64,000 nt of DNA from Pseudotabrizicola formosa (GTDB lineage Bacteria; Pseudomonadota; Alphaproteobacteria; Rhodobacterales; Rhodobacteraceae). Shown here piece by piece: positions 1-64,000 of this stretch. A program made the translations under genes and the position numbers. Every line of letters starts with the position of its first letter. Position 1 is the first letter of the stretch. The notes below the pieces were generated by a model. It saw only the letters and a program-made list of their open reading frames with translations. It was not told where the DNA came from and ran no database searches. The stretch covers positions 310,001 through 374,000 of the forward strand of contig NZ_PJOM01000002.1 in NCBI RefSeq assembly GCF_002900965.1, in the 5' to 3' direction.

Positions 1-472
1 GCAGCCCGCCGATCAGCGGCCCCAGCACGAAGCCCACACCGAAGCCTGCGCCGATCAGCCCGAACCGCGCTCCGCGCTGATCGGGCGGGGTGATATCGGC
101 GATATAGGCAATGGCGGTGGAATAGGTGGCTGCCGTGATCCCCGCCACCAGCCGCGCGATCAGCAACAGCCAGATCGTGGGGGCAACCGCCATCACCAGA
201 TAGTCGAGCCCCATCACCAGCAGCGATACCAGAAGCACCGGTCGGCGGCCAAACCGGTCTGACAGCGCGCCAAGGATCGGGCCGAACAGGAACTGCATCA
301 CCGCATAGGATGTGGCCAGCACCCCGCCCCAGAGGGCGGCATGCGCCAGATCCTGCCCGGTGACGGCGCGGATCAGATCGGGCATCACCGGAAAGATCAG
401 CCCGATCCCGATGGCATCCAGCGTCACCGTGGCGAGGATGAAGCTCAGCGCGAGCCTTGGCGTGGCGGTCAC
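1..472 (-). CDS. MFS transporter, TCR/Tet-like (C-terminus outside window)
   Basis: N-terminal 157 residues of a major facilitator superfamily drug/metabolite exporter of the inner membrane. The first segment contains DAIGIGLIFPVMPDL, the usual opening of TCR/Tet-type antiporters, followed by the loop motif GALSDRFGRRPVLL (MFS motif A) and several hydrophobic helices. The only plausible start is a GTG at 472 that overlaps the stop of the upstream hydrolase (GTGA), so it is translationally coupled and is the last visible gene of a minus-strand operon. The gene continues past base 1. The substrate cannot be told; resistance function is not implied. Confidence 0.85.
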   Translation of the reverse strand, partial: MTATPRLALSFILATVTLDAIGIGLIFPVMPDLIRAVTGQDLAHAALWGGVLATSYAVMQFLFGPILGALSDRFGRRPVLLVSLLVMGLDYLVMAVAPTIWLLLIARLVAGITAATYSTAIAYIADITPPDQRGARFGLIGAGFGVGFVLGPLIGGL

Positions 473-1194
473 TTCGGGGCCCGTGCGGCTTGGGCGATGT
501 CGTGCAGGCGCTGGGCCAGGGCCTCGGGGCAGGCGAAGAACGGCGAATGGGAGGCGGCCAGGGTGCTGCGATTTGCCTCTGGCACGGCCTGTTCCATCAC
601 CGCCTGATACTCGGGCGGGATGGCGCGGTCCTCCAGACAGCGGATGTAATGCCGGGGCAGGGACTGGCTGCGCTGGGTCAGCGTGAGGGCGGTTTCCTGC
701 GGCGTGATCGGCTGCGGGGTCAGGCACAGGCTGGCCAGGGCCTGCGCCTGCGGGTCGCAGTCGTGGTAGAACAGCGCAGCGGTCTGAGCGGGGTCGAAGC
801 TGAAGGCGCCGCCCGCCTTGTCCACCCGGATCGCCGGGGCCAGCGGCTGGCGGGGGCCGGCGCGGCGCATGTCGCCCAATGTCATCCCCGACACCGGCGC
901 ATAGGCGCAGAGGTAGACCAGGGCGGCCATATGGATGGGGTCATGTTCGGCCGCGGCGGTGATCGCATAGCCCGCCATGGAATGGCCGACCACAATCGTC
1001 GGGCCGGTCACTGCGGCACAGATCGCCTGCGCATAGCTGTCAAGCGTCACCGCCTGCGCCGGCGTGCGGTCGCGGCCATGGCCGGGCAGGTCGATGGCGC
1101 GGGCGGTGTGGCCCAGGGCGGCAAGCGCCGGGATCACCCGGTGCCAGCACCAGGCCCCGTGGCAAGAGCCGTGGATCAGCAGGAAGTCAGACAT
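469..1194 (-). CDS. alpha/beta hydrolase (esterase-like)
   Basis: A 241-residue single-domain alpha/beta hydrolase. It opens with the oxyanion-hole motif LIHGSCHGAWCW and has the nucleophile elbow GHSMAGY (Ser) near residue 80; a late Asp and a C-terminal ASHSPFF His complete a likely triad. The pattern resembles the plant-like salicylate/methylesterase branch (AB hydrolase 6). The ATG at 1194 is preferred because it begins directly at the conserved first strand; an in-frame ATG 13 codons upstream lies inside the neighbouring gene. It overlaps the next hydrolase upstream by 8 bases and the MFS gene downstream. Substrate unknown. Confidence 0.8.
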   Translation of the reverse strand: MSDFLLIHGSCHGAWCWHRVIPALAALGHTARAIDLPGHGRDRTPAQAVTLDSYAQAICAAVTGPTIVVGHSMAGYAITAAAEHDPIHMAALVYLCAYAPVSGMTLGDMRRAGPRQPLAPAIRVDKAGGAFSFDPAQTAALFYHDCDPQAQALASLCLTPQPITPQETALTLTQRSQSLPRHYIRCLEDRAIPPEYQAVMEQAVPEANRSTLAASHSPFFACPEALAQRLHDIAQAARAPK

Positions 1195-1972
1195 GGCCGA
1201 TACTCTCCAGAAAGTCGTGCAAGACGGTGGCATCGGTCTCCGGCTGATCCAGCATCGGCAGATGGCCCGCCCCGCGGATCAGCTGGAACCGGCTGCCAAG
1301 GATCAGATCGGCGGTTTCCCGGACCAGATCGGGCGGGGTGGCCCCATCGCGGATGCCGGCAAGCGCAAGGGTGGGCAGGGTGAGCCCGGCGGTGGGCGTG
1401 TAGAAATCAGTGCCGGCAAGCGCCGCCGCAGCCCCCCTCCAGCCTTCGGGATCGGTGGCCAGCAGCAGGGCGCGGGCCTGCGCCAGCGCCGGGGCATCGC
1501 GCCACTGGCGGCCAAACCACCGCTCCAGCGTGGTGTCGGCGATGGCGGCGATGCCACCTGTGCGCACCGCATCGCTTTGCGCCTGCCATTGTGCGGCAAG
1601 GCCAATCCGGGCTGCGCTGTTGCTCAGCACCATGGCGCGCACCAGATCCAGCCGCTTGACCGCCAGACCCTGCGCGATCATCCCGCCGAGCGAATGGCCG
1701 ACCACCACCGCGTCGCGCAGGCCTGCCTGCGCCATCACCCGTTCGACATCATGGATCAGCGCACCCATCGCATAGGGGCCTTGCGGCACATCCGACAGAC
1801 CGTGCCCGCGCAAGTCCAGCCGCAGGAGGCGATGGCGGGGCAGCCGTGCTGCCACCGCATCCCAAAGCCGCAGGCTGGTGCCAAGCCCGTGCAGCAACAC
1901 GACCGGGGGCGCGTTGTCCGGTCCGGACAGGTCCATGTTCAGCCGCAGGTCGGGAAAGAACGCCAGCGCCAT
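1187..1972 (-). CDS. alpha/beta hydrolase, 3-oxoadipate enol-lactonase-like (PcaD family)
   Basis: A 261-residue cytosolic alpha/beta hydrolase. Motifs match the PcaD branch: LLHGLGTSLRLWD near residue 27, nucleophile elbow GHSLGGMIAQG near 93, then NSAARIG, RWF, PEGWRG and DGATPPDLVRE, and a GAGHLPMLDQPE His near the end. PcaD hydrolyses 3-oxoadipate enol-lactone in the protocatechuate branch of beta-ketoadipate degradation. No other pca genes are present in the window, so the true substrate may differ. It sits 3 bases downstream of the dehydratase gene and overlaps the following hydrolase, indicating one transcript. Confidence 0.75.
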   Translation of the reverse strand: MALAFFPDLRLNMDLSGPDNAPPVVLLHGLGTSLRLWDAVAARLPRHRLLRLDLRGHGLSDVPQGPYAMGALIHDVERVMAQAGLRDAVVVGHSLGGMIAQGLAVKRLDLVRAMVLSNSAARIGLAAQWQAQSDAVRTGGIAAIADTTLERWFGRQWRDAPALAQARALLLATDPEGWRGAAAALAGTDFYTPTAGLTLPTLALAGIRDGATPPDLVRETADLILGSRFQLIRGAGHLPMLDQPETDATVLHDFLESIGHV

Positions 1973-1975
1973 GGC

Positions 1976-2932
1976 TCAGCCAAACCGGGCCAAGGCGTCG
2001 CGGAACAGGGCCGGGTCGGCATTGCCGCCGCTTGCCACACAGATCACCGGATCTTTCGTTTCCGCAAACAGCGCCGCCGCCAGCGCCACGGCCCCCCCGG
2101 GTTCCAGCACGAGCCGCAGGTGGGCAAAGGCCAGCACCATCGCCTGCAGCGCCTGATCATCGGTGACGGTGATCCCCGGCCCGGCCAGACGCTGCAAGAC
2201 CGGAAAGGTCAGCTCTCCCGGGCTGGGCGTCAGAATCGCGTCGCAGACCGAGCCTGTGGTCGCAAGATTGCGCAGCCTCTGCCCCGCCGCCAGGGACCGC
2301 GCCATGTCGTCAAATCCGACCGGTTCCACCGTGCGCAAGCGCAGGCCCGGGGCCTGCGCCTCCAGCGCCAGCGCGATCCCCGCCGAAAGCCCGCCCCCGC
2401 CACAGCAGACCAGGACATCGGCGGCATCAATGCCCGCCGCGCGGGCTTGCGCCGCAATCTCCAGCCCCACGCTGCCTTGCCCGGCAATCACCTGGCGGTC
2501 ATCAAACGGCTTGATCAGCACCAGCCCGTGCTGCGCGCACAGCGCAGCCCCCAGCGCATCGCGGTCCTCGGTGGCGCGGTCATAAAGCACCACCTTTGCC
2601 CCATAGGCTTGTGTATTGGCGATCTTCACCTGCGGCGCGTCCGATGGCATCACCACCACGCAGTCCAACCCGTGCCGTGCGGCGGCCAGCGCCACGCCTT
2701 GGCCGTGATTGCCCGAGGAATAGGCCAGCACGCCCCTTGTCCCCGCAGGCAGGGCCGATACCGCCGACCACGCGCCCCGGAACTTGAACGAACCGGTCAC
2801 CTGCAGGCATTCCGCCTTCACAAACACCTGCTTGCCATAGGCGGCATCCAGCAGGGGCGCGTTCAGCAGCGGTGTGATCCGCGCCTGGCCCGCAAGACGC
2901 GCCGCTGCGGCTTCGATCATCGTGATGTTCAT
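1976..2932 (-). CDS. threonine/serine dehydratase family PLP enzyme
   Basis: A 318-residue fold-type II pyridoxal-phosphate enzyme. The PLP lysine is in TGSFKFRGA near residue 48; SSGNHGQG binds the substrate carboxylate and GGGGLSAG holds the cofactor phosphate. Length and the lack of a C-terminal ACT domain fit catabolic threonine/serine ammonia-lyases or the related 3-hydroxyaspartate dehydratases, which deaminate hydroxy amino acids to 2-oxoacids. The exact substrate cannot be assigned by eye. The start overlaps the stop of the upstream hydrolase by four bases (ATGA), so it is part of the minus-strand operon. Confidence 0.85.
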   Translation of the reverse strand: MNITMIEAAAARLAGQARITPLLNAPLLDAAYGKQVFVKAECLQVTGSFKFRGAWSAVSALPAGTRGVLAYSSGNHGQGVALAAARHGLDCVVVMPSDAPQVKIANTQAYGAKVVLYDRATEDRDALGAALCAQHGLVLIKPFDDRQVIAGQGSVGLEIAAQARAAGIDAADVLVCCGGGGLSAGIALALEAQAPGLRLRTVEPVGFDDMARSLAAGQRLRNLATTGSVCDAILTPSPGELTFPVLQRLAGPGITVTDDQALQAMVLAFAHLRLVLEPGGAVALAAALFAETKDPVICVASGGNADPALFRDALARFG

Positions 2933-3753
2933 GCGCAGGCCCTCAGGAAATCATGGATCACCGCGACGGCCTCCGGCTCATCCAGAAACGGAATATGCGC
3001 GCGGTCGGGGACCTCGGCAAAGATCATGTCGGGGCGGCGCTGACGCATCTTATCCGCCGTGGCCCGCGACAACAGATCGGAATTTGCCCCCCGGATCAAC
3101 GCCAGCGGCAGCCCGGCACAGGTGTCGAACAGTGGCCACAGATCGACCGGCGGCCCTTGGAACGCCGCCAGAAACGCATCCCGCAGCGCCGGATCATAGG
3201 TGATGCGCAAGCCTTCGGGCGTTTCGCGGTAATGCAGGCGCGCCTCTTCCAGCCAGCGGCTGGCCGGCACATCCGAAAAGCCCGGCATCACGCCCGGCAG
3301 GGCTGCCGCCAGCGCCGCATGGGTCTTTGCTGACGGATTGCGCCCCACATAGTCGAAAATCCGCTCCAGCCCCGGGCGGTGGATCTCTGGCCCCACATCA
3401 TTCAACAAAAGCCCCAAAAGGCGCGGCCGGGCCACCGCCGCCAGCATCATCCCGATCAGCCCGCCGCGCGAGGTGCCGATGACCGCCGCACGCTCTACCC
3501 CCAGATGGTCGAGCAGCGTCACCGCATCGCCCGCCTCGACCGGCACCGTATAGGTCTCGGCCCCGGTCCAGGCACTTTGCCCGCGCCCCCGGTAGTCCAT
3601 CCGGATCAGCCGGCACGGCGGCAGGTGCGGCTGCATATAGTCAAAATCGCCCATGGTCCGGGTCAGCCCGGACAGGCACAGCACCGGCAGACCCTCGCCC
3701 TGCTCGTCATAGGCCAGACGCGCGCCATCCGGTGCAGTGAAAAATGCGGTCAT
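2929..3753 (-). CDS. alpha/beta hydrolase
   Basis: A 274-residue alpha/beta hydrolase and the first gene of the minus-strand operon. The protein begins MTAFFTAPDGARLAY, has LCLSGLTRTMGDFD at the oxyanion hole, the nucleophile elbow GTSRGGLIG (Ser) and a C-terminal DRAHIPFLDEPE containing the probable catalytic His. The ATG at 3753 is chosen because AGGAG lies seven bases upstream; longer in-frame starts run into unconserved sequence. Substrate unknown. The 250 bp to the divergent ABC transporter gene should hold both promoters; no specific operator was recognised. Confidence 0.8.
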   Translation of the reverse strand: MTAFFTAPDGARLAYDEQGEGLPVLCLSGLTRTMGDFDYMQPHLPPCRLIRMDYRGRGQSAWTGAETYTVPVEAGDAVTLLDHLGVERAAVIGTSRGGLIGMMLAAVARPRLLGLLLNDVGPEIHRPGLERIFDYVGRNPSAKTHAALAAALPGVMPGFSDVPASRWLEEARLHYRETPEGLRITYDPALRDAFLAAFQGPPVDLWPLFDTCAGLPLALIRGANSDLLSRATADKMRQRRPDMIFAEVPDRAHIPFLDEPEAVAVIHDFLRACA

Positions 3754-4004
3754 CGGCAGGCTCCTGTGGTCCATCGCGGCGGGGCATATCCCCGGCAGCA
3801 GATAAAGCCCAAGCGCGCCTTGCCCGCAAGTTCCCATGCACAGGACAGGACTGTCGCGCCCTGCCGCGCCCCCGTTCCAGAGACGCTCCCCAGAGCCGCC
3901 CGCAGAGATCACTGGCGCGCCGGGCGGCACGGGGCGCGGCAAATGGGGCGCTTGCCCCGGTGGCGCGGGTTGCCTAAACCCGCAGCACAACAAGGCAGGA
4001 CGAT

Positions 4005-5786
4005 ATGGCACGCACACCCACAGTGACCGAGGACCGCGCAAAATCGAAACAGGTCGGTGCGCTTGCCGGGCTTTTGCCCTTTCTCTCTCCCTACCGGCCT
4101 TTGCTGGTGCTGGCGCTGCTGGCCTTGGTGCTGACCGCCGCTGTCAGCCTTGTGCTGCCCTTGGCGGTGCGCCGGGTGGTCGACAATTTCAATGCCGATG
4201 TGGTGATCCTCGACCAGTATTTCGGCGCGGCCATCATCATCGCCGGGCTGTTCGCCTTTGGCTCGGGCATGCGCTATTATCTTGTGACCCGCCTGGGCGA
4301 ACGGGTGGTGGCCGATATCCGCCGCGCGCTGTTTGACCGGGTGCTGATGCTGTCGCCCGCCTTCTTTGAACGCATCATGACCGGCGAGGTGCTCAGCCGC
4401 ATCACCACCGACACCACGCTGATCCTGTCGCTGATCGGGTCTTCGGTTTCCATCGCGCTGCGCAACAGCCTGATCCTGCTGGGGGGGTTGGTACTGATGC
4501 TGCTGACCTCGGCCAAACTGGCGGGGCTGGTCTTGCTGATCGTGCCGGTGGTCGTGGTGCCGATCATCATCCTGGGGCGCCGGTTGCGCACCCTGGGGCG
4601 CGAAAATCAGGACTGGATCGCCTCGTCTTCCGGCTCGGCCTCCGAGGCGCTGTCTTCGGTGCAGACCGTGCAGGCCTTCACCCATGAAGGCCAGACCCGC
4701 GCCGCCTTTGCCGAGGTGACGGAAAAAAGCTTTGCTTCGGCCAAGACCCGCATCGGCACCCGCGCCGTGCTGACGATCTTTGTGATCTTTCTGGTGTTCA
4801 CCGGCATTGTCGGCGTGCTGTGGATGGGCGCACGCGATGTCCGCGCCGGGGCGATGACCGCCGGAGAGCTGATCCAGTTCGTGATCTATGCCATCATGGT
4901 GGCCGGATCGGTGGGCGCGCTGTCTGAAATCTGGGGGGAATTGCAGCGCGCCGCCGGGGCCACCGAACGGCTGGTGGAACTGCTGCACGCCACCGATCCG
5001 GTGAAAGACCCTGCCCAGCCCAAGGCGCTGCCGCGCCCGGTGCGCGGCGACATCCGCTTTGATGCGGTGACCTTCCGCTATCCGGCCCGGCCCGACGCTT
5101 CGGCGCTGGATGCGGTATCGCTGCATGTCCGCCCCGGCGAGACGGTGGCGCTGGTCGGCCCCTCCGGCGCGGGCAAGACCACGATCCTGCAACTGCTCTT
5201 GCGCTTCTATGATCCGCAGCAGGGCGCGGTGCGGCTCGACGGGGTGGATCTGCGCGATCTGGACCGCACCGATTTCCGCCAGTCGCTGTCGCTGGTGCCG
5301 CAAGACCCGGTGATCTTTGCCAGCTCGGCCCGCGACAACATCCGCTTTGGCCGGCCCTCTGCCAGCGATGCCGAAGTCGAAGCCGCCGCCCGCGCCGCTG
5401 CGGCACATGACTTCATCAGCCTGCTGCCGCAGGGCTATGACACCTATCTTGGCGAACGCGGCGTCATGCTGTCGGGCGGGCAGAAACAGCGCATCGCCAT
5501 CGCCCGCGCCATCCTGCGCGACGCGCCGGTGCTGCTGCTGGACGAGGCCACCTCGGCGCTGGATGCCGAATCCGAACGGCTGGTGCAATCGGCGGTCGAA
5601 ACCCTGGCGATCGGCCGCACCACCCTGGTGGTGGCGCACCGCCTGGCCACCGTGAAACGGGCCGACCGGATCGTGGTCTTCGATCAGGGCCGCATCGTGG
5701 CCCAGGGCAAGCATGATGATCTGGTGGCACAGGGCGGCCTCTACGCCCGCCTCGCCCGCCTGCAATTCACCGATGGCGCGGCCTGA
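4005..5786 (+). CDS. ABC transporter, fused permease and ATPase (exporter type)
   Basis: A 593-residue half-transporter with the exporter architecture: about six membrane helices in residues 25-310, then a nucleotide-binding domain. Walker A is GPSGAGKTT near 384, the signature is LSGGQKQR near 488, Walker B with the D-loop is VLLLDEATSALD near 510, and the switch His is in VAHRL. It presumably works as a homodimer in the inner membrane, exporting a lipid or hydrophobic compound in the manner of MsbA-type proteins; the substrate is not evident. A purine-rich AGGCAGGA precedes the ATG. A separate gene 150 bp downstream encodes an acyl-CoA synthetase. Confidence 0.9.
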   Translation: MARTPTVTEDRAKSKQVGALAGLLPFLSPYRPLLVLALLALVLTAAVSLVLPLAVRRVVDNFNADVVILDQYFGAAIIIAGLFAFGSGMRYYLVTRLGERVVADIRRALFDRVLMLSPAFFERIMTGEVLSRITTDTTLILSLIGSSVSIALRNSLILLGGLVLMLLTSAKLAGLVLLIVPVVVVPIIILGRRLRTLGRENQDWIASSSGSASEALSSVQTVQAFTHEGQTRAAFAEVTEKSFASAKTRIGTRAVLTIFVIFLVFTGIVGVLWMGARDVRAGAMTAGELIQFVIYAIMVAGSVGALSEIWGELQRAAGATERLVELLHATDPVKDPAQPKALPRPVRGDIRFDAVTFRYPARPDASALDAVSLHVRPGETVALVGPSGAGKTTILQLLLRFYDPQQGAVRLDGVDLRDLDRTDFRQSLSLVPQDPVIFASSARDNIRFGRPSASDAEVEAAARAAAAHDFISLLPQGYDTYLGERGVMLSGGQKQRIAIARAILRDAPVLLLDEATSALDAESERLVQSAVETLAIGRTTLVVAHRLATVKRADRIVVFDQGRIVAQGKHDDLVAQGGLYARLARLQFTDGAA

Positions 5787-5938
5787 CCGGCGCAGCCCCA
5801 TGGCCACCGCCGCGCCCTGACGTTGCGTTGCCACCCGTCACCCGCGCTTGGCAAACCATCCGTTTGCCCACATGTTGGGCGCAGGGAAGACAGGCCCCGC
5901 GTCAACGGGGCTGCGCAGGACCACAGGGGAGGGGACCA

Positions 5939-7828
5939 ATGGGAAAATTCGTCACGCGTGAGGATATCGCCGCGACCGAGGCCGAGATGCCATGGGCCAA
6001 GCGCCCGGTGGCGCGCACGATTCATGAGGCGATCAGCGCGGCCAAGGCCAGCCACGGCCAGCGCCCTGCGCTGAGCTATCAGCTGCTCTCGGGCCCCGAC
6101 ACCCGCCGCGACACCCTCACCTGGGCGCAATTCCACGCCCAGGCCACGCAGGCCGCCAACCTGTTCCGCAGCCTGGGCGTGGGCGAAACGGATGTGGTGG
6201 CCTTTGTGCTGCCCAATACGCTGGAAACCGCCGTGACCCTGATCGGCGGCGCGGTGGCGGGGATCGTCAATCCGATCAACCCGCTGCTGGAACCCGAACA
6301 GATCAGCGCCATCCTGCGCGAGACCAAGGCCAAGGTGGTGGTCACCCTGCGCGCCTTTCCCAAAACCGATGTGCCGCAAAAGGTGGCCGAGGCGGTGCGC
6401 CATGCGCCTTCGGTGAAAACCGTGCTCGAGGTGGATCTGGTGCGCTATCTGTCGGGGGCCAAGAAATACATCGTGCCGCTGATCCGGCCCAAGAACCCCA
6501 CCAGCCACACCGCCAATGTGCGCAACTTCGCCACCGAACTGGCCCGGCAGCCTGCCGACCGGCTCACCTTTGCCGACGAGCCGCGCGACCGTGTGGCCGC
6601 CTATTTCCACACCGGCGGCACCACCGGCATGCCCAAGGTGGCGCAGCACAAGGTGTCAGGCATGATCTACAACGGCTGGCTGGGACATCAGCTGTTGTTC
6701 AAGCCCGATGATGTGGTGATGTGCCCGCTGCCGCTGTTCCATGTCTTTGCCACCTATCCGATCCTCATGAGCATGATTGCATCAGGCGCCCATGCGGTGT
6801 TCCCGACCCCGGCGGGCTATCGTGGCGACGGGGTGTTCGACAATTTCTGGAAACTGATCGAACGCTACAAGGCCACCTATATGATCACCGTGCCCACCGC
6901 GCTGTCGGCGCTGATGCAGCGCCCGGTGAATGCGGATATTTCTACCTTGCGCAACGCCTTCTCCGGCTCCTCGCCGCTGCCGGTCGAACTCTACAACCGC
7001 TTCAAAAAGGAAACCGGGGTCGAGATCGTCGAGGGCTATGGCCTGACCGAATGCACCTGCCTGGTGTCGATCAACCCGCCCGATGGGGTAAAGAAGATCG
7101 GCTCGGTGGGTCTGCCCTTCCCCTATACCCATGTCCGCATCCTGATCCAGACGCCCGAAGGCTTCCGCGAATGCGGCGTGGATGAGGTGGGGGAAATCTG
7201 CGTCGCCAACCCCGGCGTCTATGAAGGCTCGACCTATACCGAGGTCGACAAGAACAAGGATCTGTTCGCCGAAGGCCGCTTCCTGCGCACCGGCGATCTG
7301 GGCCGCATCGATGCCGATGGCTATCTGTTCATCACCGGGCGGGCCAAGGATCTGATCATCCGCGGCGGCCACAACATCGACCCCGCCATCATCGAAGAGG
7401 CGCTGATGGGGCATGAGGCGGTGGCCGTGGTCGGCGCCATCGGTCAGCCAGACGCGCATTCGGGCGAGTTGCCCGCGGCTTACGTCGAACTCGTCAAAGG
7501 CTCCACCGCCACCGTGGCCGACCTGATGGAGTATGCCAGCAAACACATCCATGAACGCGCGGCCCTGCCGAAATACATCGAGATCCTGCCCGAAGTGCCC
7601 AAAACCGCCGTCGGCAAGGTGTTCAAGCCCGACCTGCGCCGCATGGCCATCACCCGCGTCTATGATGCCGCACTGGAACAGGCAGGCATCCCCGCCCGCG
7701 TGGCACTGGTCACCGAAGACAAGAAACGCGGTCTGGTCGCCAAGCTGAGCAAATCGGGCGAGGTCGAGGACGCCAAGGTGACCGAAGCGCTGGGCGGCTT
7801 CACCAGCCCATGGGACTGGGCGGCCTGA
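5939..7828 (+). CDS. acyl-CoA synthetase (AMP-forming)
   Basis: A 629-residue ANL-superfamily adenylating enzyme that activates a carboxylic acid to its CoA thioester. The P-loop-like AMP motif is HTGGTTGMPK near residue 223, GYGLTE follows near 362, and the TGDLGRIDADGYLFITGR hinge with the C-terminal catalytic lysine region (KTAVGKVFKP) is intact. It is longer than typical medium/long-chain synthetases and resembles the PRK07529-type acyl-CoA synthetases. The ATG at 5939 follows AGGGGAGGGGACCA, a strong ribosome binding site; open frame extends upstream but has no such site. Chain-length preference cannot be predicted. Confidence 0.85.
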   Translation: MGKFVTREDIAATEAEMPWAKRPVARTIHEAISAAKASHGQRPALSYQLLSGPDTRRDTLTWAQFHAQATQAANLFRSLGVGETDVVAFVLPNTLETAVTLIGGAVAGIVNPINPLLEPEQISAILRETKAKVVVTLRAFPKTDVPQKVAEAVRHAPSVKTVLEVDLVRYLSGAKKYIVPLIRPKNPTSHTANVRNFATELARQPADRLTFADEPRDRVAAYFHTGGTTGMPKVAQHKVSGMIYNGWLGHQLLFKPDDVVMCPLPLFHVFATYPILMSMIASGAHAVFPTPAGYRGDGVFDNFWKLIERYKATYMITVPTALSALMQRPVNADISTLRNAFSGSSPLPVELYNRFKKETGVEIVEGYGLTECTCLVSINPPDGVKKIGSVGLPFPYTHVRILIQTPEGFRECGVDEVGEICVANPGVYEGSTYTEVDKNKDLFAEGRFLRTGDLGRIDADGYLFITGRAKDLIIRGGHNIDPAIIEEALMGHEAVAVVGAIGQPDAHSGELPAAYVELVKGSTATVADLMEYASKHIHERAALPKYIEILPEVPKTAVGKVFKPDLRRMAITRVYDAALEQAGIPARVALVTEDKKRGLVAKLSKSGEVEDAKVTEALGGFTSPWDWAA

Positions 7829-7970
7829 GCCCTCCCGGCCCGGGCGGCGCGGCTCTGGACAGGGGGCGCGCCTTGGCACCGCCGGTGCGGTGCTGACCGC
7901 TGGCCGGTGCGGCGTCGGGGGAACAGTCGGGCGGGATGCGTGTTGATCCTTTGAACACAGGAGCATTGTC

Positions 7971-8333
7971 ATTCTGGCCCTTGGTGATCATCTGCCTGCC
8001 ACCGCTGCTGTTCTGGACTGGGTGGCCCTCGCGATTGAACTGTTTTCAATCGCGATTTTCGTTCTGGGTGTCCTGCGGTTTTCAGGCTGGTTCTTTTCCG
8101 GCGAAGCCCTGCGTCGCGATGCGCATGAACGCAGCCATCAGCTCAACCGGGGGCGGCTGGCGCTGGGGCGGCACATTCTGGCCGGGCTGGACGTGTTGAT
8201 CGTGGCCGACCTGATCCGCACCGTGCTGCACCTGAATGTGGACACGATCCTGCTGCTGGGCGGGCTGGTGCTGATCCGGTCGCTGATCTCCTTCGTGCTT
8301 GAACATGAAATGCGGGCGCTGGAAAAGGAATGA
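7971..8333 (+). CDS. DUF1622 family membrane protein, probable ATT start
   Basis: A small inner-membrane protein of the DUF1622 family with three hydrophobic segments and the pattern GRHILAGLDVLIVADLIRTV that typifies the family; function unknown. The only ATG/GTG/TTG start in the open frame is GTG at 8022, which lacks a ribosome binding site and would delete the N-terminal residues usual in the family. An AGGAG at 7959-7963 lies seven bases before an in-frame ATT at 7971, which would give 120 residues. I annotate the ATT start as most likely, with GTG 8022 as fallback. GGAAC-N16-TGTT at 7920-7944 is a near match to an EcfG promoter. Confidence 0.7.
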   Translation: MLALGDHLPATAAVLDWVALAIELFSIAIFVLGVLRFSGWFFSGEALRRDAHERSHQLNRGRLALGRHILAGLDVLIVADLIRTVLHLNVDTILLLGGLVLIRSLISFVLEHEMRALEKE

Positions 8334-8382
8334 TTGCGATGGGCTGCGGCTGGCCCTCCGGCCCGCGCCGGTTGCGCCGCAT

Positions 8383-8396
8383 AAACATTAATGTTT
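8383..8396. promoter_or_regulatory. AT-rich perfect 14-bp palindrome
   Basis: AAACATTAATGTTT is a perfect palindrome in an AT-rich island between the DUF1622 gene and the convergent EI24 gene. A second short hairpin (CCCCTGT-AAC-ACAGGGG, 8443-8459) lies close by. Neither is followed by a T-run. It could be an operator or simply the end region of two convergent genes; no regulator is recognised. Confidence 0.35.
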
Positions 8397-8475
8397 CATG
8401 AATATCAAAGGCCAAGCCCTTGATTTCAAACATATCCCACCCCTGTAACACAGGGGGAAGCCGCCACAGGCCCCC

Positions 8476-9168
8476 TCACGCCCCCCGGTTCAGCCGGTGG
8501 AACAGATGGGTAAAGGTGGCCGCCCCCAGCACCGGGATCAACAGGTTGATCAGCGGCACCGACAAGGGGGCCGCCATCAGCACCCCCGCCAGCCAGACCT
8601 TGCCCCGGTGCCGCTTGCGCAGGGCCTTCGCCCCCTCCCGCCCCAGCCGCCGCATGGCCACCAGCGTGAAATATTCCCGCCCCAGCAGCAGCCCGTTGAC
8701 CGCCCAGAACACCACCGGAATGAACGGCCCGGCAAAGGCATAAAGGATCAGCGCCAGCGCATTGACCGCGATCAGCAGGGCAAAGAAATTCGCCGCATCC
8801 ACCAGCGCGTCGCCCAAGGGGATGCGCGGCGCGGGTGGCAGCGCGGGATAATGCCGGTCCTCCACCGCCTGCGCCACGTCTTCCAGAAACAGCCCGGTAA
8901 AGGCCGAAGCCACCGGCATCATCAGAAACACCGACAACCCGATCATCAGCAGCGCCGAGCCCCAGGACAACAGCGTATCCAGCCCCTCTACCGGGCCGAC
9001 AAAGGGAATGGCCACGCTGTCAGGCACCACCATCTGGATCAGCGCCAGAAATCCGGCATAGACCGCCACCAGCAGCGCCAGCGACAACAGCACCCCCAGC
9101 ACCATCACCCTGCGAAAGCGCGGGTCGGACAGCTGCCGCAGCGCCTTGAGAAAATCCCCGATGATCAT
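8476..9168 (-). CDS. EI24 domain membrane protein (CysZ-like)
   Basis: A 230-residue inner-membrane protein of the EI24/CysZ family with about four long hydrophobic segments (roughly residues 22-45, 65-90, 130-170 and 195-220). CysZ in enterobacteria mediates sulfate uptake, but alphaproteobacterial members have no proven role and no sulfur-assimilation gene is adjacent. Its start overlaps the stop of the upstream nitroreductase gene by four bases (ATGA), so the two form a two-gene unit. Confidence 0.75.
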   Translation of the reverse strand: MIIGDFLKALRQLSDPRFRRVMVLGVLLSLALLVAVYAGFLALIQMVVPDSVAIPFVGPVEGLDTLLSWGSALLMIGLSVFLMMPVASAFTGLFLEDVAQAVEDRHYPALPPAPRIPLGDALVDAANFFALLIAVNALALILYAFAGPFIPVVFWAVNGLLLGREYFTLVAMRRLGREGAKALRKRHRGKVWLAGVLMAAPLSVPLINLLIPVLGAATFTHLFHRLNRGA

Positions 9169-9758
9169 CTGAAGGTGTCATCCTCATCGGCCCAGCTGAC
9201 CAGACGCGACAGATCGGGGCGCGGGCGGTCCGGCCCCATCGGTCCGGGGGTGGCGATGTGGATGATGCCTGCCACCGTTTCCTGTGCTGTGCAGCCAAAG
9301 GCCTCTGCCCGGAAGGCGGCGTCATGCGACGGCCAGCCCGACAGCCAGCACGCGCCCCAGCCGGCGGCCGTGGCGGCATGGACGATGTTCATGCACAAGG
9401 CCCCCGCCGACAGCAGCTGTTCGGCCAGCGGCACCTTTTCGGCGGGTTTGGGCGATGAGATCACCACCACCGCCAGCTGCCCGCGATCGAACTGGCCCCG
9501 GCCTTTTTCGACCATCTGCGCGTCGCCGCCAAGCGCAAGCGCCCGCGCCTCGGCCAGATCGGCCAGCCGCGCCATGGCGGCACGGTCCAGTACGATCATC
9601 CGCCAGGGTTCCAGCTTGCCATGATCGGGCACGCGGGCGGCAAGGGTCAGGATCTGCAGGACCGCGTCGCGGTCAGGCACCGGGGCGGTAAAGGTCTTGG
9701 CCCCTGGTGAGCGGCGGGTGGCCAGATACGCGAGCACGGCAGGGTTCGGGTCAGGCAT
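9165..9758 (-). CDS. nitroreductase family FMN oxidoreductase
   Basis: A 197-residue nitroreductase-fold protein. It starts with LATRRSPGAKTF (FMN-binding RRS motif), continues with ARVPDHGKLEPWRM, and has GWGACWLSGWPS and the C-terminal GPMGPDRPRP segment. The size matches the compact YdjA-like group of NAD(P)H-dependent flavoproteins acting in the cytosol as homodimers. The natural substrate is unknown. It is the first gene of a two-gene minus-strand unit with the EI24 protein and diverges from the DUF167 gene. Confidence 0.85.
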   Translation of the reverse strand: MPDPNPAVLAYLATRRSPGAKTFTAPVPDRDAVLQILTLAARVPDHGKLEPWRMIVLDRAAMARLADLAEARALALGGDAQMVEKGRGQFDRGQLAVVVISSPKPAEKVPLAEQLLSAGALCMNIVHAATAAGWGACWLSGWPSHDAAFRAEAFGCTAQETVAGIIHIATPGPMGPDRPRPDLSRLVSWADEDDTFR

Positions 9759-9879
9759 TGGGCGCTCCGGTCTTTGGTCGGGTGCAAGCTATGCGGTGGC
9801 GCGGCGGAATTCCAGTGCCCGCGGGCAGGTTGCATCGGGCGCGCGGCTGGGTCAGGGTCGTGGCAGACGGGGGGGGGAC

Positions 9880-10134
9880 ATGATCAAAGGCGCATGGAGC
9901 CATCTGGCCCTGGCAGGGGCCGAGATCCGGGTCCGGGTGACGCCGCGCGCCCGGCAGCCGGGCGTGACCCATACGGATGAAGGCTTCCGCATCAGCGTGA
10001 CCGCACCGGCGGATGAGGGGCGTGCCAATGCTGCGGTCGTGGAGGCGCTGGCCCATGCTTTGGGCGTGGCGAAAATACGGCTTACCCTTGTGCGCGGGGC
10101 CACGGCGCGCGACAAGACATTCCGGCTTGATTGA
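9880..10134 (+). CDS. DUF167 family protein (YggU-like)
   Basis: An 84-residue protein of the DUF167/UPF0235 family, recognised by RVTPRARQPGV, the central APADEGRANAAVVEALA block and the end LVRGATARDKTFRL. Members are small conserved cytosolic proteins without an established biochemical role. The ATG at 9880 is preceded by a run of G residues that serves as the ribosome binding site. The DMT-type transporter follows 22 bases later on the same strand. Confidence 0.85.
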   Translation: MIKGAWSHLALAGAEIRVRVTPRARQPGVTHTDEGFRISVTAPADEGRANAAVVEALAHALGVAKIRLTLVRGATARDKTFRLD

Positions 10135-10156
10135 CCCGATCCCGAAAGGCCCGCCC

Positions 10157-10594
10157 ATGTCTCAGCTTCCCGCGCTTCTGGCCATTCTTCTGGGCGGTAT
10201 CGCCATTGCGGTGCAGGCCCCGCTGAACGGGGCCCTGGGCAAAACCCTTGGGGCGACGCTGCCAGCCGCGGCGGTGTCTTTTGCCGTCGGTTTCATCGCC
10301 CTGCTGGCGCTGAGCTATGCAACGGTCAGCCATCCCTTTGCCAGGCTGGGCAGCGTGCCGCTGTGGCAATGGGCGGGGGGGTTGCTGGGGGCGTATTACG
10401 TCTGGTCGGTGATTTCGGGCGTGCCGACGCTGGGGGTGGTGACCGCGATGGCGGCGCTTATTCTGGGGCAGATGGCGGGGGCGCTGGTGCTTGATGCCAT
10501 CGGGGCCTTTGGGGTGCCGGTACAGCCGATCAGTCTGACCCGGGTGCTGGCGGTTTGCCTCGTGGCGGCGGGGGTCGTTTTGTCGCGGCTTTAG
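10157..10594 (+). CDS. DMT-superfamily small membrane transporter (DUF606/YdcZ-like)
   Basis: A 145-residue integral membrane protein with five hydrophobic segments. The opening AILLGGIAIAVQAPLNGALG and the middle GVPTLGVVTAMAALILGQMAGAL are characteristic of the DUF606 half-size drug/metabolite transporters, which probably act as dimers. The substrate is unknown. Its stop overlaps the stop region of the convergent small gene on the other strand (10591-10594). Confidence 0.8.
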   Translation: MSQLPALLAILLGGIAIAVQAPLNGALGKTLGATLPAAAVSFAVGFIALLALSYATVSHPFARLGSVPLWQWAGGLLGAYYVWSVISGVPTLGVVTAMAALILGQMAGALVLDAIGAFGVPVQPISLTRVLAVCLVAAGVVLSRL

Positions 10595-10845
10595 GCGGTG
10601 GTTGATGGTTTGGCGGGCCGTTCCAGCCGGTAGCTGCCTTCGGGCAGGTCAAGCGCCGCCGCCAGATCGGCCAGTTGCCCCATCGACAGGGTCACCCGAA
10701 CGACATCGCCCGTCAGGGGGTCTTGCTGTTCCAGCACCACGCATTCCTCGAAGGCAAGGATGGTGACATCCTCTTCCAGACCCTCGGACCCTTCGTCGAT
10801 CAGGGTGATCACCGTCGCGTCGAAATCGTGTTCAATGGTAAACAT
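10591..10845 (-). CDS. conserved small protein of unknown function
   Basis: An 84-residue acidic protein beginning MFTIEHDFDATVITLID. The ATG at 10845 begins the structured region; the open frame upstream to 10998 looks non-coding. Similar short proteins occur in Rhodobacteraceae, but I do not recognise a domain. No signal peptide or membrane segment is visible; the balance of beta-prone and acidic residues suggests a small cytosolic domain. The upstream 211 bp (10846-11056) is shared with the divergent M48 protease gene and shows no recognised regulatory motif. Confidence 0.6.
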   Translation of the reverse strand: MFTIEHDFDATVITLIDEGSEGLEEDVTILAFEECVVLEQQDPLTGDVVRVTLSMGQLADLAAALDLPEGSYRLERPAKPSTTA

Positions 10846-11056
10846 GGCATCAGAGTAGCGCCGCTGCCTTGGCAAGCGCAATATCATATTCTGCGGGGCA
10901 GGTGACACCCCCGGCGAGGCCAAGATCTGGCTGCAGAGGCCCCGACCCGTGCAACTTGGCGTGAAGGGTGATGCGGGGCCTTTTGTCTGCCGGGGCACCT
11001 GCTATCTTGCCAGACAATCAAAAGAAAAACTCCGACAATAATCCGTGAGGCGGCAG

Positions 11057-11797
11057 ATGGTCTTTCAACGCATCGCAATGATGGTGGCTTTCGCGGGTAT
11101 GTTGGCCGCCTGCCAGCCTGTGGCCTATCCGGCCAATGGTCCGGCGATGCCGCCCTTGCCCTTGCCGGCGGGGTCGGCCCCCTTTCCGGGCGACCGGTTG
11201 ACCGAAGAGCAGGCCGCGCGCAATTTCGTGGCCGTGGTGGCGCGCGTGGAACCGGTGGCCGAAGCGATGTGCCGTGAGCGCAACCCGCGCAGCAATTGCG
11301 ATTTCCAGATTGTGGTGGATGACCGCCCCGATCAGCCCCCCAATGCGTTTCAGACGCTGGACCGCTCGGGCCGGCCGATCATCGGCTTTACGCTGGCGCT
11401 GATCGCCGATGCGCGCAATGCCGATGAGATTGCCTTTGTCGTGGGGCATGAGGCGGCGCATCATGTGGCGGGGCATATTCCGCAGGTGCAGCGGACTGCC
11501 ACCACCGGGGCCGTGCTGGCCGGGGTGCTGGCGCAGGCCTCGGGCGCCACACCCGAGGCCGTGCGGGCCGCGCAGCAGATGGGGGCCACGATGGGCGCGC
11601 GGACCTATGCGCGCGATTTTGAACTGGAGGCCGATGCGCTGGGGGCCGAAATCGCGTTTCGTGCCGGGTTCGATCCGGTCCGGGGCTCGGCCTTCTTTGC
11701 CCGTCTGCCGGACCCGGGCGACCAGTTCCTTGGCTCTCACCCGCCCAACGCGCAACGGCAGGAGATCGTGCGCCGGGTCGCTGCGGGGTTGCGTTAA
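11057..11797 (+). CDS. M48 family metallopeptidase, lipoprotein
   Basis: A 246-residue secreted zinc protease. The N-terminus is a lipoprotein signal ending in the lipobox LAAC near residue 18, so it is probably anchored to the outer membrane facing the periplasm. The zinc motif is HEAAHH near residue 134 (HExxH) and the third ligand is in ELEADALG near residue 191, as in M48/BepA-type proteases implicated in outer-membrane protein quality control. Length fits a minimal M48 domain without TPR repeats. The ATG at 11057 follows GTGAGG; a GTG 12 bases upstream is an alternative start. Confidence 0.85.
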   Translation: MVFQRIAMMVAFAGMLAACQPVAYPANGPAMPPLPLPAGSAPFPGDRLTEEQAARNFVAVVARVEPVAEAMCRERNPRSNCDFQIVVDDRPDQPPNAFQTLDRSGRPIIGFTLALIADARNADEIAFVVGHEAAHHVAGHIPQVQRTATTGAVLAGVLAQASGATPEAVRAAQQMGATMGARTYARDFELEADALGAEIAFRAGFDPVRGSAFFARLPDPGDQFLGSHPPNAQRQEIVRRVAAGLR

Positions 11798-11872
11798 CGG
11801 ACGCCTGAGCTTGCACCCATGCCGGCTTTGTGTGCACTCATGCGGGTGCGGGCGGCAGGAGGGCAGGGGCTG

Positions 11873-13165
11873 ATGATTGCGACACGTTTCATGTTCGAGC
11901 TGCGCAAGGGGTTGCGCAAGCTGTGGGTGCGGACGTCGTTCTTCGGCGTGGCAGGGATTGCCGTTGTTGCCATAACACCGTTGGTGTCGCCCTTCCTGCC
12001 TGACTGGCTGGCCGATATCGAGGCCGCCGATGCGATCGAAAGCATCCTGAGCATCCTTGCCTCCAGCATGCTGGCGGTGACCACCTTTTCGGTGTCGATC
12101 ATGCTGACGGCCTATGGGGCGGCGTCGGGGTCGGGCACTCCGCGCGCGGTGACGCTGCTGAAGGAAGACACCACGTCGCAGATGGTATTGGCCACGTTTC
12201 TGGGGTCGTTCCTGTTTTCGCTGTTCGCTCTGATCGGCATCCGCAGCGGTGTCTTCGACGCCGCCGGTCGGGTGGTGCTGTTCTTTGCCACCATGTGGGT
12301 GGTGCTGGCAGTGGTGCTGGCGCTGGTGCGCTGGATCACGCATCTGACCGATTTTGGCCGGTTGATCGACACGGTGGACCGTGTCGAGGTCGCCGCGATG
12401 CAATCCATGAAGTCACGGATCGCGCAGCCGTTTCTGGGCGGCGTGCCGGCAGGCCCGGCAGAGCAAGACTGGATCGCGGTCTATCCCGAAGGCTCGGGCT
12501 ATTTGTGCCATGTCGATATGCCGGCCCTGCAAACGCTGGCCGAGACAGTGGGCGGAGATCAGCCCCTGATAAGGCTTGATGTTCTGCCGGGCAGCTTTGT
12601 CTATCGCAAACGGGTGCTGGCGTGGCTGTCGCCGCGGGTGCTGGCGGGGCCGGACAGGGAGGCCTGTCTGGAGACCGCGCAACATGCGTTCACCATCGCC
12701 AAGGCCCGGACCTTTGACCAAGACCCACGCTTTGGCCTGTCGGTCCTGTCCGAGATTGCCGAACGGGCGCTATCGCCGGCGGTGAATGACCCCGGCACGG
12801 CGTTGGATGTGCTGGGCCGGCAGTTCCGCGTGCTGGAGCAGTGGAGCGCGCGCGACGTGGACCCGGAGCCGGAGTTTGCGCTGATTGCGGTGCCAGGGCT
12901 GGCGATGCAGGATCTGCTGGAAGACGCCTTTGCCGGCATTGCGCGCGACGGGGCAGGGGTGATTTCGGTGCAGCTGCGCCTGCAGAAGATGCTTGCTGCT
13001 TTGGTGGACAGCGCGCCGGAGGCTTTTGCCGAGGCGGCCCTGCATCTGTCTGACCGGGCGCTGGCCGAGGCGCGCGGCGGGTCGCTCTACCCCGAGGATC
13101 TGCGCCGCATCGAACAGCTGAACGCCGATCTCTATGCGTCGCGGCCCGCGCGGGGCAGGCGATGA
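11873..13165 (+). CDS. DUF2254 family membrane protein
   Basis: A 430-residue protein of the DUF2254 family. Four hydrophobic segments lie in residues 20-150, with TTFSVSIMLTAYGAASGSGTPR between the second and third; the rest is a soluble domain containing PLIRLDVLPGSFV and SPAVNDPGTALDV. The family is predicted to sit in the inner membrane; function unknown. The ATG at 11873 is chosen for AGGAGGG ten bases upstream. The downstream IMPACT-family gene starts inside its stop codon. Confidence 0.85.
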   Translation: MIATRFMFELRKGLRKLWVRTSFFGVAGIAVVAITPLVSPFLPDWLADIEAADAIESILSILASSMLAVTTFSVSIMLTAYGAASGSGTPRAVTLLKEDTTSQMVLATFLGSFLFSLFALIGIRSGVFDAAGRVVLFFATMWVVLAVVLALVRWITHLTDFGRLIDTVDRVEVAAMQSMKSRIAQPFLGGVPAGPAEQDWIAVYPEGSGYLCHVDMPALQTLAETVGGDQPLIRLDVLPGSFVYRKRVLAWLSPRVLAGPDREACLETAQHAFTIAKARTFDQDPRFGLSVLSEIAERALSPAVNDPGTALDVLGRQFRVLEQWSARDVDPEPEFALIAVPGLAMQDLLEDAFAGIARDGAGVISVQLRLQKMLAALVDSAPEAFAEAALHLSDRALAEARGGSLYPEDLRRIEQLNADLYASRPARGRR

Positions 13166-13524
13166 TCCAGCTTGAGGCTGTGGTCAGTGACCGGGGCTCG
13201 CGCTATGCGGTGTCGGGCGGGGCGGTGGACGGGCGCGACGGGGTGGAGCGCTTTCTGCGTGATCTGAAGCGGCAAAAGAAATATGCCAGGGCCACGCACA
13301 ACAGTTGGGCCGCGATCCTGAGCGACGAGGGGCCTCTGCGGCAGGATGACGGCGAATCCGGCGCGGGCGCGGTGATCCTGAAGATGCTGGAGCGCGAAGG
13401 CCTGACCGATTGCATTGTGGTGGTGACGCGCTGGTATGGCGGCGTGCATCTGGGCGGCGACCGCTTTGCCCATGTGGTCACCTGTGTGCGCGCCTTTCTG
13501 GAGGCGTGGCGCAAGGCAGGCTAG
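13162..13524 (+). CDS. IMPACT/YigZ family protein, single-domain
   Basis: A 120-residue protein with the UPF0029 (IMPACT N-terminal) fold: SRYAVSGG, a KKYARATHNSWA block, the DDGESGAGAVILK motif and VVVTRWYGGVHLGGDRF. Typical YigZ proteins are about 200 residues with a second ferredoxin-like domain; here only the first is encoded. The ATG overlaps the stop of the DUF2254 gene (ATGA), so it is cotranslated. A role in translation or stress is suggested for eukaryotic IMPACT, but the bacterial role is unresolved. Confidence 0.85.
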   Translation: MIQLEAVVSDRGSRYAVSGGAVDGRDGVERFLRDLKRQKKYARATHNSWAAILSDEGPLRQDDGESGAGAVILKMLEREGLTDCIVVVTRWYGGVHLGGDRFAHVVTCVRAFLEAWRKAG

Positions 13525-13877
13525 CGCTGCCTGCGACGATGCGCGCGGTAGAGCAGCGGGGCAAGGATATGATCATAGAGCCGCTCGGCCCCCCACTGCA
13601 CACCGGGCAGGCCCGTCACCCACGCCAGCCAGCGCAGGTGCGGCATCTGCTGCCACAGCGCGCGGAAGGCCGCCAGACCGGAGAGCACCTGCCCTTGGTG
13701 CCAGACATGCAAGCGGCGGGCCGCCTGATCCGGGGTCAGCCCCCAGTCTGACGCCTGCTCCAGGGTGTCAAAGCGGATCGGCAGGCCGTCGCGCAGCGCG
13801 CGGCGCTGATAGGCGGTGATCTCGGCCCGGCAGATCGGGCAGGTCTGGTTGTAAAGCACGCGGGTCTGGTCATCCAT
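13521..13877 (-). CDS. DUF393 thiol-disulfide oxidoreductase-like protein
   Basis: A 118-residue DUF393 (DCC family) protein. It opens with VLYNQTCPICRAEI, a CxxC redox motif near residue 14, followed by RRALRDGLPIRFDTLE and a helical C-terminus ending in a basic tail. DCC proteins are predicted thioredoxin-fold oxidoreductases. The ATG at 13877 is used because the family starts just before the first beta strand. The stop overlaps the convergent IMPACT-family gene. Confidence 0.8.
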   Translation of the reverse strand: MDDQTRVLYNQTCPICRAEITAYQRRALRDGLPIRFDTLEQASDWGLTPDQAARRLHVWHQGQVLSGLAAFRALWQQMPHLRWLAWVTGLPGVQWGAERLYDHILAPLLYRAHRRRQR

Positions 13878-13982
13878 GAAATGCAAGATAGCACTTGGTG
13901 CGGCCACGGACAGTGTGACAGCCGCGCGCAGGGGCCGCGCACAGGGGCCGGGCGCGCTGGGGGACGCGCCCGGGCTTTGGCG

Positions 13983-14474
13983 TCAGGCGCTTTTGCGCGC
14001 CGGTTGCGCCGGTGCAAGCTCTGCGGTCAAGGTCAGAACCTGTCGCACGGCCTCGGCCGCTTCGGTCCCTTTTTTCACGAAATGCTCGGCAAAGAAGGCG
14101 GTCAGCACATCGGCGGGCTGGTAGTTGTGCGGGGTCAGCGACACCGAGAACACCGGAACGCCGGTGGTCATCTGCGCCTGCATCAGCCCGTCAATCACGG
14201 CACCGGCCACGAAATCATGCCGGTAGATCCCGCCATCGACCACAAAGGCGATGGCAACAACGGCATCATAGCGCCCGGTTTCCGCCAGCTTTTTCGCCAG
14301 CAGCGGCATTTCGAACGCGCCGGGCACGTCGAACGTGTCCACATCTGTCTGGGGCAAAAGGGTGGCGGCGGTGGCGACGAAACTGTCATGGGCGCGGTCG
14401 ACGATATCGGCATGCCAGCGGGCACGGATCACGGCGACACGGGCCGGGGCGGTGTAGGGAGTGGGGTTGGTCAT
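13983..14474 (-). CDS. ribH: 6,7-dimethyl-8-ribityllumazine synthase, RibH2 type
   Basis: A 163-residue lumazine synthase that condenses 5-amino-6-ribitylaminouracil with 3,4-dihydroxy-2-butanone 4-phosphate in riboflavin synthesis. RVAVIRARWHADI, the substrate loop VPGAFEMPLLAKKL and AFVVDGGIYRHDFVAGAVIDGLMQ match the decameric RibH2 class of Brucella and rhizobia rather than the icosahedral RibH1 class. The ATG at 14474 lies 76 bases downstream of an FMN riboswitch, so expression should fall when FMN is plentiful. It is the only riboflavin gene in the window. Confidence 0.92.
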   Translation of the reverse strand: MTNPTPYTAPARVAVIRARWHADIVDRAHDSFVATAATLLPQTDVDTFDVPGAFEMPLLAKKLAETGRYDAVVAIAFVVDGGIYRHDFVAGAVIDGLMQAQMTTGVPVFSVSLTPHNYQPADVLTAFFAEHFVKKGTEAAEAVRQVLTLTAELAPAQPARKSA

Positions 14475-14549
14475 TATGGAACCTTTGCGTTGCTGCGTCA
14501 GGCCCCAGAGCATCAAACGGCACTGGCCGCCGGGGAGGCGGACACAGAC

Positions 14550-14685
14550 CATTCTCTTTCATCCGGACTATACCGTCGGCCCCGGAGTTTCACCGGATCT
14601 GCTGACCCAAGTGCCCCACAGGGGGCGCAAGGCGCTCGCGGGCTTTACCGCCGGTGGGGAATTGCGCCCCGCCCTGAGAACACCC
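14550..14685 (-). promoter_or_regulatory. FMN riboswitch (RFN element)
   Basis: On the minus strand the conserved RFN blocks occur in order: TCTCAGGGCGGGG, ATTCCCCACCGGCGGTA, AGCCCGCGAGCGCC, GGTCAGCAGATCCGGTG, and CTCCGGGGCCGACGGTATAG followed by TCCGGATGAAAGAGAATG. These are the FMN-binding junction and closing stem of the known riboswitch. It lies directly upstream of ribH2, where binding of FMN would block its translation or transcription. Confidence 0.95.
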
Positions 14686-14751
14686 GTTTGCTACGGCTTT
14701 CGGCAGGACAGGGCAAGACAGGTTTTTGCGCAGCACCTGTGCAGAAACGGG

Positions 14752-15444
14752 TTACCCCAGCGCATAGCCCGCGCCGCGCACCGTGCGCAGCGGGTCTTCA
14801 CCGCCATTTTGCATCAAGGACTTGCGCAACCGGCCGATGTGCACATCCACCGTCCGGCTGTCGACATAGATGTCGCGGCCCCAGACCCTGTCCAGCAATT
14901 GCTCGCGTGACCAGACCCGGCCCGGCTTTTCCATGAAGGTGGAGAGCAGGCGGAACTCGGTCGGGCCCAGTTTCAGCACCGAATTGCCCCGGTAGACCCG
15001 GTGGGTTTCCGGGTCCAGCCTGATGTCATCCCATTCCAGCACCACGCCGATGGTGGACGGGCGCACGCGGCGCAATTGAACCCGGGCGCGGGCCATCAGT
15101 TCCAGCACCGAATAGGGTTTGATCACATAGTCATCGGCCCCGGTTTCCAGACCCCGTATCCTGTCCACCTCTTCGGCACGCGCCGAAAGCATGATGATCG
15201 GGATGGATCGGGTCTCGGGCCGGATCTTCAGCCGGCGGCAGACCTCGATCCCCGACAGTTCCGGCATCATCCAATCCAGGATGATGATATCGGGCGTGTC
15301 TTCGTCGACCATCATCAGCGCGTCTTCGCCATTGGCGGCCTGCACGACACGAAAGCCTTCGGCCTCCAGATTATAGGCCAGGACTTCGCGCTGTGCGGGC
15401 TCGTCTTCGACCAGCAACACAACGGGTTGAGAGGTATGAGCCAT
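14752..15444 (-). CDS. phoB: phosphate regulon response regulator PhoB
   Basis: A 230-residue OmpR/PhoB-family regulator. The receiver has VLLVEDEPAQRE, the phosphoacceptor Asp in IIILDWMMPELSG near residue 55, and the lysine in VIKPYS; the C-terminal winged helix ends in SRTVDVHIGRLRKSL and GAGYAL. PhoB activates phosphate-scavenging genes at PHO boxes when phosphate is low. It is the last gene of pstB-phoU-phoB, eight bases after phoU; the cognate kinase phoR is not in the window. Confidence 0.93.
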   Translation of the reverse strand: MAHTSQPVVLLVEDEPAQREVLAYNLEAEGFRVVQAANGEDALMMVDEDTPDIIILDWMMPELSGIEVCRRLKIRPETRSIPIIMLSARAEEVDRIRGLETGADDYVIKPYSVLELMARARVQLRRVRPSTIGVVLEWDDIRLDPETHRVYRGNSVLKLGPTEFRLLSTFMEKPGRVWSREQLLDRVWGRDIYVDSRTVDVHIGRLRKSLMQNGGEDPLRTVRGAGYALG

Positions 15445-15452
15445 CAGCTGCC

Positions 15453-16169
15453 TCAGATCGTGGTCGTGGCGGAATCAGCCAGTGAGGTGAAATCGCTTTT
15501 GGGCCTGTCGTCATCGGGAAGCTTGCCGTTGACCAGATACAGCACCTGTTCGGCAATGCCCGTCGCATGATCACCGACCCGTTCGATGTTCTTGGCGATG
15601 AAATGCAGATGCATGCAGGCGGTGATGTTGCGCGGGTCTTCCATCATATGGGTCAGGAATTCGCGGAACACCGAATTGTACATCTGGTCTACTTCGGCAT
15701 CGCGCTTGCGCACATCCTCGGCCAATGTCGCATCCCGCGTGACATAGGCGTCCAGCGCATCTTTCAGCAATCCGACCACCGAGCGCGCCATGCGCGAAAT
15801 CGACCCGGATGATCCGTTGACCGGACGCATCTGGTTCAGCACCAGCGAGCGCTTGGCCAGGTTCTTGGCATAATCGCCCGAGCGTTCGAGCGAGCCCACG
15901 ATCCGCATCACCGTCAGGACGGTGCGCAGATCGGTGGCGGTGGGTGAGCGCAGGGCGATGATGCGCGCGCATTCGGTGTGGATCAGGTCTTCCAACTCGT
16001 CGATGACCCGGTCACCAGCGCGGACCTGGGCCGCCAGGGCTTCGTCGCGGGTTTCCAGCGCCTGTGCGGCCTGCAGCAGGGCGTGTTCGACAAGCCCCCC
16101 CATTTTCATGACAAGCGCCTGAACGCTTTCAAGGTCGCGGTCAAACGCCGTGTGGATGTGCGGTTCCAT
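15453..16169 (-). CDS. phoU: phosphate transport system regulator PhoU
   Basis: A 238-residue all-helical PhoU with two repeats of the PhoU domain; the E(D)xxxD metal-binding patterns are seen in ERSGDYAKN and NIERVGDHATG. PhoU links the Pst importer to the PhoR-PhoB system and represses the regulon in high phosphate. Three in-frame ATGs (16178, 16175, 16169) follow the AGGA; the last has the best spacing and is chosen. The gene is 12 bases downstream of pstB. Confidence 0.92.
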   Translation of the reverse strand: MEPHIHTAFDRDLESVQALVMKMGGLVEHALLQAAQALETRDEALAAQVRAGDRVIDELEDLIHTECARIIALRSPTATDLRTVLTVMRIVGSLERSGDYAKNLAKRSLVLNQMRPVNGSSGSISRMARSVVGLLKDALDAYVTRDATLAEDVRKRDAEVDQMYNSVFREFLTHMMEDPRNITACMHLHFIAKNIERVGDHATGIAEQVLYLVNGKLPDDDRPKSDFTSLADSATTTI

Positions 16170-16181
16170 ACTCATCATTCC

Positions 16182-16979
16182 TCAGCCGATCCGGCCACTG
16201 ATATAGCTTTCGGTGCGGGGATCTTTGGGCGAGGTGAAGATCTGCCCGGTTTCCCCGTATTCGACCAAATTTCCAAGGTGGAAAAACGCGGTGCGCTGGC
16301 TCACACGTGCGGCCTGCTGCATCGAATGGGTGACGATCACCACGGAAAACTGGCTGCGCAATTCGTCGATCAGTTCTTCGACCTGCGCGGTGGCGATCGG
16401 GTCCAGCGCAGAACAGGGTTCGTCCATCAACAGCACTTCGGGCGAGGTGGCGATGGCGCGCGCGATGCACAGGCGCTGCTGCTGCCCCCCCGAAAGCCCG
16501 GTGCCCGGAGCGGCCAGACGATCCTTGACCTCGTTCCACAGTGCGGCCTTGCGCAGGCAGGATTCGACGATTCCGTCCAGTTCATCCTTGCTGCTGCTCA
16601 GCCCGTGGATCTTGGGGCCGTAGGCCACATTGTCATAGATCGACTTCGGGAAAGGGTTCGGTTTTTGGAACACCATGCCGACCTTTGCGCGCAGCTGGAC
16701 CGGGTCCACGCTGCGGTCATAGATATTCTCGCCGTCGAGCAGGATTTCCCCGGCGATCCGGGCCGAGGCCACGGTGTCGTTCATCCGGTTCAGACAGCGC
16801 AGGAAGGTGGATTTGCCGCAACCCGACGGCCCGATGAAGGCGGTCACGGTGTGGTCCAGAATATCGACATCGACATCCTTCAAAGCATGCGTGGTACCGT
16901 AATGCACCTGAACCCCGCGCGCCGTGATCTTGTTCTTGTGGTCGGACACGACCCTCTCCTCAAGCTGAATGTCTTTCAT
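16182..16979 (-). CDS. pstB: phosphate ABC transporter ATP-binding protein PstB
   Basis: A 265-residue ATPase subunit of the PstSCAB phosphate importer, acting at the cytosolic face of the inner membrane. Walker A is GPSGCGKST near residue 51, followed by [10 protein letters not shown]; the signature is [14 protein letters not shown] and Walker B is [13 protein letters not shown], all diagnostic of PstB. The upstream partners pstS, pstC and pstA are absent: the gene is preceded only by a divergent promoter region with a PHO box, so pstB-phoU-phoB is a separate transcription unit here. The ATG at 16979 begins the conserved protein. Confidence 0.92.
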
Positions 16980-17076
16980 GGCGTCCCGCCTTTCCTTCGT
17001 CTGCGCACCACGCAAGCGTGAGGCGACTCGTTGCAGGTGCAATACCGCAGCCGCATGACGGTCGTGCATCGGTTTT

Positions 17077-17094
17077 GTAACATGATCATGACAT
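17077..17094 (-). promoter_or_regulatory. candidate PHO box upstream of pstB
   Basis: On the minus strand ATGTCATGATCATGTTAC contains two 7-mers (ATGTCAT and ATGTTAC) separated by four bases, the 11-bp periodicity of PhoB boxes (consensus CTGTCAT-N4-CTGTCAT). It lies about 98 bp upstream of pstB. Its position in front of pstB-phoU-phoB suggests autoregulation. The site is also partly palindromic (ATGATCAT), so another regulator is possible. Confidence 0.6.
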
Positions 17095-17193
17095 GGCGCG
17101 CGATGGGTTTGCCCCTTTCGGTCGCGCGGGCTCTGGCCCTTTATGCGCCAGAGCGATAGCCTTTGCCGAAGACGAGCCCGCGAAAGGCAGGAT

Positions 17194-18927
17194 ATGGACA
17201 GGCAAATGACAGCGCGGGCACTGTTGGCCGGTATGGGCATTGCGGCAGGTTTGGGGCTGTATGGTCTGTCACAGCTGGCAGAGGCCGGCAGCCTTGCCGG
17301 ATTGCCCCTGTTGGCGGCGGCGAGCTTTGTGCTTTGCTTTTTTACCGCCCTCATGCTGATGACCGGCCCGCTTGGCGCCGCGCGGGCCGCCCTTGGCGCG
17401 CTGCTGATTGCCGTGGGGGTAACCGTCCTGTCGGGCAGTGCCGCTCTGGGCTTTGTCCGGGCCGAGGATGTGCTGGACAGCCCGCATGTGGTGCTGGGCT
17501 GCATGATCCTGACCTTGCTTCCCCTGCCGTTCTGGATCGCGCTGCAGCGGGGGGACTGGCAGAATTATGCGGTCTTGTTTGGGGAAAGCTGGGCCATTGT
17601 GGTCCGTGTTCTTGCGGCTTGGGCCTTTGTCGGGCTGGTCTGGGCGATCATCCTGTTGTCGGATGCGCTGCTCAAAGGGGTGGGGATCACCCTGATCGAC
17701 CAGATGGTGGATCTGGGCCCGACCAGCTGGCTGATCACCGGGGGGGCCTTGGGGCTTGGGCTGGCGGTGGTGCTGGACCTGTCGGATGTCGTCAGCCCCA
17801 GCCTGATCCTGCGGTTTTTGCGATTGCTGCTCCCGGTGGTGTTCGTGGTGTCGGGCGTGTTTCTGGTGGCCCTGCCGGTCAGGGGCGTCTCTGGCCTCTT
17901 CGGGGGGTGGTCTTTTGCCATGACGCTGCTTGCCATGGCTGGAGCGGCGACCGTTCTGGTGACGGTGGTGGTGGATCAGGACGATGCACAGGCCGCGCGC
18001 GGCCGGGTCCTGACCGGGATGGCTCGGGCCATGGCACTGATGCTGCCGGTGATGGCGGGGCTGGGGGCCTGGGCGGTCTGGGTGCGGGTGGCGCAATATG
18101 GCTGGACGCCCGAGCGGGTGTTTGCCGCACAGACCGCTGCGCTTGCGCTTGGCTATGGCGGGCTTTACGCCTTGGCGGTGCTGCGCGGGGCAGGGTGGAT
18201 GGCGCGGGTTAGGCGGGCCAATGTGGGCATGGCTTTGGCGCTGATGGGTCTGGCCCTGTTGGCGCTGACCCCGGTGCTGAGCGCCGAGCGATTGTCCGCG
18301 CGCAGCCTCATGGCGCGGCTGGACGACGGGCGCTTGTCGGTCACAGAGCTTGACCCCACAGTGCTGGACCGCTGGGGCGTTCCGGGGGCGCGGGCACGCG
18401 ACGTGCTGGAGGCACGGGCGGCAGAACCGGGGCAGGAGGATCTGGCCCGGCGGCTGGCTCTGGTGGCCCCGAAGGGCGGCGCCGCTGACCGCGATGCGGT
18501 GCTGGGTGCTTTGGTCGGGTTGTTGCCGCTGCAGCCCGAGGGGGCCGCAGCCACGCGTGACATGTATCTGGGCGCGTTGGACGACTACCGGCTGACGGCG
18601 TTGCACGAAAGCTGCACCCGCCAGATGCCCGGTGGTGGCGCGGGCTGTGTGATGGTGGTGGCCGATCTTGTCCCCGGTCTGCCCGGCGAAGAGGCGCTGC
18701 TGCTGGATTATGGTCCGGGTGGCTTTGTGCAGTTCACCGGCTTTCGCAACGACCCGGTCTTGGGGCCGACGATCCGCGACGTGATACCGGCAGAAGGGGT
18801 CCTGCCCCAGTACGAAGAGGGCGTGGCCTTGATCCGCGCCTGGCAGGCTGCCCCGCCCGCAACCCTACCGCTGGCCTTGAACCAGGTGGCCGTTCCGGGC
18901 GGAGGCGGGCTTATTCTGGCCCCTTAA
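17194..18927 (+). CDS. DUF4153 family polytopic membrane protein
   Basis: A 577-residue protein whose first 380 residues consist of about ten to twelve hydrophobic helices, matching DUF4153; the last 190 residues are soluble and contain a Pro/Gly-rich C-terminus. No catalytic motif is visible and the function is unknown. The ATG at 17194 is preferred to an upstream in-frame start because the residues before it are Arg-rich and unlike a membrane N-terminus. It diverges from pstB. Confidence 0.8.
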
Positions 18928-19008
18928 TCGGTGCGGGCTGAGGGCAAAGATTTGTTAACCTCTGTGACTTAGCCTTGCGACGGTTTCAGGATAAACAGGG
19001 GCGCACCA

Positions 19009-19596
19009 GTGTACGGGCTGATCAATCGTGCTCTGGAAAACTTCCTCAAGGAGCGCCATGGCGCGGCGCTGTGGCAGCGGGTGGTTCAGCGGGCGCAATC
19101 ACCCTTCGATGGGTTCGAGCCGTTGTTGACCTACGATGCCGCCCTGACCGATGCCTTGGTCACTGCCGCGGCTGACCTGCTTGGCCAGACCCGCGAAACC
19201 GTGCTGGAAGACCTCGGCACCGAACTGGTGTCGCACCGCGACCGGGACGGGTTGCGGCGGCTGTTGCGGTTCGGCGGGGTCAGCTTTCGTGATTTCCTGC
19301 ATTCGCTGGAGGAATTGCCGGATCGTGCGCGGTTGGCGCTGCCCTATCTCGAATTGCCGGCGCTTGCCCTGCAAGATCACGGGGCGGGGCGGTTTACCCT
19401 GCGGGCGCTGCCTTATGTCACGGGCGCGGGCTATATTCTGATGGGTTTGCTGCGGGCAATGGCAGATGACTATGGCGCGCTGGTCGTGCTGGACCTGGCC
19501 CCTTCGGTGGCGGGGGTTGATGTGATCCAGATCCATGTGCTGGACGAAGCCTTTGCCGAAGGCCGGCCGTTTGATCTGGCGGCGGGCACGGTATGA
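19009..19596 (+). CDS. H-NOX (heme NO-binding) domain protein lacking the proximal His
   Basis: A 195-residue stand-alone H-NOX-fold protein, starting from GTG with AGGGG upstream (MYGLINRALENFL). H-NOX proteins bind heme through a His near residue 102 and a YxSxR clamp and signal NO or O2 to partner enzymes. Aligning by eye at FL(x)6, the proximal-His position is Pro104 (SLEELPDRA), and the YxSxR site reads GRFTLRA. His98 is the only nearby His. Either it binds heme differently or it senses another ligand. It sits 3 bases upstream of a diguanylate cyclase with an HNOBA-like N-terminus, its probable partner. Confidence 0.8.
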   Translation: MYGLINRALENFLKERHGAALWQRVVQRAQSPFDGFEPLLTYDAALTDALVTAAADLLGQTRETVLEDLGTELVSHRDRDGLRRLLRFGGVSFRDFLHSLEELPDRARLALPYLELPALALQDHGAGRFTLRALPYVTGAGYILMGLLRAMADDYGALVVLDLAPSVAGVDVIQIHVLDEAFAEGRPFDLAAGTV

Positions 19597-19599
19597 CAT

Positions 19600-20619
19600 A
19601 TGGCTGATCGGTGCAAACCGGCTGCAAGCCCTTGCGTCGCCCCGGTTGCCTTGGGGACTGCGGCGATGGACCGGCTGATGCCGATGCATCTGCATCTGTC
19701 GGCCATTGGCAGCATCACGGCCCGTGGCCCGACGCTGGCCAAGATTGCAGCCGGGCTGGAACTGATTGGCCGGGATTTCTTTGACCTGTTCGAGGTGCGT
19801 CGGCCGGGCGGTGTCAGCTGCATGGCCGACCTTTTGGCGCGACAGGGGCAACGACTGCATCTGTGCCTGCGCCACGCGGGGGCGGAGTTTCGCGGCCTGG
19901 CAATGACGGATGCAGCCGATGGGATCGTGCTCAACCTGTCTTTCGGGATTGGCGTGGTCGATGCGGTCCGGACCCACAGCCTGACCGATGCCGATTTCGC
20001 GGCCACCGACCTGACGGTCGAGCTGCTGTATCTGGTGGAGGTGAAGCGCGCGGTGATGGGCGAGTTGCAGCGGCTGAATCTCCGGCTGCAAGGGGCCAAG
20101 TCGCAGGCAGAAGAGCTGGCGATGACCGACACGCTGACCGGATTGCGCAACCGCCGCGCGCTGGATCTTGCCCTCGCGCGGACGGTTGCCTCTGACAACC
20201 CCTTTGCGTTGCTCCGTCTGGATCTGGATCATTTCAAGGCGGTGAACGACAGGCTGGGCCATGCCGCCGGTGATCATGTCTTGCGGGTGGTTGCCAAGGT
20301 GCTGGCAAATGAAACGCGTGCGGACGATCTGGTTGCCAGGGTGGGGGGGGATGAATTTGTCATCCTGCTGCCACGCCTGACAAATCTGACCCGCGTGACA
20401 TGGGTGGCAGACCGGATCATCGCGGGCGTGGCGCAACCGATCCTGTTTGATGGCCAGATCTGCCAGATCGGGGCCAGTGCGGGGGTGACGGTGTCGACAC
20501 TTTACGGCATGTGCAACGCTCAGGTGATGCTGAACGATGCGGACCGGGCGCTTTACGCGGCCAAACGGGCCGGGCGCGGGCGTGTCATGACCTTCTCGCC
20601 CGATCTGGCGCTTGACTAG
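19600..20619 (+). CDS. diguanylate cyclase with HNOBA-like sensor domain
   Basis: A 339-residue protein. The N-terminal 140 residues (MHLHLSAIG, then IGRDFFDLFEVRRPG) resemble the heme-NO-binding-associated PAS-like domain; a short coiled coil near 150-170 leads to the GGDEF domain. The active-site motif RVGGDEFVILL is intact, and RADD five residues upstream is a complete inhibitory I-site (RxxD), so it should make cyclic di-GMP with product inhibition. It follows the H-NOX gene by three bases, consistent with H-NOX control of c-di-GMP. Confidence 0.9.
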   Translation: MADRCKPAASPCVAPVALGTAAMDRLMPMHLHLSAIGSITARGPTLAKIAAGLELIGRDFFDLFEVRRPGGVSCMADLLARQGQRLHLCLRHAGAEFRGLAMTDAADGIVLNLSFGIGVVDAVRTHSLTDADFAATDLTVELLYLVEVKRAVMGELQRLNLRLQGAKSQAEELAMTDTLTGLRNRRALDLALARTVASDNPFALLRLDLDHFKAVNDRLGHAAGDHVLRVVAKVLANETRADDLVARVGGDEFVILLPRLTNLTRVTWVADRIIAGVAQPILFDGQICQIGASAGVTVSTLYGMCNAQVMLNDADRALYAAKRAGRGRVMTFSPDLALD

Positions 20620-20645
20620 GGAACTGCGCCGGTCAGCCGGACGTT
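20620..20645 (+). promoter_or_regulatory. EcfG-type promoter upstream of dps
   Basis: GGAAC (20620-20624) and CGTT (20642-20645) are separated by 17 bp, matching the EcfG -35/-10 consensus GGAAC-N16/17-CGTT. It lies 55 bp upstream of the dps start, at the stop codon of the diguanylate cyclase gene. Confidence 0.75.
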
Positions 20646-20699
20646 CTTTCGCCATAAGGGGGGCCAAGTCCGGCTGCCCGCATGTCGAAAGGACCACCT

Positions 20700-21194
20700 A
20701 TGTCTGAAGCACTGAAAGCTGTTCCCGGATCTGACAAGATCGACACCGGAATCACCGGCGTGACGGCCATCGCCAAGGGGCTGAGCGATTCCCTTGCCGA
20801 CACTTATCGGCTTTTGTTCAAAACCCATGCCGTGCACTGGAATGTCGAGGGCCCGATGTTCCATTCGATTCACGTGCTGACCGAAGCCCAGTACAACAAC
20901 CTGTTCAAGGCGGCTGACGATCTGGCAGAGCGCATTCGTGCCCTTGGACGGATTGCTCCGTTCCAGATGTCTGAAATCACCCGCATGTCTTGCGTGAAAG
21001 ACCCGGCCAAACTGGGATCGGCGCAAGAGATGGTTGAAGATCTGGCAAGCGACCACGAAGCGGTGGTGCGCCGGATGCGCGATGTGATCGAGCAGGCCGA
21101 AAAGGGGCAGGATGTGGCAACCGCCGATCTGCTGACCGCCCGCTGCGCCTTTCACGAAAAAGCGGCATGGATGCTGCGCGCGACGGCAAAGTAA
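20700..21194 (+). CDS. dps: Dps family DNA-binding ferritin-like protein
   Basis: A 164-residue Dps/ferritin-like protein forming 12-subunit shells that store iron, consume peroxide and protect DNA. The ferroxidase ligands are in THAVHWNVEGPMFHSIH (His, His, Asp-equivalent region) followed by EAQYNNLFKAADDLAERIRALG, the family signature. The ATG at 20700 follows GAAAGGA. The EcfG-type promoter upstream and a strong terminator downstream make it a single-gene unit of the general stress response. Confidence 0.93.
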   Translation: MSEALKAVPGSDKIDTGITGVTAIAKGLSDSLADTYRLLFKTHAVHWNVEGPMFHSIHVLTEAQYNNLFKAADDLAERIRALGRIAPFQMSEITRMSCVKDPAKLGSAQEMVEDLASDHEAVVRRMRDVIEQAEKGQDVATADLLTARCAFHEKAAWMLRATAK

Positions 21195-21223
21195 GCCTGA
21201 CGCCAACCTGCCCTTTCCAAGTA

Positions 21224-21252
21224 AAAGGCCCCGGATTTCTCCGGGGCCTTTC
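21224..21252. terminator. bidirectional rho-independent terminator after dps
   Basis: An 11-bp stem AAAGGCCCCGG / CCGGGGCCTTT with loop ATTTCT lies 30 bp after the dps stop, between dps and the convergent secreted-protein gene. A/T tracts on both sides let it serve both genes. Confidence 0.85.
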
Positions 21253-21274
21253 TTCAGTTTGATCGCGGTAGATC

Positions 21275-21760
21275 TTACTTCAGACGTGCAACGACGCCAT
21301 CGGCAAAGGCTGCGATCAGAGCATTGTAATATTCCGGCGTATCGCTGAACGCGCCTTCCAGGACCGTGCCATCAGCGGCAAAGGCCTGTGCATTGAGCGC
21401 CGAGACCGTCAACTCGTAATTGTCGGATTTCGGACCATCGGTTTCATTGACCACATTGACCATGCCGACCATCACGGCGTCTTCGACACCAAGCTGGCTT
21501 TGGAACGAATTGGCAAGCGACAGCTCATCAATGTCGATGAGGATCTTCGATCCTTCTTCACCGGTGCGGTCAACCAGGCGCGCCAGAATGGCATTTTCCA
21601 GATCGCCAGCGGCGTTGGTCCAATAGGCTGCTGCCTCGGCATTGGTGATTGCGGTGATGTCGGCCTCGACGGACACTTCTTCGATCAGGGTGACATCCTG
21701 AGCAAAAGCGGCATTTGCGAGGAAGACGGCGGTGGTCGTCATAAGAATTTTGCGGAACAT
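21275..21760 (-). CDS. secreted protein of unknown function, EcfG-controlled
   Basis: A 161-residue acidic protein with a clear signal peptide (MFRKILMTTTAVFLANAAFA, cleavage before QD). The mature part is rich in Asp, Glu and Ala and has no Cys, so it is a soluble periplasmic or secreted protein. No domain is recognised. An EcfG-type promoter 56-80 bp upstream and its position next to phyR point to a stress-response role. The start has GAAAGGAT upstream. Confidence 0.75.
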   Translation of the reverse strand: MFRKILMTTTAVFLANAAFAQDVTLIEEVSVEADITAITNAEAAAYWTNAAGDLENAILARLVDRTGEEGSKILIDIDELSLANSFQSQLGVEDAVMVGMVNVVNETDGPKSDNYELTVSALNAQAFAADGTVLEGAFSDTPEYYNALIAAFADGVVARLK

Positions 21761-21815
21761 GAGCAGATCCTTTCAGGCAATGAATGCGCAGCCAATTACC
21801 TGCGCTTGATTGACA

Positions 21816-21840
21816 AACGCGCGTTTGATCAAAAGGTTCC
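21816..21840 (-). promoter_or_regulatory. EcfG-type promoter of the secreted-protein gene
   Basis: On the minus strand GGAAC (21840-21836) and CGTT (21819-21816) are separated by 16 bp, an exact match to the EcfG consensus. It faces the gene at 21275-21760. Confidence 0.75.
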
Positions 21841-21858
21841 CCAAGGTTTGCATGGTGC

Positions 21859-21891
21859 AAAAAAAACGCCTGCCACAGCGGGCAGGCGTTT
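21859..21891 (-). terminator. rho-independent terminator of phyR
   Basis: An 11-bp stem AAACGCCTGCC / GGCAGGCGTTT with a 6-base loop; on the minus strand it is followed by a run of eight T, 40 bp after the phyR stop. Confidence 0.88.
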
Positions 21892-21930
21892 GGTTGTTGG
21901 TGCAGGTCTTGCGCCGCTCTCGCCTCACGC

Positions 21931-22740
21931 TCAGGCGTGCAGGGTCTCGGTCGATGAGAAGAACATCGCCTGGCTCACGGCGGAGCGGACCTGTTCTTCC
22001 GAGAACGGTTTGGTGATCAGGAATGCCGGCTCTGGTTTGTCTCCGGTCAGCAACCGCTCGGGGAAGGCGGTGATGAAGATGACCGGAATATCGTCAAACT
22101 GCGCAAGGATATCGTTCACGGCATCAATGCCCGAGGAATCATCGGCCAGTTGAATGTCCGACAGGATCAGATCGGGCCGTTCGCGGGCTGCCAGCTCCAC
22201 GGCCTCGCGGCGGGTGCGCGCAACGCCGGTGACCTTGTGACCGATCTGGCCAACGATATCGACGATATCCATGGCAATGATTGCCTCATCCTCGATCACC
22301 ATGACCTTGCCGGTCACCGATGCTTCCATCTCGCGAATCGCCGCATCCAGCAGGACCTGCACATCGCTTTCGTCTTGCGCCATGATTTCGGCGATTGCAG
22401 GCCGGTCAAACCCTTCGATCGCATGCAGCAACAAGGCTTCGCGCGAGTTTGGCGTCAGCCCCGCCATATGGACCTGCGCCCGTTTCGCCAGAATATCGTC
22501 ATCGGTATCCAGCGGGGCACCTGCACTGGCCCAGACCCGGTGAAAGCAGTGAAACAGGCCAATCCTTGGCGATGTTGCTTCGCGCACCGGAGTATCTTCG
22601 ATCAGGATGCTTTCCAGCGTGGCAGCCGCGTAGCGATCACCACTGTCCTGGCTGCCGGTGAGGGCACGGGCATAGCGGCGCAGAAAGGGAAGGTCGGCCG
22701 CAATTGCCGAAGTCAGATCGAAGGTCGCAGAGGCATTCAT
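21931..22740 (-). CDS. phyR: general stress response regulator PhyR (sigma-like/receiver anti-anti-sigma)
   Basis: A 269-residue PhyR. The N-terminal half is an ECF-sigma mimic (LPFLRRYARALTGSQDSGD, then LTPNSREALLLHAIEGF in the sigma4-like part). The C-terminal receiver has VIEDEAIIAMD, the phosphoacceptor Asp in LILSDIQLAD, and Lys in ITKPFS. When phosphorylated, PhyR binds NepR and frees EcfG. It is transcribed divergently from nepR-ecfG from a shared palindromic EcfG promoter, giving positive feedback. The ATG at 22740 is at the family start. Confidence 0.95.
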   Translation of the reverse strand: MNASATFDLTSAIAADLPFLRRYARALTGSQDSGDRYAAATLESILIEDTPVREATSPRIGLFHCFHRVWASAGAPLDTDDDILAKRAQVHMAGLTPNSREALLLHAIEGFDRPAIAEIMAQDESDVQVLLDAAIREMEASVTGKVMVIEDEAIIAMDIVDIVGQIGHKVTGVARTRREAVELAARERPDLILSDIQLADDSSGIDAVNDILAQFDDIPVIFITAFPERLLTGDKPEPAFLITKPFSEEQVRSAVSQAMFFSSTETLHA

Positions 22741-22767
22741 TATTTTCTCCCCAGTTTCGTTTTCTAC

Positions 22768-22800
22768 GGAACCAAACGCACTGGCTTCGCGTTCGGTTCC
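22768..22800. promoter_or_regulatory. bidirectional palindromic EcfG promoter (phyR / nepR-ecfG)
   Basis: The plus strand has GGAAC (22768-22772), 17 bp, CGTT (22790-22793). The minus strand has GGAAC (22800-22796), 17 bp, CGTT (22778-22775). The two promoters overlap almost completely, so one 33-bp element drives phyR leftward (start 22740) and nepR-ecfG rightward (start 22831). Confidence 0.8.
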
Positions 22801-22830
22801 ATGAATAAATGCGGGATTCAGTAGCACAGC

Positions 22831-22992
22831 ATGATGATGGAACATATGGCAGGTGACAACCAGAAGTCCAGTTTGCGCAAGGACATCGACGAAAACCTGA
22901 AACGTGTCTATGAAGATGCGTTGAAAGAGGAAGTGCCGGATCGGTTCAAGCAGTTGCTTGAGCAGTTGAAGGCCAAGGAGTCAAAAAAATGA
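22831..22992 (+). CDS. nepR: anti-sigma factor NepR
   Basis: A 53-residue protein, MMMEHMAGDNQK at the start and then the NepR core IDENLKRVYEDAL followed by PDRFKQLLEQL, the two amphipathic helices that clamp EcfG and PhyR. Several in-frame ATGs (22831, 22834, 22837, 22846) are possible starts. The stop codon overlaps the ATG of ecfG (ATGA), coupling synthesis of the anti-sigma and the sigma factor. The short length and gene order phyR-nepR-ecfG are those of the alphaproteobacterial general stress response. Confidence 0.93.
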   Translation: MMMEHMAGDNQKSSLRKDIDENLKRVYEDALKEEVPDRFKQLLEQLKAKESKK

Positions 22993-23564
22993 CTTCCGTT
23001 CCCGTCGCTCAGGCTGACCCGCGTGACGAAATGGCGAACCACATCCCGTCATTGCGCGCTTTTGCAATCTCGCTGACCCGCAATGTAAGCGAGGCGGATG
23101 ATCTTGTGCAGGAAACGATCCTGAAGGCATGGTCGAACATCGAAAAGTTCACCGTTGGCACCGATCTGCGGGCCTGGCTGTTTACCATCCTGCGCAACAC
23201 CTTCTTTTCGTCCAAGCGCAAGACTCGCCGCGAAGTGCAGGACACCGACGGTGTCCACGCGGCGACCATGTTCGAAAAACCGCATCACGACGGGCGGCTT
23301 GCCTTTACCGATTTCAGTCACGCTTTTGACAAGCTGTCGCCGGAACACCGGGAGGTTCTGATCCTTGTGGGGGCCAATGGCTATTCCTATGAAGAGGCGG
23401 CGCAGATGATGGGGGTCGCGATCGGCACAGCGAAAAGCCGTGCCAACCGGGCGCGGGCAAAGCTGTGTGATCTTCTCGGTCTGGCCGAAGGTGAGGATAT
23501 CCTGGCGGAACAATCCGGCGCGACCCTTGCCGTGATGGGCCGGTCAGGATTTCAGGCCGCATGA
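22989..23564 (+). CDS. ecfG: general stress sigma factor EcfG
   Basis: A 191-residue ECF sigma factor of the EcfG group. Sigma2 contains SLTRNVSEADDLVQETILKAW and TDLRAWLFTILRNTFFS; sigma4 contains LSPEHREVLILVGANGYSYEE and IGTAKSRANRARAKL. It directs RNA polymerase to GGAAC-N16/17-CGTT promoters, several of which lie in this window, including its own. It overlaps nepR by four bases and the downstream kinase gene by four bases. Confidence 0.95.
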   Translation: MTSVPVAQADPRDEMANHIPSLRAFAISLTRNVSEADDLVQETILKAWSNIEKFTVGTDLRAWLFTILRNTFFSSKRKTRREVQDTDGVHAATMFEKPHHDGRLAFTDFSHAFDKLSPEHREVLILVGANGYSYEEAAQMMGVAIGTAKSRANRARAKLCDLLGLAEGEDILAEQSGATLAVMGRSGFQAA

Positions 23565-25387
23565 CAGCCAGACGTGTCGCCGTGCGGCGGCGGTTTTCAG
23601 GGCTAGGCTTCCGCCTGATGGCGGTGATGGGTGTGGCCCTTCTGCCGCTTGCCATCCTGAGCTATGTTCAGGGTCTGAAAACCGCGCAGCTTGCCGAGGC
23701 ACGGGTGACCAATGTGATCCGGGGGGAAACCCTGATGGCGGCCAATCCGCTGATCGCCGAAATTGTCAAGGCGCAGACCAAGACCGCCACATTGTCGGTG
23801 GTGCTGCCTTCGGTGCTGCAAGGGGATGAAGAGTCCAATCTGGCTGCCTGTCGCAACATCATGGACAGGATTGTCGAAGCGGATATCGGTCTCATCACTT
23901 TTGCCGGATATGTCGATCGAGATGGTCAGATGCGTTGTGGTGCCCGGAACGAACAGCGCGATCTGGCGGGTACGGAGGCCATGGCGCAGCTGATGACCGA
24001 CCCTGGCCCCAAGATTGCCGTGAACCCCTATGGTCCGGTGTCGCGTGAATCGGTGCTGATCGTGTCGCATCCGGTTCGTGACCGTTTTGGCGAGCTGACA
24101 GGTTTCGCCTTTGTGTCTTTGCCCCATGTCGCGCTGGATCGGCGCATTCAGATTCAGGCAGCGGATGAGAAACAGCCGCTGTCGCTGATTACCTTTGATG
24201 CCAAGGGCGAATTGCTGACGTCTTCGGTCGGAATGGAGGAGGCGCGCAACGACCTGCCGGCCAACCGGACGCTGGAAAATCTGGCCCAGGGCAACGGCCG
24301 GAGCTTTGTAGCCAACACGGTTTCGGGCGAGCGGCGGGCCTTTGCGCTGGTACCGTTGCAGGCGGGGACGCTCTATCTGCTGGGCTCTTGGCCTGCGGAC
24401 CGGCTGAACCGGACAATTTTCGAAGGGGCGTTTCCGGCCTTTCTGTTCCCGATGATGATGTGGGCGGCAAGTTTGCTGGTGGCCTTGCTGGCGTCGGAGA
24501 GCCAGGTGCTGCGGCATGTGCGGCAGTTGCGCGACCGGATCACCGCCTTCGCCGCCGGTGAGCGGCAGTTGCCGCGCCTGAACATGGCCGGGGCTGCGCT
24601 GGAGTTGCGGTCGGTCGGGCGGGCCTATGAGCGGATGACCGAGGCGGTGGTGCGCAATGAAGCGGATCTGGAAAACACCATTCACCAAAAGGAAGTGCTG
24701 CTGCGCGAAGTTCACCACCGCGTGAAGAACAACCTGCAACTTATTGCCTCCATTCTGAATATGCAGTTGCGGGGTGCCCGTACCAACGAGGCGAAAGAGG
24801 CGATGCGTACGGTTCAGGACCGGGTGATCAGTCTGGCGACCGTGCACCGCGAGTTGTATCAGACCAGCGGGCTGACCGATGTGCGCGCCGACGAGTTGTT
24901 GCCGCGTATCGCCACCGATCTGCTGCGGATCGGCTCGGCCCCGGGACGTCGCTTTACACTGGAAGCGCAGGTGGATGATATCCGCTTGACGCCGGATCAA
25001 GCGGTGCCTTTGGCGCTGTTCCTGACCGAGGGCATGGCAAATGTGATCAAGCACTCTCCCGTAGGGCCTACCGGCAAGGCGGAGGTAAGGCTGACGCTAG
25101 AGCGGTTGGAAAGCCGCATTGCCCGGTTTACCCTGAGCAATAGCCTGAAGCCGTCCGGAGAGGCAGACACCGGTTTCCCGCAAGGGGATGGCACAGACGG
25201 CTTTGGAACCCAGTTGTTGACGGCTTTCTCTCAGCAATTGAGCGGCAAGATAACCCGCACCCAGAGCGAAGATCGCTATGTGCTGAGCGTCGATTTTCCC
25301 ATGCGTCCCCTGTCAGAAGCGGAAGAGCGGGTCGCTCCGAAAGTGGCTGCCCATCCGCAAGCGGATGATGAGGATGACCTGTCCTGA
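23561..25387 (+). CDS. sensor histidine kinase with HRxxN H-box (PhyK-like)
   Basis: A 608-residue membrane kinase. A helix near residues 18-38, a periplasmic sensor domain to about 285, a second helix near 290-312 and a HAMP-like linker precede the dimerisation/phosphoacceptor motif REVHHRVKNNLQLIASIL near 380 (HisKA_2/HWE type) and an ATPase domain with TEGMANVIKHS and DGFGTQLL. Kinases of this class phosphorylate PhyR. It starts inside the ecfG stop codon (ATGA), so it is likely the PhyK of this locus. The sensed signal is unknown. Confidence 0.88.
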   Translation: MTARRVAVRRRFSGLGFRLMAVMGVALLPLAILSYVQGLKTAQLAEARVTNVIRGETLMAANPLIAEIVKAQTKTATLSVVLPSVLQGDEESNLAACRNIMDRIVEADIGLITFAGYVDRDGQMRCGARNEQRDLAGTEAMAQLMTDPGPKIAVNPYGPVSRESVLIVSHPVRDRFGELTGFAFVSLPHVALDRRIQIQAADEKQPLSLITFDAKGELLTSSVGMEEARNDLPANRTLENLAQGNGRSFVANTVSGERRAFALVPLQAGTLYLLGSWPADRLNRTIFEGAFPAFLFPMMMWAASLLVALLASESQVLRHVRQLRDRITAFAAGERQLPRLNMAGAALELRSVGRAYERMTEAVVRNEADLENTIHQKEVLLREVHHRVKNNLQLIASILNMQLRGARTNEAKEAMRTVQDRVISLATVHRELYQTSGLTDVRADELLPRIATDLLRIGSAPGRRFTLEAQVDDIRLTPDQAVPLALFLTEGMANVIKHSPVGPTGKAEVRLTLERLESRIARFTLSNSLKPSGEADTGFPQGDGTDGFGTQLLTAFSQQLSGKITRTQSEDRYVLSVDFPMRPLSEAEERVAPKVAAHPQADDEDDLS

Positions 25388-25414
25388 TCCGGGGCGGGTG
25401 GTGATACCGGAACA

Positions 25415-26989
25415 ATGGGCGACCCAATGCGCGACGACGGCACATCCGGGGGCGAGGCCCCGCAGATTTTTATCACGGCGGCAGAGGCCTATCCGGCTCT
25501 TGAGCGCGCCTTTCTGAACGCAGAATCCGAGATCATCGGCAGTTTTCTGGTGTTTGACCCAGAGACCCGCCTGCGCTCGCCCGAGGGGCTGGCGGTGGGA
25601 GAGCGGTGGTTTGACCTGATCGTGCACTGCCTGCAGCGGGGGGTGCGCATCACGCTGACCCTGTCGGATTTTGACCCGATCGCCCGCGCGGTGATGCATC
25701 GCGGCACATGGCGCAGCCTGCGGCTGTTGCAGGCGGCGGCGGAAGTGGCTGGCCCCGGGGCCGCGCCGCTGAGCGCGAGGGCCGCGCGGCATCCGGCGGA
25801 AACGGGGTCGGTGCCAAGGTTCCTTATTTCCCCCATGATCATGGCGCGGGTCTGGAAAAGCACACGCTGGTTGAACCGGCAGTCAGCGCCCATCCGCGCG
25901 ACAGCTTTGCGTGACATGCCGGGGGCGCGGGCCTTGATGGTGGTGCGGGATGATGGAACCGTGCGGCCCCGGCTCTGGCCCCTGCCACGTCTGTTTCCGG
26001 GGACGCATCATCAGAAGATTGCGGTGTTCGACCGCAAGACGCTGTATGTCGGCGGGCTGGATCTGAACGAACGGCGCTATGATGATCACGATCATGAACA
26101 GGCGGCAGAGCAGACCTGGCATGATGTGCAGGCCCTGGTGCATGGCCCCGTGGCTGCCGACGCGGCCCGGCACCTGAAGGTCTTTCAGGCGGTGACGGCG
26201 GGGCAGGTGGCTCCGATCGATACCGGCGATCTGCTGGTGACACTGTCACGGCAACGGCATGTGCCGCTGGTGCGGTTTGGACCCAAACCCGTGGTCCAGG
26301 GGATTTACAAGGCGCATTGCGCTGCCATCGCGCGGGCGCGCGGTCTGATCTATCTGGAGAGCCAGTATTTCCGCGACGGTGCCCTGACCCGGGCGCTGTG
26401 CCGCGCGGCGGAGCGGCAACCGGATCTGAGCCTGATCCTGATGCTGCCCGGCGCGCCCGAAGAACTGGCCTTTGATGGGCACGATGGCATTGATTCCCAA
26501 TTTGGCGAATGGCATCAGGCCCGGTGCTTGCGGCACCTGCAGCGGGCGTTCGGCAAGCGTCTGTTCATCGGCAGTGCGGCCCAGCAAAGGCGGGAACGCC
26601 CGCGGCAGAAAGATGGCCGTGATCTGCTGGCCAAGGCTCCGCTGATCTATATTCATGCCAAGGTATCGGTGTTTGACCATCTGGCAATCATCTCCTCGGC
26701 CAACCTGAACGGTCGCTCGATGCGGTGGGATACCGAGGCCGGGGTGGCCTTCACCCGACCCGAGATGGTGGAAGAGATCCGCAGGCGTTGCATGGCCCAC
26801 TGGTTGCCGCCAAACACCGGCGCGGCGTTTCAGAATCCAGAGACGGCCGTCGCCGCCTGGCGGGGGCTGGCGCTGTCAAATGCAGCGCGTGCGCCCGAGG
26901 ATCGTCAGGGCTTTGTGCTGCCCTATGATATCAGGGCGGCGGAAAAATTCGGCACTGCTGTGCCTTTCCTGCCGCCCGAGATGGTCTGA
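25415..26989 (+). CDS. phospholipase D family protein
   Basis: A 524-residue PLD-superfamily enzyme with two HKD motifs: HHQKIAVFD near residue 199 and HAKVSVFD near 417, each followed by a Gly/Asn-rich turn (GGLDLNERRYDDHDH; SSANLNGRSMRWDTE). It could act on phospholipids as a phosphodiesterase or transphosphatidylase. No signal peptide is evident, so a cytosolic or peripheral location is likely. It starts 27 bases after the PhyK-like gene on the same strand and probably belongs to that operon; a GGAAC at 25409 lacks a matching -10. Confidence 0.85.
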   Translation: MGDPMRDDGTSGGEAPQIFITAAEAYPALERAFLNAESEIIGSFLVFDPETRLRSPEGLAVGERWFDLIVHCLQRGVRITLTLSDFDPIARAVMHRGTWRSLRLLQAAAEVAGPGAAPLSARAARHPAETGSVPRFLISPMIMARVWKSTRWLNRQSAPIRATALRDMPGARALMVVRDDGTVRPRLWPLPRLFPGTHHQKIAVFDRKTLYVGGLDLNERRYDDHDHEQAAEQTWHDVQALVHGPVAADAARHLKVFQAVTAGQVAPIDTGDLLVTLSRQRHVPLVRFGPKPVVQGIYKAHCAAIARARGLIYLESQYFRDGALTRALCRAAERQPDLSLILMLPGAPEELAFDGHDGIDSQFGEWHQARCLRHLQRAFGKRLFIGSAAQQRRERPRQKDGRDLLAKAPLIYIHAKVSVFDHLAIISSANLNGRSMRWDTEAGVAFTRPEMVEEIRRRCMAHWLPPNTGAAFQNPETAVAAWRGLALSNAARAPEDRQGFVLPYDIRAAEKFGTAVPFLPPEMV

Positions 26990-26992
26990 ACC

Positions 26993-27022
26993 AAAAAAGA
27001 CCCATGGCCGGGGCCATGGGTC
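26993..27022 (-). terminator. rho-independent terminator of the three-gene membrane operon
   Basis: The stem GACCCATGGCC / GGCCATGGGTC (26999-27022) is followed on the minus strand by TTTTTT. It lies 43 bp past the stop of the 27066-28151 gene and may also slow readthrough from the convergent PLD gene. Confidence 0.85.
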
Positions 27023-27065
27023 AGGTTGGGGTGCCTTGAGGAGGCAGGGGGAGAGAGAAAGCTTA

Positions 27066-28151
27066 TCAGCCTGCGCGGCCGCGGGTCAGCTTGTCGGCCA
27101 GCTTTTGGGTTGCGCTGCGGCGACTGCGGGTCTGCGCGCTGACGCGCTTTGCCGCACCGTTAAGCTTGTTCGCTGCGCGGCGTGACGTTTTGCGCACCGA
27201 CTCTTCGACATCCTCGGCCACGTCTTCGACAGCTTCGGCAGCGTGGCGACCGGTGTCGCGGGCCTTGTCCCGCGCCCCTTCCAGGATGTCGGTCAGATCG
27301 GACACCATGGCCAGCGCGGCCTCGGTCCCGCGGGCGCGCATCGCGCTTGCGGCCTCACCCAATGCCCGACCGGCGGCGCTGCGCTCGGCATCGAAGGTTT
27401 TGCGGGCCTTGATCAGCAGGGACTCGGCAGAGTCTGCCAGCGACTCCCCATCGCGCCGATTGGCCTGCAGGGCGGTGGCCAGCGCCGCGCCAAGGGCCAC
27501 GGCAACCGCCGCAGAGGCCACCGGGTGCCGGCGCAGGATATTGCGGTCATCCGCGGAGTCGACCAGATGTTCGACCTGATCCTCCACAGCTTCCGCACCG
27601 GAGGCAAACGCGGCATAGGCCCGTTCGCGGGCGGCGATGATCCGGTCAGCGGCATCCGCGCTCATGTCCGAAAGGCCATGGGCAAAGGCCGAGGCCAGAT
27701 CTGCCGCCAGATCTGCGGTGACGGTGGCCTTTTCACGGGCAAATTCTGCCGCATCAGTGCCCCGGTCTGACAGGTCTTCATACAGGGCGGTCAAACGGTC
27801 GCGCGCCGCCTCGCGGGCCTCATCGGCACGGGCCTGCCAGTCTTCCAAGGTATCCGCCACCCGATCGGTCAGGCTTTCATCACGACGGCCGCCAAAGGTC
27901 AGCCAGGCCAGCCCGGCCCCGACCAGGACCGTTGCCAAAGGATAGCTCCGCAGGGCGCGTGCAGCGGCACCAGCCAGCACGGTCTGACCCAAGGGGCCGG
28001 TCGCAAGGCCGATCAGATCATCGGCGGCGGTGTCGCGCAGGTCGCGGCGTCCGGTCAGCCGGCCCGACAAGCGGCCAATGGCCGCGCGCAATGCGTCTTC
28101 TGTCGCGCGTGCTTCATCATACAGCGCCTCGGATTTACGGGAGCGTGCCAT
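27066..28151 (-). CDS. alanine-rich membrane-associated protein of unknown function
   Basis: A 361-residue Ala/Arg/Asp-rich protein. Two short hydrophobic stretches (residues 70-87, YPLATVLVGAGLAWLTFG, and 210-226, HPVASAAVAVALGAALA) are each preceded by RSYP/RRHP-type turns, as in DUF3618/ElaB-like tail-anchored stress proteins. Long heptad-like helices with many charged residues fill the rest, and the C-terminus is strongly basic. It is the last gene of a minus-strand operon driven by an EcfG-type promoter. A role in envelope or ribosome protection under stress is inferred only. Confidence 0.7.
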   Translation of the reverse strand: MARSRKSEALYDEARATEDALRAAIGRLSGRLTGRRDLRDTAADDLIGLATGPLGQTVLAGAAARALRSYPLATVLVGAGLAWLTFGGRRDESLTDRVADTLEDWQARADEAREAARDRLTALYEDLSDRGTDAAEFAREKATVTADLAADLASAFAHGLSDMSADAADRIIAARERAYAAFASGAEAVEDQVEHLVDSADDRNILRRHPVASAAVAVALGAALATALQANRRDGESLADSAESLLIKARKTFDAERSAAGRALGEAASAMRARGTEAALAMVSDLTDILEGARDKARDTGRHAAEAVEDVAEDVEESVRKTSRRAANKLNGAAKRVSAQTRSRRSATQKLADKLTRGRAG

Positions 28152-28174
28152 GTCAGTCTCCTATTCAAATTATG

Positions 28175-28555
28175 TCAGGGGCGGGTGGTCGGCAAACTGT
28201 CGCCACTGCCCGCGAGGGAGGTCAGGGGAAGCGTCGCTTTGCGCAGGCAAGAGCGCGCAACACTTATGAAAATCAGCGCCAGGGCGGCGCAGATGACGGC
28301 AGCGGTCAGAACCGCCTGGACGGGTGTAAGGCCAAGCAGCGCCAGCCCCAGCAACCCCGCCTGCACCAGAAGGACCATCACCATCACCACCAGGATCAGT
28401 GCCAGTACCAACAGGATCACCGCCGTCGCGACAGATGAGATCCGCGCCCTCAACTCTGCCTTTGCCAAGGCAAATCGCAAGGCTATGGCCCGTCGTCCCA
28501 GCATCAACAAATCCATAAGCGGGACAATCAGGCCTTCGAGTCCGGAACGCAGCAT
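28175..28555 (-). CDS. phage-holin-like/DUF1469 membrane protein
   Basis: A 126-residue protein with two adjacent hydrophobic helices (about residues 42-66 and 72-98) following a basic amphipathic N-terminus (ALRFALAKAELRARI), the layout of the Actinobacterial holin-X/DUF1469 family often found beside ElaB/DUF3618-like proteins. Despite the name, such proteins are not shown to be holins. It is the middle gene of the operon, 23 bp upstream of the alanine-rich protein and 37 bp after the PLDc_N gene. Confidence 0.7.
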   Translation of the reverse strand: MLRSGLEGLIVPLMDLLMLGRRAIALRFALAKAELRARISSVATAVILLVLALILVVMVMVLLVQAGLLGLALLGLTPVQAVLTAAVICAALALIFISVARSCLRKATLPLTSLAGSGDSLPTTRP

Positions 28556-28592
28556 TGGATCTTCCTGTCAGTGGTGGGTCAATCGGCGCGCG

Positions 28593-28799
28593 TCAGACCC
28601 GTCTTGTCGCGGATCGCGGCCCCATGATCAGCCACAGGATGAACCCGATGATCGGCAGGAACAAGATCAGCAAGGTCCAGAGCACCTTTTTTCCGGTACT
28701 GGCAGAAGAGCCGATCACAGAAATGATGGCCCAGAGATCAAGGGCCAGAATCAGAAGTCCGCCAAAACCTGATAATTCAAACATGCTCAGTTCATTCAT
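28593..28799 (-). CDS. PLDc_N domain small membrane protein
   Basis: A 68-residue protein with two membrane helices: FGGLLILALDLWAIISVI and the hallmark KKVLWTLLILFLPIIGFILWL followed by GPRSATRR, matching the phospholipase-D-nuclease N-terminal domain (PF13396). It acts in the membrane; the function is unknown. It starts at ATG 28799 with AAAGGAT upstream and is the first gene of the EcfG-driven operon. Confidence 0.85.
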   Translation of the reverse strand: MNELSMFELSGFGGLLILALDLWAIISVIGSSASTGKKVLWTLLILFLPIIGFILWLIMGPRSATRRV

Positions 28800-28878
28800 T
28801 CTGCTTATCCTTTGCGGATCGTCCGAAGTCTGTTGCGACCCGCCACGGGCGTGCCGGTCTGCAACGGTGTGATCATGC

Positions 28879-28903
28879 AACGCCGAAACGGCCACCTGGT
28901 TCC
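28879..28903 (-). promoter_or_regulatory. EcfG-type promoter of the membrane-protein operon
   Basis: On the minus strand GGAAC (28903-28899) is followed after 16 bp by CGTT (28882-28879), an exact consensus match. The first gene start is 80 bp downstream at 28799. Confidence 0.75.
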
Positions 28904-29083
28904 GTTGAAATATCGCCCCAGCGCGGAATATGCGAAGCACGGCGATTTTCATGCTGTTTTCATGCTGTCGGCCAGCAGTCCGGTTGATCGGCTTATAAAA
29001 AGTGGGGCGTAATCCCCCTGCAACGACCGCCACGGTTCCGCCCTTCTATGCGTAATGGTGTAGGGTGGATTTTAAGATGAAGG

Positions 29084-29108
29084 GGAACCCGACTTCCGCC
29101 GCCACGTT
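29084..29108 (+). promoter_or_regulatory. EcfG-type promoter of the DUF1328 gene
   Basis: GGAAC (29084-29088), 16 bp, CGTT (29105-29108): an exact match to the EcfG consensus 79 bp upstream of the DUF1328 start. Confidence 0.75.
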
Positions 29109-29186
29109 GATTTGCCATGAAAGCGCTGCGGCGCATTGACCTGAACTTGAACCTGGACTTGAGCCAGAACATGAAAGGAGATCACC

Positions 29187-29360
29187 ATGCTTGGTTGGGC
29201 ATTGACGTTTCTGGTCGTGGCGCTGATTGCGGCGGCCTTGGGTTTTGGCGGAATTGCGGGCGCTTCGGCGTCGATTGCACAAATCCTCTTCTTCGTTTTT
29301 ATCGTCTTGTTCGTTGTGGCCATGATTGCACGTGCGGTGCGCGGTAAGCCCCCAGTTTAA
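29187..29360 (+). CDS. DUF1328 small membrane protein (YtjA-like)
   Basis: A 57-residue two-helix membrane protein: [20 protein letters not shown], then [18 protein letters not shown], the DUF1328 signature. Function unknown; many homologues are stress-induced. AAAGGAG lies eight bases before the ATG. It is a single gene between an EcfG-type promoter and a terminator. Confidence 0.9.
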
Positions 29361-29389
29361 GCGTATCACCTGCAAGCTTGATCACACGG

Positions 29390-29419
29390 AAAGGCCGTCC
29401 TTCGGGGCGGCCTTTTTTT
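29390..29419 (+). terminator. rho-independent terminator after the DUF1328 gene
   Basis: Stem AAAGGCCGTCC / GGGCGGCCTTT with a TTCG loop and a run of seven T, 30 bp after the stop. Confidence 0.9.
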
Positions 29420-29536
29420 GATGGCGGGGCAGTTTTTAAAATGGAAAGCTCAAATAAAAAGCCGGACCCTTCCAGTCCGCTTGCCGAAAAGGGCGCGCAG
29501 ATCCGAGGGTGATTTTTTGAGCCTGTCTTTACCGCG

Positions 29537-29950
29537 TCAGTCAGTCTGCTTGGCCGTCACAGGCACCACGACGAATTCCGTGGGTCGCGCGGGCAAGGCA
29601 CGGCCGGCATTGCGGGAAAAGCTGATCAGCGACTGTCTCAGCCCGCAATCGGCTTTGTCTTCGAGTGTCAGAAAGACGATCCGCCGGGCACCGGTTGCCA
29701 CCAACCTGCGGGCGCGGGACACCGCAGACAGAAAGTCGGTCCCGGCTTCCTTGTCACCCGGCCCGTTGCCGCAGCGGATGTAATGAACAGCGTTGTTGGC
29801 CTGAGCTGACGCGACCGCGTTGGTGTCGTCGCTGTCTGAAAGGACTGCACCGGCGGCAATCAGCGCCTGCATCCACGGCAAATCCAGTCGCGGTGGAACC
29901 GAAGGCGAGGCAGAAGGGGGATGTGGCTGGCCCGGGTCGGTGGCGGTCAT
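29537..29950 (-). CDS. hypothetical protein
   Basis: A 137-residue protein with a Pro/Ser-rich first 20 residues and no signal peptide or membrane helix. AVSRARRLVATGARRIVFL and TEFVVVPV suggest an alternating alpha/beta domain, but no family is recognised. The ATG has AGGAG seven bases upstream, which argues that the frame is real. A GGAAC and a CGTT upstream (30030-30004, minus) are 18 bp apart, one base longer than the EcfG optimum. Confidence 0.5.
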   Translation of the reverse strand: MTATDPGQPHPPSASPSVPPRLDLPWMQALIAAGAVLSDSDDTNAVASAQANNAVHYIRCGNGPGDKEAGTDFLSAVSRARRLVATGARRIVFLTLEDKADCGLRQSLISFSRNAGRALPARPTEFVVVPVTAKQTD

Positions 29951-30189
29951 GCGGCGCTCCTGTCGTCACTCGGTCTTGCGCCCGCAGGGGGCGATGCAGC
30001 CTTAACGTCGCAGGTGCGGGGTTTGGTTCCCGCTCACTTGCAGTTCGGCGAAGAATTGCCCATCTGATGCCCGACCAGGCGGCCCGGCGTCGGGATCCGA
30101 CCGGTGGGGAACCAGAAGGGCGGTGCCGCATTGAGACATGTCGAGCGGAGTCGCGCGCCCCGTTGCCGCGCAAAGGAGCGGATCTGATC

Positions 30190-30849
30190 ATGACCATCAC
30201 CGATGACAAGCAGGACCCGCCGTCTGACGGGCCGCAGAACCGGTCTGGCCGGTCGGGCACCTCTCAACGTGAAACGACTGTGTCCGACCTTTCAGGGATC
30301 GTGGCGCGGCTGCACAAGACTGCGCGCGGAGCAGAGCGGGTGGCGCTTGGCGATCTGGTGGATGCCATGGGACAATCGTCGATGGCCGCTGTGCTGCTGG
30401 TGCCGGCCATGCTGCTGGTGTCGCCGCTGAGTGGCGTGCCGGGCGCGTCGATTGTAGGCGGACTGGTGATTGCCCTGATCTCGGCGCAGATCCTGCTGCA
30501 CCGCCCCAAAGTGTGGCTGCCCGATATCATTCGTTCGCGCAGGGTTCCCGGACCTGCCTTGCGTCGCGCCCTGGTGTGGCTGCGCAAGCCGGCGAAGCGC
30601 TTTGACGGACTGGCACCGGCCAAGCCGGGGGGCGGCGCACATGCCTGGTGGACCCCGGCCCTAGCGCTGATCTGCCTGAGCATGGGGCTGGTGATGCCGC
30701 TGATGGAGCTGATTCCGTTTTCGTCGAGCATTGCGGCATCTGTCATCGCCGCATTCGCGATGACCATGCTGACAGGGCGCGTGCGGATTGCCATGGTCGC
30801 GGCGGTGCTGGGCGGTCTTGCGGTCGCGGGGGTGCTGTGGCTGTTGTAA
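30190..30849 (+). CDS. exoD: exopolysaccharide synthesis ExoD family membrane protein
   Basis: A 219-residue ExoD-family protein: the conserved N-terminal helix GERVALGDLVDAMGQ-like segment (here GAERVALGDLVDAMG), then LLVPAMLLVSPLSGVPGAS, and paired C-terminal helices with MGLVMPLMELIPFSSSIAAS. ExoD affects exopolysaccharide production and alkaline tolerance in Sinorhizobium; its biochemical role is unknown. A GGAAC-N16-CATT at 30108-30132 is a near match to an EcfG promoter. It converges with the histidine kinase gene. Confidence 0.85.
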   Translation: MTITDDKQDPPSDGPQNRSGRSGTSQRETTVSDLSGIVARLHKTARGAERVALGDLVDAMGQSSMAAVLLVPAMLLVSPLSGVPGASIVGGLVIALISAQILLHRPKVWLPDIIRSRRVPGPALRRALVWLRKPAKRFDGLAPAKPGGGAHAWWTPALALICLSMGLVMPLMELIPFSSSIAASVIAAFAMTMLTGRVRIAMVAAVLGGLAVAGVLWLL

Positions 30850-30870
30850 CGCAGGAAGGCTTGCGCCCGC

Positions 30871-31875
30871 TCAGCGTTTTTCGCTGCCCAAGGGAAAGGT
30901 CAGCGTGGCGCGGGTGCCGTTGATGGTTTCAAACACCAGTTGGCCTTCAAGCTGTTCGGTGAACTGCAAGGCCACCCGAAGCCCCAGACTGCGGGACTTC
31001 TCCGGCACGAAATCATGCGGTAGCCCGTCGCCATCATCCTGAACGATGATAATTGCTTCGTCGCCTCGGCTGCGCATGGTCAGCAGAAGGTGGGTTTTGC
31101 CGGTATCGCGCGCGGCATGTTCAACCGCATTCGACACCAGTTCAACAATGATCAGTGCAAGCGGCGTGGCCTGATCACCGGTGACGACCACTGGCTCGAC
31201 ATCGAAATCGAGCATGATCCGGTCCGACTGTGACGAGCTGTTGACCACTTCGGGCAGCAGCTCACGCATCAGCTGGCCCATATCGGTGGTCTGTCTTTTG
31301 GGGTTATGCAGCTGGCGTTGGATGCTTGCAACAACCTGCAGCCTGGCCGTGGCCGCGTCCAGCGCCGCCCGCGCGCTCTCATCCACCACATTGCGACGCT
31401 GCATCTTGAGCAGCGAGGCCACGACCTGCAGATTGTTCGACACCCGGTGCTGCAATTCATGGAACATGGTCTTGTTGGCCTGCGCCAGCGTGTCGGACCG
31501 GTTCTTTTCATGCTCCAGCGTGATAAGGGCCTGGCGCATCGTGTGAAGCAGCAGCAATTCCGTCGAGATGATGAACAGATAAAAGACAAGCGTCAGAATG
31601 ATCTGGGGCGAGGTCGCAAAGCTGCCGGCGGGCGCGAGAAACCAGAACCACGAGACAAGACCGCAAATCGATGCAACCGCAATCCCGGCTTTGGTTCCGG
31701 CAAAATATCCGGTCAGGATAACAGCCGGAAAAAAGGTTACAAAAGGAAAGCCCGGGGGCAGGGCCGGGTCCAAGTAATGGCGCAAGGCGACAGAAGTAAC
31801 AATTGCAAGGCTGGCAAACGCAATCTGATAGGCCGGGCTCCGCTCTGCGACGGCCCAAAGGCGCAATTGTTTCAT
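30871..31875 (-). CDS. sensor histidine kinase, DUF4118-like membrane domain plus HRxxN H-box
   Basis: A 334-residue kinase. Four hydrophobic helices in residues 15-110 with YLDPALPPGFPFVTFFPAV and FAGTKAG resemble the KdpD-type DUF4118 domain. The H-box HELQHRVSNNLQVVASLL lies near residue 140 (HisKA_2/HWE class), followed by an ATPase domain with ELVSNAVEHAA and DDGDGLP. Kinases of this class feed PhyR or single-domain receivers. It lies 43 bp downstream of a degenerate receiver gene, probably its operon partner. Confidence 0.88.
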   Translation of the reverse strand: MKQLRLWAVAERSPAYQIAFASLAIVTSVALRHYLDPALPPGFPFVTFFPAVILTGYFAGTKAGIAVASICGLVSWFWFLAPAGSFATSPQIILTLVFYLFIISTELLLLHTMRQALITLEHEKNRSDTLAQANKTMFHELQHRVSNNLQVVASLLKMQRRNVVDESARAALDAATARLQVVASIQRQLHNPKRQTTDMGQLMRELLPEVVNSSSQSDRIMLDFDVEPVVVTGDQATPLALIIVELVSNAVEHAARDTGKTHLLLTMRSRGDEAIIIVQDDGDGLPHDFVPEKSRSLGLRVALQFTEQLEGQLVFETINGTRATLTFPLGSEKR

Positions 31876-31918
31876 TCCATAACCCTATGTCCGGTTCTGC
31901 ACCGGTCTTGGATAGACG

Positions 31919-32320
31919 TTATCTTATGCCTATCGCATTGCAATGGCTTTGCACGCGTCTGTCCATATCCGGGCAGACGTCATGCAGCGTTTCGCGCACT
32001 TGCGCTGCTGAAAAGGGCATGTCAAGCGCATGCCATCCAAGAGCGGCGATTTCCGCCGCGTCACCATCATCGGCCCCGGTCAAGAGCAGCTTGGTCTGAG
32101 GGTGCTGCACCAGACGGGTCAAGCCAAAGCCCCGCACACTGCGCAGGGACTGGTTCAGGATGAGCAGATTTGGCCTTTGGCCGTTGGTCAGGGTCTCAAC
32201 CACCTGCGGCACGTCACGGCACAAGATCACGCTGGCGTCGGGCCAGGCCTCCATCACGGTTTGCGCAAGATCGAGACTGATCAGCACGTCAGGGTCCTGG
32301 ACCAGGATCGTTTTCGGCAT
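31919..32320 (-). CDS. degenerate single-domain response regulator (pseudoreceiver)
   Basis: A 133-residue CheY-like domain (ILVQDPDVLISLDLAQTV at the start). The phosphoacceptor position reads LLILNQSLRS, Asn in place of Asp, and the conserved Lys is Met in ALDMPFSAAQ; the Thr of LLLTGADDG is kept. It therefore probably cannot be phosphorylated in the usual way and may act as a decoy or adaptor for the adjacent kinase. The ATG at 32320 with GGAGGA upstream begins the domain; longer starts are unconserved. Confidence 0.8.
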   Translation of the reverse strand: MPKTILVQDPDVLISLDLAQTVMEAWPDASVILCRDVPQVVETLTNGQRPNLLILNQSLRSVRGFGLTRLVQHPQTKLLLTGADDGDAAEIAALGWHALDMPFSAAQVRETLHDVCPDMDRRVQSHCNAIGIR

Positions 32321-32406
32321 GTCATCCTCCTTGGGCAACCAAAGGGGAGTCATGGAACCAAAAGCGTCTTCGCGCACTTAACTGTGACATAGTTGCGGAG
32401 GAAAAC

Positions 32407-33135
32407 TTGAAAACCCCTTGCCGGTCTTGCCCCTTGCGTCAATGCGAAGCTTTTTTGCCGATGACCGAAGACGAAATTCGTTTCATGGAACGCTTTAAGA
32501 AGGGCGAGCTCTTTGTAGAACGCGGCGCTACGATCCTGTCAGAGGGCGAGTCCAGTGGGCAGCTTTTTACCGTTCTGAACGGGTTGGGGCTGCGTCACAA
32601 GACATTGGAAGATGGGCGCCGGCAGGTGCTCAACCTTATCTTTCCGGGCGATTTTCTGGGCCTGCAGGCCGGTCTGATGGGGGAAATGGGCCACTCGGTC
32701 GAAGCGGTCACCCCAATGGTGCTCTGTGTCTTTGACCGCAGTGCTCTGTGGAACCTGTTCCAGACCAGTCCGGCCCGCGCCTATGACCTGACGTGGATCG
32801 CGGCGGTTGAAGAACATTTTCTGGGCGAAACCGTCGCCACCATCGGTCAGCGTGATGCCTCTGCCGCGCTCGCCTGGGCGTTCCTGCGCATCTTCCGGCG
32901 TGGGGAAAGCCTTGGGCTGGTGCAGGATAACAAGATGTCCCTACCTTACCGCCAGCAGGATATGGCAGATGCCTTGGGTCTGTCGCTGGTGCACACGAAC
33001 AAGCGGCTGCAGAAATTCCGCGCCGCCGGGCTGATGGACTGGTCGCGCGGGGTGCTGCACATTCCGGACCGCAAGGCTTTGGCCGATCTGGCCAATCTGG
33101 GCGACGGACCGGCGGAGAAGCGACCCATCCTTTAG
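32407..33135 (+). CDS. Crp/Fnr family regulator with FNR-like cysteines
   Basis: A 242-residue cyclic-nucleotide-binding-fold regulator, starting from TTG with GGAGGA five bases upstream. Cys5, Cys8 and Cys13 (CRSCPLRQC) and Cys107 (MVLCVFD) match the number and spacing of the FNR [4Fe-4S] ligands (central Cys 94 residues after the third, 93 in E. coli FNR), suggesting an oxygen-sensitive cluster. The recognition helix region GLSLVHTNKRLQKF lacks the E-x-x-S-R of FNR, so its DNA target is likely different. Neighbours suggest a stress or redox role. Confidence 0.85.
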   Translation: MKTPCRSCPLRQCEAFLPMTEDEIRFMERFKKGELFVERGATILSEGESSGQLFTVLNGLGLRHKTLEDGRRQVLNLIFPGDFLGLQAGLMGEMGHSVEAVTPMVLCVFDRSALWNLFQTSPARAYDLTWIAAVEEHFLGETVATIGQRDASAALAWAFLRIFRRGESLGLVQDNKMSLPYRQQDMADALGLSLVHTNKRLQKFRAAGLMDWSRGVLHIPDRKALADLANLGDGPAEKRPIL

Positions 33136-33236
33136 GCCGCCTCTCCACCCCTTGCCCCTCTTGCAGCGCGCCGCCGGGCAGGGCACTCTGCCGGGCAAAG
33201 CGGTGCCCTGCATGCACCGCAGCAAGAGGGAAGACG

Positions 33237-33689
33237 ATGCTGAAGGGAATTGATCACCGGCTGAATGCCGATGTTCTGGGGGCTTTGCGGGCAATGGGGC
33301 ATGGCGACTATGTCGTTGTGGTGGATACCAATTTCCCCGCTGACAGTGTTGCGCGCGGCACCACAGCGGGCCGCCTGTTGCGGATGGAAAATCTGACAGC
33401 CGCACAGGCGGTGCAGGCAATCCTGACCGTCTTGCCACTGGATACCTTTGTGCCCGATTTTGCCGGCCGCATGCAGGTGGTGGGAGAGCCAGAGACGGTG
33501 CCCGACGTGCAGGCAGAGGTGCAGGCCGAGGTGGATCGCGCCGAGGGCCAGCCGCGCCCCCTGCCGGGGATCGAGCGTTTTGCCTTTTATGACCTGGCCA
33601 AAGGGGCCTATGCGGTGATCCAGACGGGGGAGCGGCGGTTTTATGGCTGCATCATGCTGCGCAAGGGCGTGATCGGGCCGGAGGCATAA
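33237..33689 (+). CDS. RbsD/FucU family sugar mutarotase
   Basis: A 150-residue protein with the RbsD/FucU signature: MLKGIDHRLNADVLGALRAMGHGD at the N-terminus, VVVDTNFPADS, and the C-terminal FYGCIMLRKGVI. These decameric cytosolic enzymes interconvert sugar anomers, usually L-fucose (FucU) or D-ribose (RbsD). The middle part matches FucU more than RbsD. It lies two bases upstream of a ribokinase-like gene. Confidence 0.85.
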   Translation: MLKGIDHRLNADVLGALRAMGHGDYVVVVDTNFPADSVARGTTAGRLLRMENLTAAQAVQAILTVLPLDTFVPDFAGRMQVVGEPETVPDVQAEVQAEVDRAEGQPRPLPGIERFAFYDLAKGAYAVIQTGERRFYGCIMLRKGVIGPEA

Positions 33690-33691
33690 AG

Positions 33692-34615
33692 ATGTCGAAA
33701 AAGATCGTCGTTCTGGGGATTTTCGTGGCAGATGCCGCCTATCGCGCCGATCGGCTGCCACGGCTGGGAGAGACGATCCTGGGCCAGCATTTCCGCTTGG
33801 GACCGGGGGGCAAGGGGTCGAACCAATCTGTCGCGGCGGCGCGCGCGGGGGGGGAGGTGCATATCATCACCCGGTTGGGCCAGGATGCCTTTGCCGCCAT
33901 GGCGCACGATCTGTGGAAAGAGGCCGGTGTCGTCCCAGAGGTGACCGAAGATCCTGACAGCTACACCGGGTCGGCCTTCATCTTTCTGGAAGCAGCGACG
34001 GGGCAGAACGCGATCATTGTCGCGCAAGGGGCGGCCGCGCGTATTTCGGTCGCCGATGTCGAGGCGCGGCGTCCGCTGATCGAAGCGGCTTCCGTGTTCA
34101 TGACACAGCTGGAGCAGCCGCTGGACGCCGCGCTGCACGGTTTGCAGATTGCGCGCAGCGCCGGGGTGCGCACCATTCTGAACCCGGCCCCTGCTGCGGC
34201 CCTGACCGACCGGATGCTGGGCCTGTGTGATCTGATCACCCCCAACGAATCCGAGGCAGAGGGGTTGACCGGGGTGACCGTCAGCTCGGTCGCCGATGCA
34301 GAGGCGGCAGCAGACCGGCTGATTGAACGCGGCGTCGGGGCGGCGATCATTACCTTGGGGGCCAAGGGGGTGTTGTATCGCAAGGAGGGGACAAGCCTTC
34401 ACGTGCCCGCCCGCGCGCCGGGACCGGTGGTTGATACCACCGGAGCCGGGGATGCGTTCAACGGCGGCCTTGCCACCGCCCTGTCGCAAGGGGCCAGCAT
34501 GCAAGAAGCGCTGAGTTTTGGTGCCGCAGTCGCCGGCATTTCAGTCACGCGCCATGGGGCCGCCAGCGCGATGCCTTCTCGCGCCGAGGTGGATGCCTTT
34601 CTGCGCGGGCAGTGA
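33692..34615 (+). CDS. rbsK: ribokinase-like PfkB carbohydrate kinase
   Basis: A 307-residue PfkB-family kinase. GPGGKGSNQSVAAARAG near residue 38 is the first PfkB signature, NPAPAA follows, and DTTGAGDAFNGG near 250 carries the catalytic Asp and anion hole. Ribokinases phosphorylate D-ribose at O5 in the cytosol. Pairing with an RbsD/FucU mutarotase supports pentose or deoxyhexose use, but no transporter is adjacent, so the substrate is uncertain. Confidence 0.85.
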   Translation: MSKKIVVLGIFVADAAYRADRLPRLGETILGQHFRLGPGGKGSNQSVAAARAGGEVHIITRLGQDAFAAMAHDLWKEAGVVPEVTEDPDSYTGSAFIFLEAATGQNAIIVAQGAAARISVADVEARRPLIEAASVFMTQLEQPLDAALHGLQIARSAGVRTILNPAPAAALTDRMLGLCDLITPNESEAEGLTGVTVSSVADAEAAADRLIERGVGAAIITLGAKGVLYRKEGTSLHVPARAPGPVVDTTGAGDAFNGGLATALSQGASMQEALSFGAAVAGISVTRHGAASAMPSRAEVDAFLRGQ

Positions 34616-34778
34616 AAGCGCGGGCGGTGGCGGCGGTCTGACCACGGATTTCCGGGCCATGGGATGATTTTTGTGACCGGGGTTAAAGAATTGCTTAAAT
34701 ATTGACACAGTTGTAGTCATTTTGGCGATGAAAGCGGGTGTCGGGGCCGTCCGGTGCGCGTTCCAAAGGATGTTTGCC

Positions 34779-35423
34779 ATGTCGCCGCTGTCTGTTTCCT
34801 CGTCAAAAACCGTGTCAACTTTGGCACCCGCACGGCATAAGCGTGTGTTGGATATTGGTTTGATCCTCCTCGCCTTGCCAGTGATCGTGCCGCTTCTTGT
34901 CGTGCTGATGCTGGCGGTCAAACTGTCCTCTTCGGGACCGGTGCTGTTTTTCCAGACCCGCGTCGGACGTGACGGCCGGCGGTTCCGGATGGTGAAACTC
35001 CGCAGCATGTATCCCGATGCCGAAGGTGCGCGCGCCGCCCTTCTGGCCCAGTCAGACCGCGCCGGAGTGTGTTTCAAGCACAAGGATGACCCGCGCGTCA
35101 CCCCGGTCGGGCGCTTTTTGCGCCGGTCCTCGCTCGATGAATTGCCGCAGCTTTGGAACGTGCTGAAAGGCGAAATGTCGCTGGTCGGCCCGCGTCCGGC
35201 CTTGCCGGAAGAGGTGGCAGTCTATCCGCCCGTCGCGATGCAACGGCTGGCGGGGCTGCCGGGCCTGACCGGTGTGTGGCAGGTGTCAGGACGGGCCGAT
35301 ATTGGCTTTGACGAGATGGTTGAAATGGATGTGGCCTATCTGCGCACGGCCAGCCTGCGCGGGGATCTGGCCCTGATCCTGCGTACCTTCGGCGCTGTCG
35401 CTTTGGCACGTGGCGCATATTGA
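34779..35423 (+). CDS. bacterial sugar transferase (polyisoprenyl-phosphate hexose-1-phosphate transferase)
   Basis: A 214-residue monotopic phosphoglycosyltransferase (PssY/ExoY/WbaP C-terminal type). One re-entrant hydrophobic helix (residues 25-48) is followed by GPVLFFQTRVGRDG, the catalytic DE-containing RRSSLDELPQLWNVLKGEMS and LVGPRPALPEEV, then GLTGVWQVSGR. It transfers a sugar phosphate to undecaprenyl phosphate, the first step of exopolysaccharide or lipopolysaccharide units. The ATG at 34779 follows AAAGGA. The upstream 163 bp includes an AT-rich stretch with TTGACA at 34703-34708, a possible -35. Confidence 0.88.
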   Translation: MSPLSVSSSKTVSTLAPARHKRVLDIGLILLALPVIVPLLVVLMLAVKLSSSGPVLFFQTRVGRDGRRFRMVKLRSMYPDAEGARAALLAQSDRAGVCFKHKDDPRVTPVGRFLRRSSLDELPQLWNVLKGEMSLVGPRPALPEEVAVYPPVAMQRLAGLPGLTGVWQVSGRADIGFDEMVEMDVAYLRTASLRGDLALILRTFGAVALARGAY

Positions 35424-35587
35424 ACGGGCAGTTGGCCCAAAGGCTTTTTCAAAAAGACTAAAAATTAAGCATTTCGCCTTATATTCTGGCGCAATCGCGG
35501 CCTAACCCGCCTCTTCCTCTCCCTCTGGCGCTGTCCTGCATTGAGCCTGCTCTTGCCGCACCCCAGCCTGTGCCAAAGCGGGGGACC

Positions 35588-36418
35588 ATGCTGACGATAC
35601 CGATCAACCAGCCGATGCAGCGCAGCCGGGGTGACGCCTGGGTGTCTCTGGCGCATGGCGCTGCGGGGCTGCGGCTGACAGGCCTGCGCCAGCAGGGGTC
35701 GGCAAAATGCATCCTGCCGCATGGCGCGGTGGGGCGGCAAGGCCCCCCTGAGGTGGTCTTTCTCAACACCTCTGGCGGGCTGACCGGGGGCGATGTTCTG
35801 TCTTACGCCGTCACATTGGGGCCGCGGGCACGGGCCGTTGCAACCACCCAGACGGCCGAGCGGGCCTATCGTTCATCGGGCGGCCCTGCGCAGGTGCGGG
35901 TCACCATGTCGATTGATGCGCAGGGTTGGCTGGACTGGCTGCCGCAGGAAACCATTCTGTTTGACGGCAGCCACCTTGACCGCCGCACCACCCTTGATCT
36001 GGGCCCCGGGGCAGGCTGCCTGCTGCTGGAATGCGTGGTCCTGGGCCGGGCCGCCATGGGTGAGACGGTGGCGCGGGTTGGTTTGAGCGACTGGCGCGAG
36101 ATCCGCCAGTCAGGCCGCCCGGTGATGGTGGAGCCGCTGGCGTTGACCGACAGGGCCTTGCAGACCGGGGCCGCTGGACTTGGGGGCGCGCGGGCCTTTG
36201 CATCGGTCGCGATGATCGGGCAAGGCGTGGCCGATTTGTTGAACCCTGTCCGCGCCGTGCTGGATGAGCCGGGGGTGACCGCCGCCGCCTCTGCCCCGGA
36301 GAGCCGGTTGATGCTGCGGATGATGGCGGGCGATGGCTGGCCGCTGCGCCGCCAGATTGCCCGGTGTTTGGCCGTGCTGCGCCGGGGCCAGCCCCTGCCG
36401 CGCGTCTGGCAGATGTGA
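35588..36418 (+). CDS. ureD: urease accessory protein UreD
   Basis: A 276-residue UreD (UreH) protein. [32 protein letters not shown] and [11 protein letters not shown] are the family blocks. UreD is the scaffold that carries UreF-UreG to apourease for nickel insertion. The ATG at 35588 follows GGGGGA; an in-frame GTG at 35570 is possible. It leads the urease operon, 10 bases before ureA. Confidence 0.92.
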
Positions 36419-36428
36419 AGGAGAGCCC

Positions 36429-36731
36429 ATGAACCTGACCCCGCGTGAAAAAGACAAGCTGCTCATCAGCCTTGCCGCCATGGTTGCCCGTGGCAGGCTG
36501 GCGCGTGGCGTCAAGCTGAACCATCCCGAGGCGATTGCCCTGATCACCGATTACGTGGTCGAAGGCGCGCGCGATGGCCGCCGCGTCGCCGATCTGATGG
36601 AGGCGGGGGCAACCGTGATCACCGCCGATCAATGCATGCCCGGCGTGCCCGAGATGATCCATTCCGTGCAGGTCGAGGCCACCTTTCCCGATGGCACCAA
36701 ACTTGTCACCGTTCACCACCCGATCCGCTGA
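36429..36731 (+). CDS. ureA: urease gamma subunit
   Basis: A 100-residue UreA, beginning [20 protein letters not shown] and containing [13 protein letters not shown] and the end TVHHPIR. It is the smallest of the three structural subunits of urease, which hydrolyses urea to ammonia and carbamate in the cytosol. AAGGAG precedes the ATG. Confidence 0.95.
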
Positions 36732-36744
36732 GAAAGGCCCTGTG

Positions 36745-37317
36745 ATGAAGAAAACTGTCCTCCTGTCTGGCATGGTTGCCCTGCTGCCGCAGATGGCTTT
36801 GGCGCATGTGGGCGACCATGGCGGTTCGCCTTTCCTGTCGGGGATGATGCATCCGATGGGCGGGGCGGACCATGTGCTGGCCATGGTGGCCGTCGGCCTT
36901 TGGGCGGCGGTGACTGGCGGTCGGGCGCTGCTGGCGCTGCCCTTGGCCTTTGTCGGGGCGATGCTGGCGGGCGGAGCCCTCGGCGCAGCCGGCATCGGAA
37001 TGCCGGGGGTGGAGCCGATGATCCTGGCCTCCATCGTGCTGCTCGGGGTGCTGGCGGCACTGGCATGGCGCGCACCGCTGGCCATCGGGGCGGGCATCGT
37101 GGCCGTCTTTGGTCTGGTCCACGGCCATGCGCATGGCACCGAAGGCCCGGGCGCCGGGCTGATGGCCTATGGCGCGGGCTTCGCCCTTGCCAGCATGGCG
37201 CTGCATCTTGCAGGGCTTGGCCTTGGGCTGGCGTTGAACGCGCAATCGGCTCGTGGGGCCACGCGGGCGCTTGGGGCTGGCACAGCGTTTGCGGGCCTCG
37301 CGCTCGCCTTGGCATAA
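36745..37317 (+). CDS. ureJ: HupE/UreJ family membrane protein
   Basis: A 190-residue HupE/UreJ protein: a signal-like N-terminus ending in ALA, then [27 protein letters not shown] with the conserved His/Asp metal-binding motif, and about six membrane helices. HupE/UreJ proteins are nickel (or cobalt) permeases; its location between ureA and ureB points to nickel supply for urease. A second His pair occurs in GLVHGHAHG. Confidence 0.88.
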
Positions 37318-37327
37318 GGGTGCCGGC

Positions 37328-37633
37328 ATGATCCCCGGAGAGATCTTTCCCGTCGAAGGCGATGTGATCCTGAACGCGCAGGCACCGGTCACCGTTTTGA
37401 TCGTCGCCAACACCGGCGACCGTCCGGTGCAGGTGGGCAGCCATTACCATTTCGCCGAAACCAACGCGGGCCTGTCCTTTGACCGCGGTGCCGCGCGCGG
37501 GCAGCGACTCGACATTCCTGCAGGGACGGCTGTGCGCTTCGAGCCGGGCCAGACCCGAGAGGTTCGGCTTGTGCCTCTGGCCGGCACGCGGCATGTCTAC
37601 GGCTTCAACGCCCATGTCATGGGCGCTTTATAG
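37328..37633 (+). CDS. ureB: urease beta subunit
   Basis: A 101-residue UreB with [27 protein letters not shown] and a C-terminal [13 protein letters not shown]. It assembles with UreA and UreC into the urease trimer of heterotrimers. It follows ureJ by 10 bases and precedes a small unknown gene instead of ureC directly. Confidence 0.95.
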
Positions 37634-37644
37634 GAGCCTGCCCC

Positions 37645-37959
37645 ATGCCGCCGTTTTCCCCATTCGATCTGATGCGCCTGTCGATGAATACCGCGACCAT
37701 GCTGGTGCAGGCGCAAAGCGTGATCGCCATGCGCATGATGGGGATGGCCGGGGTCTGGACCGTCTCGCCCAGTGAAAACGCCCGGATGGTGTCTGAAAAG
37801 ATGCGCGCCACGGTAACGGCCGGCGCTGCTGCCCAGAAAATCGCCCTGTCGGGCGGGTCCGCCACGCAGATTGCCGAGGCAGCGCTTGCCCCGGTCAGCC
37901 GCGCCACCGCTGCCAATGCCCGCCGCCTCACCCGCAGCGGGCCCAAAAACCCGTTCTGA
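37645..37959 (+). CDS. small Ala/Met-rich protein of unknown function between ureB and ureC
   Basis: A 104-residue helical protein beginning [20 protein letters not shown], rich in Ala and Met, with Ser/Thr-Ala repeats at the C-terminus; no signal peptide. The composition resembles phasin-like or coiled helical proteins; homologues in Rhodobacteraceae urease operons have sometimes been given misleading names such as antifreeze protein. AGGAG lies eight bases upstream. Its place inside the operon suggests a urease-related job, but none is known. Confidence 0.7.
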
Positions 37960-37975
37960 CAGAAAGGTTCCGCCC

Positions 37976-39727
37976 ATGCCCTTCGTGCTTTCCCGTGCCG
38001 CCTATGCCGATATGTACGGGCCGACCGTGGGCGACAGGCTGCGGCTGGGCGATACCGATCTGATCATCGAGGTGGAACGCGACCTGATCGCCGAACGCAG
38101 CGGGGCCGCGAGTTTTGGCGCGAACGGCCTGATGTATGGCGAAGAGGTGAAATTCGGCGGTGGCAAAGTCATCCGCGACGGGATGGGCCAAAGCCAGATC
38201 ACCCGGGCGCAGGGGGCGATGGATACCGTCATCACCAATGCGCTGATCGTAGATTACACCGGCATCTACAAGGCCGATGTCGGCCTGCGCGACGGCAGGA
38301 TCGCGGTGATCGGCAAGGCCGGCAACCCGGATACCCAGCCCGGAGTGGATGTGATCATCGGGCCGGGGACCGAAATCATCGCGGGCGAAGGGCGTATTCT
38401 GACCGCTGGAGGCATGGACGCCCATATCCATTTCATCTGCCCGCAGCAGATTGATGATGCGCTGCATTCGGGCCTGACCACCATGCTCGGCGGCGGCACT
38501 GGCCCGGCGCATGGCACGCTGGCCACCACCTGCACGCCGGGGCCCTGGCATCTGGGGCGGATGATGCAGGCGGCGGATGCCCTGCCGATGAATCTGGCCT
38601 TTGCCGGCAAGGGCAATGCGTCCCTGCCCGCCGCGCTGGAAGAGCAGGTGCGGGCGGGCGCGTCCTGCCTGAAGCTGCATGAGGATTGGGGCACCACGCC
38701 CGCCGCGATTGATTGCTGCCTGACCGTTGCGGATGCCATGGATGTGCAGGTGATGATCCATACGGACACGCTGAACGAGTCAGGCTTCGTGGAGAACACG
38801 CTCAAGGCCATCGCGGGCCGCACCATCCACGCCTTCCACACCGAAGGCGCGGGCGGCGGGCATGCGCCTGATATCATCAAGGTGGTCAGCTCGCAGAACA
38901 TCCTGCCGTCTTCGACCAACCCCACCATGCCCTATACGGTCAACACCATCGAAGAGCATCTGGACATGCTGATGGTCTGCCACCATCTGGACCGCCGCGT
39001 GCCCGAGGATGTGGCCTTTGCCGAAAGCCGCATCCGCCGCGAGACGATTGCCGCCGAAGACATTTTGCACGATCTGGGCGCGTTTTCGGTGCTGTCCTCC
39101 GACAGTCAGGCGATGGGACGGGTGGGCGAGGTGATCACCCGCACCTGGCAGACCGCCCACAAGATGAAGCTGCAACGCGGCCGGCTGGAGGGTGAGCAGG
39201 GGGCGAATGACAATTTGCGCGTTCGCCGTTACATCGCGAAATATACCATCAATCCGGCCATCGTGCATGGTATCGCTGACCATATCGGCAGCATCGAGGT
39301 CGGCAAGCGGGCCGATCTGGTGCTCTGGTCGCCGGCGTTTTTCGGGGCAAAGCCGGAAATGGTGTTGATGGGCGGCGTGATCGTTCTGGCGCAGATGGGT
39401 GACCCAAATGCCAGCATCCCGACGCCGCAACCGGTGCACAGCCGCCCGATGTTCGGGGCTTACGGCCGTAGCGTAGAGCGCAATGCGGTGATCTTTACCA
39501 GCCAGTCGGCGCAGGAGGATGGTATCGGCGCAAGGCTTGGGCTGGCCAAGGAAACCGTGGCGGTCAAGGGCACGCGGGGGGTGCAGAAATCTGACATGAA
39601 GCTGAATTCCGCCACCCCGTCCATCGAGGTGGACCCGGAAACCTATGAGGTGCGGGCGGATGGCGTGCTTCTGACCTGCCAACCAGCAGAGGAGTTGCCG
39701 CTGGCGCAGCGCTATTTCCTGTACTGA
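37976..39727 (+). CDS. ureC: urease alpha (catalytic) subunit
   Basis: A 583-residue UreC, slightly longer than the usual 565-570. Nickel ligands are visible: HIHF near residue 150, the carbamylated Lys in LKLHEDWG near 233, the His pairs in [11 protein letters not shown], and the Asp of [10 protein letters not shown]. The flap has [22 protein letters not shown]-type residues with the catalytic Cys/His. About 14 extra residues ([14 protein letters not shown]) interrupt the usual [17 protein letters not shown] join near residue 38. AGAAAGG precedes the ATG. Confidence 0.95.
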
Positions 39728-39734
39728 CGCAGCC

Positions 39735-39914
39735 TCATTGCAGGGTGCTGGTCAAGGAGGGGCGCTTGCGCCGGATGGGCCAGCCGGGGCGTACCGCAGA
39801 CTCCATCCCATCTGCTGCCAGCAGTTCCTTTTGCAGCTGCAGTTCACGCCGTTTCAGCTTCAAAATCTGGGCGCGCACCTCTGCCAGTTCTTTTGCAAGG
39901 TCCAGTGATTGCAT
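39735..39914 (-). CDS. small coiled-coil protein, antisense within the urease cluster
   Basis: A 59-residue open frame beginning MQSLDLAKELAEVRAQILKL, with leucine heptads and a basic C-terminus (PGWPIRRKRPSL). GGGAGAG lies seven bases before the ATG. It is convergent with ureC (7 bp from its stop) and divergent from ureE. The regular heptad pattern and ribosome binding site suggest a real small gene, perhaps a DUF-type coiled-coil protein; no family is recognised. Confidence 0.5.
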   Translation of the reverse strand: MQSLDLAKELAEVRAQILKLKRRELQLQKELLAADGMESAVRPGWPIRRKRPSLTSTLQ

Positions 39915-40018
39915 CCAACTCTCCCTCAGCGGTAGCCTGTTCCGAGTTTGCCCCCGAAGGCGTTAAAAACTTCCTACCGGTGCCCTGCCACCCCATTTCG
40001 TAGACCCGAGGATAAGAC

Positions 40019-40585
40019 ATGACCGATCTGCCTGCCGTCCGCCGCCTGCTCAAGGACGCCCCCGACACCAGCCATGAGGCCGTGGTGCTGAGCTATGATG
40101 AGCGGCTGATCCGGCGCAAGCGGCTGGTCACCGCGCGGGGAGAGGGCTTTCTGGTCGATCTGCCCGAGGTGACCAATCTGGATGCCGTGTGGGGGTTCGA
40201 ACTGGAAGATGGCCGCACGGTGCAGGTGACCGCCGCGCAAGAAGCGGTGCTGGAAATCACCGGGCCAGAGCTGGCCCGCTATGCCTGGCACATCGGCAAC
40301 CGCCACACCCCCTGTCAGGTAGAGCCTGCGCGGCTGGTGATCCGCGCCGATCATGTACTGGAAGCGATGCTGCGCCAGCTTGGGGCCGAGGTGCGGGCCT
40401 TGTCTGCCCCCTTTACGCCAGAAGTCGGGGCTTACGGCATCGGACGCCCGATGGGGCATGATCACGGGCCGGACGCCAGCCACAGCCATGCGCATGCGCA
40501 CAGCCACTCCCATAGCCATGGCCACAGTCACGATCACGACCATGATCACGCCGATCCCCACGCTCATCCGCATGGCAAGGCCTGA
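40019..40585 (+). CDS. ureE: urease accessory protein UreE (nickel chaperone)
   Basis: A 188-residue UreE. The N-terminal domain has LSYDERLIRRKRLVTARGEGFLVDLPE and the central metal-site domain has AYAWHIGNRHTPCQVE-like residues (WHIGNRH) and GAYGIGR. The last 40 residues are a His-rich tail (runs of HSH, HDHDHDH) that binds several nickel ions. UreE delivers nickel to the UreDFG complex. It restarts the operon 290 bp after ureC; a promoter may lie in 39915-40018. Confidence 0.95.
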   Translation: MTDLPAVRRLLKDAPDTSHEAVVLSYDERLIRRKRLVTARGEGFLVDLPEVTNLDAVWGFELEDGRTVQVTAAQEAVLEITGPELARYAWHIGNRHTPCQVEPARLVIRADHVLEAMLRQLGAEVRALSAPFTPEVGAYGIGRPMGHDHGPDASHSHAHAHSHSHSHGHSHDHDHDHADPHAHPHGKA

Positions 40586-40593
40586 CGCATCGC

Positions 40594-41229
40594 ATGAGCC
40601 ATGACCTGCTGACCCTTGTGCAATGGCTGTCCCCGGCGTTTCCGACCGGGGGCTTTGCCTATTCGCACGGGCTGGAGTCGGCAATTTCCGCCGGTCAGGT
40701 GACGGACGCCGCCGCCCTGCGCCAATGGCTGACCGAGGTGTTGCACTTCGGAGCGGGGCGGCAGGATGCGATTTTGCTGGTGCAGGCGCTCGGCCCGGAG
40801 GCAGATCACAGCGCGCTGGATGATCTGGCCCGCGCCTTGCAACCCTCTTCCGAACGGCTGTCCGAAACGCTGGAGCAAGGCACCGCCTTTGCCCGAACGG
40901 TGGCCGCGCTGACAGGGCGCGCCTTGCCGGCCCGCTGCCTGCCCGTCGCGGTCGGAGAGGCGGCGACCCCCCTCAGTTTGCCGCCCGCGCAGGTGGCGGC
41001 CCTCTATCTGCATGCCTTTGCCAGCAACCTCACGTCGGTCGCCATGCGCTTCATGCCCCTGGGGCAAGAGGCGGGGCAGGGGGTGTTGGCCGCCCTGCAC
41101 CCGGTGATCGATGCGCTGGCGACAGAGGCCACCCGGCTGACCCTCGATGATCTGGGGTCTTCCGCTTTGGGGGCGGATCTGTCGGCCCTGGCACATGAAA
41201 CACTGGATGTAAGGATTTTCAGGACATGA
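40594..41229 (+). CDS. ureF: urease accessory protein UreF
   Basis: A 211-residue all-helical Ure[22 protein letters not shown] at the N-terminus and [19 protein letters not shown] in the middle are diagnostic. UreF bridges UreD and the GTPase UreG and gates nickel transfer. It starts 8 bases after ureE and its stop overlaps the ureG start. Confidence 0.93.
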
Positions 41230-41843
41230 GCATGAATGGCCCCCTGCGGGTAGGCATCGGCGGCCCGGTGGGCGCGGGCAAGACCACCCTGACCGAACAT
41301 CTGGCCCGCGCGCTTGCGGCGCGCTGTTCGATGGCGGTGATCACGAATGACATCTACACCCGCGAAGATGCCGATTACCTGTTGCGCGCACAAGTGCTGC
41401 CGGCCGATCGCATCCGCGGCGTGGAAACGGGGGGCTGTCCCCATACCGCAATCCGCGAGGATGCCAGCATCAATCTGGCCGCCATTGCCGACCTGCGTCG
41501 TCTGCACCCTGACCTTGATCTGATCCTGATCGAATCCGGCGGGGACAATCTGGCCGCGACCTATTCGCCCGAACTGGCCGATATCACCATCTATGTCATC
41601 GACACCGCCGCCGGGCAGGACATTCCCCGCAAGCGCGGACCGGGGGTGACACGGTCTGATCTGCTGATCGTCAACAAGACCGACCTTGCGCCTTATGTCG
41701 GCGTTGACCCGGTCTTGCTGAACGCCGACACCGCGCGTGCGCGCGGCGCGCGCCCCTATATCATGGCGCGCCTGCGCGACGGGCATGGCGTGGCTGAGGT
41801 GGTGGCATTCTTGCAGCGCGAGGGCGGATTGACCCTGCGTTGA
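41226..41843 (+). CDS. ureG: urease accessory GTPase UreG
   Basis: A 205-residue SIMIBI-class GTPase. The P-loop is [11 protein letters not shown] near residue 10; the metal-binding CPH motif is in [30 protein letters not shown] and [10 protein letters not shown] (NKxD) complete it. UreG hydrolyses GTP to drive nickel loading of UreC. The ATG overlaps the ureF stop (ATGA). Confidence 0.95.
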
Positions 41844-41891
41844 CGGTGCAAGCTGACGCTAGGTCAGCCTGACGACCTGAAATGAAACACG

Positions 41892-41917
41892 ATCCCCGGC
41901 CTGCCGGGGATTTTTTT
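41892..41917 (+). terminator. rho-independent terminator after ureG
   Basis: Stem ATCCCCGG / CCGGGGAT with a short loop and a run of seven T, 49 bp after the ureG stop. Confidence 0.9.
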
Positions 41918-42139
41918 GCAATGATCATTTTGTGATCAAAACCGACGCCTGAGTCGCGGCTGATTCCTGCAATTTGCCTCAATTTAGCGCGACCCCCTGC
42001 GCATCTGCCCAATCCATCGGCAAAACCTGCGGCAAGACGCGCGCCTGCTTGTCAGAGGCTTCCCGCGGCTTGCCGCATCGCGGCAATGACGGTTTCGTGA
42101 CAAGGCAGCTCGGCTTTGAGCCGCACAAGAAACATGAAT

Positions 42140-42181
42140 GTGCGGTGGCGGCCGCGACTTGGACCTCCGCCACCACCGCAC
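42140..42181 (+). promoter_or_regulatory. inverted repeat upstream of urtA
   Basis: GTGCGGTGGCGG (42140-42151) and CCGCCACCACCGCAC (42167-42181) pair with one three-base bulge, forming a long stem 88 bp upstream of urtA. It could be a regulator site or a leader hairpin. Function is not established. Confidence 0.35.
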
Positions 42182-42268
42182 GGGGTGCAACAGAGTTGCC
42201 GCGCAAGGATAGGCCGTCCCGCATCACAGGGAAAGTCCGTTCCTGCCGCGGCCCAATGAGGGAAAACC

Positions 42269-43546
42269 ATGTCGAATTTCAAGGGAGCGCTGCTGGCCTC
42301 TGCCATTGCCGTCACGGCAGGGCAGGCCATGGCACAGGATGAGACGATCAAGGTGGGCGTTCTGCATTCGCTGTCAGGCTCGATGGCGATTTCGGAAACC
42401 ACGCTGAAAGACGTGATGCTGATGCTGATTGCCGAACAGAACGCCAAGGGAGGCGTCTTGGGCAAGCAGCTGGAAGCGGTGGTGGTCGACCCGGCCTCTG
42501 ATTGGCCGCTGTTCGCCGAAAAGGCGCGCGAGCTGATGACCGTGTCGAATGTCGATGTGATGTTCGGCTGCTGGACAAGCGTGTCGCGCAAATCGGTGCT
42601 GCCGGTGATCGAGGAGTTGAACGGCTTGCTGTTCTACCCGGTGCAGTATGAAGGCGAGGAGTCGTCCAAAAACGTGTTCTATACCGGGGCCGCCCCGAAC
42701 CAGCAGGCGATCCCTGCCACCGATTACTTCCTTGAAGAACTGGGCGTGGAGAAATTCGCGCTTCTGGGCACCGATTACGTCTATCCGCGCACCACGAACA
42801 ACATCCTCGACAGCTATCTGAAATCCAAGGGCATCGCCGAAAGCGATATCTTTGTGAACTACACGCCCTTTGGCCATTCCGACTGGTCCAAGATCGTGGC
42901 TGATGTGGTCGCCTTGGGTGCCGATGGCAAGAAGGTCGGCGTGATTTCCACCATCAACGGCGATGCCAATATCGGTTTCTACAAGGAACTCGCCGCCGCC
43001 GGCATTTCCGCCGACGACATCCCGGTCGTGGCCTTTTCGGTGGGTGAGGAAGAACTGTCGGGCCTCGATACGTCCAACCTCGTCGGCCATCTGGCGGCCT
43101 GGAACTACTTCCAGTCGGCAGAGTCAGAGCTGAACACCGAATGGATCGCCAAGTGGAAAGCCTTTGCCGGTGAAAACCGCGTGTTCAACGACCCGATGGA
43201 AGCGCATGTGATCGGTTTCAACCTGTGGGTCCAGGCCGTGGAAAAGGCCGGTACCACCGATGTCGATGCGGTGCGCGAAGCGATGTATGGTCTGGAAACC
43301 CCGAACCTGACCGGGGGCATCGCCAAGATGCTGCCGAACCATCACCTGACCAAGCCGGTCCTGATCGGCGAGATCCGCGCTGATGGCCAGTTTGACATCG
43401 TATCCTCCACCGACCCTGTCCCCGGCGACGCCTGGACCGATTTCCTGCCGGAATCGGCTGTGCTCGAGGCTGACTGGGCCGAACTGGACTGCGGCATGTA
43501 CAACACCGAAACCAAGACCTGCGTTCAGATCAAATCCAACTACTGA
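42269..43546 (+). CDS. urtA: urea ABC transporter substrate-binding protein
   Basis: A 425-residue periplasmic binding protein with a signal peptide (cleavage after AMA). IKVGVLHSLSGSMAISE at the mature start and VFYTGAAPNQQ, GTDYVYPRTTN and DPMEAHVIGFNLWVQAVE match UrtA of the urea/short-chain amide HAAT family. It captures urea for UrtBC-UrtDE. A strong hairpin follows the stop. GAGGGA lies upstream of the ATG. Confidence 0.93.
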   Translation: MSNFKGALLASAIAVTAGQAMAQDETIKVGVLHSLSGSMAISETTLKDVMLMLIAEQNAKGGVLGKQLEAVVVDPASDWPLFAEKARELMTVSNVDVMFGCWTSVSRKSVLPVIEELNGLLFYPVQYEGEESSKNVFYTGAAPNQQAIPATDYFLEELGVEKFALLGTDYVYPRTTNNILDSYLKSKGIAESDIFVNYTPFGHSDWSKIVADVVALGADGKKVGVISTINGDANIGFYKELAAAGISADDIPVVAFSVGEEELSGLDTSNLVGHLAAWNYFQSAESELNTEWIAKWKAFAGENRVFNDPMEAHVIGFNLWVQAVEKAGTTDVDAVREAMYGLETPNLTGGIAKMLPNHHLTKPVLIGEIRADGQFDIVSSTDPVPGDAWTDFLPESAVLEADWAELDCGMYNTETKTCVQIKSNY

Positions 43547-43553
43547 CCGCATC

Positions 43554-43582
43554 CGGGCGGGGGGCAACGTGCCTCCCGCCCG
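43554..43582 (+). promoter_or_regulatory. intercistronic hairpin between urtA and urtB
   Basis: CGGGCGGG pairs with CCCGCCCG, and the stem extends inward with G-U and GGC/GCC pairs to about 12 bp. There is no T-run. Such hairpins after the binding-protein gene often protect its mRNA or reduce readthrough, giving excess binding protein over permease. Confidence 0.6.
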
Positions 43583-43619
43583 TTCCGCACGACCCCTCAT
43601 TCCAAAACAAGGCCCACCC

Positions 43620-45593
43620 ATGCGCGCCGCCATTGCTGCCGTCTTTCTTGTGCTGCTGTCGCTGATCCCGCTTGGCGGTCTTGCCCAGACCAGCCCGCCG
43701 GTGGCCGAAGCCTCCTCTGCCGCCGAAATCGTCGAAGAAAACCGCGCCCAGATCGAACGCCCCTCGCGCCAGACCATTGGTCCGGTGATCGCGGCCCTGG
43801 CTGCAAGTGGCGACCCGCAGGCGGTCACGATCCTGTCGGCATGGGCCGACCGTGGCCTTGGCATCCGCAAATCAGACGGGGCCTTCGTGCTGCTGTCCAC
43901 GGGGCAGGATGGCTATGCCCTGCGCAGCCTTGACGGCGCCGATGCAGGCACAGCACCCCGTGCCGACATCACCGAACTGCGTCCCAATTCCGGCGTGCGC
44001 GCGGTGATCGCTACGGCGCTGGTGCAATTCCAGCTCAACGATCCAGATCCCGCCCGCCGGGCCGATGCGCTGACCACCATCGCCCGCGATCCTGCCCCAG
44101 AGCTGCTGGACCCTCTGCGCGCCTCGATCGAGGCCGAGACTGACCCCGCCCTGCGCGCGCAGAAAGACCGGCTGAACCGTCTGCTCACCCTGCGCTTTGA
44201 CCCTGACAGCGCCACGCGCATTGCAGCGATTGAAAGCTTTTCCGGCGATCTGGGCCTTGATCTGCGCGCGGCGCTCAACCCGCTTCTGGCCACCACCCGC
44301 CGCGCCGCGCCGCTGGGTACCACGATTGAGGGCAATATCGCCCGCGATCTGGACCCCGGCAGCGACCTGTCCGAGACCGAGGCCTATGACCTGCTGGTCG
44401 CCGCCGACCTTGCCCCTGCGCGCCTGACCACGCCCGAGCTGAAGGCCGCGCTCGCCGCAAATATCGTTGACGGGGCTGTCGCAGGCATCCCCTTGGCCGA
44501 GCTGAACACCCAAAGCGCGCGCAACCGTGCCTATACCGCGCTGGAACAGGCCGGCACCGTGCCTGTGGCCGCCACCGATGAAGAGGTGACGCAGATCATT
44601 GCGGGCCATCAGTTCGTGGAAACCTACTCCGAACCCGACAGTGCCGTGACCACCGCCGCGCAGGACGTGCTGACCGGAATCGAGGTGAAGCTCGCCGCAA
44701 TGCAGGTGGCAGACCTGTCGCTCGACGCGCTGTCGCTGGCCTCGATCTATTTTCTGGCCGCCATCGGTCTGGCCATCACCTTTGGCGTGATGCGGGTGAT
44801 CAACATGGCGCATGGCGAATTCATCATGATGGGGGCCTACACCGGCTATGTGGTGCAGCTGTTCATCCCCAACTACACCCTGTCGCTGATCGTGGCGCTG
44901 CCGCTGGCGTTTCTTGTCACCTTCATGGCCGGCGTGGCAATGGAGCGGCTGGTGATCCGCCATCTGTACAAGCGGCCGCTGGAAACGCTGCTCGCCACCT
45001 TCGGCATCTCCATCGCCTTGCAACAGCTGGCCAAGAACATCTTCGGCACACAGGCCCGTCCGCTGACCTCTCCGGCCTGGCTCGATGGCGCGCTGACCTT
45101 CAACGATATCGTGTCGATCAGCTATATCCGGGTGGCGATTTTCGTCCTCGCCATCCTGTTCCTGCTGTTCTTTCTCTGGCTGATGAAACGCACCCGGCTG
45201 GGGCTGGAGGTGCGGGCAGTGACGCAAAACCCATCCATGGCCGCCTCCATGGGCATCAACCCCGACCGGATCAACATGCTGACCTTCGGCCTCGGCTCCG
45301 GTATTGCAGGCATTGCGGGCATCGCCATCGGCCTGTTCGCGCAGGTCACCTCAGAAATCGGTCAGGCCTATATCGTGCAAAGCTTCATGACCGTGGTGGT
45401 CGGCGGGGTGGGCAATATCTGGGGCACGCTGGCAGGCGCGCTGATGATCGGCACGCTGCAAAAGGGAATCGAGTTCCTGAATCCCTCCAACACGCTTGCA
45501 GCCCAGACCTACATGATCCTGTTCATCATCCTCTTCATCCAGTTCCGGCCAAGGGGCATCATCGCCCTCAAGGGCCGCGCGGCGGGGGATTGA
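43620..45593 (+). CDS. urtB: urea ABC transporter permease UrtB
   Basis: A 657-residue protein: a signal peptide, an extracytoplasmic domain of about 330 residues typical of UrtB, then a LivH-type permease with about eight helices. FGVMRVINMAHGEFIMMGAYTGY, LLATFGISIALQQL and the EAA-like segment AVTQNPSMAASMGIN are seen. With UrtC it forms the membrane channel for urea. The start at 43620 precedes the signal peptide. Copy A of the dispersed repeat lies between it and urtC. Confidence 0.92.
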   Translation: MRAAIAAVFLVLLSLIPLGGLAQTSPPVAEASSAAEIVEENRAQIERPSRQTIGPVIAALAASGDPQAVTILSAWADRGLGIRKSDGAFVLLSTGQDGYALRSLDGADAGTAPRADITELRPNSGVRAVIATALVQFQLNDPDPARRADALTTIARDPAPELLDPLRASIEAETDPALRAQKDRLNRLLTLRFDPDSATRIAAIESFSGDLGLDLRAALNPLLATTRRAAPLGTTIEGNIARDLDPGSDLSETEAYDLLVAADLAPARLTTPELKAALAANIVDGAVAGIPLAELNTQSARNRAYTALEQAGTVPVAATDEEVTQIIAGHQFVETYSEPDSAVTTAAQDVLTGIEVKLAAMQVADLSLDALSLASIYFLAAIGLAITFGVMRVINMAHGEFIMMGAYTGYVVQLFIPNYTLSLIVALPLAFLVTFMAGVAMERLVIRHLYKRPLETLLATFGISIALQQLAKNIFGTQARPLTSPAWLDGALTFNDIVSISYIRVAIFVLAILFLLFFLWLMKRTRLGLEVRAVTQNPSMAASMGINPDRINMLTFGLGSGIAGIAGIAIGLFAQVTSEIGQAYIVQSFMTVVVGGVGNIWGTLAGALMIGTLQKGIEFLNPSNTLAAQTYMILFIILFIQFRPRGIIALKGRAAGD

Positions 45594-45605
45594 GCATGCT
45601 GTTCT

Positions 45606-45660
45606 CATTATCTGTTCGCAAATATCCCGGGGGGTCCGGGGGGCTGGCCCCCCGGTCCGA
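45606..45660 (+). repeat. REP-like dispersed element, copy A (intergenic urtB-urtC)
   Basis: Begins CATTATCTGTTC, then AAATATCCCGGGG and a GC hairpin CCGGGGGG / CCCCCCGG. It occupies nearly all of the 82 bp between urtB and urtC. It shares the left 22-base block and hairpin with copies at 58370, 62219 and 63639. Confidence 0.85.
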
Positions 45661-45675
45661 CGGCAGGAGCATGCA

Positions 45676-46908
45676 ATGACCCGCACATATCTTTCCCGAA
45701 ATCCTTCGGTTCTGTGGTTCCTGCTGATCCTGTCCGGGTTCACCCTCGGCGTCACCCTGCTCTCCCAGGCCTATGGCGTGGCGTTCCTGTCCACCTCCTT
45801 CATCAAGACCCTTGGCATGACCCTGTGCCTCTGTCTCGTTGCCCTCGCGATGGATCTGATCTGGGGCTACGCCGGTATCCTCAGCCTTGGTCACATGGCG
45901 TTCTTCGCGCTTGGTGGCTACATGATCGGCATGTGGCTGATGTATGCCCGGACCGAGGCGATCGTCATCACCGCCCTGTCCAACGAGGCGCTTCCCGCCA
46001 CGGCGCAGGAGATCCAGAACGGCATCGCGGCACAGATCTTTGGCGTGGTGGGGGCATCGGAACTGCCGCCCGTGTGGCTGTTTGCCCATTCGCTGCCGCT
46101 GCAGTTGCTGCTGGTGGTGCTGGTCCCGGGACTTCTGGCGCTGATCTTCGGCTGGCTGGCGTTTCGCAGCCGCGTGACGGGGGTGTATCTGTCGATCCTG
46201 ACTCAGGCGATGACCCTGGCCCTCGCGCTCTATCTGTTCCAGAACGATTCCGGCCTGCGCGGCAACAACGGTCTGTCAGGATTGCAGAACATCCCCGGTC
46301 TGGACGGGGTGTCGCAAGACCGGGTGTCGGTCTGGTTCCTCTGGGCATCGGCCTTTGCCCTCGGGTTGGGCTATCTGCTGGTGGCCTGGGTGGTGTCGGG
46401 CAAGTTCGGCTCCGTCATCCGCGCCATCCGCGATGACGAGGCGCGGGTGCGCTTCCTTGGCTATTCGGTCGAGGGCTACAAGCTGTTCGTCTTTACCCTG
46501 ACCGCGATCATCGCGGCCATTGCCGGCGCGCTTTACTACCCGCAGGCGGGGATCATCAACCCGGCGGAACTGGCCCCGATTGCCAGCATCTACCTTGCCG
46601 TCTGGGTGGCCATCGGCGGGCGCGGGCGGCTCTATGGCGCGGTGATCGGCGCGGCCTTTGTCTCGCTGCTGTCGTCCTGGTTCACTGGCGGGCGGGCCCC
46701 CTCGATCAACCTGGGCTTTTATACCATCAACTGGGTGGACTGGTGGCTGATCCTGCTGGGCCTGTCCTTTGTGGGCGTTACCCTGTTCGCGCCCAAGGGC
46801 ATCGGCGGGCTGGTCGACCTGTGGCAGGGCCTGCGCACGCCCGACCGCAAGGGGGCGGACCTTGGGCCGGGTGACGGGTCGCTGTTGGAAAAAGAGGCCA
46901 AGAAATGA
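45676..46908 (+). CDS. urtC: urea ABC transporter permease UrtC
   Basis: A 410-residue LivM-type permease with about ten helices. GYAGILSLGHMAFFALGGYMIG, GNNGLSGL and AIRDDEARVRFLGYSVEGYK are conserved in UrtC. It pairs with UrtB. The ATG at 45676 follows AGGAG, which lies just after repeat copy A. The stop overlaps the urtD start. Confidence 0.93.
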   Translation: MTRTYLSRNPSVLWFLLILSGFTLGVTLLSQAYGVAFLSTSFIKTLGMTLCLCLVALAMDLIWGYAGILSLGHMAFFALGGYMIGMWLMYARTEAIVITALSNEALPATAQEIQNGIAAQIFGVVGASELPPVWLFAHSLPLQLLLVVLVPGLLALIFGWLAFRSRVTGVYLSILTQAMTLALALYLFQNDSGLRGNNGLSGLQNIPGLDGVSQDRVSVWFLWASAFALGLGYLLVAWVVSGKFGSVIRAIRDDEARVRFLGYSVEGYKLFVFTLTAIIAAIAGALYYPQAGIINPAELAPIASIYLAVWVAIGGRGRLYGAVIGAAFVSLLSSWFTGGRAPSINLGFYTINWVDWWLILLGLSFVGVTLFAPKGIGGLVDLWQGLRTPDRKGADLGPGDGSLLEKEAKK

Positions 46909-47654
46909 CGCAGCTTCTGGAAGTCTCCGGCGTGTCCGTCACCTTTGACGGGTTCCGCGCCATCAACAACCTGTCGTTCAACATCGGCCCGGCAGAGTTG
47001 CGCGCCATCATCGGCCCGAACGGGGCGGGCAAGACCACATTCATGGACATTGTCACCGGCAAGACCCGGCCCGACGAGGGCAAGGTGCTGTGGGGGGATC
47101 GGTTGCAATCCTTGCTGGCGATGTCCGAGGCCCAGATCGCCCGGGCCGGGGTGGGCCGCAAGTTCCAGCGCCCCACGGTGTTCGAGGATCAGACGGTCGC
47201 CGACAATCTGATGATGGCGCTGAAGGCGGCACGTGGGCCGCTGGCGGTGCTGTTCTGGTCGCCCAAACCCGCCGACCACGCCCGCGTGGCGGAACTGGCG
47301 ACTGAGGTGGGGTTGGGCGACGCGCTTGGCCGCAAGTCGGGGGAGTTGAGCCACGGACAAAAGCAATGGCTGGAAATCGGCATGCTCCTAGCGCAGGAGC
47401 CGAAGCTGTTGCTGGTCGATGAACCGGCAGCGGGCATGACGCTGGCCGAACGCGAGCATACCACACGGCTGCTGGTGGACCTTGCCAAGACCCGCGCGGT
47501 GGTTGTGGTGGAGCATGATATGGAATTCGTGCGCCGCCTGAACTGCAAGGTGACCGTACTGCACGAAGGGTCTGTGCTGGCCGAGGGCACACTGGACCAT
47601 GTCACCCGCAATCCGCAGGTGATCGACGTTTATCTGGGGCGGTCGGAACGATGA
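46905..47654 (+). CDS. urtD: urea ABC transporter ATPase UrtD
   Basis: A 249-residue LivG-type ATPase: Walker [10 protein letters not shown] near residue 37, [16 protein letters not shown] (typical of UrtD), signature [13 protein letters not shown] and Walker [12 protein letters not shown]. It energises urea import at the inner membrane. It overlaps urtC and urtE by four bases each. Confidence 0.93.
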
Positions 47655-48346
47655 TCAGAACCGAAAACCTGACGCTGCATTACGGCGGCAGCCAGATCCT
47701 GCATGGCATCAGCATGGAGGCCCGCGCGGGCGAGGTGACCTGCGTGATGGGCACCAACGGGGTTGGCAAGACCTCGCTGCTCAAGGCGCTTGCGGGGACG
47801 CACCCGCGCTCGGGCGGCAAGCTTTGGCTGGCGGATGAACCGGTCGGAATCGTGCAGCCGCAGGCCATGGCGCGGCGCGGGCTGGCGGTTGTGCCGCAGG
47901 GGCGGATGATCTTTCCGCTGCTGACGGTGCGCGAGAATATGGAAACCGCCTATGCCTTGCTGCCCCGGGCCGAGCATCGCATCCCGGATGAGATCTTTGA
48001 GTTGTTCCCGATCCTCAAGGACTTCCTGCACCGTCGCGGCGGCGATCTGTCGGGCGGGCAGCAGCAGCAGCTGGCGATTGCCCGCGCGATGATCATGAAG
48101 CCCCGGGTTCTGCTGCTGGACGAGCCGACCGAAGGCATCCAGCCCAACATCATCCAGCAGATCGGGCGGGTGATCGAATACCTCAAGGGCAAGGGGGATA
48201 TGGCGATCATTCTGGTCGAGCAGTATTTCGACTTTGCCTATGGGCTGGCTGACCGCTTCTATGTGCTCAAGCGGGGCGAAGTGGCGCTGGAAGGGGACAA
48301 GGCGACGCTGTCCAAAGAGGTGCTGCGGGCCACGGTTTCGGTCTGA
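47651..48346 (+). CDS. urtE: urea ABC transporter ATPase UrtE
   Basis: A 231-residue LivF-type ATPase: Walker [31 protein letters not shown], signature [15 protein letters not shown] and Walker [15 protein letters not shown]. It forms the ATPase dimer with UrtD. It is the last gene of the urt operon; no clear terminator follows. Confidence 0.93.
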
Positions 48347-48418
48347 GCGGGACGGGTGTAACACAGCGGGCAGGCACTGTGAAATGTTTATAATCAAGGA
48401 CTTGAGGTGTGCGTAGTA

Positions 48419-48435
48419 AGAAGTTTTTAACTTCT
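48419..48435 (+). terminator. candidate short hairpin after urtE
   Basis: AGAAGTT / AACTTCT with a TTT loop lies 73 bp after the urtE stop in an AT-richer stretch. It could be a weak terminator or an operator; no T-run follows. Confidence 0.35.
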
Positions 48436-48486
48436 GCCGACAGATACCGAGCCAGTGCACCGAATGAAAGGCCCCCGGTCTTGCGT

Positions 48487-48507
48487 TATGCGCAGGAAAT
48501 GTGCATA
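48487..48507. promoter_or_regulatory. candidate operator for the RHH protein
   Basis: TATGCGCA (48487-48494) and TGTGCATA (48500-48507) form an inverted repeat with one mismatch, 36 bp upstream of the ribbon-helix-helix gene, in the location expected for autoregulation. Confidence 0.4.
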
Positions 48508-48542
48508 TTCTGCTCATCAGGAAGCAAAGCGTGGATCCCGGA

Positions 48543-48752
48543 ATGAGTGTGCGATTTAACCTTGTGCTGTCGGATGACCTTAACAGCGCGATTGAGCAGG
48601 TTGTCACCGAAAGTGAAAGCAACAAAAGTGAAGTGATCCGCAAGGCGCTCCAGCTTTTCATTGCGGCGCAGGATGGCAAAAAGCGGGGTCTGAAACTTGG
48701 TCTGGTCGAACCCAAAACGCGCCAGATGGAAACCGAGTTTGTCGGTCTGTGA
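48543..48752 (+). CDS. ribbon-helix-helix (CopG-like) DNA-binding protein
   Basis: A 69-residue protein with the RHH pattern: beta strand MSVRFNLVLSDDL, helix NSAIEQVVTE, and SNKSEVIRKALQLFIAA, as in CopG/ParD antitoxins and repressors. The C-terminal 20 residues (after GKKRGLKLG) are an extension with no known match. An ATG at 48543 is preferred; a GTG at 48501 would add residues unlike the family. It overlaps the next gene by four bases (GTGA). Confidence 0.75.
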   Translation: MSVRFNLVLSDDLNSAIEQVVTESESNKSEVIRKALQLFIAAQDGKKRGLKLGLVEPKTRQMETEFVGL

Positions 48753-49024
48753 CCAATCCTCAGATCTATGATCTGTCTGCCGCTCCGAAAGGGCATACCT
48801 ATACCGCGACAGTGAAGCCCGAAGAGTCGAACAAGGACGCCTGGGTGCGCGTGATCAAAGACCTGACCCTGTTCTTTGCGGCGCTGTCCTTTCTTGCTGT
48901 GCTGGCATGGATCTGCGTTACGACCGTTCAATCGGAAACTGCGGCATCCGAGGAAAAGAAATGGGCAATGTCATTCCTGACCGGGGCCGCGGGGGGTCTG
49001 ATCGGCTATCTGGTCAAGAAGTGA
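48749..49024 (+). CDS. small two-helix membrane protein paired with the RHH gene
   Basis: A 91-residue protein starting from GTG inside the stop of the RHH gene. A soluble N-terminus (KPEESNKDAW) is followed by two hydrophobic helices (about 41-60 and 75-89, ending LIGYLVKK). No family is recognised. The gene order, RHH regulator then small membrane protein, resembles an antitoxin-toxin or repressor-effector pair, but nothing shows toxicity. Confidence 0.6.
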   Translation: MTNPQIYDLSAAPKGHTYTATVKPEESNKDAWVRVIKDLTLFFAALSFLAVLAWICVTTVQSETAASEEKKWAMSFLTGAAGGLIGYLVKK

Positions 49025-49068
49025 ACCCGCATCTTCTCCTTCCCGCAGAACGTTTCCCCAAAAAAGCA

Positions 49069-49096
49069 AAAGGCCCCGGAGCGATCCGGGGCCTTT
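49069..49096. terminator. bidirectional terminator, membrane-protein gene / cycA
   Basis: A 12-bp stem AAAGGCCCCGGA / TCCGGGGCCTTT with a 4-base loop, flanked by A-rich sequence on the left, between the convergent genes ending at 49024 and 49117. Confidence 0.88.
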
Positions 49097-49116
49097 GCCT
49101 TGCCTGTACGGGCAGA

Positions 49117-49599
49117 TCAGTTGGTAACAGCCGGTGCGGCCTCGCCCTCGGCGGCAGGCTCTGCTGCGGGCGAGAGCGACGCGATGTAGGCATAGACATC
49201 AAGACGCTCTTTTTCATTGGCGAGTTTGAACGCCATCTTCGAGCGGGCGCCGCTGTCATCCAGACGGGCCTTGAGGAACTTGGCCGGATCGGCCGCATAT
49301 TCGAGGAACGAGGCTTCGTCCCAGACAAAGCCGGTTGCGCCAAGGGCAACCAGATCATCGCCATAGCCGTTGAAATCGGCCTGGCTGCCTGCAACACGGC
49401 CCGGCAGGCCATACAGGTTCGGGCCAGTCTTGGCGGCGCGGCCGCCCAGCACGTTGCCATCGGCATCCGCAATCACGTGGCAGGTCTGGCACTTGTTGAA
49501 CACACGTTCACCGGCAGCGGCATCCCCGGTCGCCTGAGCCATGGCGGGCGCAGTGAAGGCGAGCGAGGCAAATGTCATAACAGTCATAGCGAGTTTCAT
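49117..49599 (-). CDS. cycA: cytochrome c2
   Basis: A 160-residue periplasmic c-type cytochrome. A signal peptide ends in AMA before QATGD; the heme site is CQTCH near residue 38; KTGPNLYGLPGR and the axial Met in SKMAFKLANEKERLD match class I cytochrome c2 of Rhodobacter. It carries electrons from cytochrome bc1 to the photosynthetic reaction centre. The C-terminal 20 residues after YIASLSP are an Ala/Pro/Glu-rich tail not seen in the short c2. GGAGG precedes the ATG. It is the last gene of the photosynthesis block. Confidence 0.92.
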   Translation of the reverse strand: MKLAMTVMTFASLAFTAPAMAQATGDAAAGERVFNKCQTCHVIADADGNVLGGRAAKTGPNLYGLPGRVAGSQADFNGYGDDLVALGATGFVWDEASFLEYAADPAKFLKARLDDSGARSKMAFKLANEKERLDVYAYIASLSPAAEPAAEGEAAPAVTN

Positions 49600-49755
49600 A
49601 AAGGGTCCTCCGAAGTGAATTCTATGGGATACAAATGCATCCCGTTGGCGAAAAGGCAAGTCACGCGCGCGTGCAGCGGGCGAGTATCTTTTTTCAGATG
49701 GATGAAACCCATGGCAGGGCCCCTGCGTTCCCGGCACGATTTCAGGCACCAGACG

Positions 49756-50967
49756 TCAGGCGACCGCGTGGGCAAGCGCGCATTGCCGCCACAGCGAGGC
49801 CAGCGCGGTCACCAGATGGTCGATATCGGCATCGGAATGCAGCGGTCCGGGGGTGATGCGCAGCCGTTCGGTGCCTTTTGGCACGGTGGGATAATTGATC
49901 GGCTGCACATAGATACCCCAGTCGTTCATCAGGATATCGCTGATCATCTTGCATTTGACCGGATCGCCGATCATCACCGGGATGATGTGGCTGTCATTGG
50001 CCAGATGCGGGATACCGGCACGGTCCAGCCGGGTGCGCAGTTGGGCCACGCGGTCTGCCTGTGCATCGCGCTCGGCCGAAGATTGCTTGAGGTGCCTGAT
50101 CGACGCGGTGGCGGCGGCAGCGACTGCCGGGGGCAGGGCGGTGGTGAAGATGAAGCCGCTGGAAAAGCTGCGGATGAAATCAACCAGCGGCGCCGATCCG
50201 GTGATATAACCGCCGACGCAGCCAAAGGCCTTGCCCAGCGTGCCCTCGATCAGGTCGATGCGATGGGCCAGGCCCTCGCGCTCGGTCACGCCGCCACCGC
50301 GCGGGCCATACATGCCGACGGCATGGACCTCGTCTATGTAGGACAGCGCGCCATGGGCTTCGCAGACCTCGACAATCTCGCGGATCGGGGCGACATCGCC
50401 ATCCATGGAATAGACGGACTCGAAGGCCACGATCTTGGGCCGGTCGCCCACCGCATGCAGCTTGCGGTCCAGATCGCGCCAGTCATTGTGGCGCCACAGC
50501 ACCTTGTCGGCGCGGGAATGGCGGATGCCTTCGATCATCGAGGCATGGTTCTTTTCATCCGACAGGATCACCGCGCCCGGAATGCGCGCGCCAAGCGTGC
50601 CAAGGGCGGCCCAGTTCGACACATAGCCCGAGGTGAACAGCAGCGCCGCCTCCTTGCCATGCAGATCGGCCAGTTCGGATTCCAGCAGGATATGGTGGTG
50701 ATTGGTGCCGCCGATGTTGCGGGTGCCGCCGGCGCCCGTGCCGCAGGCGCGCACGGCATCGACCATGGCGTTCACCACCGACGGATTCTGACCCATGCCC
50801 AGATAATCGTTGGAACACCACACCGTCACATCGCGCAGCGCCCCGTCCTTGTGGTTGTCGGCGCGGGGGAAATTGCCGCAGCGGCGTTCCAGATCGGCAA
50901 AGACGCGGTAATTGCCTTCAGCTTTCAGGGTGTCCAGATGGCTGGTGAAGAGGGCGTCAAAGTCCAT
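49756..50967 (-). CDS. hemA: 5-aminolevulinate synthase
   Basis: A 403-residue PLP enzyme that condenses glycine and succinyl-CoA to 5-aminolevulinate, the first step of heme and bacteriochlorophyll synthesis. [36 protein letters not shown] and the PLP Lys in [12 protein letters not shown] near residue 248 are diagnostic. It overlaps the puhE stop by 11 bases, so it is transcribed with the photosynthesis genes. Confidence 0.95.
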
Positions 50968-51805
50968 GGGTCTTTTCTTTCAACGTCGGGTGCAGGGTCT
51001 GCATCGCCTGCGGTTGCGATTTGCGCTCGGGCAGCATCCAGCGCCAAAGCTTCTGGTCGGGAAGCGGGATGACCATGAACCAATGCTCCAACAGCGCGAG
51101 CAGGGTCAGGGCAGACAGGAGGGTAAAGCCGATCAGCGTGCCATTGGTGGTGGCGGTAAAGGCGCGTTCCAGAAAACAGTAGGACGCATAGCTGAGCGCG
51201 GTGACCGACAGCGGGAACACCCAGTTCATCGGCGCGCGCCGGAAATGGCTGGCCAGATGCGACAGTGGGCGGGGCAGAAATTCGGTATGGATGCGCGGCA
51301 CGCCGAAGAACAGGTTCAGCTTGGCGGAAATGCGCGCAAAGAACAGGATGGCAAAGGTCCAGAGGCCGAAGATATTGGCGGCATCAAGGGTCAGGATCAC
51401 AATGGCGGCCAGCAGGGCGATCAGCAGCAGCTCGTGCCACAGGATGGTGCCGATGGCGCGGAAGAACCGCGCTTGCAGCGGCGCATCCGGCGGGCAGGGC
51501 ACCGTGTTCGGCCCGGCAATGATGCCCGACAGAAAGGCAAGCTCGACCCAGCCCCAGACCGCCAGCGCCGAGAGAAACGACAGGTAGGCCCCGAGGGCCG
51601 ACGTGTCGGCCCGCGTCTCGTTCAGGCCGATGATCCCCGCCAGCAACAGCGGCAGGCCCAGCAGCACCGACCACAGATGCGCGTCCCGGCCCGCGTTATC
51701 GGCCCGGCGCACGCGCCACAGGATGATGCCGGTGGAAAACCACCACAGGAAAATGGCGGACAGAGCCGCAATCCACGGGTTGGTCAGGGTCCATGCGTCA
51801 GTCAT
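50957..51805 (-). CDS. puhE: photosynthesis cluster membrane protein PuhE
   Basis: A 282-residue protein (DUF3623 family) with about seven membrane helices, opening [22 protein letters not shown] and containing [12 protein letters not shown] and [15 protein letters not shown]. PuhE modulates reaction-centre and bacteriochlorophyll levels in Rhodobacter capsulatus. It sits between acsF (100 bp) and hemA, the usual place. GGGGGG precedes the ATG at 51805. Confidence 0.88.
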
Positions 51806-51904
51806 GCGTGGCCCCCCTGTGTCCAGAGGGGCCACACACGGCGGCGGGACGCGCCCATCCCGCAGCCGCAATCACCGCTGTCGCGGCGATATGATGGCGA
51901 TCGG

Positions 51905-53017
51905 TCAATACGCCGGCTCCAGCCGCACGGATGCGGGCGGCGTCGTCTTGATGACCGGGATCGTGTAGAGCGAGACAAAGGCCGCAAGGGCGCGTGCCGT
52001 GCCCCAGGCATTGGTCAGACGGCCCTTGAGGCCGCCCGTCTTGCGCCCGCGTTCCATATCCAGCATGGCCGCGTTCATGCGGCGCAGGCCCGGAATCCAG
52101 CGCGGGTGGTCGATGTCGATTTCCACCGGAAACACCTGCCGCGCGATGGCAGAGGTCTTGCGGAACACCTCCTGGTCATACCAGTCGATGTCCACCCCCA
52201 GCGCCTCGTGAAAATCCTTGCGGGCGTGATCGCGCACCCACATCGTGGAATAGACCGCCGTCAGGAAGAACCGGATCCACAGCTTGTTGGTAAAGCTGGT
52301 GGTCAGCTTGGGGTCGGTGCGCATCAGCAGGGCGAAGGCTTCGCCATGGCTGAACTCGTCATTGCACCATTCCTTGAACCATTTGAAGATCGGGTGGAAC
52401 CGCTGTTCGGGATGCGCCTCCAGATGGCGGTAGATGGTGATGTAGCGGGCATAACCGATCTTTTCCGACAGGTAGGTGGCGTAATAGATGAACTTTGGCC
52501 GGAAATAGGTGTATTTCTTGGCCTTGGTCAGAAAGCCGAGGTTCACCGCCACGCCTGCTTCGCGCAGGGCATCGTTGATGAACCCGGCATGGCGCGCCTC
52601 GTCGCGGGCCATGTAGTTGAACAGCTCGCAGATGTCGGGGTTGTTGCCGCGGCGTTTCATTTCCTTGTAGAGCACGCAGCCGGAAAACTCTGCCGTGCAG
52701 GACGACACCAGAAAGTCGATGAATTCGGCGCGCAGATGCGGCTCCATCCCGGCCCAGTCCACATGGTCCCAATCGGCGTTCTTCTTGAAATGGCCCTTGT
52801 TCGGGTCTGACCGCATCTGCGCGATCAGCGCGTCCCATTCCGCGCGCACCGGGGTGACATCCACCCGGTCCATCTCGTCGAAATCGGTGGTGTAGAAGCG
52901 CGGGTTCAGAAGCGTGGCATCGGTCGCCATCGCGGTGGTGTCAAACTTGCCGGCCAGTTCGGCATGCAATTCGCCATGCGTGGTGGCATGGTCTTTTTCA
53001 AGGGTTGAGTCTTTCAT
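51905..53017 (-). CDS. acsF: aerobic Mg-protoporphyrin IX monomethyl ester oxidative cyclase
   Basis: A 370-residue diiron protein of the AcsF (BchE-independent) cyclase. Iron ligands are in CTAEFSGCVLYKEMKR, ARDEARHAGF and CNDEFSHGEAFALL (ExxH-type pairs). It forms ring E of bacteriochlorophyll using O2, showing that the cell can make pigment aerobically. It starts in the stop codon of bciE. Confidence 0.95.
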   Translation of the reverse strand: MKDSTLEKDHATTHGELHAELAGKFDTTAMATDATLLNPRFYTTDFDEMDRVDVTPVRAEWDALIAQMRSDPNKGHFKKNADWDHVDWAGMEPHLRAEFIDFLVSSCTAEFSGCVLYKEMKRRGNNPDICELFNYMARDEARHAGFINDALREAGVAVNLGFLTKAKKYTYFRPKFIYYATYLSEKIGYARYITIYRHLEAHPEQRFHPIFKWFKEWCNDEFSHGEAFALLMRTDPKLTTSFTNKLWIRFFLTAVYSTMWVRDHARKDFHEALGVDIDWYDQEVFRKTSAIARQVFPVEIDIDHPRWIPGLRRMNAAMLDMERGRKTGGLKGRLTNAWGTARALAAFVSLYTIPVIKTTPPASVRLEPAY

Positions 53018-53310
53018 ACCGTCAACTCCTCGCTGAAGGAAAATTCGCACAGTTCCATGAAGTCGAAATCGCCCGTCAGCCTGACCCACTGGCGTTCCAG
53101 CCAGGTGGCGCGGGTGATGGTGGCGATGCGGTCTTCGATGATCAGTTCGCCATAGGCGGCCAGCACTGGCGCGCCATGCACCAGAACCTCGTCGCCCGGA
53201 TGGACGACCGCGCCGTTGTTGAATTTGACATGGGCGTGAAGCGCTTCGAACCGGTGACTGACCTCGACGGTGCAGGGCACCTGTTCCTTTACTTTGCTGA
53301 AGAATGCCAT
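53014..53310 (-). CDS. bciE: cyclase accessory subunit BciE
   Basis: A 98-residue soluble protein, MAFFSKVKEQVPCTVEVSH to ELCEFSFSEEL, with a HPGDEVLVHGAPV core and a WLERQWVRLTGDFDFMEL end. Small genes in this position in alphaproteobacteria encode BciE, reported to be required by the oxygen-dependent cyclase. Assignment rests mainly on position and size. It overlaps acsF by four bases (ATGA), so the two subunits are translationally coupled. Confidence 0.75.
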   Translation of the reverse strand: MAFFSKVKEQVPCTVEVSHRFEALHAHVKFNNGAVVHPGDEVLVHGAPVLAAYGELIIEDRIATITRATWLERQWVRLTGDFDFMELCEFSFSEELTV

Positions 53311-53322
53311 TGTTTGGTTCCC

Positions 53323-53790
53323 TTATTTTGTTTGATCAAGCAGCCGTTCGAACGCGGCTTTGTTGTCGCCGCCAAAGGCATAAAGCTCTGCGCTCCAGCC
53401 TGTGGTCGGATCTTCGGCCACAAGGCGGCCGTTGTCATAGCGCACAACCCGCATCGGCGGATTGCCCTCGATCTTGGCCACCAGACGCGCGCGCGCCATG
53501 GCAGACTGGATCACTGTGATGAAACCACCATGCGGCAGATCCAGCAACAGGGTGCCGTCAGCATCGCGGACCACAACCGCTTGTGCTGACTGGCCTTCAA
53601 GAACCAGCCACCGTTCTTGGACGACGGTAGAGGCTGGCGGAACACCCACATGCGGGTGGTTGGTCAGGACCGACAGGCTGACCACGGTCAGCGTGATCAT
53701 CGCCAGCCCGAACATGGCCCAGAGCAGAACCCGGGGGATCATCTCGCGTTCGGGGGAGGGGCGGTCGGCAAGGGTGCGGAATTGTGCCAT
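53323..53790 (-). CDS. puhC: photosynthetic complex assembly protein PuhC
   Basis: A 155-residue protein with one N-terminal membrane helix (residues 20-42) and a periplasmic domain containing VRDADGTLLLDLPHGGFI and NPPMRVVRYDNGRL. PuhC is needed for normal assembly of the RC-LH1-PufX core in Rhodobacter. It follows puhB by 12 bp. Confidence 0.9.
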   Translation of the reverse strand: MAQFRTLADRPSPEREMIPRVLLWAMFGLAMITLTVVSLSVLTNHPHVGVPPASTVVQERWLVLEGQSAQAVVVRDADGTLLLDLPHGGFITVIQSAMARARLVAKIEGNPPMRVVRYDNGRLVAEDPTTGWSAELYAFGGDNKAAFERLLDQTK

Positions 53791-53802
53791 TCTCTGCGCC
53801 CT

Positions 53803-54474
53803 TTATTCTGCGGCCAGCACGGCACCCGAGGGGGCCATGGTGACAACCGGTTCGTTCAGCTTGGCCTGTGCGGCATCTGCCAGCAGGCGCGCCACGTTCT
53901 GCGCATCGGGGATGCAACGGAACGCGGGCTGCGTGACCTTCGCAAAGCCGGGCCGCAGATGCGGCCACAGCACGGCATAGGACAGCCGCGCGCCATCGGT
54001 GATTTCAATGGCAATGGTGCCGGTGCCGCCGGGTTTGAGGTCCAGCCGGGCGGTGGCAATGCGCACAAAGGGGATGGTATAGGTCACGGGCAGGGCCGCT
54101 CCGATCCGCATGATGACGCGGGCAGAGGTGATGGTGTAGATCGAGGCGCGGGCCTGGGCCCAGGCCAGCAGGTAGATCACGCCATATGCCGCAATCGCCA
54201 GCACCAGATAGGGCAGGCCGGTTGCCAGCATCAGCGCGGCACCGCCATCGGCATAGGCCCCACCGGCGCGCCAGAGCACGAGGATCAGCATATAGCCGGC
54301 GATCCAGTTGATCTTGTAGGCTTCCCGCGCAAGGGCCATGGCATTCGCCTTGCCCTGCCACAGGATTTCTTCGCCTTTCGGCAGACCGGCAGGCACGCCG
54401 GGCATCAGTTCGAAATCGAAATCCCTGTCGACGACTCGGTCGACGGTCTTGCTCTTCGTATCATGGTCCGACAT
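53803..54474 (-). CDS. puhB: photosynthetic complex assembly protein PuhB
   Basis: A 223-residue membrane protein with the bacterial-PH-like (YdbT-like) domain: LPKGEEILWQGKA, about three helices, then YTITSARVIMRIGAALPVTYTIPF and DLKPGGTGTIAIEI. PuhB is a dimer needed for reaction-centre assembly. GGAGGG lies upstream. It is separated from puhA by 65 bp that contains a strong hairpin. Confidence 0.92.
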   Translation of the reverse strand: MSDHDTKSKTVDRVVDRDFDFELMPGVPAGLPKGEEILWQGKANAMALAREAYKINWIAGYMLILVLWRAGGAYADGGAALMLATGLPYLVLAIAAYGVIYLLAWAQARASIYTITSARVIMRIGAALPVTYTIPFVRIATARLDLKPGGTGTIAIEITDGARLSYAVLWPHLRPGFAKVTQPAFRCIPDAQNVARLLADAAQAKLNEPVVTMAPSGAVLAAE

Positions 54475-54504
54475 CTCGAACCCTCCGTATCTGTTGGTCA
54501 AGAC

Positions 54505-54530
54505 GGGGCGGCGCGGGCGCGCGCCGCCCC
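54505..54530 (-). promoter_or_regulatory. intercistronic hairpin puhA/puhB
   Basis: A perfect 10-bp stem GGGGCGGCGC / GCGCCGCCCC with a 6-base loop lies 10 bp after the puhA stop. No T-run follows, so it is more likely an mRNA stabiliser or attenuator that keeps puhA expression above puhB than a full terminator. Confidence 0.7.
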
Positions 54531-54539
54531 CCTTCTTTG

Positions 54540-55307
54540 TCAGTAGCCGTATTTGCGCTTGGTCGCGTACATCCAGCCCGAGGCGACATAGGCCGAGATC
54601 TTGTCTTCCTCGAGCTTGGTCACCGTGGTCAGCGATTTGGTCGCCGGGATATCTGCGAAATGGTCCGAGGTGATCGAGCGCACGCGCACCCGGTCGGCCC
54701 AGATCCGGGCCATGGTCATCGGGATCAGGCGGCGTTCGCCCGAGTTCAGCTCGATTTCCAGGTAGCGCACCATCTGTTCGGGCGCATCCACCCACATGTC
54801 GCTGACGCGGCCCACAACTTCCAGATCGGCGGCCTGCACCGGCAGACCGCGCGGGTCACGCCCGGCGCTGACGGCAAAGCCCTTGGCCTGCGCCATCGGC
54901 ACGATCTTGGCATGGCCATGGCCATCCAGTTCCGGCTCGTCGCGGCGCGGGGTCCAGGATGCCGGGCCCACCCCATCCAGCATCGGATTGCCGGTGGGCG
55001 CATGCGGGAAGCCTTCCGACACGGCGGTGCGGGCCAGCGCCAGATCGGTGCGGCGGTGTTCCGCCTCATTCGCGGCGGATGGCACGGTCACGCTGCCCTT
55101 GCCGTTGGGCAGAAGGAAGGTCTTGGGCTTGGGCACCGGGAACGGGCCCTGGTTTGGCGCGGGCAGACCATCTTCGGTTTCCAGCGGATAGCCTTCGCGC
55201 ATGTTTTCGGTCTGCAGGTAATAGATCAGCAAGGCAAAAAAGCCCCAGAACAGCCAGATCGACAGGCTCGCCAGATCGAAATTGCCGAAGAAATTGACGC
55301 CAACCAT
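54540..55307 (-). CDS. puhA: reaction centre H subunit
   Basis: A 255-residue PuhA. One N-terminal membrane helix ([22 protein letters not shown]) is followed by [11 protein letters not shown]-like residues ([10 protein letters not shown]) and the cytoplasmic PRC-barrel domain with [21 protein letters not shown]. It caps the cytoplasmic side of the L/M reaction centre and controls proton transfer to QB. GGAGG precedes the ATG at 55307. Confidence 0.95.
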
Positions 55308-55326
55308 GGAATGGTCCTCCGCGTTG

Positions 55327-56766
55327 TCAGGTGGGGAAGTCGGCGAGGGCAAGCTTGCCCGCGTCGGCCTCCGGTTTCGGTGAAGTCAGGATGCCGAGTT
55401 TGACCAAGGGGCCAAGCACGACGAGGGTTGCAAAAAGAAGTACGATTTCAAGATGATAGACGGCAGAATAGCCAATACTGGGGTCGGTGAGCGCGCCCAG
55501 TTTTCCACTGGTGGCCAGATGGCTGACCAGATCGCGCAAGGTGCCGCCGATCAGGATGGCAAGGCCCGCAGCGGTAGCCTGTGCGGCCCCCCAGGCCCCC
55601 AGCGCCAGACCCGCCCCCGCCAGCCCGCGCGCGGGCATGGTCATCGCGGCGGTGAGGGTGGAGATACCGAACAGCCCGCCGCCAAAGCCGATGCCGAAGG
55701 CCCCGATGTAGAAGATCAGCGTGCTGTCCAGCGGGGCCGCAAAGACGATGCAGGAAAACGCGGCCACCCCGGCCAGAATGCCGCGCGCCGCCATCCGGTA
55801 GGGGTCCATCCCCCGGGTCAGCCAGCGTGCGGCCAGCAGAAAGCCGGTCAGCGCGCCCGCCGCCCATGCGGCGGTCAGCAGCGTGGTGGCCCCGACCGAC
55901 AGGCCAAGGATCTCGCCGCCATAGGGCTCCAGCAACACATCCTGCATCTGAAAGGCAAGGGTGCCCAGCATCACCACCGCCAGCAGCCGCCCCGCCGTGC
56001 CGCCCGCCATCAGATCGCGCCAGGCATCGCGGAACTGCGGGCGCGGTTCGGCGCGCTGCGCTTTCGTCATCGGAGCGACCTTTTCCTGCTTCCACAGGGC
56101 GATGATGTTCAACACCAGCGTCGCCGCGCCACAGCCCTGCACCACGCGCACCAGCGTGATCGGGTCATAGTCGCGCAAGAGGTAGCCCACGATCACCGCA
56201 GACACCCCCATGCCGACAAGGAACATGATATAGAGCAGCGCCACCACCCGCGGCCGCGTCTCATCGCTGGCCCGGTCCGCGGCAAGCGCCAGACCGGCGG
56301 TCTGGGTCATGTGCATGCCGATGCCGGTCATCAGAAAGGCCAGGGCCGCCAGAACCTCTCCCGCCCATCGCGGGCCAAGATATTGGTCGCCCGACAGCAC
56401 GATCAGCGCAAAGGGCATCACCGCAAGGCCACCCATCTGCCACAGGCTGCCAAACCACAGGTACGGCACCCGCTTCCAGCCGATGGCCGAACGGTGGGTG
56501 TCAGACCGGTGCCCCAGCAGCGCACGGAAGGGCGCCACCAGCACCGGAATGGCGATCATCAGCGCCACCAGCATGGCCGGGATCGACAGTTCCACAATCA
56601 TCACCCGGTTCAGCGTGCCCAGCAGCAGGACCGTCGCCATCCCGACCGAGATCTGGAACAGGCTCAGCCGCAGCAGTTGCCGCAGCGGCAGCCCGTCCGA
56701 GGCCGCATCGGCAAAGGGCATCCACCCAGCCCCCAGTTTCGCGATGTCCTTCTTGCGCAGGATCAT
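55327..56766 (-). CDS. lhaA: light-harvesting 1 assembly protein LhaA (PucC family)
   Basis: A 479-residue MFS-type membrane protein of the PucC/LhaA/BCH family with 12 helices. [52 protein letters not shown] and the C-terminal [19 protein letters not shown]-type segments are family hallmarks. It assists assembly of LH1, probably by handling bacteriochlorophyll. The start overlaps the bchM stop (ATGA). Confidence 0.93.
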
Positions 56767-57431
56767 GGCCGGTACTCCAGACATTCGCTGATGTAGAATC
56801 CGCTGCTGATCCGCCCCACCCGCGCCAGCCCCGGTCCGGTGGCTTTTGCCAGCGTTTCAAAGGCATGCGGGATCATGGTGGGTGACCGGTCGGCGCGCGG
56901 GAACAGCTTGCCCAAGCCAAAGAAGGTCATCAGGAAGGGCGTGCGCGGGGCGACGGTGAACACGATCTGCCCGCCCGTGCGCTGCGCCAGACGGTGCAGG
57001 ATCGCGGCAATATCCCTGCCATTGTAATAGATCAGGCTGTCCATCGCGATCACATGGTCAAAACGGCCGAAGGCCTCATCCGTCATATCCCCGGCGGCAA
57101 AGCTGACCTGACCCGCAAAGCGCGGCTCCAGCCGGTCACGTGCGATGGCAATCAGCTGCGGCGAGATATCCACCGCCACCACCTCAGCCCCGCGCGCCGC
57201 CAGTTCCGCCGTCATCAGCCCGGTGCCGCAACCGGCATCCAGCACCCGCCTGCCCGTCAGGTCGGCAGGCAGTTGCGCCAGCATGGTCGCCCGCATCGCA
57301 TCGCGCCCGGCGCGCACGGTCTGCCGGATGCGGCTGACCGGCGCGTCAGAGCACAAACGCTCCCAAACCTTGGTGGCGCTGCGGTCGAAATAGTCTTCGA
57401 CCCTGGCACGGGTGGTGGAATAGTCGGTCAT
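56763..57431 (-). CDS. bchM: Mg-protoporphyrin IX methyltransferase BchM
   Basis: A 222-residue SAM-dependent methyltransferase. VLDAGCGTGLMTAELAARGAEV near residue 65 is motif I; VAPRTPFLMTFFGLGKLFPRADRSP is the BchM signature. It methylates Mg-protoporphyrin made by chelatase, preparing the substrate of AcsF. The ATG at 57431 is 2 bases after the bchL stop; a TTG at 57437 is possible. Confidence 0.94.
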   Translation of the reverse strand: MTDYSTTRARVEDYFDRSATKVWERLCSDAPVSRIRQTVRAGRDAMRATMLAQLPADLTGRRVLDAGCGTGLMTAELAARGAEVVAVDISPQLIAIARDRLEPRFAGQVSFAAGDMTDEAFGRFDHVIAMDSLIYYNGRDIAAILHRLAQRTGGQIVFTVAPRTPFLMTFFGLGKLFPRADRSPTMIPHAFETLAKATGPGLARVGRISSGFYISECLEYRP

Positions 57432-57433
57432 TC

Positions 57434-58426
<993 letters not shown>

Positions 58427-58442
58427 TCAAGGGAGCACATCG

Positions 58443-61400
58443 TCATTCTGCCGCGATCCCTTCCAACCGGTCTTCCATCTCATCCGCTGCCCGCTGCAAC
58501 GCGGCCAATGTCTCGGCATCGGGTTGCCAGTAGTTGCGGTCTGATGCTTCCAGCAGGCGCTGTGCCATCCGGTTGCTGGCCTCCGGGTTCAACCCGGCCA
58601 GCCGCTTGCGCATCACCTCATCCAGCACGAAGGTTTCCGAAAGGCGCTGATAGACCCAAGGGTCAACGTGCCCGGTGGTGGCCGACCAGCCAAAGGTGTT
58701 GGACACATGCGCCTCGATCTGGCGCACGCCTTCGGCCCCGTGCCTGAGCAATCCCTCATAGAATTTGGGGTTCAGGCTGCGCGAGCGGGTTTCCAGCGCG
58801 ATCTGGTCTTTCAGTGTGCGCACCGTGCCCGCACCCCGGGTCTGGTCGCCGATGAACACCGGCGTATCCACCCCGCCGCGGGCGCGCTTGACCGCGCGGG
58901 CGATGCCGCCCAGCGTGTCGAAGTAATGGTCTACGCTGGTGACGCCCAGTTCGACCGATTCCAGGTTCTGATAGGCCAGATCGACATCTTTCAACGCCTT
59001 TTGCAGCAACTGGCCATTCTGCACCGGCTTGCCCGAGCGGCCATAGGCAAAGCTCTTGCGCGACTCGTAGGCATCGGCCAGCTCATCCTCGGCCCCGAAG
59101 GCCGAGGATCCGACCAGCACATTCACGTTCGACCCGTAGGCCCCTTCGGCATTGGAAAACACCCGCAACGCCGCCACATCCATCTCCACCCCCATTTCGG
59201 CGGCATAGGCCAGCGCATGGGCGCGGATAAAGTTCTGTGCCTCCGGCTCGTCGGCGGTGGCGGCCTTCCAGGCCGCTTCGGCCAGCATCCGGGTCTGCAA
59301 GGGCAGCAGGTCGCGGAAGATGCCCGACAGCGTCATCACCACATCAATGCGCGGGCGGCCAAGCTCGGCCAGCGGGATCAGGTCCGCGCCGCACAGCCGG
59401 CCATAATGGTCAAAGCGCGGCCGCGCGCCCATCAGGGCCAGCGCCTGTGCAATCGGCCCGCCATCGGATTTGATGTTGTCAGACCCCCATAGCACCAGCG
59501 CCACGCTGCGCGGCAGCCGGTCTGCGGCGGCCAGCAGCCGTTCGGCCTGTGCCGCCCCGTCCTGCATGGCAAAAGCGGTCGGCATGCGGAACGGGTCAAA
59601 GGCATGGATGTTGCGGCCCGTGGGCAGGATCTCGGGCGCGCGGATCAGGTCACCCCCCGGCACCGGGCTGATGAAGCGGCCCGACAGGGCGCGCAGCAGG
59701 GCAGGAATCTCGTGGTCCTCGCACAGCAGCCGCTCGGCTTCGGCCTTGTCAGCCGTATCGGGCATCAGCTCGAGCATGGCGGCGCGGTTTGCGTCGCTCA
59801 TCACGGCTCCAAGAACGTGGAACCCATCGGTGATGAGGGCCCCTTCGGTCTCCAGCAGTTTGATCCACAGCGTGTCCAGATCGCTGGCGTCCAGATCGAC
59901 GGCAAGCGCCTGCACCAGCAAAAGGTCAATCATCTCCAGCCGTTCCGGCGCGTCCATCGGCAGGGCGCGCAGCCGGGTCAGCGTGTCCTTGACATCGGCC
60001 AACCCTTTATACAGCCCCGATTGTGCCAAAGGCGGCGTCAGATGGGTGATGGTAATGGCGTTCGACCGGCGCTTGGCCAGCGTCGCCTCGGACGGGTTGT
60101 TCGCGGCATAGAGGTAGATGTTGGGCAGGTTGCCGATCAACCGGTCGGGCCAGCAGGTTTCCGACATGCCCGCCTGTTTGCCCGGCATGAATTCCAGCGC
60201 GCCATGCATCCCGAAGTGCAGCAGCACATCGGTGCCGAAGTCTTCGCGCATCCAGCGGTAAAAGGTGGTGAAGGCATGGGTGGGCGCAAAGCCCTTCTCG
60301 AACAGCAGGCGCATCGGGTCGCCTTCATAGCCGAACACCGGCTGAAGTCCGACAAAGACATTGCCCATCTCGCGGCCCAGCACGAACACACCGCGCCCGT
60401 CGGTCTGGATGCGGCCAGGAGCCGGGCCCCAGGCGGCCTCCACATCGCGCAGCCATTTGGTCTTGGCGACCACTTCGGCGGCGGGAACGATGGCGGCCAC
60501 ATTGGCAGGCTGGCCATACATCCGGGCCGATCCGCCCAGCACCGCCTCGCGCAGATCCTCCACGCTTTCAGGCGGGTCCACGCGGTAACCGGCGGCCTTC
60601 ATCGCATGCAGCGTGTTGTGCAGCGATTCAAAGACCGACAGATAGGCCGCAGTGCCCGCCGCCCCGGCATTGGGCGGAAAGCCGTAGAGCACGATGGCAA
60701 CCTTGCGGCTGGCCACATCCGACCGGCGCAGATGCGCCAGACGCGCCACCTTGTCGGCCAGCGCGTCGATCCGCTCAAAGCAGGGGGCCATGGCGCGGGT
60801 GGTCAGCGCCTCGGCACTCTGCGGCTGACAATTCTTGGCGCAGCCCTTGCAGCCGTTCGCGTCATGGCGCCCGGCAAAGACGGTGGGGTTGGTGGCGCCA
60901 TCAATCTCGGGCAGCGCGATCAGCATGGTGGTTTCCACCGGGCCAAGCCCGCCCCCCGATTCCCCCCATTGCCCCAATGTCTGGAATTCCAGCGGATGGG
61001 CCGCAATATAGGGCACGTCCAGCGCCGCAAGCGCCGCCACAGCCGCCGGGCTGTCATTATAGGCCGGGCCGCCGACAAGGCTGAACCCGGTGAGCGAGAC
61101 CAGCGCATCGACCTTGGCCCCGGCAGGCCCGGTGAAGAACGCCTCCATCGCCGGGCGACCATCCAGCCCGCCGGCAAAGGCCGGCAGCACGGCGATGCCC
61201 TTGGCCTCAAACGCGGTGATCACCGCATCGTAATGCGCGGTGTCACCCGCAAGGATGTAGCTGCGCAGCATCAGCATGCCAACGGTGGCCACAGCGCCCT
61301 CGGGGCGGGGGAGCACGCTGGCATCGGTGGTGATGCGGCTTGCAAGCCCGGGGTGATAGAGGCCGGTATCAGGGTAATCGATCGGTGCTGCCGCCTTGAC

Positions 61401-62028
61401 CTTGGCCCAGTCGCGCTTGCCCGAATAGCGGCTGACCAGAAAGCGCACCATGGCTTCCAGATTGTCATCCGACCCGCCCAGCCAATATTGCATCGACAAG
61501 AACCAGGCGCGCAGATCCTGCGCCTTGCCGGGGAAGTACTTCAGGATCTTCGGCAACCGCCGCAACATCGCCATCTGCTTCTGGCCCGACCCTGCCGACG
61601 GGGCCTTGCTGCCGCGCAGCTTTTTCAGCAGCGCCATCGGGCCGGACGCCTCGACGCTCATATCCAGATCACCCATCTTCGTCAGCTTGACGACGGATGG
61701 GTCTGCGATCACCCCGACAAACCCATCGCAGCGCGCGCGGGCGGCCTGCAACTCGGGCAGGATGGCGGTGATGTGCTCTTCGATGAACAAAAGATTTGCC
61801 ACGACGAAATGCGCGCTGTTCACCGCCGCCTTGGCCGCGGCGAGCGCGCTTGGATTTTCCGCCCATTCGGCGGCCGCATGAACCGAAACCTCGATCCCCG
61901 GGAAATCCTGCGCCAGGCGTGGCGCGATCCGTGCGGCCGGGCCTGCCGCATGGGCATCCAGCGTCACGATCACGAAACGGTAAACCCCGTCGCCCTGTGG
62001 CGCAGTCATTTCCGGCGATGGGAAGCGG

Positions 62029-62039
<11 letters not shown>
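58443..62039 (-). CDS. bchH: magnesium chelatase subunit BchH
   Basis: A 1198-residue porphyrin-binding subunit of Mg chelatase. [19 protein letters not shown] near the start, [14 protein letters not shown] and [20 protein letters not shown] in the middle, and the C-terminal [18 protein letters not shown] are conserved. With BchI and BchD it inserts Mg into protoporphyrin IX, committing it to bacteriochlorophyll. The ATG at 62039, preceded by AAAGG, overlaps the bchB stop by 11 bases; MTAPQG at 62009 is an alternative. Confidence 0.95.

Positions 62040-64000
<1,961 letters not shown>

Follow-up and report, generated by a model that had tools for sequence, protein, structure and literature searches.

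A near-palindromic element between phyR and nepR-ecfG of Pseudotabrizicola formosa carries two interlocked EcfG-type promoter sequences and is conserved in Rhodobacteraceae

The window, the whole stretch of 64,000 nucleotides of Pseudotabrizicola formosa DNA that was analysed, contained a PhyR-NepR-EcfG partner-switch locus. Based on Pfam matches, phyR was divergent from nepR-ecfG, and a kinase of the HWE/HisKA_2 type was encoded with them. The features are given below with the basis of each assignment in brackets.

21931-22740, minus strand: phyR, with a sigma-like domain and a receiver domain (ORF list, Pfam, homologues)
22768-22800, no strand: near-palindromic element with two interlocked EcfG-type promoters (letters, pattern scan, family genomes, NepR context)
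22768-22772, plus strand: -35 box GGAAC, nepR-ecfG direction (sequence)
22775-22778, minus strand: -10 box CGTT, phyR direction, within the spacer of the plus-strand promoter (sequence)
22790-22793, plus strand: -10 box CGTT, nepR-ecfG direction (sequence)
22796-22800, minus strand: -35 box GGAAC, phyR direction (sequence)
22831-22992, plus strand: nepR, anti-sigma factor, with 22831, 22834, 22837 or 22846 as possible starts (ORF list, Pfam)
22989-23564, plus strand: ecfG, sigma factor, overlapping the end of nepR (ORF list, Pfam)
23561-25387, plus strand: HWE/HisKA_2 sensor kinase, overlapping the end of ecfG (ORF list, Pfam)

For the scans, phyR was passed on as 21931-22743, which is one codon longer. 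The longest mechanical phyR ORF would start at 22845 and span the element; the closest homologues match from the MNAS start region on. The element was located 27 bp from the phyR ATG (22740) and 30 bp from the first possible nepR ATG (22831).

Read directly, positions 22768-22800 were GGAACCAAACGCACTGGCTTCGCGTTCGGTTCC, a near-palindrome of 33 bp. GGAAC-N17-CGTT was perfect on each strand, with a spacer of 17 for both promoters. The earlier note had described this pattern in inverted symmetry at 22768-22793 and 22800-22775, and letters and coordinates agree with it. The EcfG (ECF15) consensus GGAAC-N16-17-C/GGTT was matched perfectly on both strands, at leader distance upstream of an EcfG-system gene. 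The -10 box of the plus strand (22790-22793) fell within the spacer of the minus promoter and that of the minus strand (22775-22778) within the spacer of the plus promoter. Folded as single-stranded DNA, the element formed 11 pairs with one internal mismatch (z -2.97), and equally good folds were obtained in 3 of 200 shuffles. An RNA hairpin formed by the dyad was considered and rejected: transcription is predicted to begin at the outer edges, so that the RNA would not include the dyad. A sigma-70-like consensus match with 9 of 12 letters was present on the minus strand at 22859-22831. Two such matches occurred in 300 bp compared to 0.2 in shuffles, and the match might provide a basal phyR transcript from outside the element.

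GGAAC-N16-18-CGTT was found seven times in the 64-kb window, with 1.07 expected from shuffles. EcfG-type promoter matches were located upstream of a ferritin-like gene at 20682-21194 (match at 20620-20645, plus strand), a 161-aa ORF without Pfam match (21816-21840, minus strand), a PLDc_N protein (28879-28903, minus strand), a small hydrophobic ORF (29084-29108, plus strand) and, with an 18-bp spacer, a 137-aa ORF without Pfam match (30004-30030, minus strand). The small hydrophobic ORF presumably resembles DUF1328. Another kinase of the HWE/HisKA_2 type, which also has a DUF4118 domain, was encoded near the locus at 30871-31875 on the minus strand. The region around phyR and nepR-ecfG looks like a stress-response island. 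Elsewhere in the same genome, contig C12 held an ecfG paralogue of 44% identity (L258, 7276-7713, minus strand). A GGAAC-N16-CGTT match was present just upstream of it (C12:65792-65816) and a weak NepR match, below the family cut-off, was found about 4 kb away. The paralogue may be a second sigma factor for these promoters.

A single consensus match is weak evidence by itself, since the whole genome held 88 of them (31 forward, 57 reverse) and a reversed control pattern gave more, with 230 matches; the two-sided element is strong evidence. Its distribution was determined in 295 genomes taken as Rhodobacteraceae from record titles. The two-sided search pattern was GGAACNNAACG-N6-16-CGTTNNGTTCC, which allowed spacers of 12-22. 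The exact symmetric element was present in 51 of the 295 genomes, in one place each, and the reversed control in one. Although N6-16 was allowed, the centre was always N10 or N11 and the spacers were 16 or 17 only. A register shifted by one base added 14 genomes of the 295. A further draw from the order showed the symmetric form in 31 of 148 genomes, all listed under this family and some of them shared with the 295. The element is not due to chance; it is real and conserved, and two interlocked EcfG promoters explain it well.

NepR was present in 139 of the 295 family genomes according to the domain search. The NepR places considered here were the 150 among the matches listed, covering 136 of the 139 genomes, with three genomes and some second matches left out. 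An interlocked pair was called when neither promoter had more than one mismatch and the spacers were 16 or 17; the counts depend on these settings. Such a pair was found in 120 of the 150 places among the matches listed, that is in 120 of the 136 genomes covered, and was missing by the same settings in the other 30. All 65 exact elements (51 symmetric and 14 shifted) were located 65-139 bp upstream of the NepR domain, with a median of 81. Overlapping promoters at offset 6-8 were detected in 55 of the other 85 listed places, all 55 with a divergent phyR. The rest showed a nepR-directed match only (14), a phyR-directed match only (3), offset 2 (4), another pair (1) or no match (8). The four offset-2 pairs (GGAAC...CGTTCC) were set apart because their boxes share letters and an 8-of-9 match is almost free. 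Divergent phyR was detected at 76 of these 85 places, and a back-to-back pair at none of them. A recount with fixed 250-bp regions gave 56 overlapping cases among the 85, compared to a mean of 0.015 and a maximum of 1 in 200 dinucleotide shuffles. The offset was 7 in 55 of the 65 exact and 46 of the 55 weaker overlapping cases.

The gene arrangement was checked at 31 family element loci, comprising 30 relatives and the window's own. At all 31, phyR was divergent from nepR/ecfG, one of these assignments being based on a partial phyR match only. In 22 of the 31, 24-31 nt separated the edge of the element from the point to which the first residue of the PhyR query projects. Of the 120 overlapping pairs, 84 had CGTT in the nepR direction and 92 in the phyR direction. 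Other -10 boxes were mostly AGTT, TGTT or GGTT, with NGTT in 31 of 36 in the nepR direction and 22 of 28 in the phyR direction. Base conservation was calculated from 50 symmetric elements, in which the search pattern itself dictates the boxes, after one of two same-genus elements had been dropped. Each half had C at position 6 in 45 of the 50, and variation was seen at positions 13-20. The halves agreed at position 7 in 29 of 50 elements, with 18.8 expected from shuffles (p 0.0006), and at position 13 in 7 of 50, with 14.5 expected. No result is claimed from the agreement at position 7, as position 13 deviates in the other direction and relatedness is uncontrolled.

PhyR loci were compared for the best 80 of 119 matches. 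The six closest named loci among them, at 95-97% identity, were five Pseudotabrizicola-titled records (three named species and two MAGs) and one Pseudorhodobacter sp.; all six had the exact element. Altogether, the 80 loci comprised 28 with the exact symmetric element, 12 with the exact shifted form, 5 overlapping with a weaker box, 33 without overlap and 2 without upstream sequence. The 33 loci without overlap were 32 Paracoccus-titled records and one alphaproteobacterial MAG (L056). The only other Paracoccus-titled record within the best 80 of 119, L036, had the exact element. All 32 Paracoccus-titled records without overlap kept a nepR-directed match; the phyR-directed match was missing in 26 and non-overlapping in 6. 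The phyR-facing half can therefore be absent alone.

Outside the family, the layout was rare; two separate promoters, or no pair of this kind, were more frequent. The symmetric element occurred in 2 of 385 genomes drawn from the class, namely the window's own genome and G497. The G497 element (L111, 1501-1532) adjoins a receiver-domain ORF, and neither phyR nor nepR was found beside it. Non-family NepR places were represented by 60 of 76, and 15 of the 16 left out were at the weak end of the list. Matches in both directions were detected at 29 of the 60, back-to-back in 18 and overlapping at offset 6-8 in 4. The back-to-back pairs had offsets of -70 to -28, most often -33, which corresponds to about 8 bp between the -35 boxes. 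Divergent phyR was detected in 36 of the 60 places. The interlocked layout is thus characteristic of the family, though not strictly confined to it, and it may have been derived from a back-to-back ancestor. The earlier note had set the element apart from the usual separate promoters. This holds against the non-family loci (18 of 60 back-to-back, 4 of 60 overlapping) and fails within the family, where interlocked promoters are the norm (120 of 150 listed). Three non-family places, L201, L203 and L214 (G438, G616 and G536), had GGAAC-N16-CGTTCC upstream of nepR, in which the -10 and the opposite -35 box share letters; this shorter palindrome may be due to chance. Two perfect nepR-directed EcfG promoter matches were arranged in tandem upstream of nepR at L217 (G298).

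The element is very probably one bidirectional EcfG promoter with mutual exclusion that serves phyR and nepR-ecfG. This estimate covers the two-way promoter and the exclusion and excludes any fixing of a ratio. According to passages of a review (PMC8103513), NepR holds EcfG and phosphorylated PhyR removes NepR, and promoters dependent on the general stress response (GSR) usually drive both units. EcfG would be used in both directions, with starts predicted near 22800 on the plus strand and 22768 on the minus strand, about 32 bp apart. Because each -10 box sits in the spacer of the other promoter, only one EcfG holoenzyme would be bound at a time, and its orientation would pick the operon. The earlier note had stated that one polymerase must exclude the other; this steric exclusion of two holoenzymes follows as a prediction from the geometry. 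From the same site, EcfG would raise both PhyR, which frees EcfG, and NepR-EcfG, which restrains and renews it. A further claim, that a single 33-bp site drives phyR and nepR-ecfG, stands for the consensus promoters on both strands and their placement for both units; firing in both directions is the predicted part.

A more speculative step concerns the balance between the two units. As two exclusive orientations of the same holoenzyme would share the flux, the site would fix the firing ratio of phyR to nepR-ecfG at any EcfG level. In a toy model, the constant ratio with exclusion was built in by construction, and the ratio of independent promoters drifted 1.02-fold at the median, 3.4-fold at the 90th percentile and 32-fold at the maximum. 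In terms of this model, ratio fixing would matter only in part of the parameter space. A family-wide flux divider encoded in the sequence, which would keep anti-anti-sigma against sigma plus anti-sigma constant at every stress level and would have replaced an ancestral back-to-back pair, is a doubtful proposal, its odds being lowered by the small median drift of independent promoters. Such a divider is preferred over a switch with modest confidence.

The strongest alternative is that the overlap of two ordinary EcfG promoters arose as a short intergenic region was compacted, with negligible competition and without regulatory benefit. The near-equal ratio held by independent promoters (median 1.02-fold in the toy model) is in line with compaction, as is the little competition seen at basal activity in E. 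coli bidirectional promoters (passages of PMC12825309). The layout is also dispensable, as 32 of 33 Paracoccus-titled records within the best 80 of 119 PhyR loci do without it. However, the register hardly varies (offset 7 in 55 of the 65 exact and 46 of the 55 weaker pairs) while the central bases do, and shortness of the intergenic region would not on its own impose a particular register. The lack of back-to-back pairs at the 85 non-exact listed family places also argues against compaction, which overall has a substantial chance of being correct, somewhat short of even.

The two-way promoter could also be used in the nepR-ecfG direction alone, with the phyR-facing half being a relic or driving little. 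Rhodobacter sphaeroides belongs to the same family as the genome studied here. In this species, sigma-factor mRNA rises with membrane stress and requires PhyR, phyR mRNA is unresponsive, and dRNA-seq placed a nepR-like start opposite the annotated phyR coding sequence (passages of PMC5830050). The non-response of phyR mRNA counts against a general two-way rule, and these data speak for one-way use, as do the 26 of 33 Paracoccus-titled records without a phyR-directed match (best 80 of 119 PhyR loci). On the other hand, the phyR half is no less conserved, with CGTT in 92 pairs compared to 84 for the nepR half among the 120, and matches in both directions occur at 29 of the 60 non-family NepR places. 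One-way use of the element is considered unlikely.

An operator for a dimeric transcription factor, with fortuitous promoter-like boxes, would account for the near-perfect dyad and its good folding (z -2.97; 3 of 200 shuffles equal) as well as for the agreement of the halves at position 7 (29 of 50 compared to 18.8 expected, p 0.0006). Its half-sites, however, correspond to the -35 and -10 boxes of EcfG with their spacing of 16-17 bp, and the exact elements are 31, 32 or 33 bp long rather than keeping a fixed half-site spacing. Variant -10 boxes are mostly NGTT (31 of 36 and 22 of 28), and the opposite deviation at position 13 (7 of 50 compared to 14.5) indicates that relatedness can yield such numbers. 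In 26 of 33 Paracoccus-titled records (best 80 of 119), a nepR-directed match persists without the phyR-directed one. The operator was rejected as very improbable on the varying length, the NGTT boxes, position 13 and the absence of one half in Paracoccus-titled records.

The compact feedback switch proposed in the earlier note is the least credible reading and highly improbable: although positive feedback through EcfG and PhyR and negative feedback through NepR converge on the same site, exclusion would only divide the flux because the same holoenzyme would fire in both directions, and it gave no added bistability in the toy model, with 6 of 250 parameter sets bistable compared to 13 of 250 for independent promoters and none bistable with exclusion only.

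In titles and abstract starts of the openly licensed literature, no interlocked or palindromic EcfG promoter was found; a prior description is possible. Passages of PMC7074977, PMC4842269, PMC10949492 and PMC3999984 do not mention the promoter pair. The gene transfer agent of R. capsulatus was unaffected by disruption of phyR or an ecfG-like gene (passages of PMC3999984). If the flux divider were true, no autoregulated bidirectional promoter of an ECF factor would have been described before it, as far as the openly licensed literature shows. The 120 interlocked loci, the Paracoccus-titled records without the phyR-facing half and the outgroups with separate promoters form a natural series, in which the effect of polymerase competition on the balance of sigma, anti-sigma and anti-anti-sigma factor can be tested directly.

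For E. coli sigma-70, competition between polymerases at bidirectional promoters has been described before (Warman et al., NAR 2026, PMC12825309). According to passages of that paper, the basal activity of five such promoters was too low for competition, which was seen once one direction was strongly activated, and interference can lower noise. The present element is similar in its short pseudo-symmetric sequence, two polymerase orientations, exclusion and divergent mRNAs, here predicted from sequence. In E. coli, transcription begins on either side of a shared -10 element or inside it, with common distances between the starts of 18, 10 or 23 bp (same passages). In contrast, two full promoters interlock here with separate -10 boxes (22775-22778 and 22790-22793), so that no -10 element is shared in the sense of those passages; about 32 bp would separate the two starts, and the sigma factor, of the ECF type, is encoded downstream. 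The element resembles alphaproteobacterial EcfG-dependent promoters in its boxes, spacing and gene targets (GGAAC-N16-17-CGTT or GGTT; passages of PMC7083833, PMC12148442 and PMC3892343). Its arrangement differs from that at non-family NepR loci, where 18 of 29 two-directional cases among 60 examined were back-to-back and 4 overlapped at offset 6-8. Gene content, divergent order and GSR-dependent units are those of the PhyR-NepR-EcfG general stress response locus (passages of PMC8103513). Unlike in that general locus, both units appear to leave one interlocked element of 31-33 bp in most family loci (120 of 150 listed).
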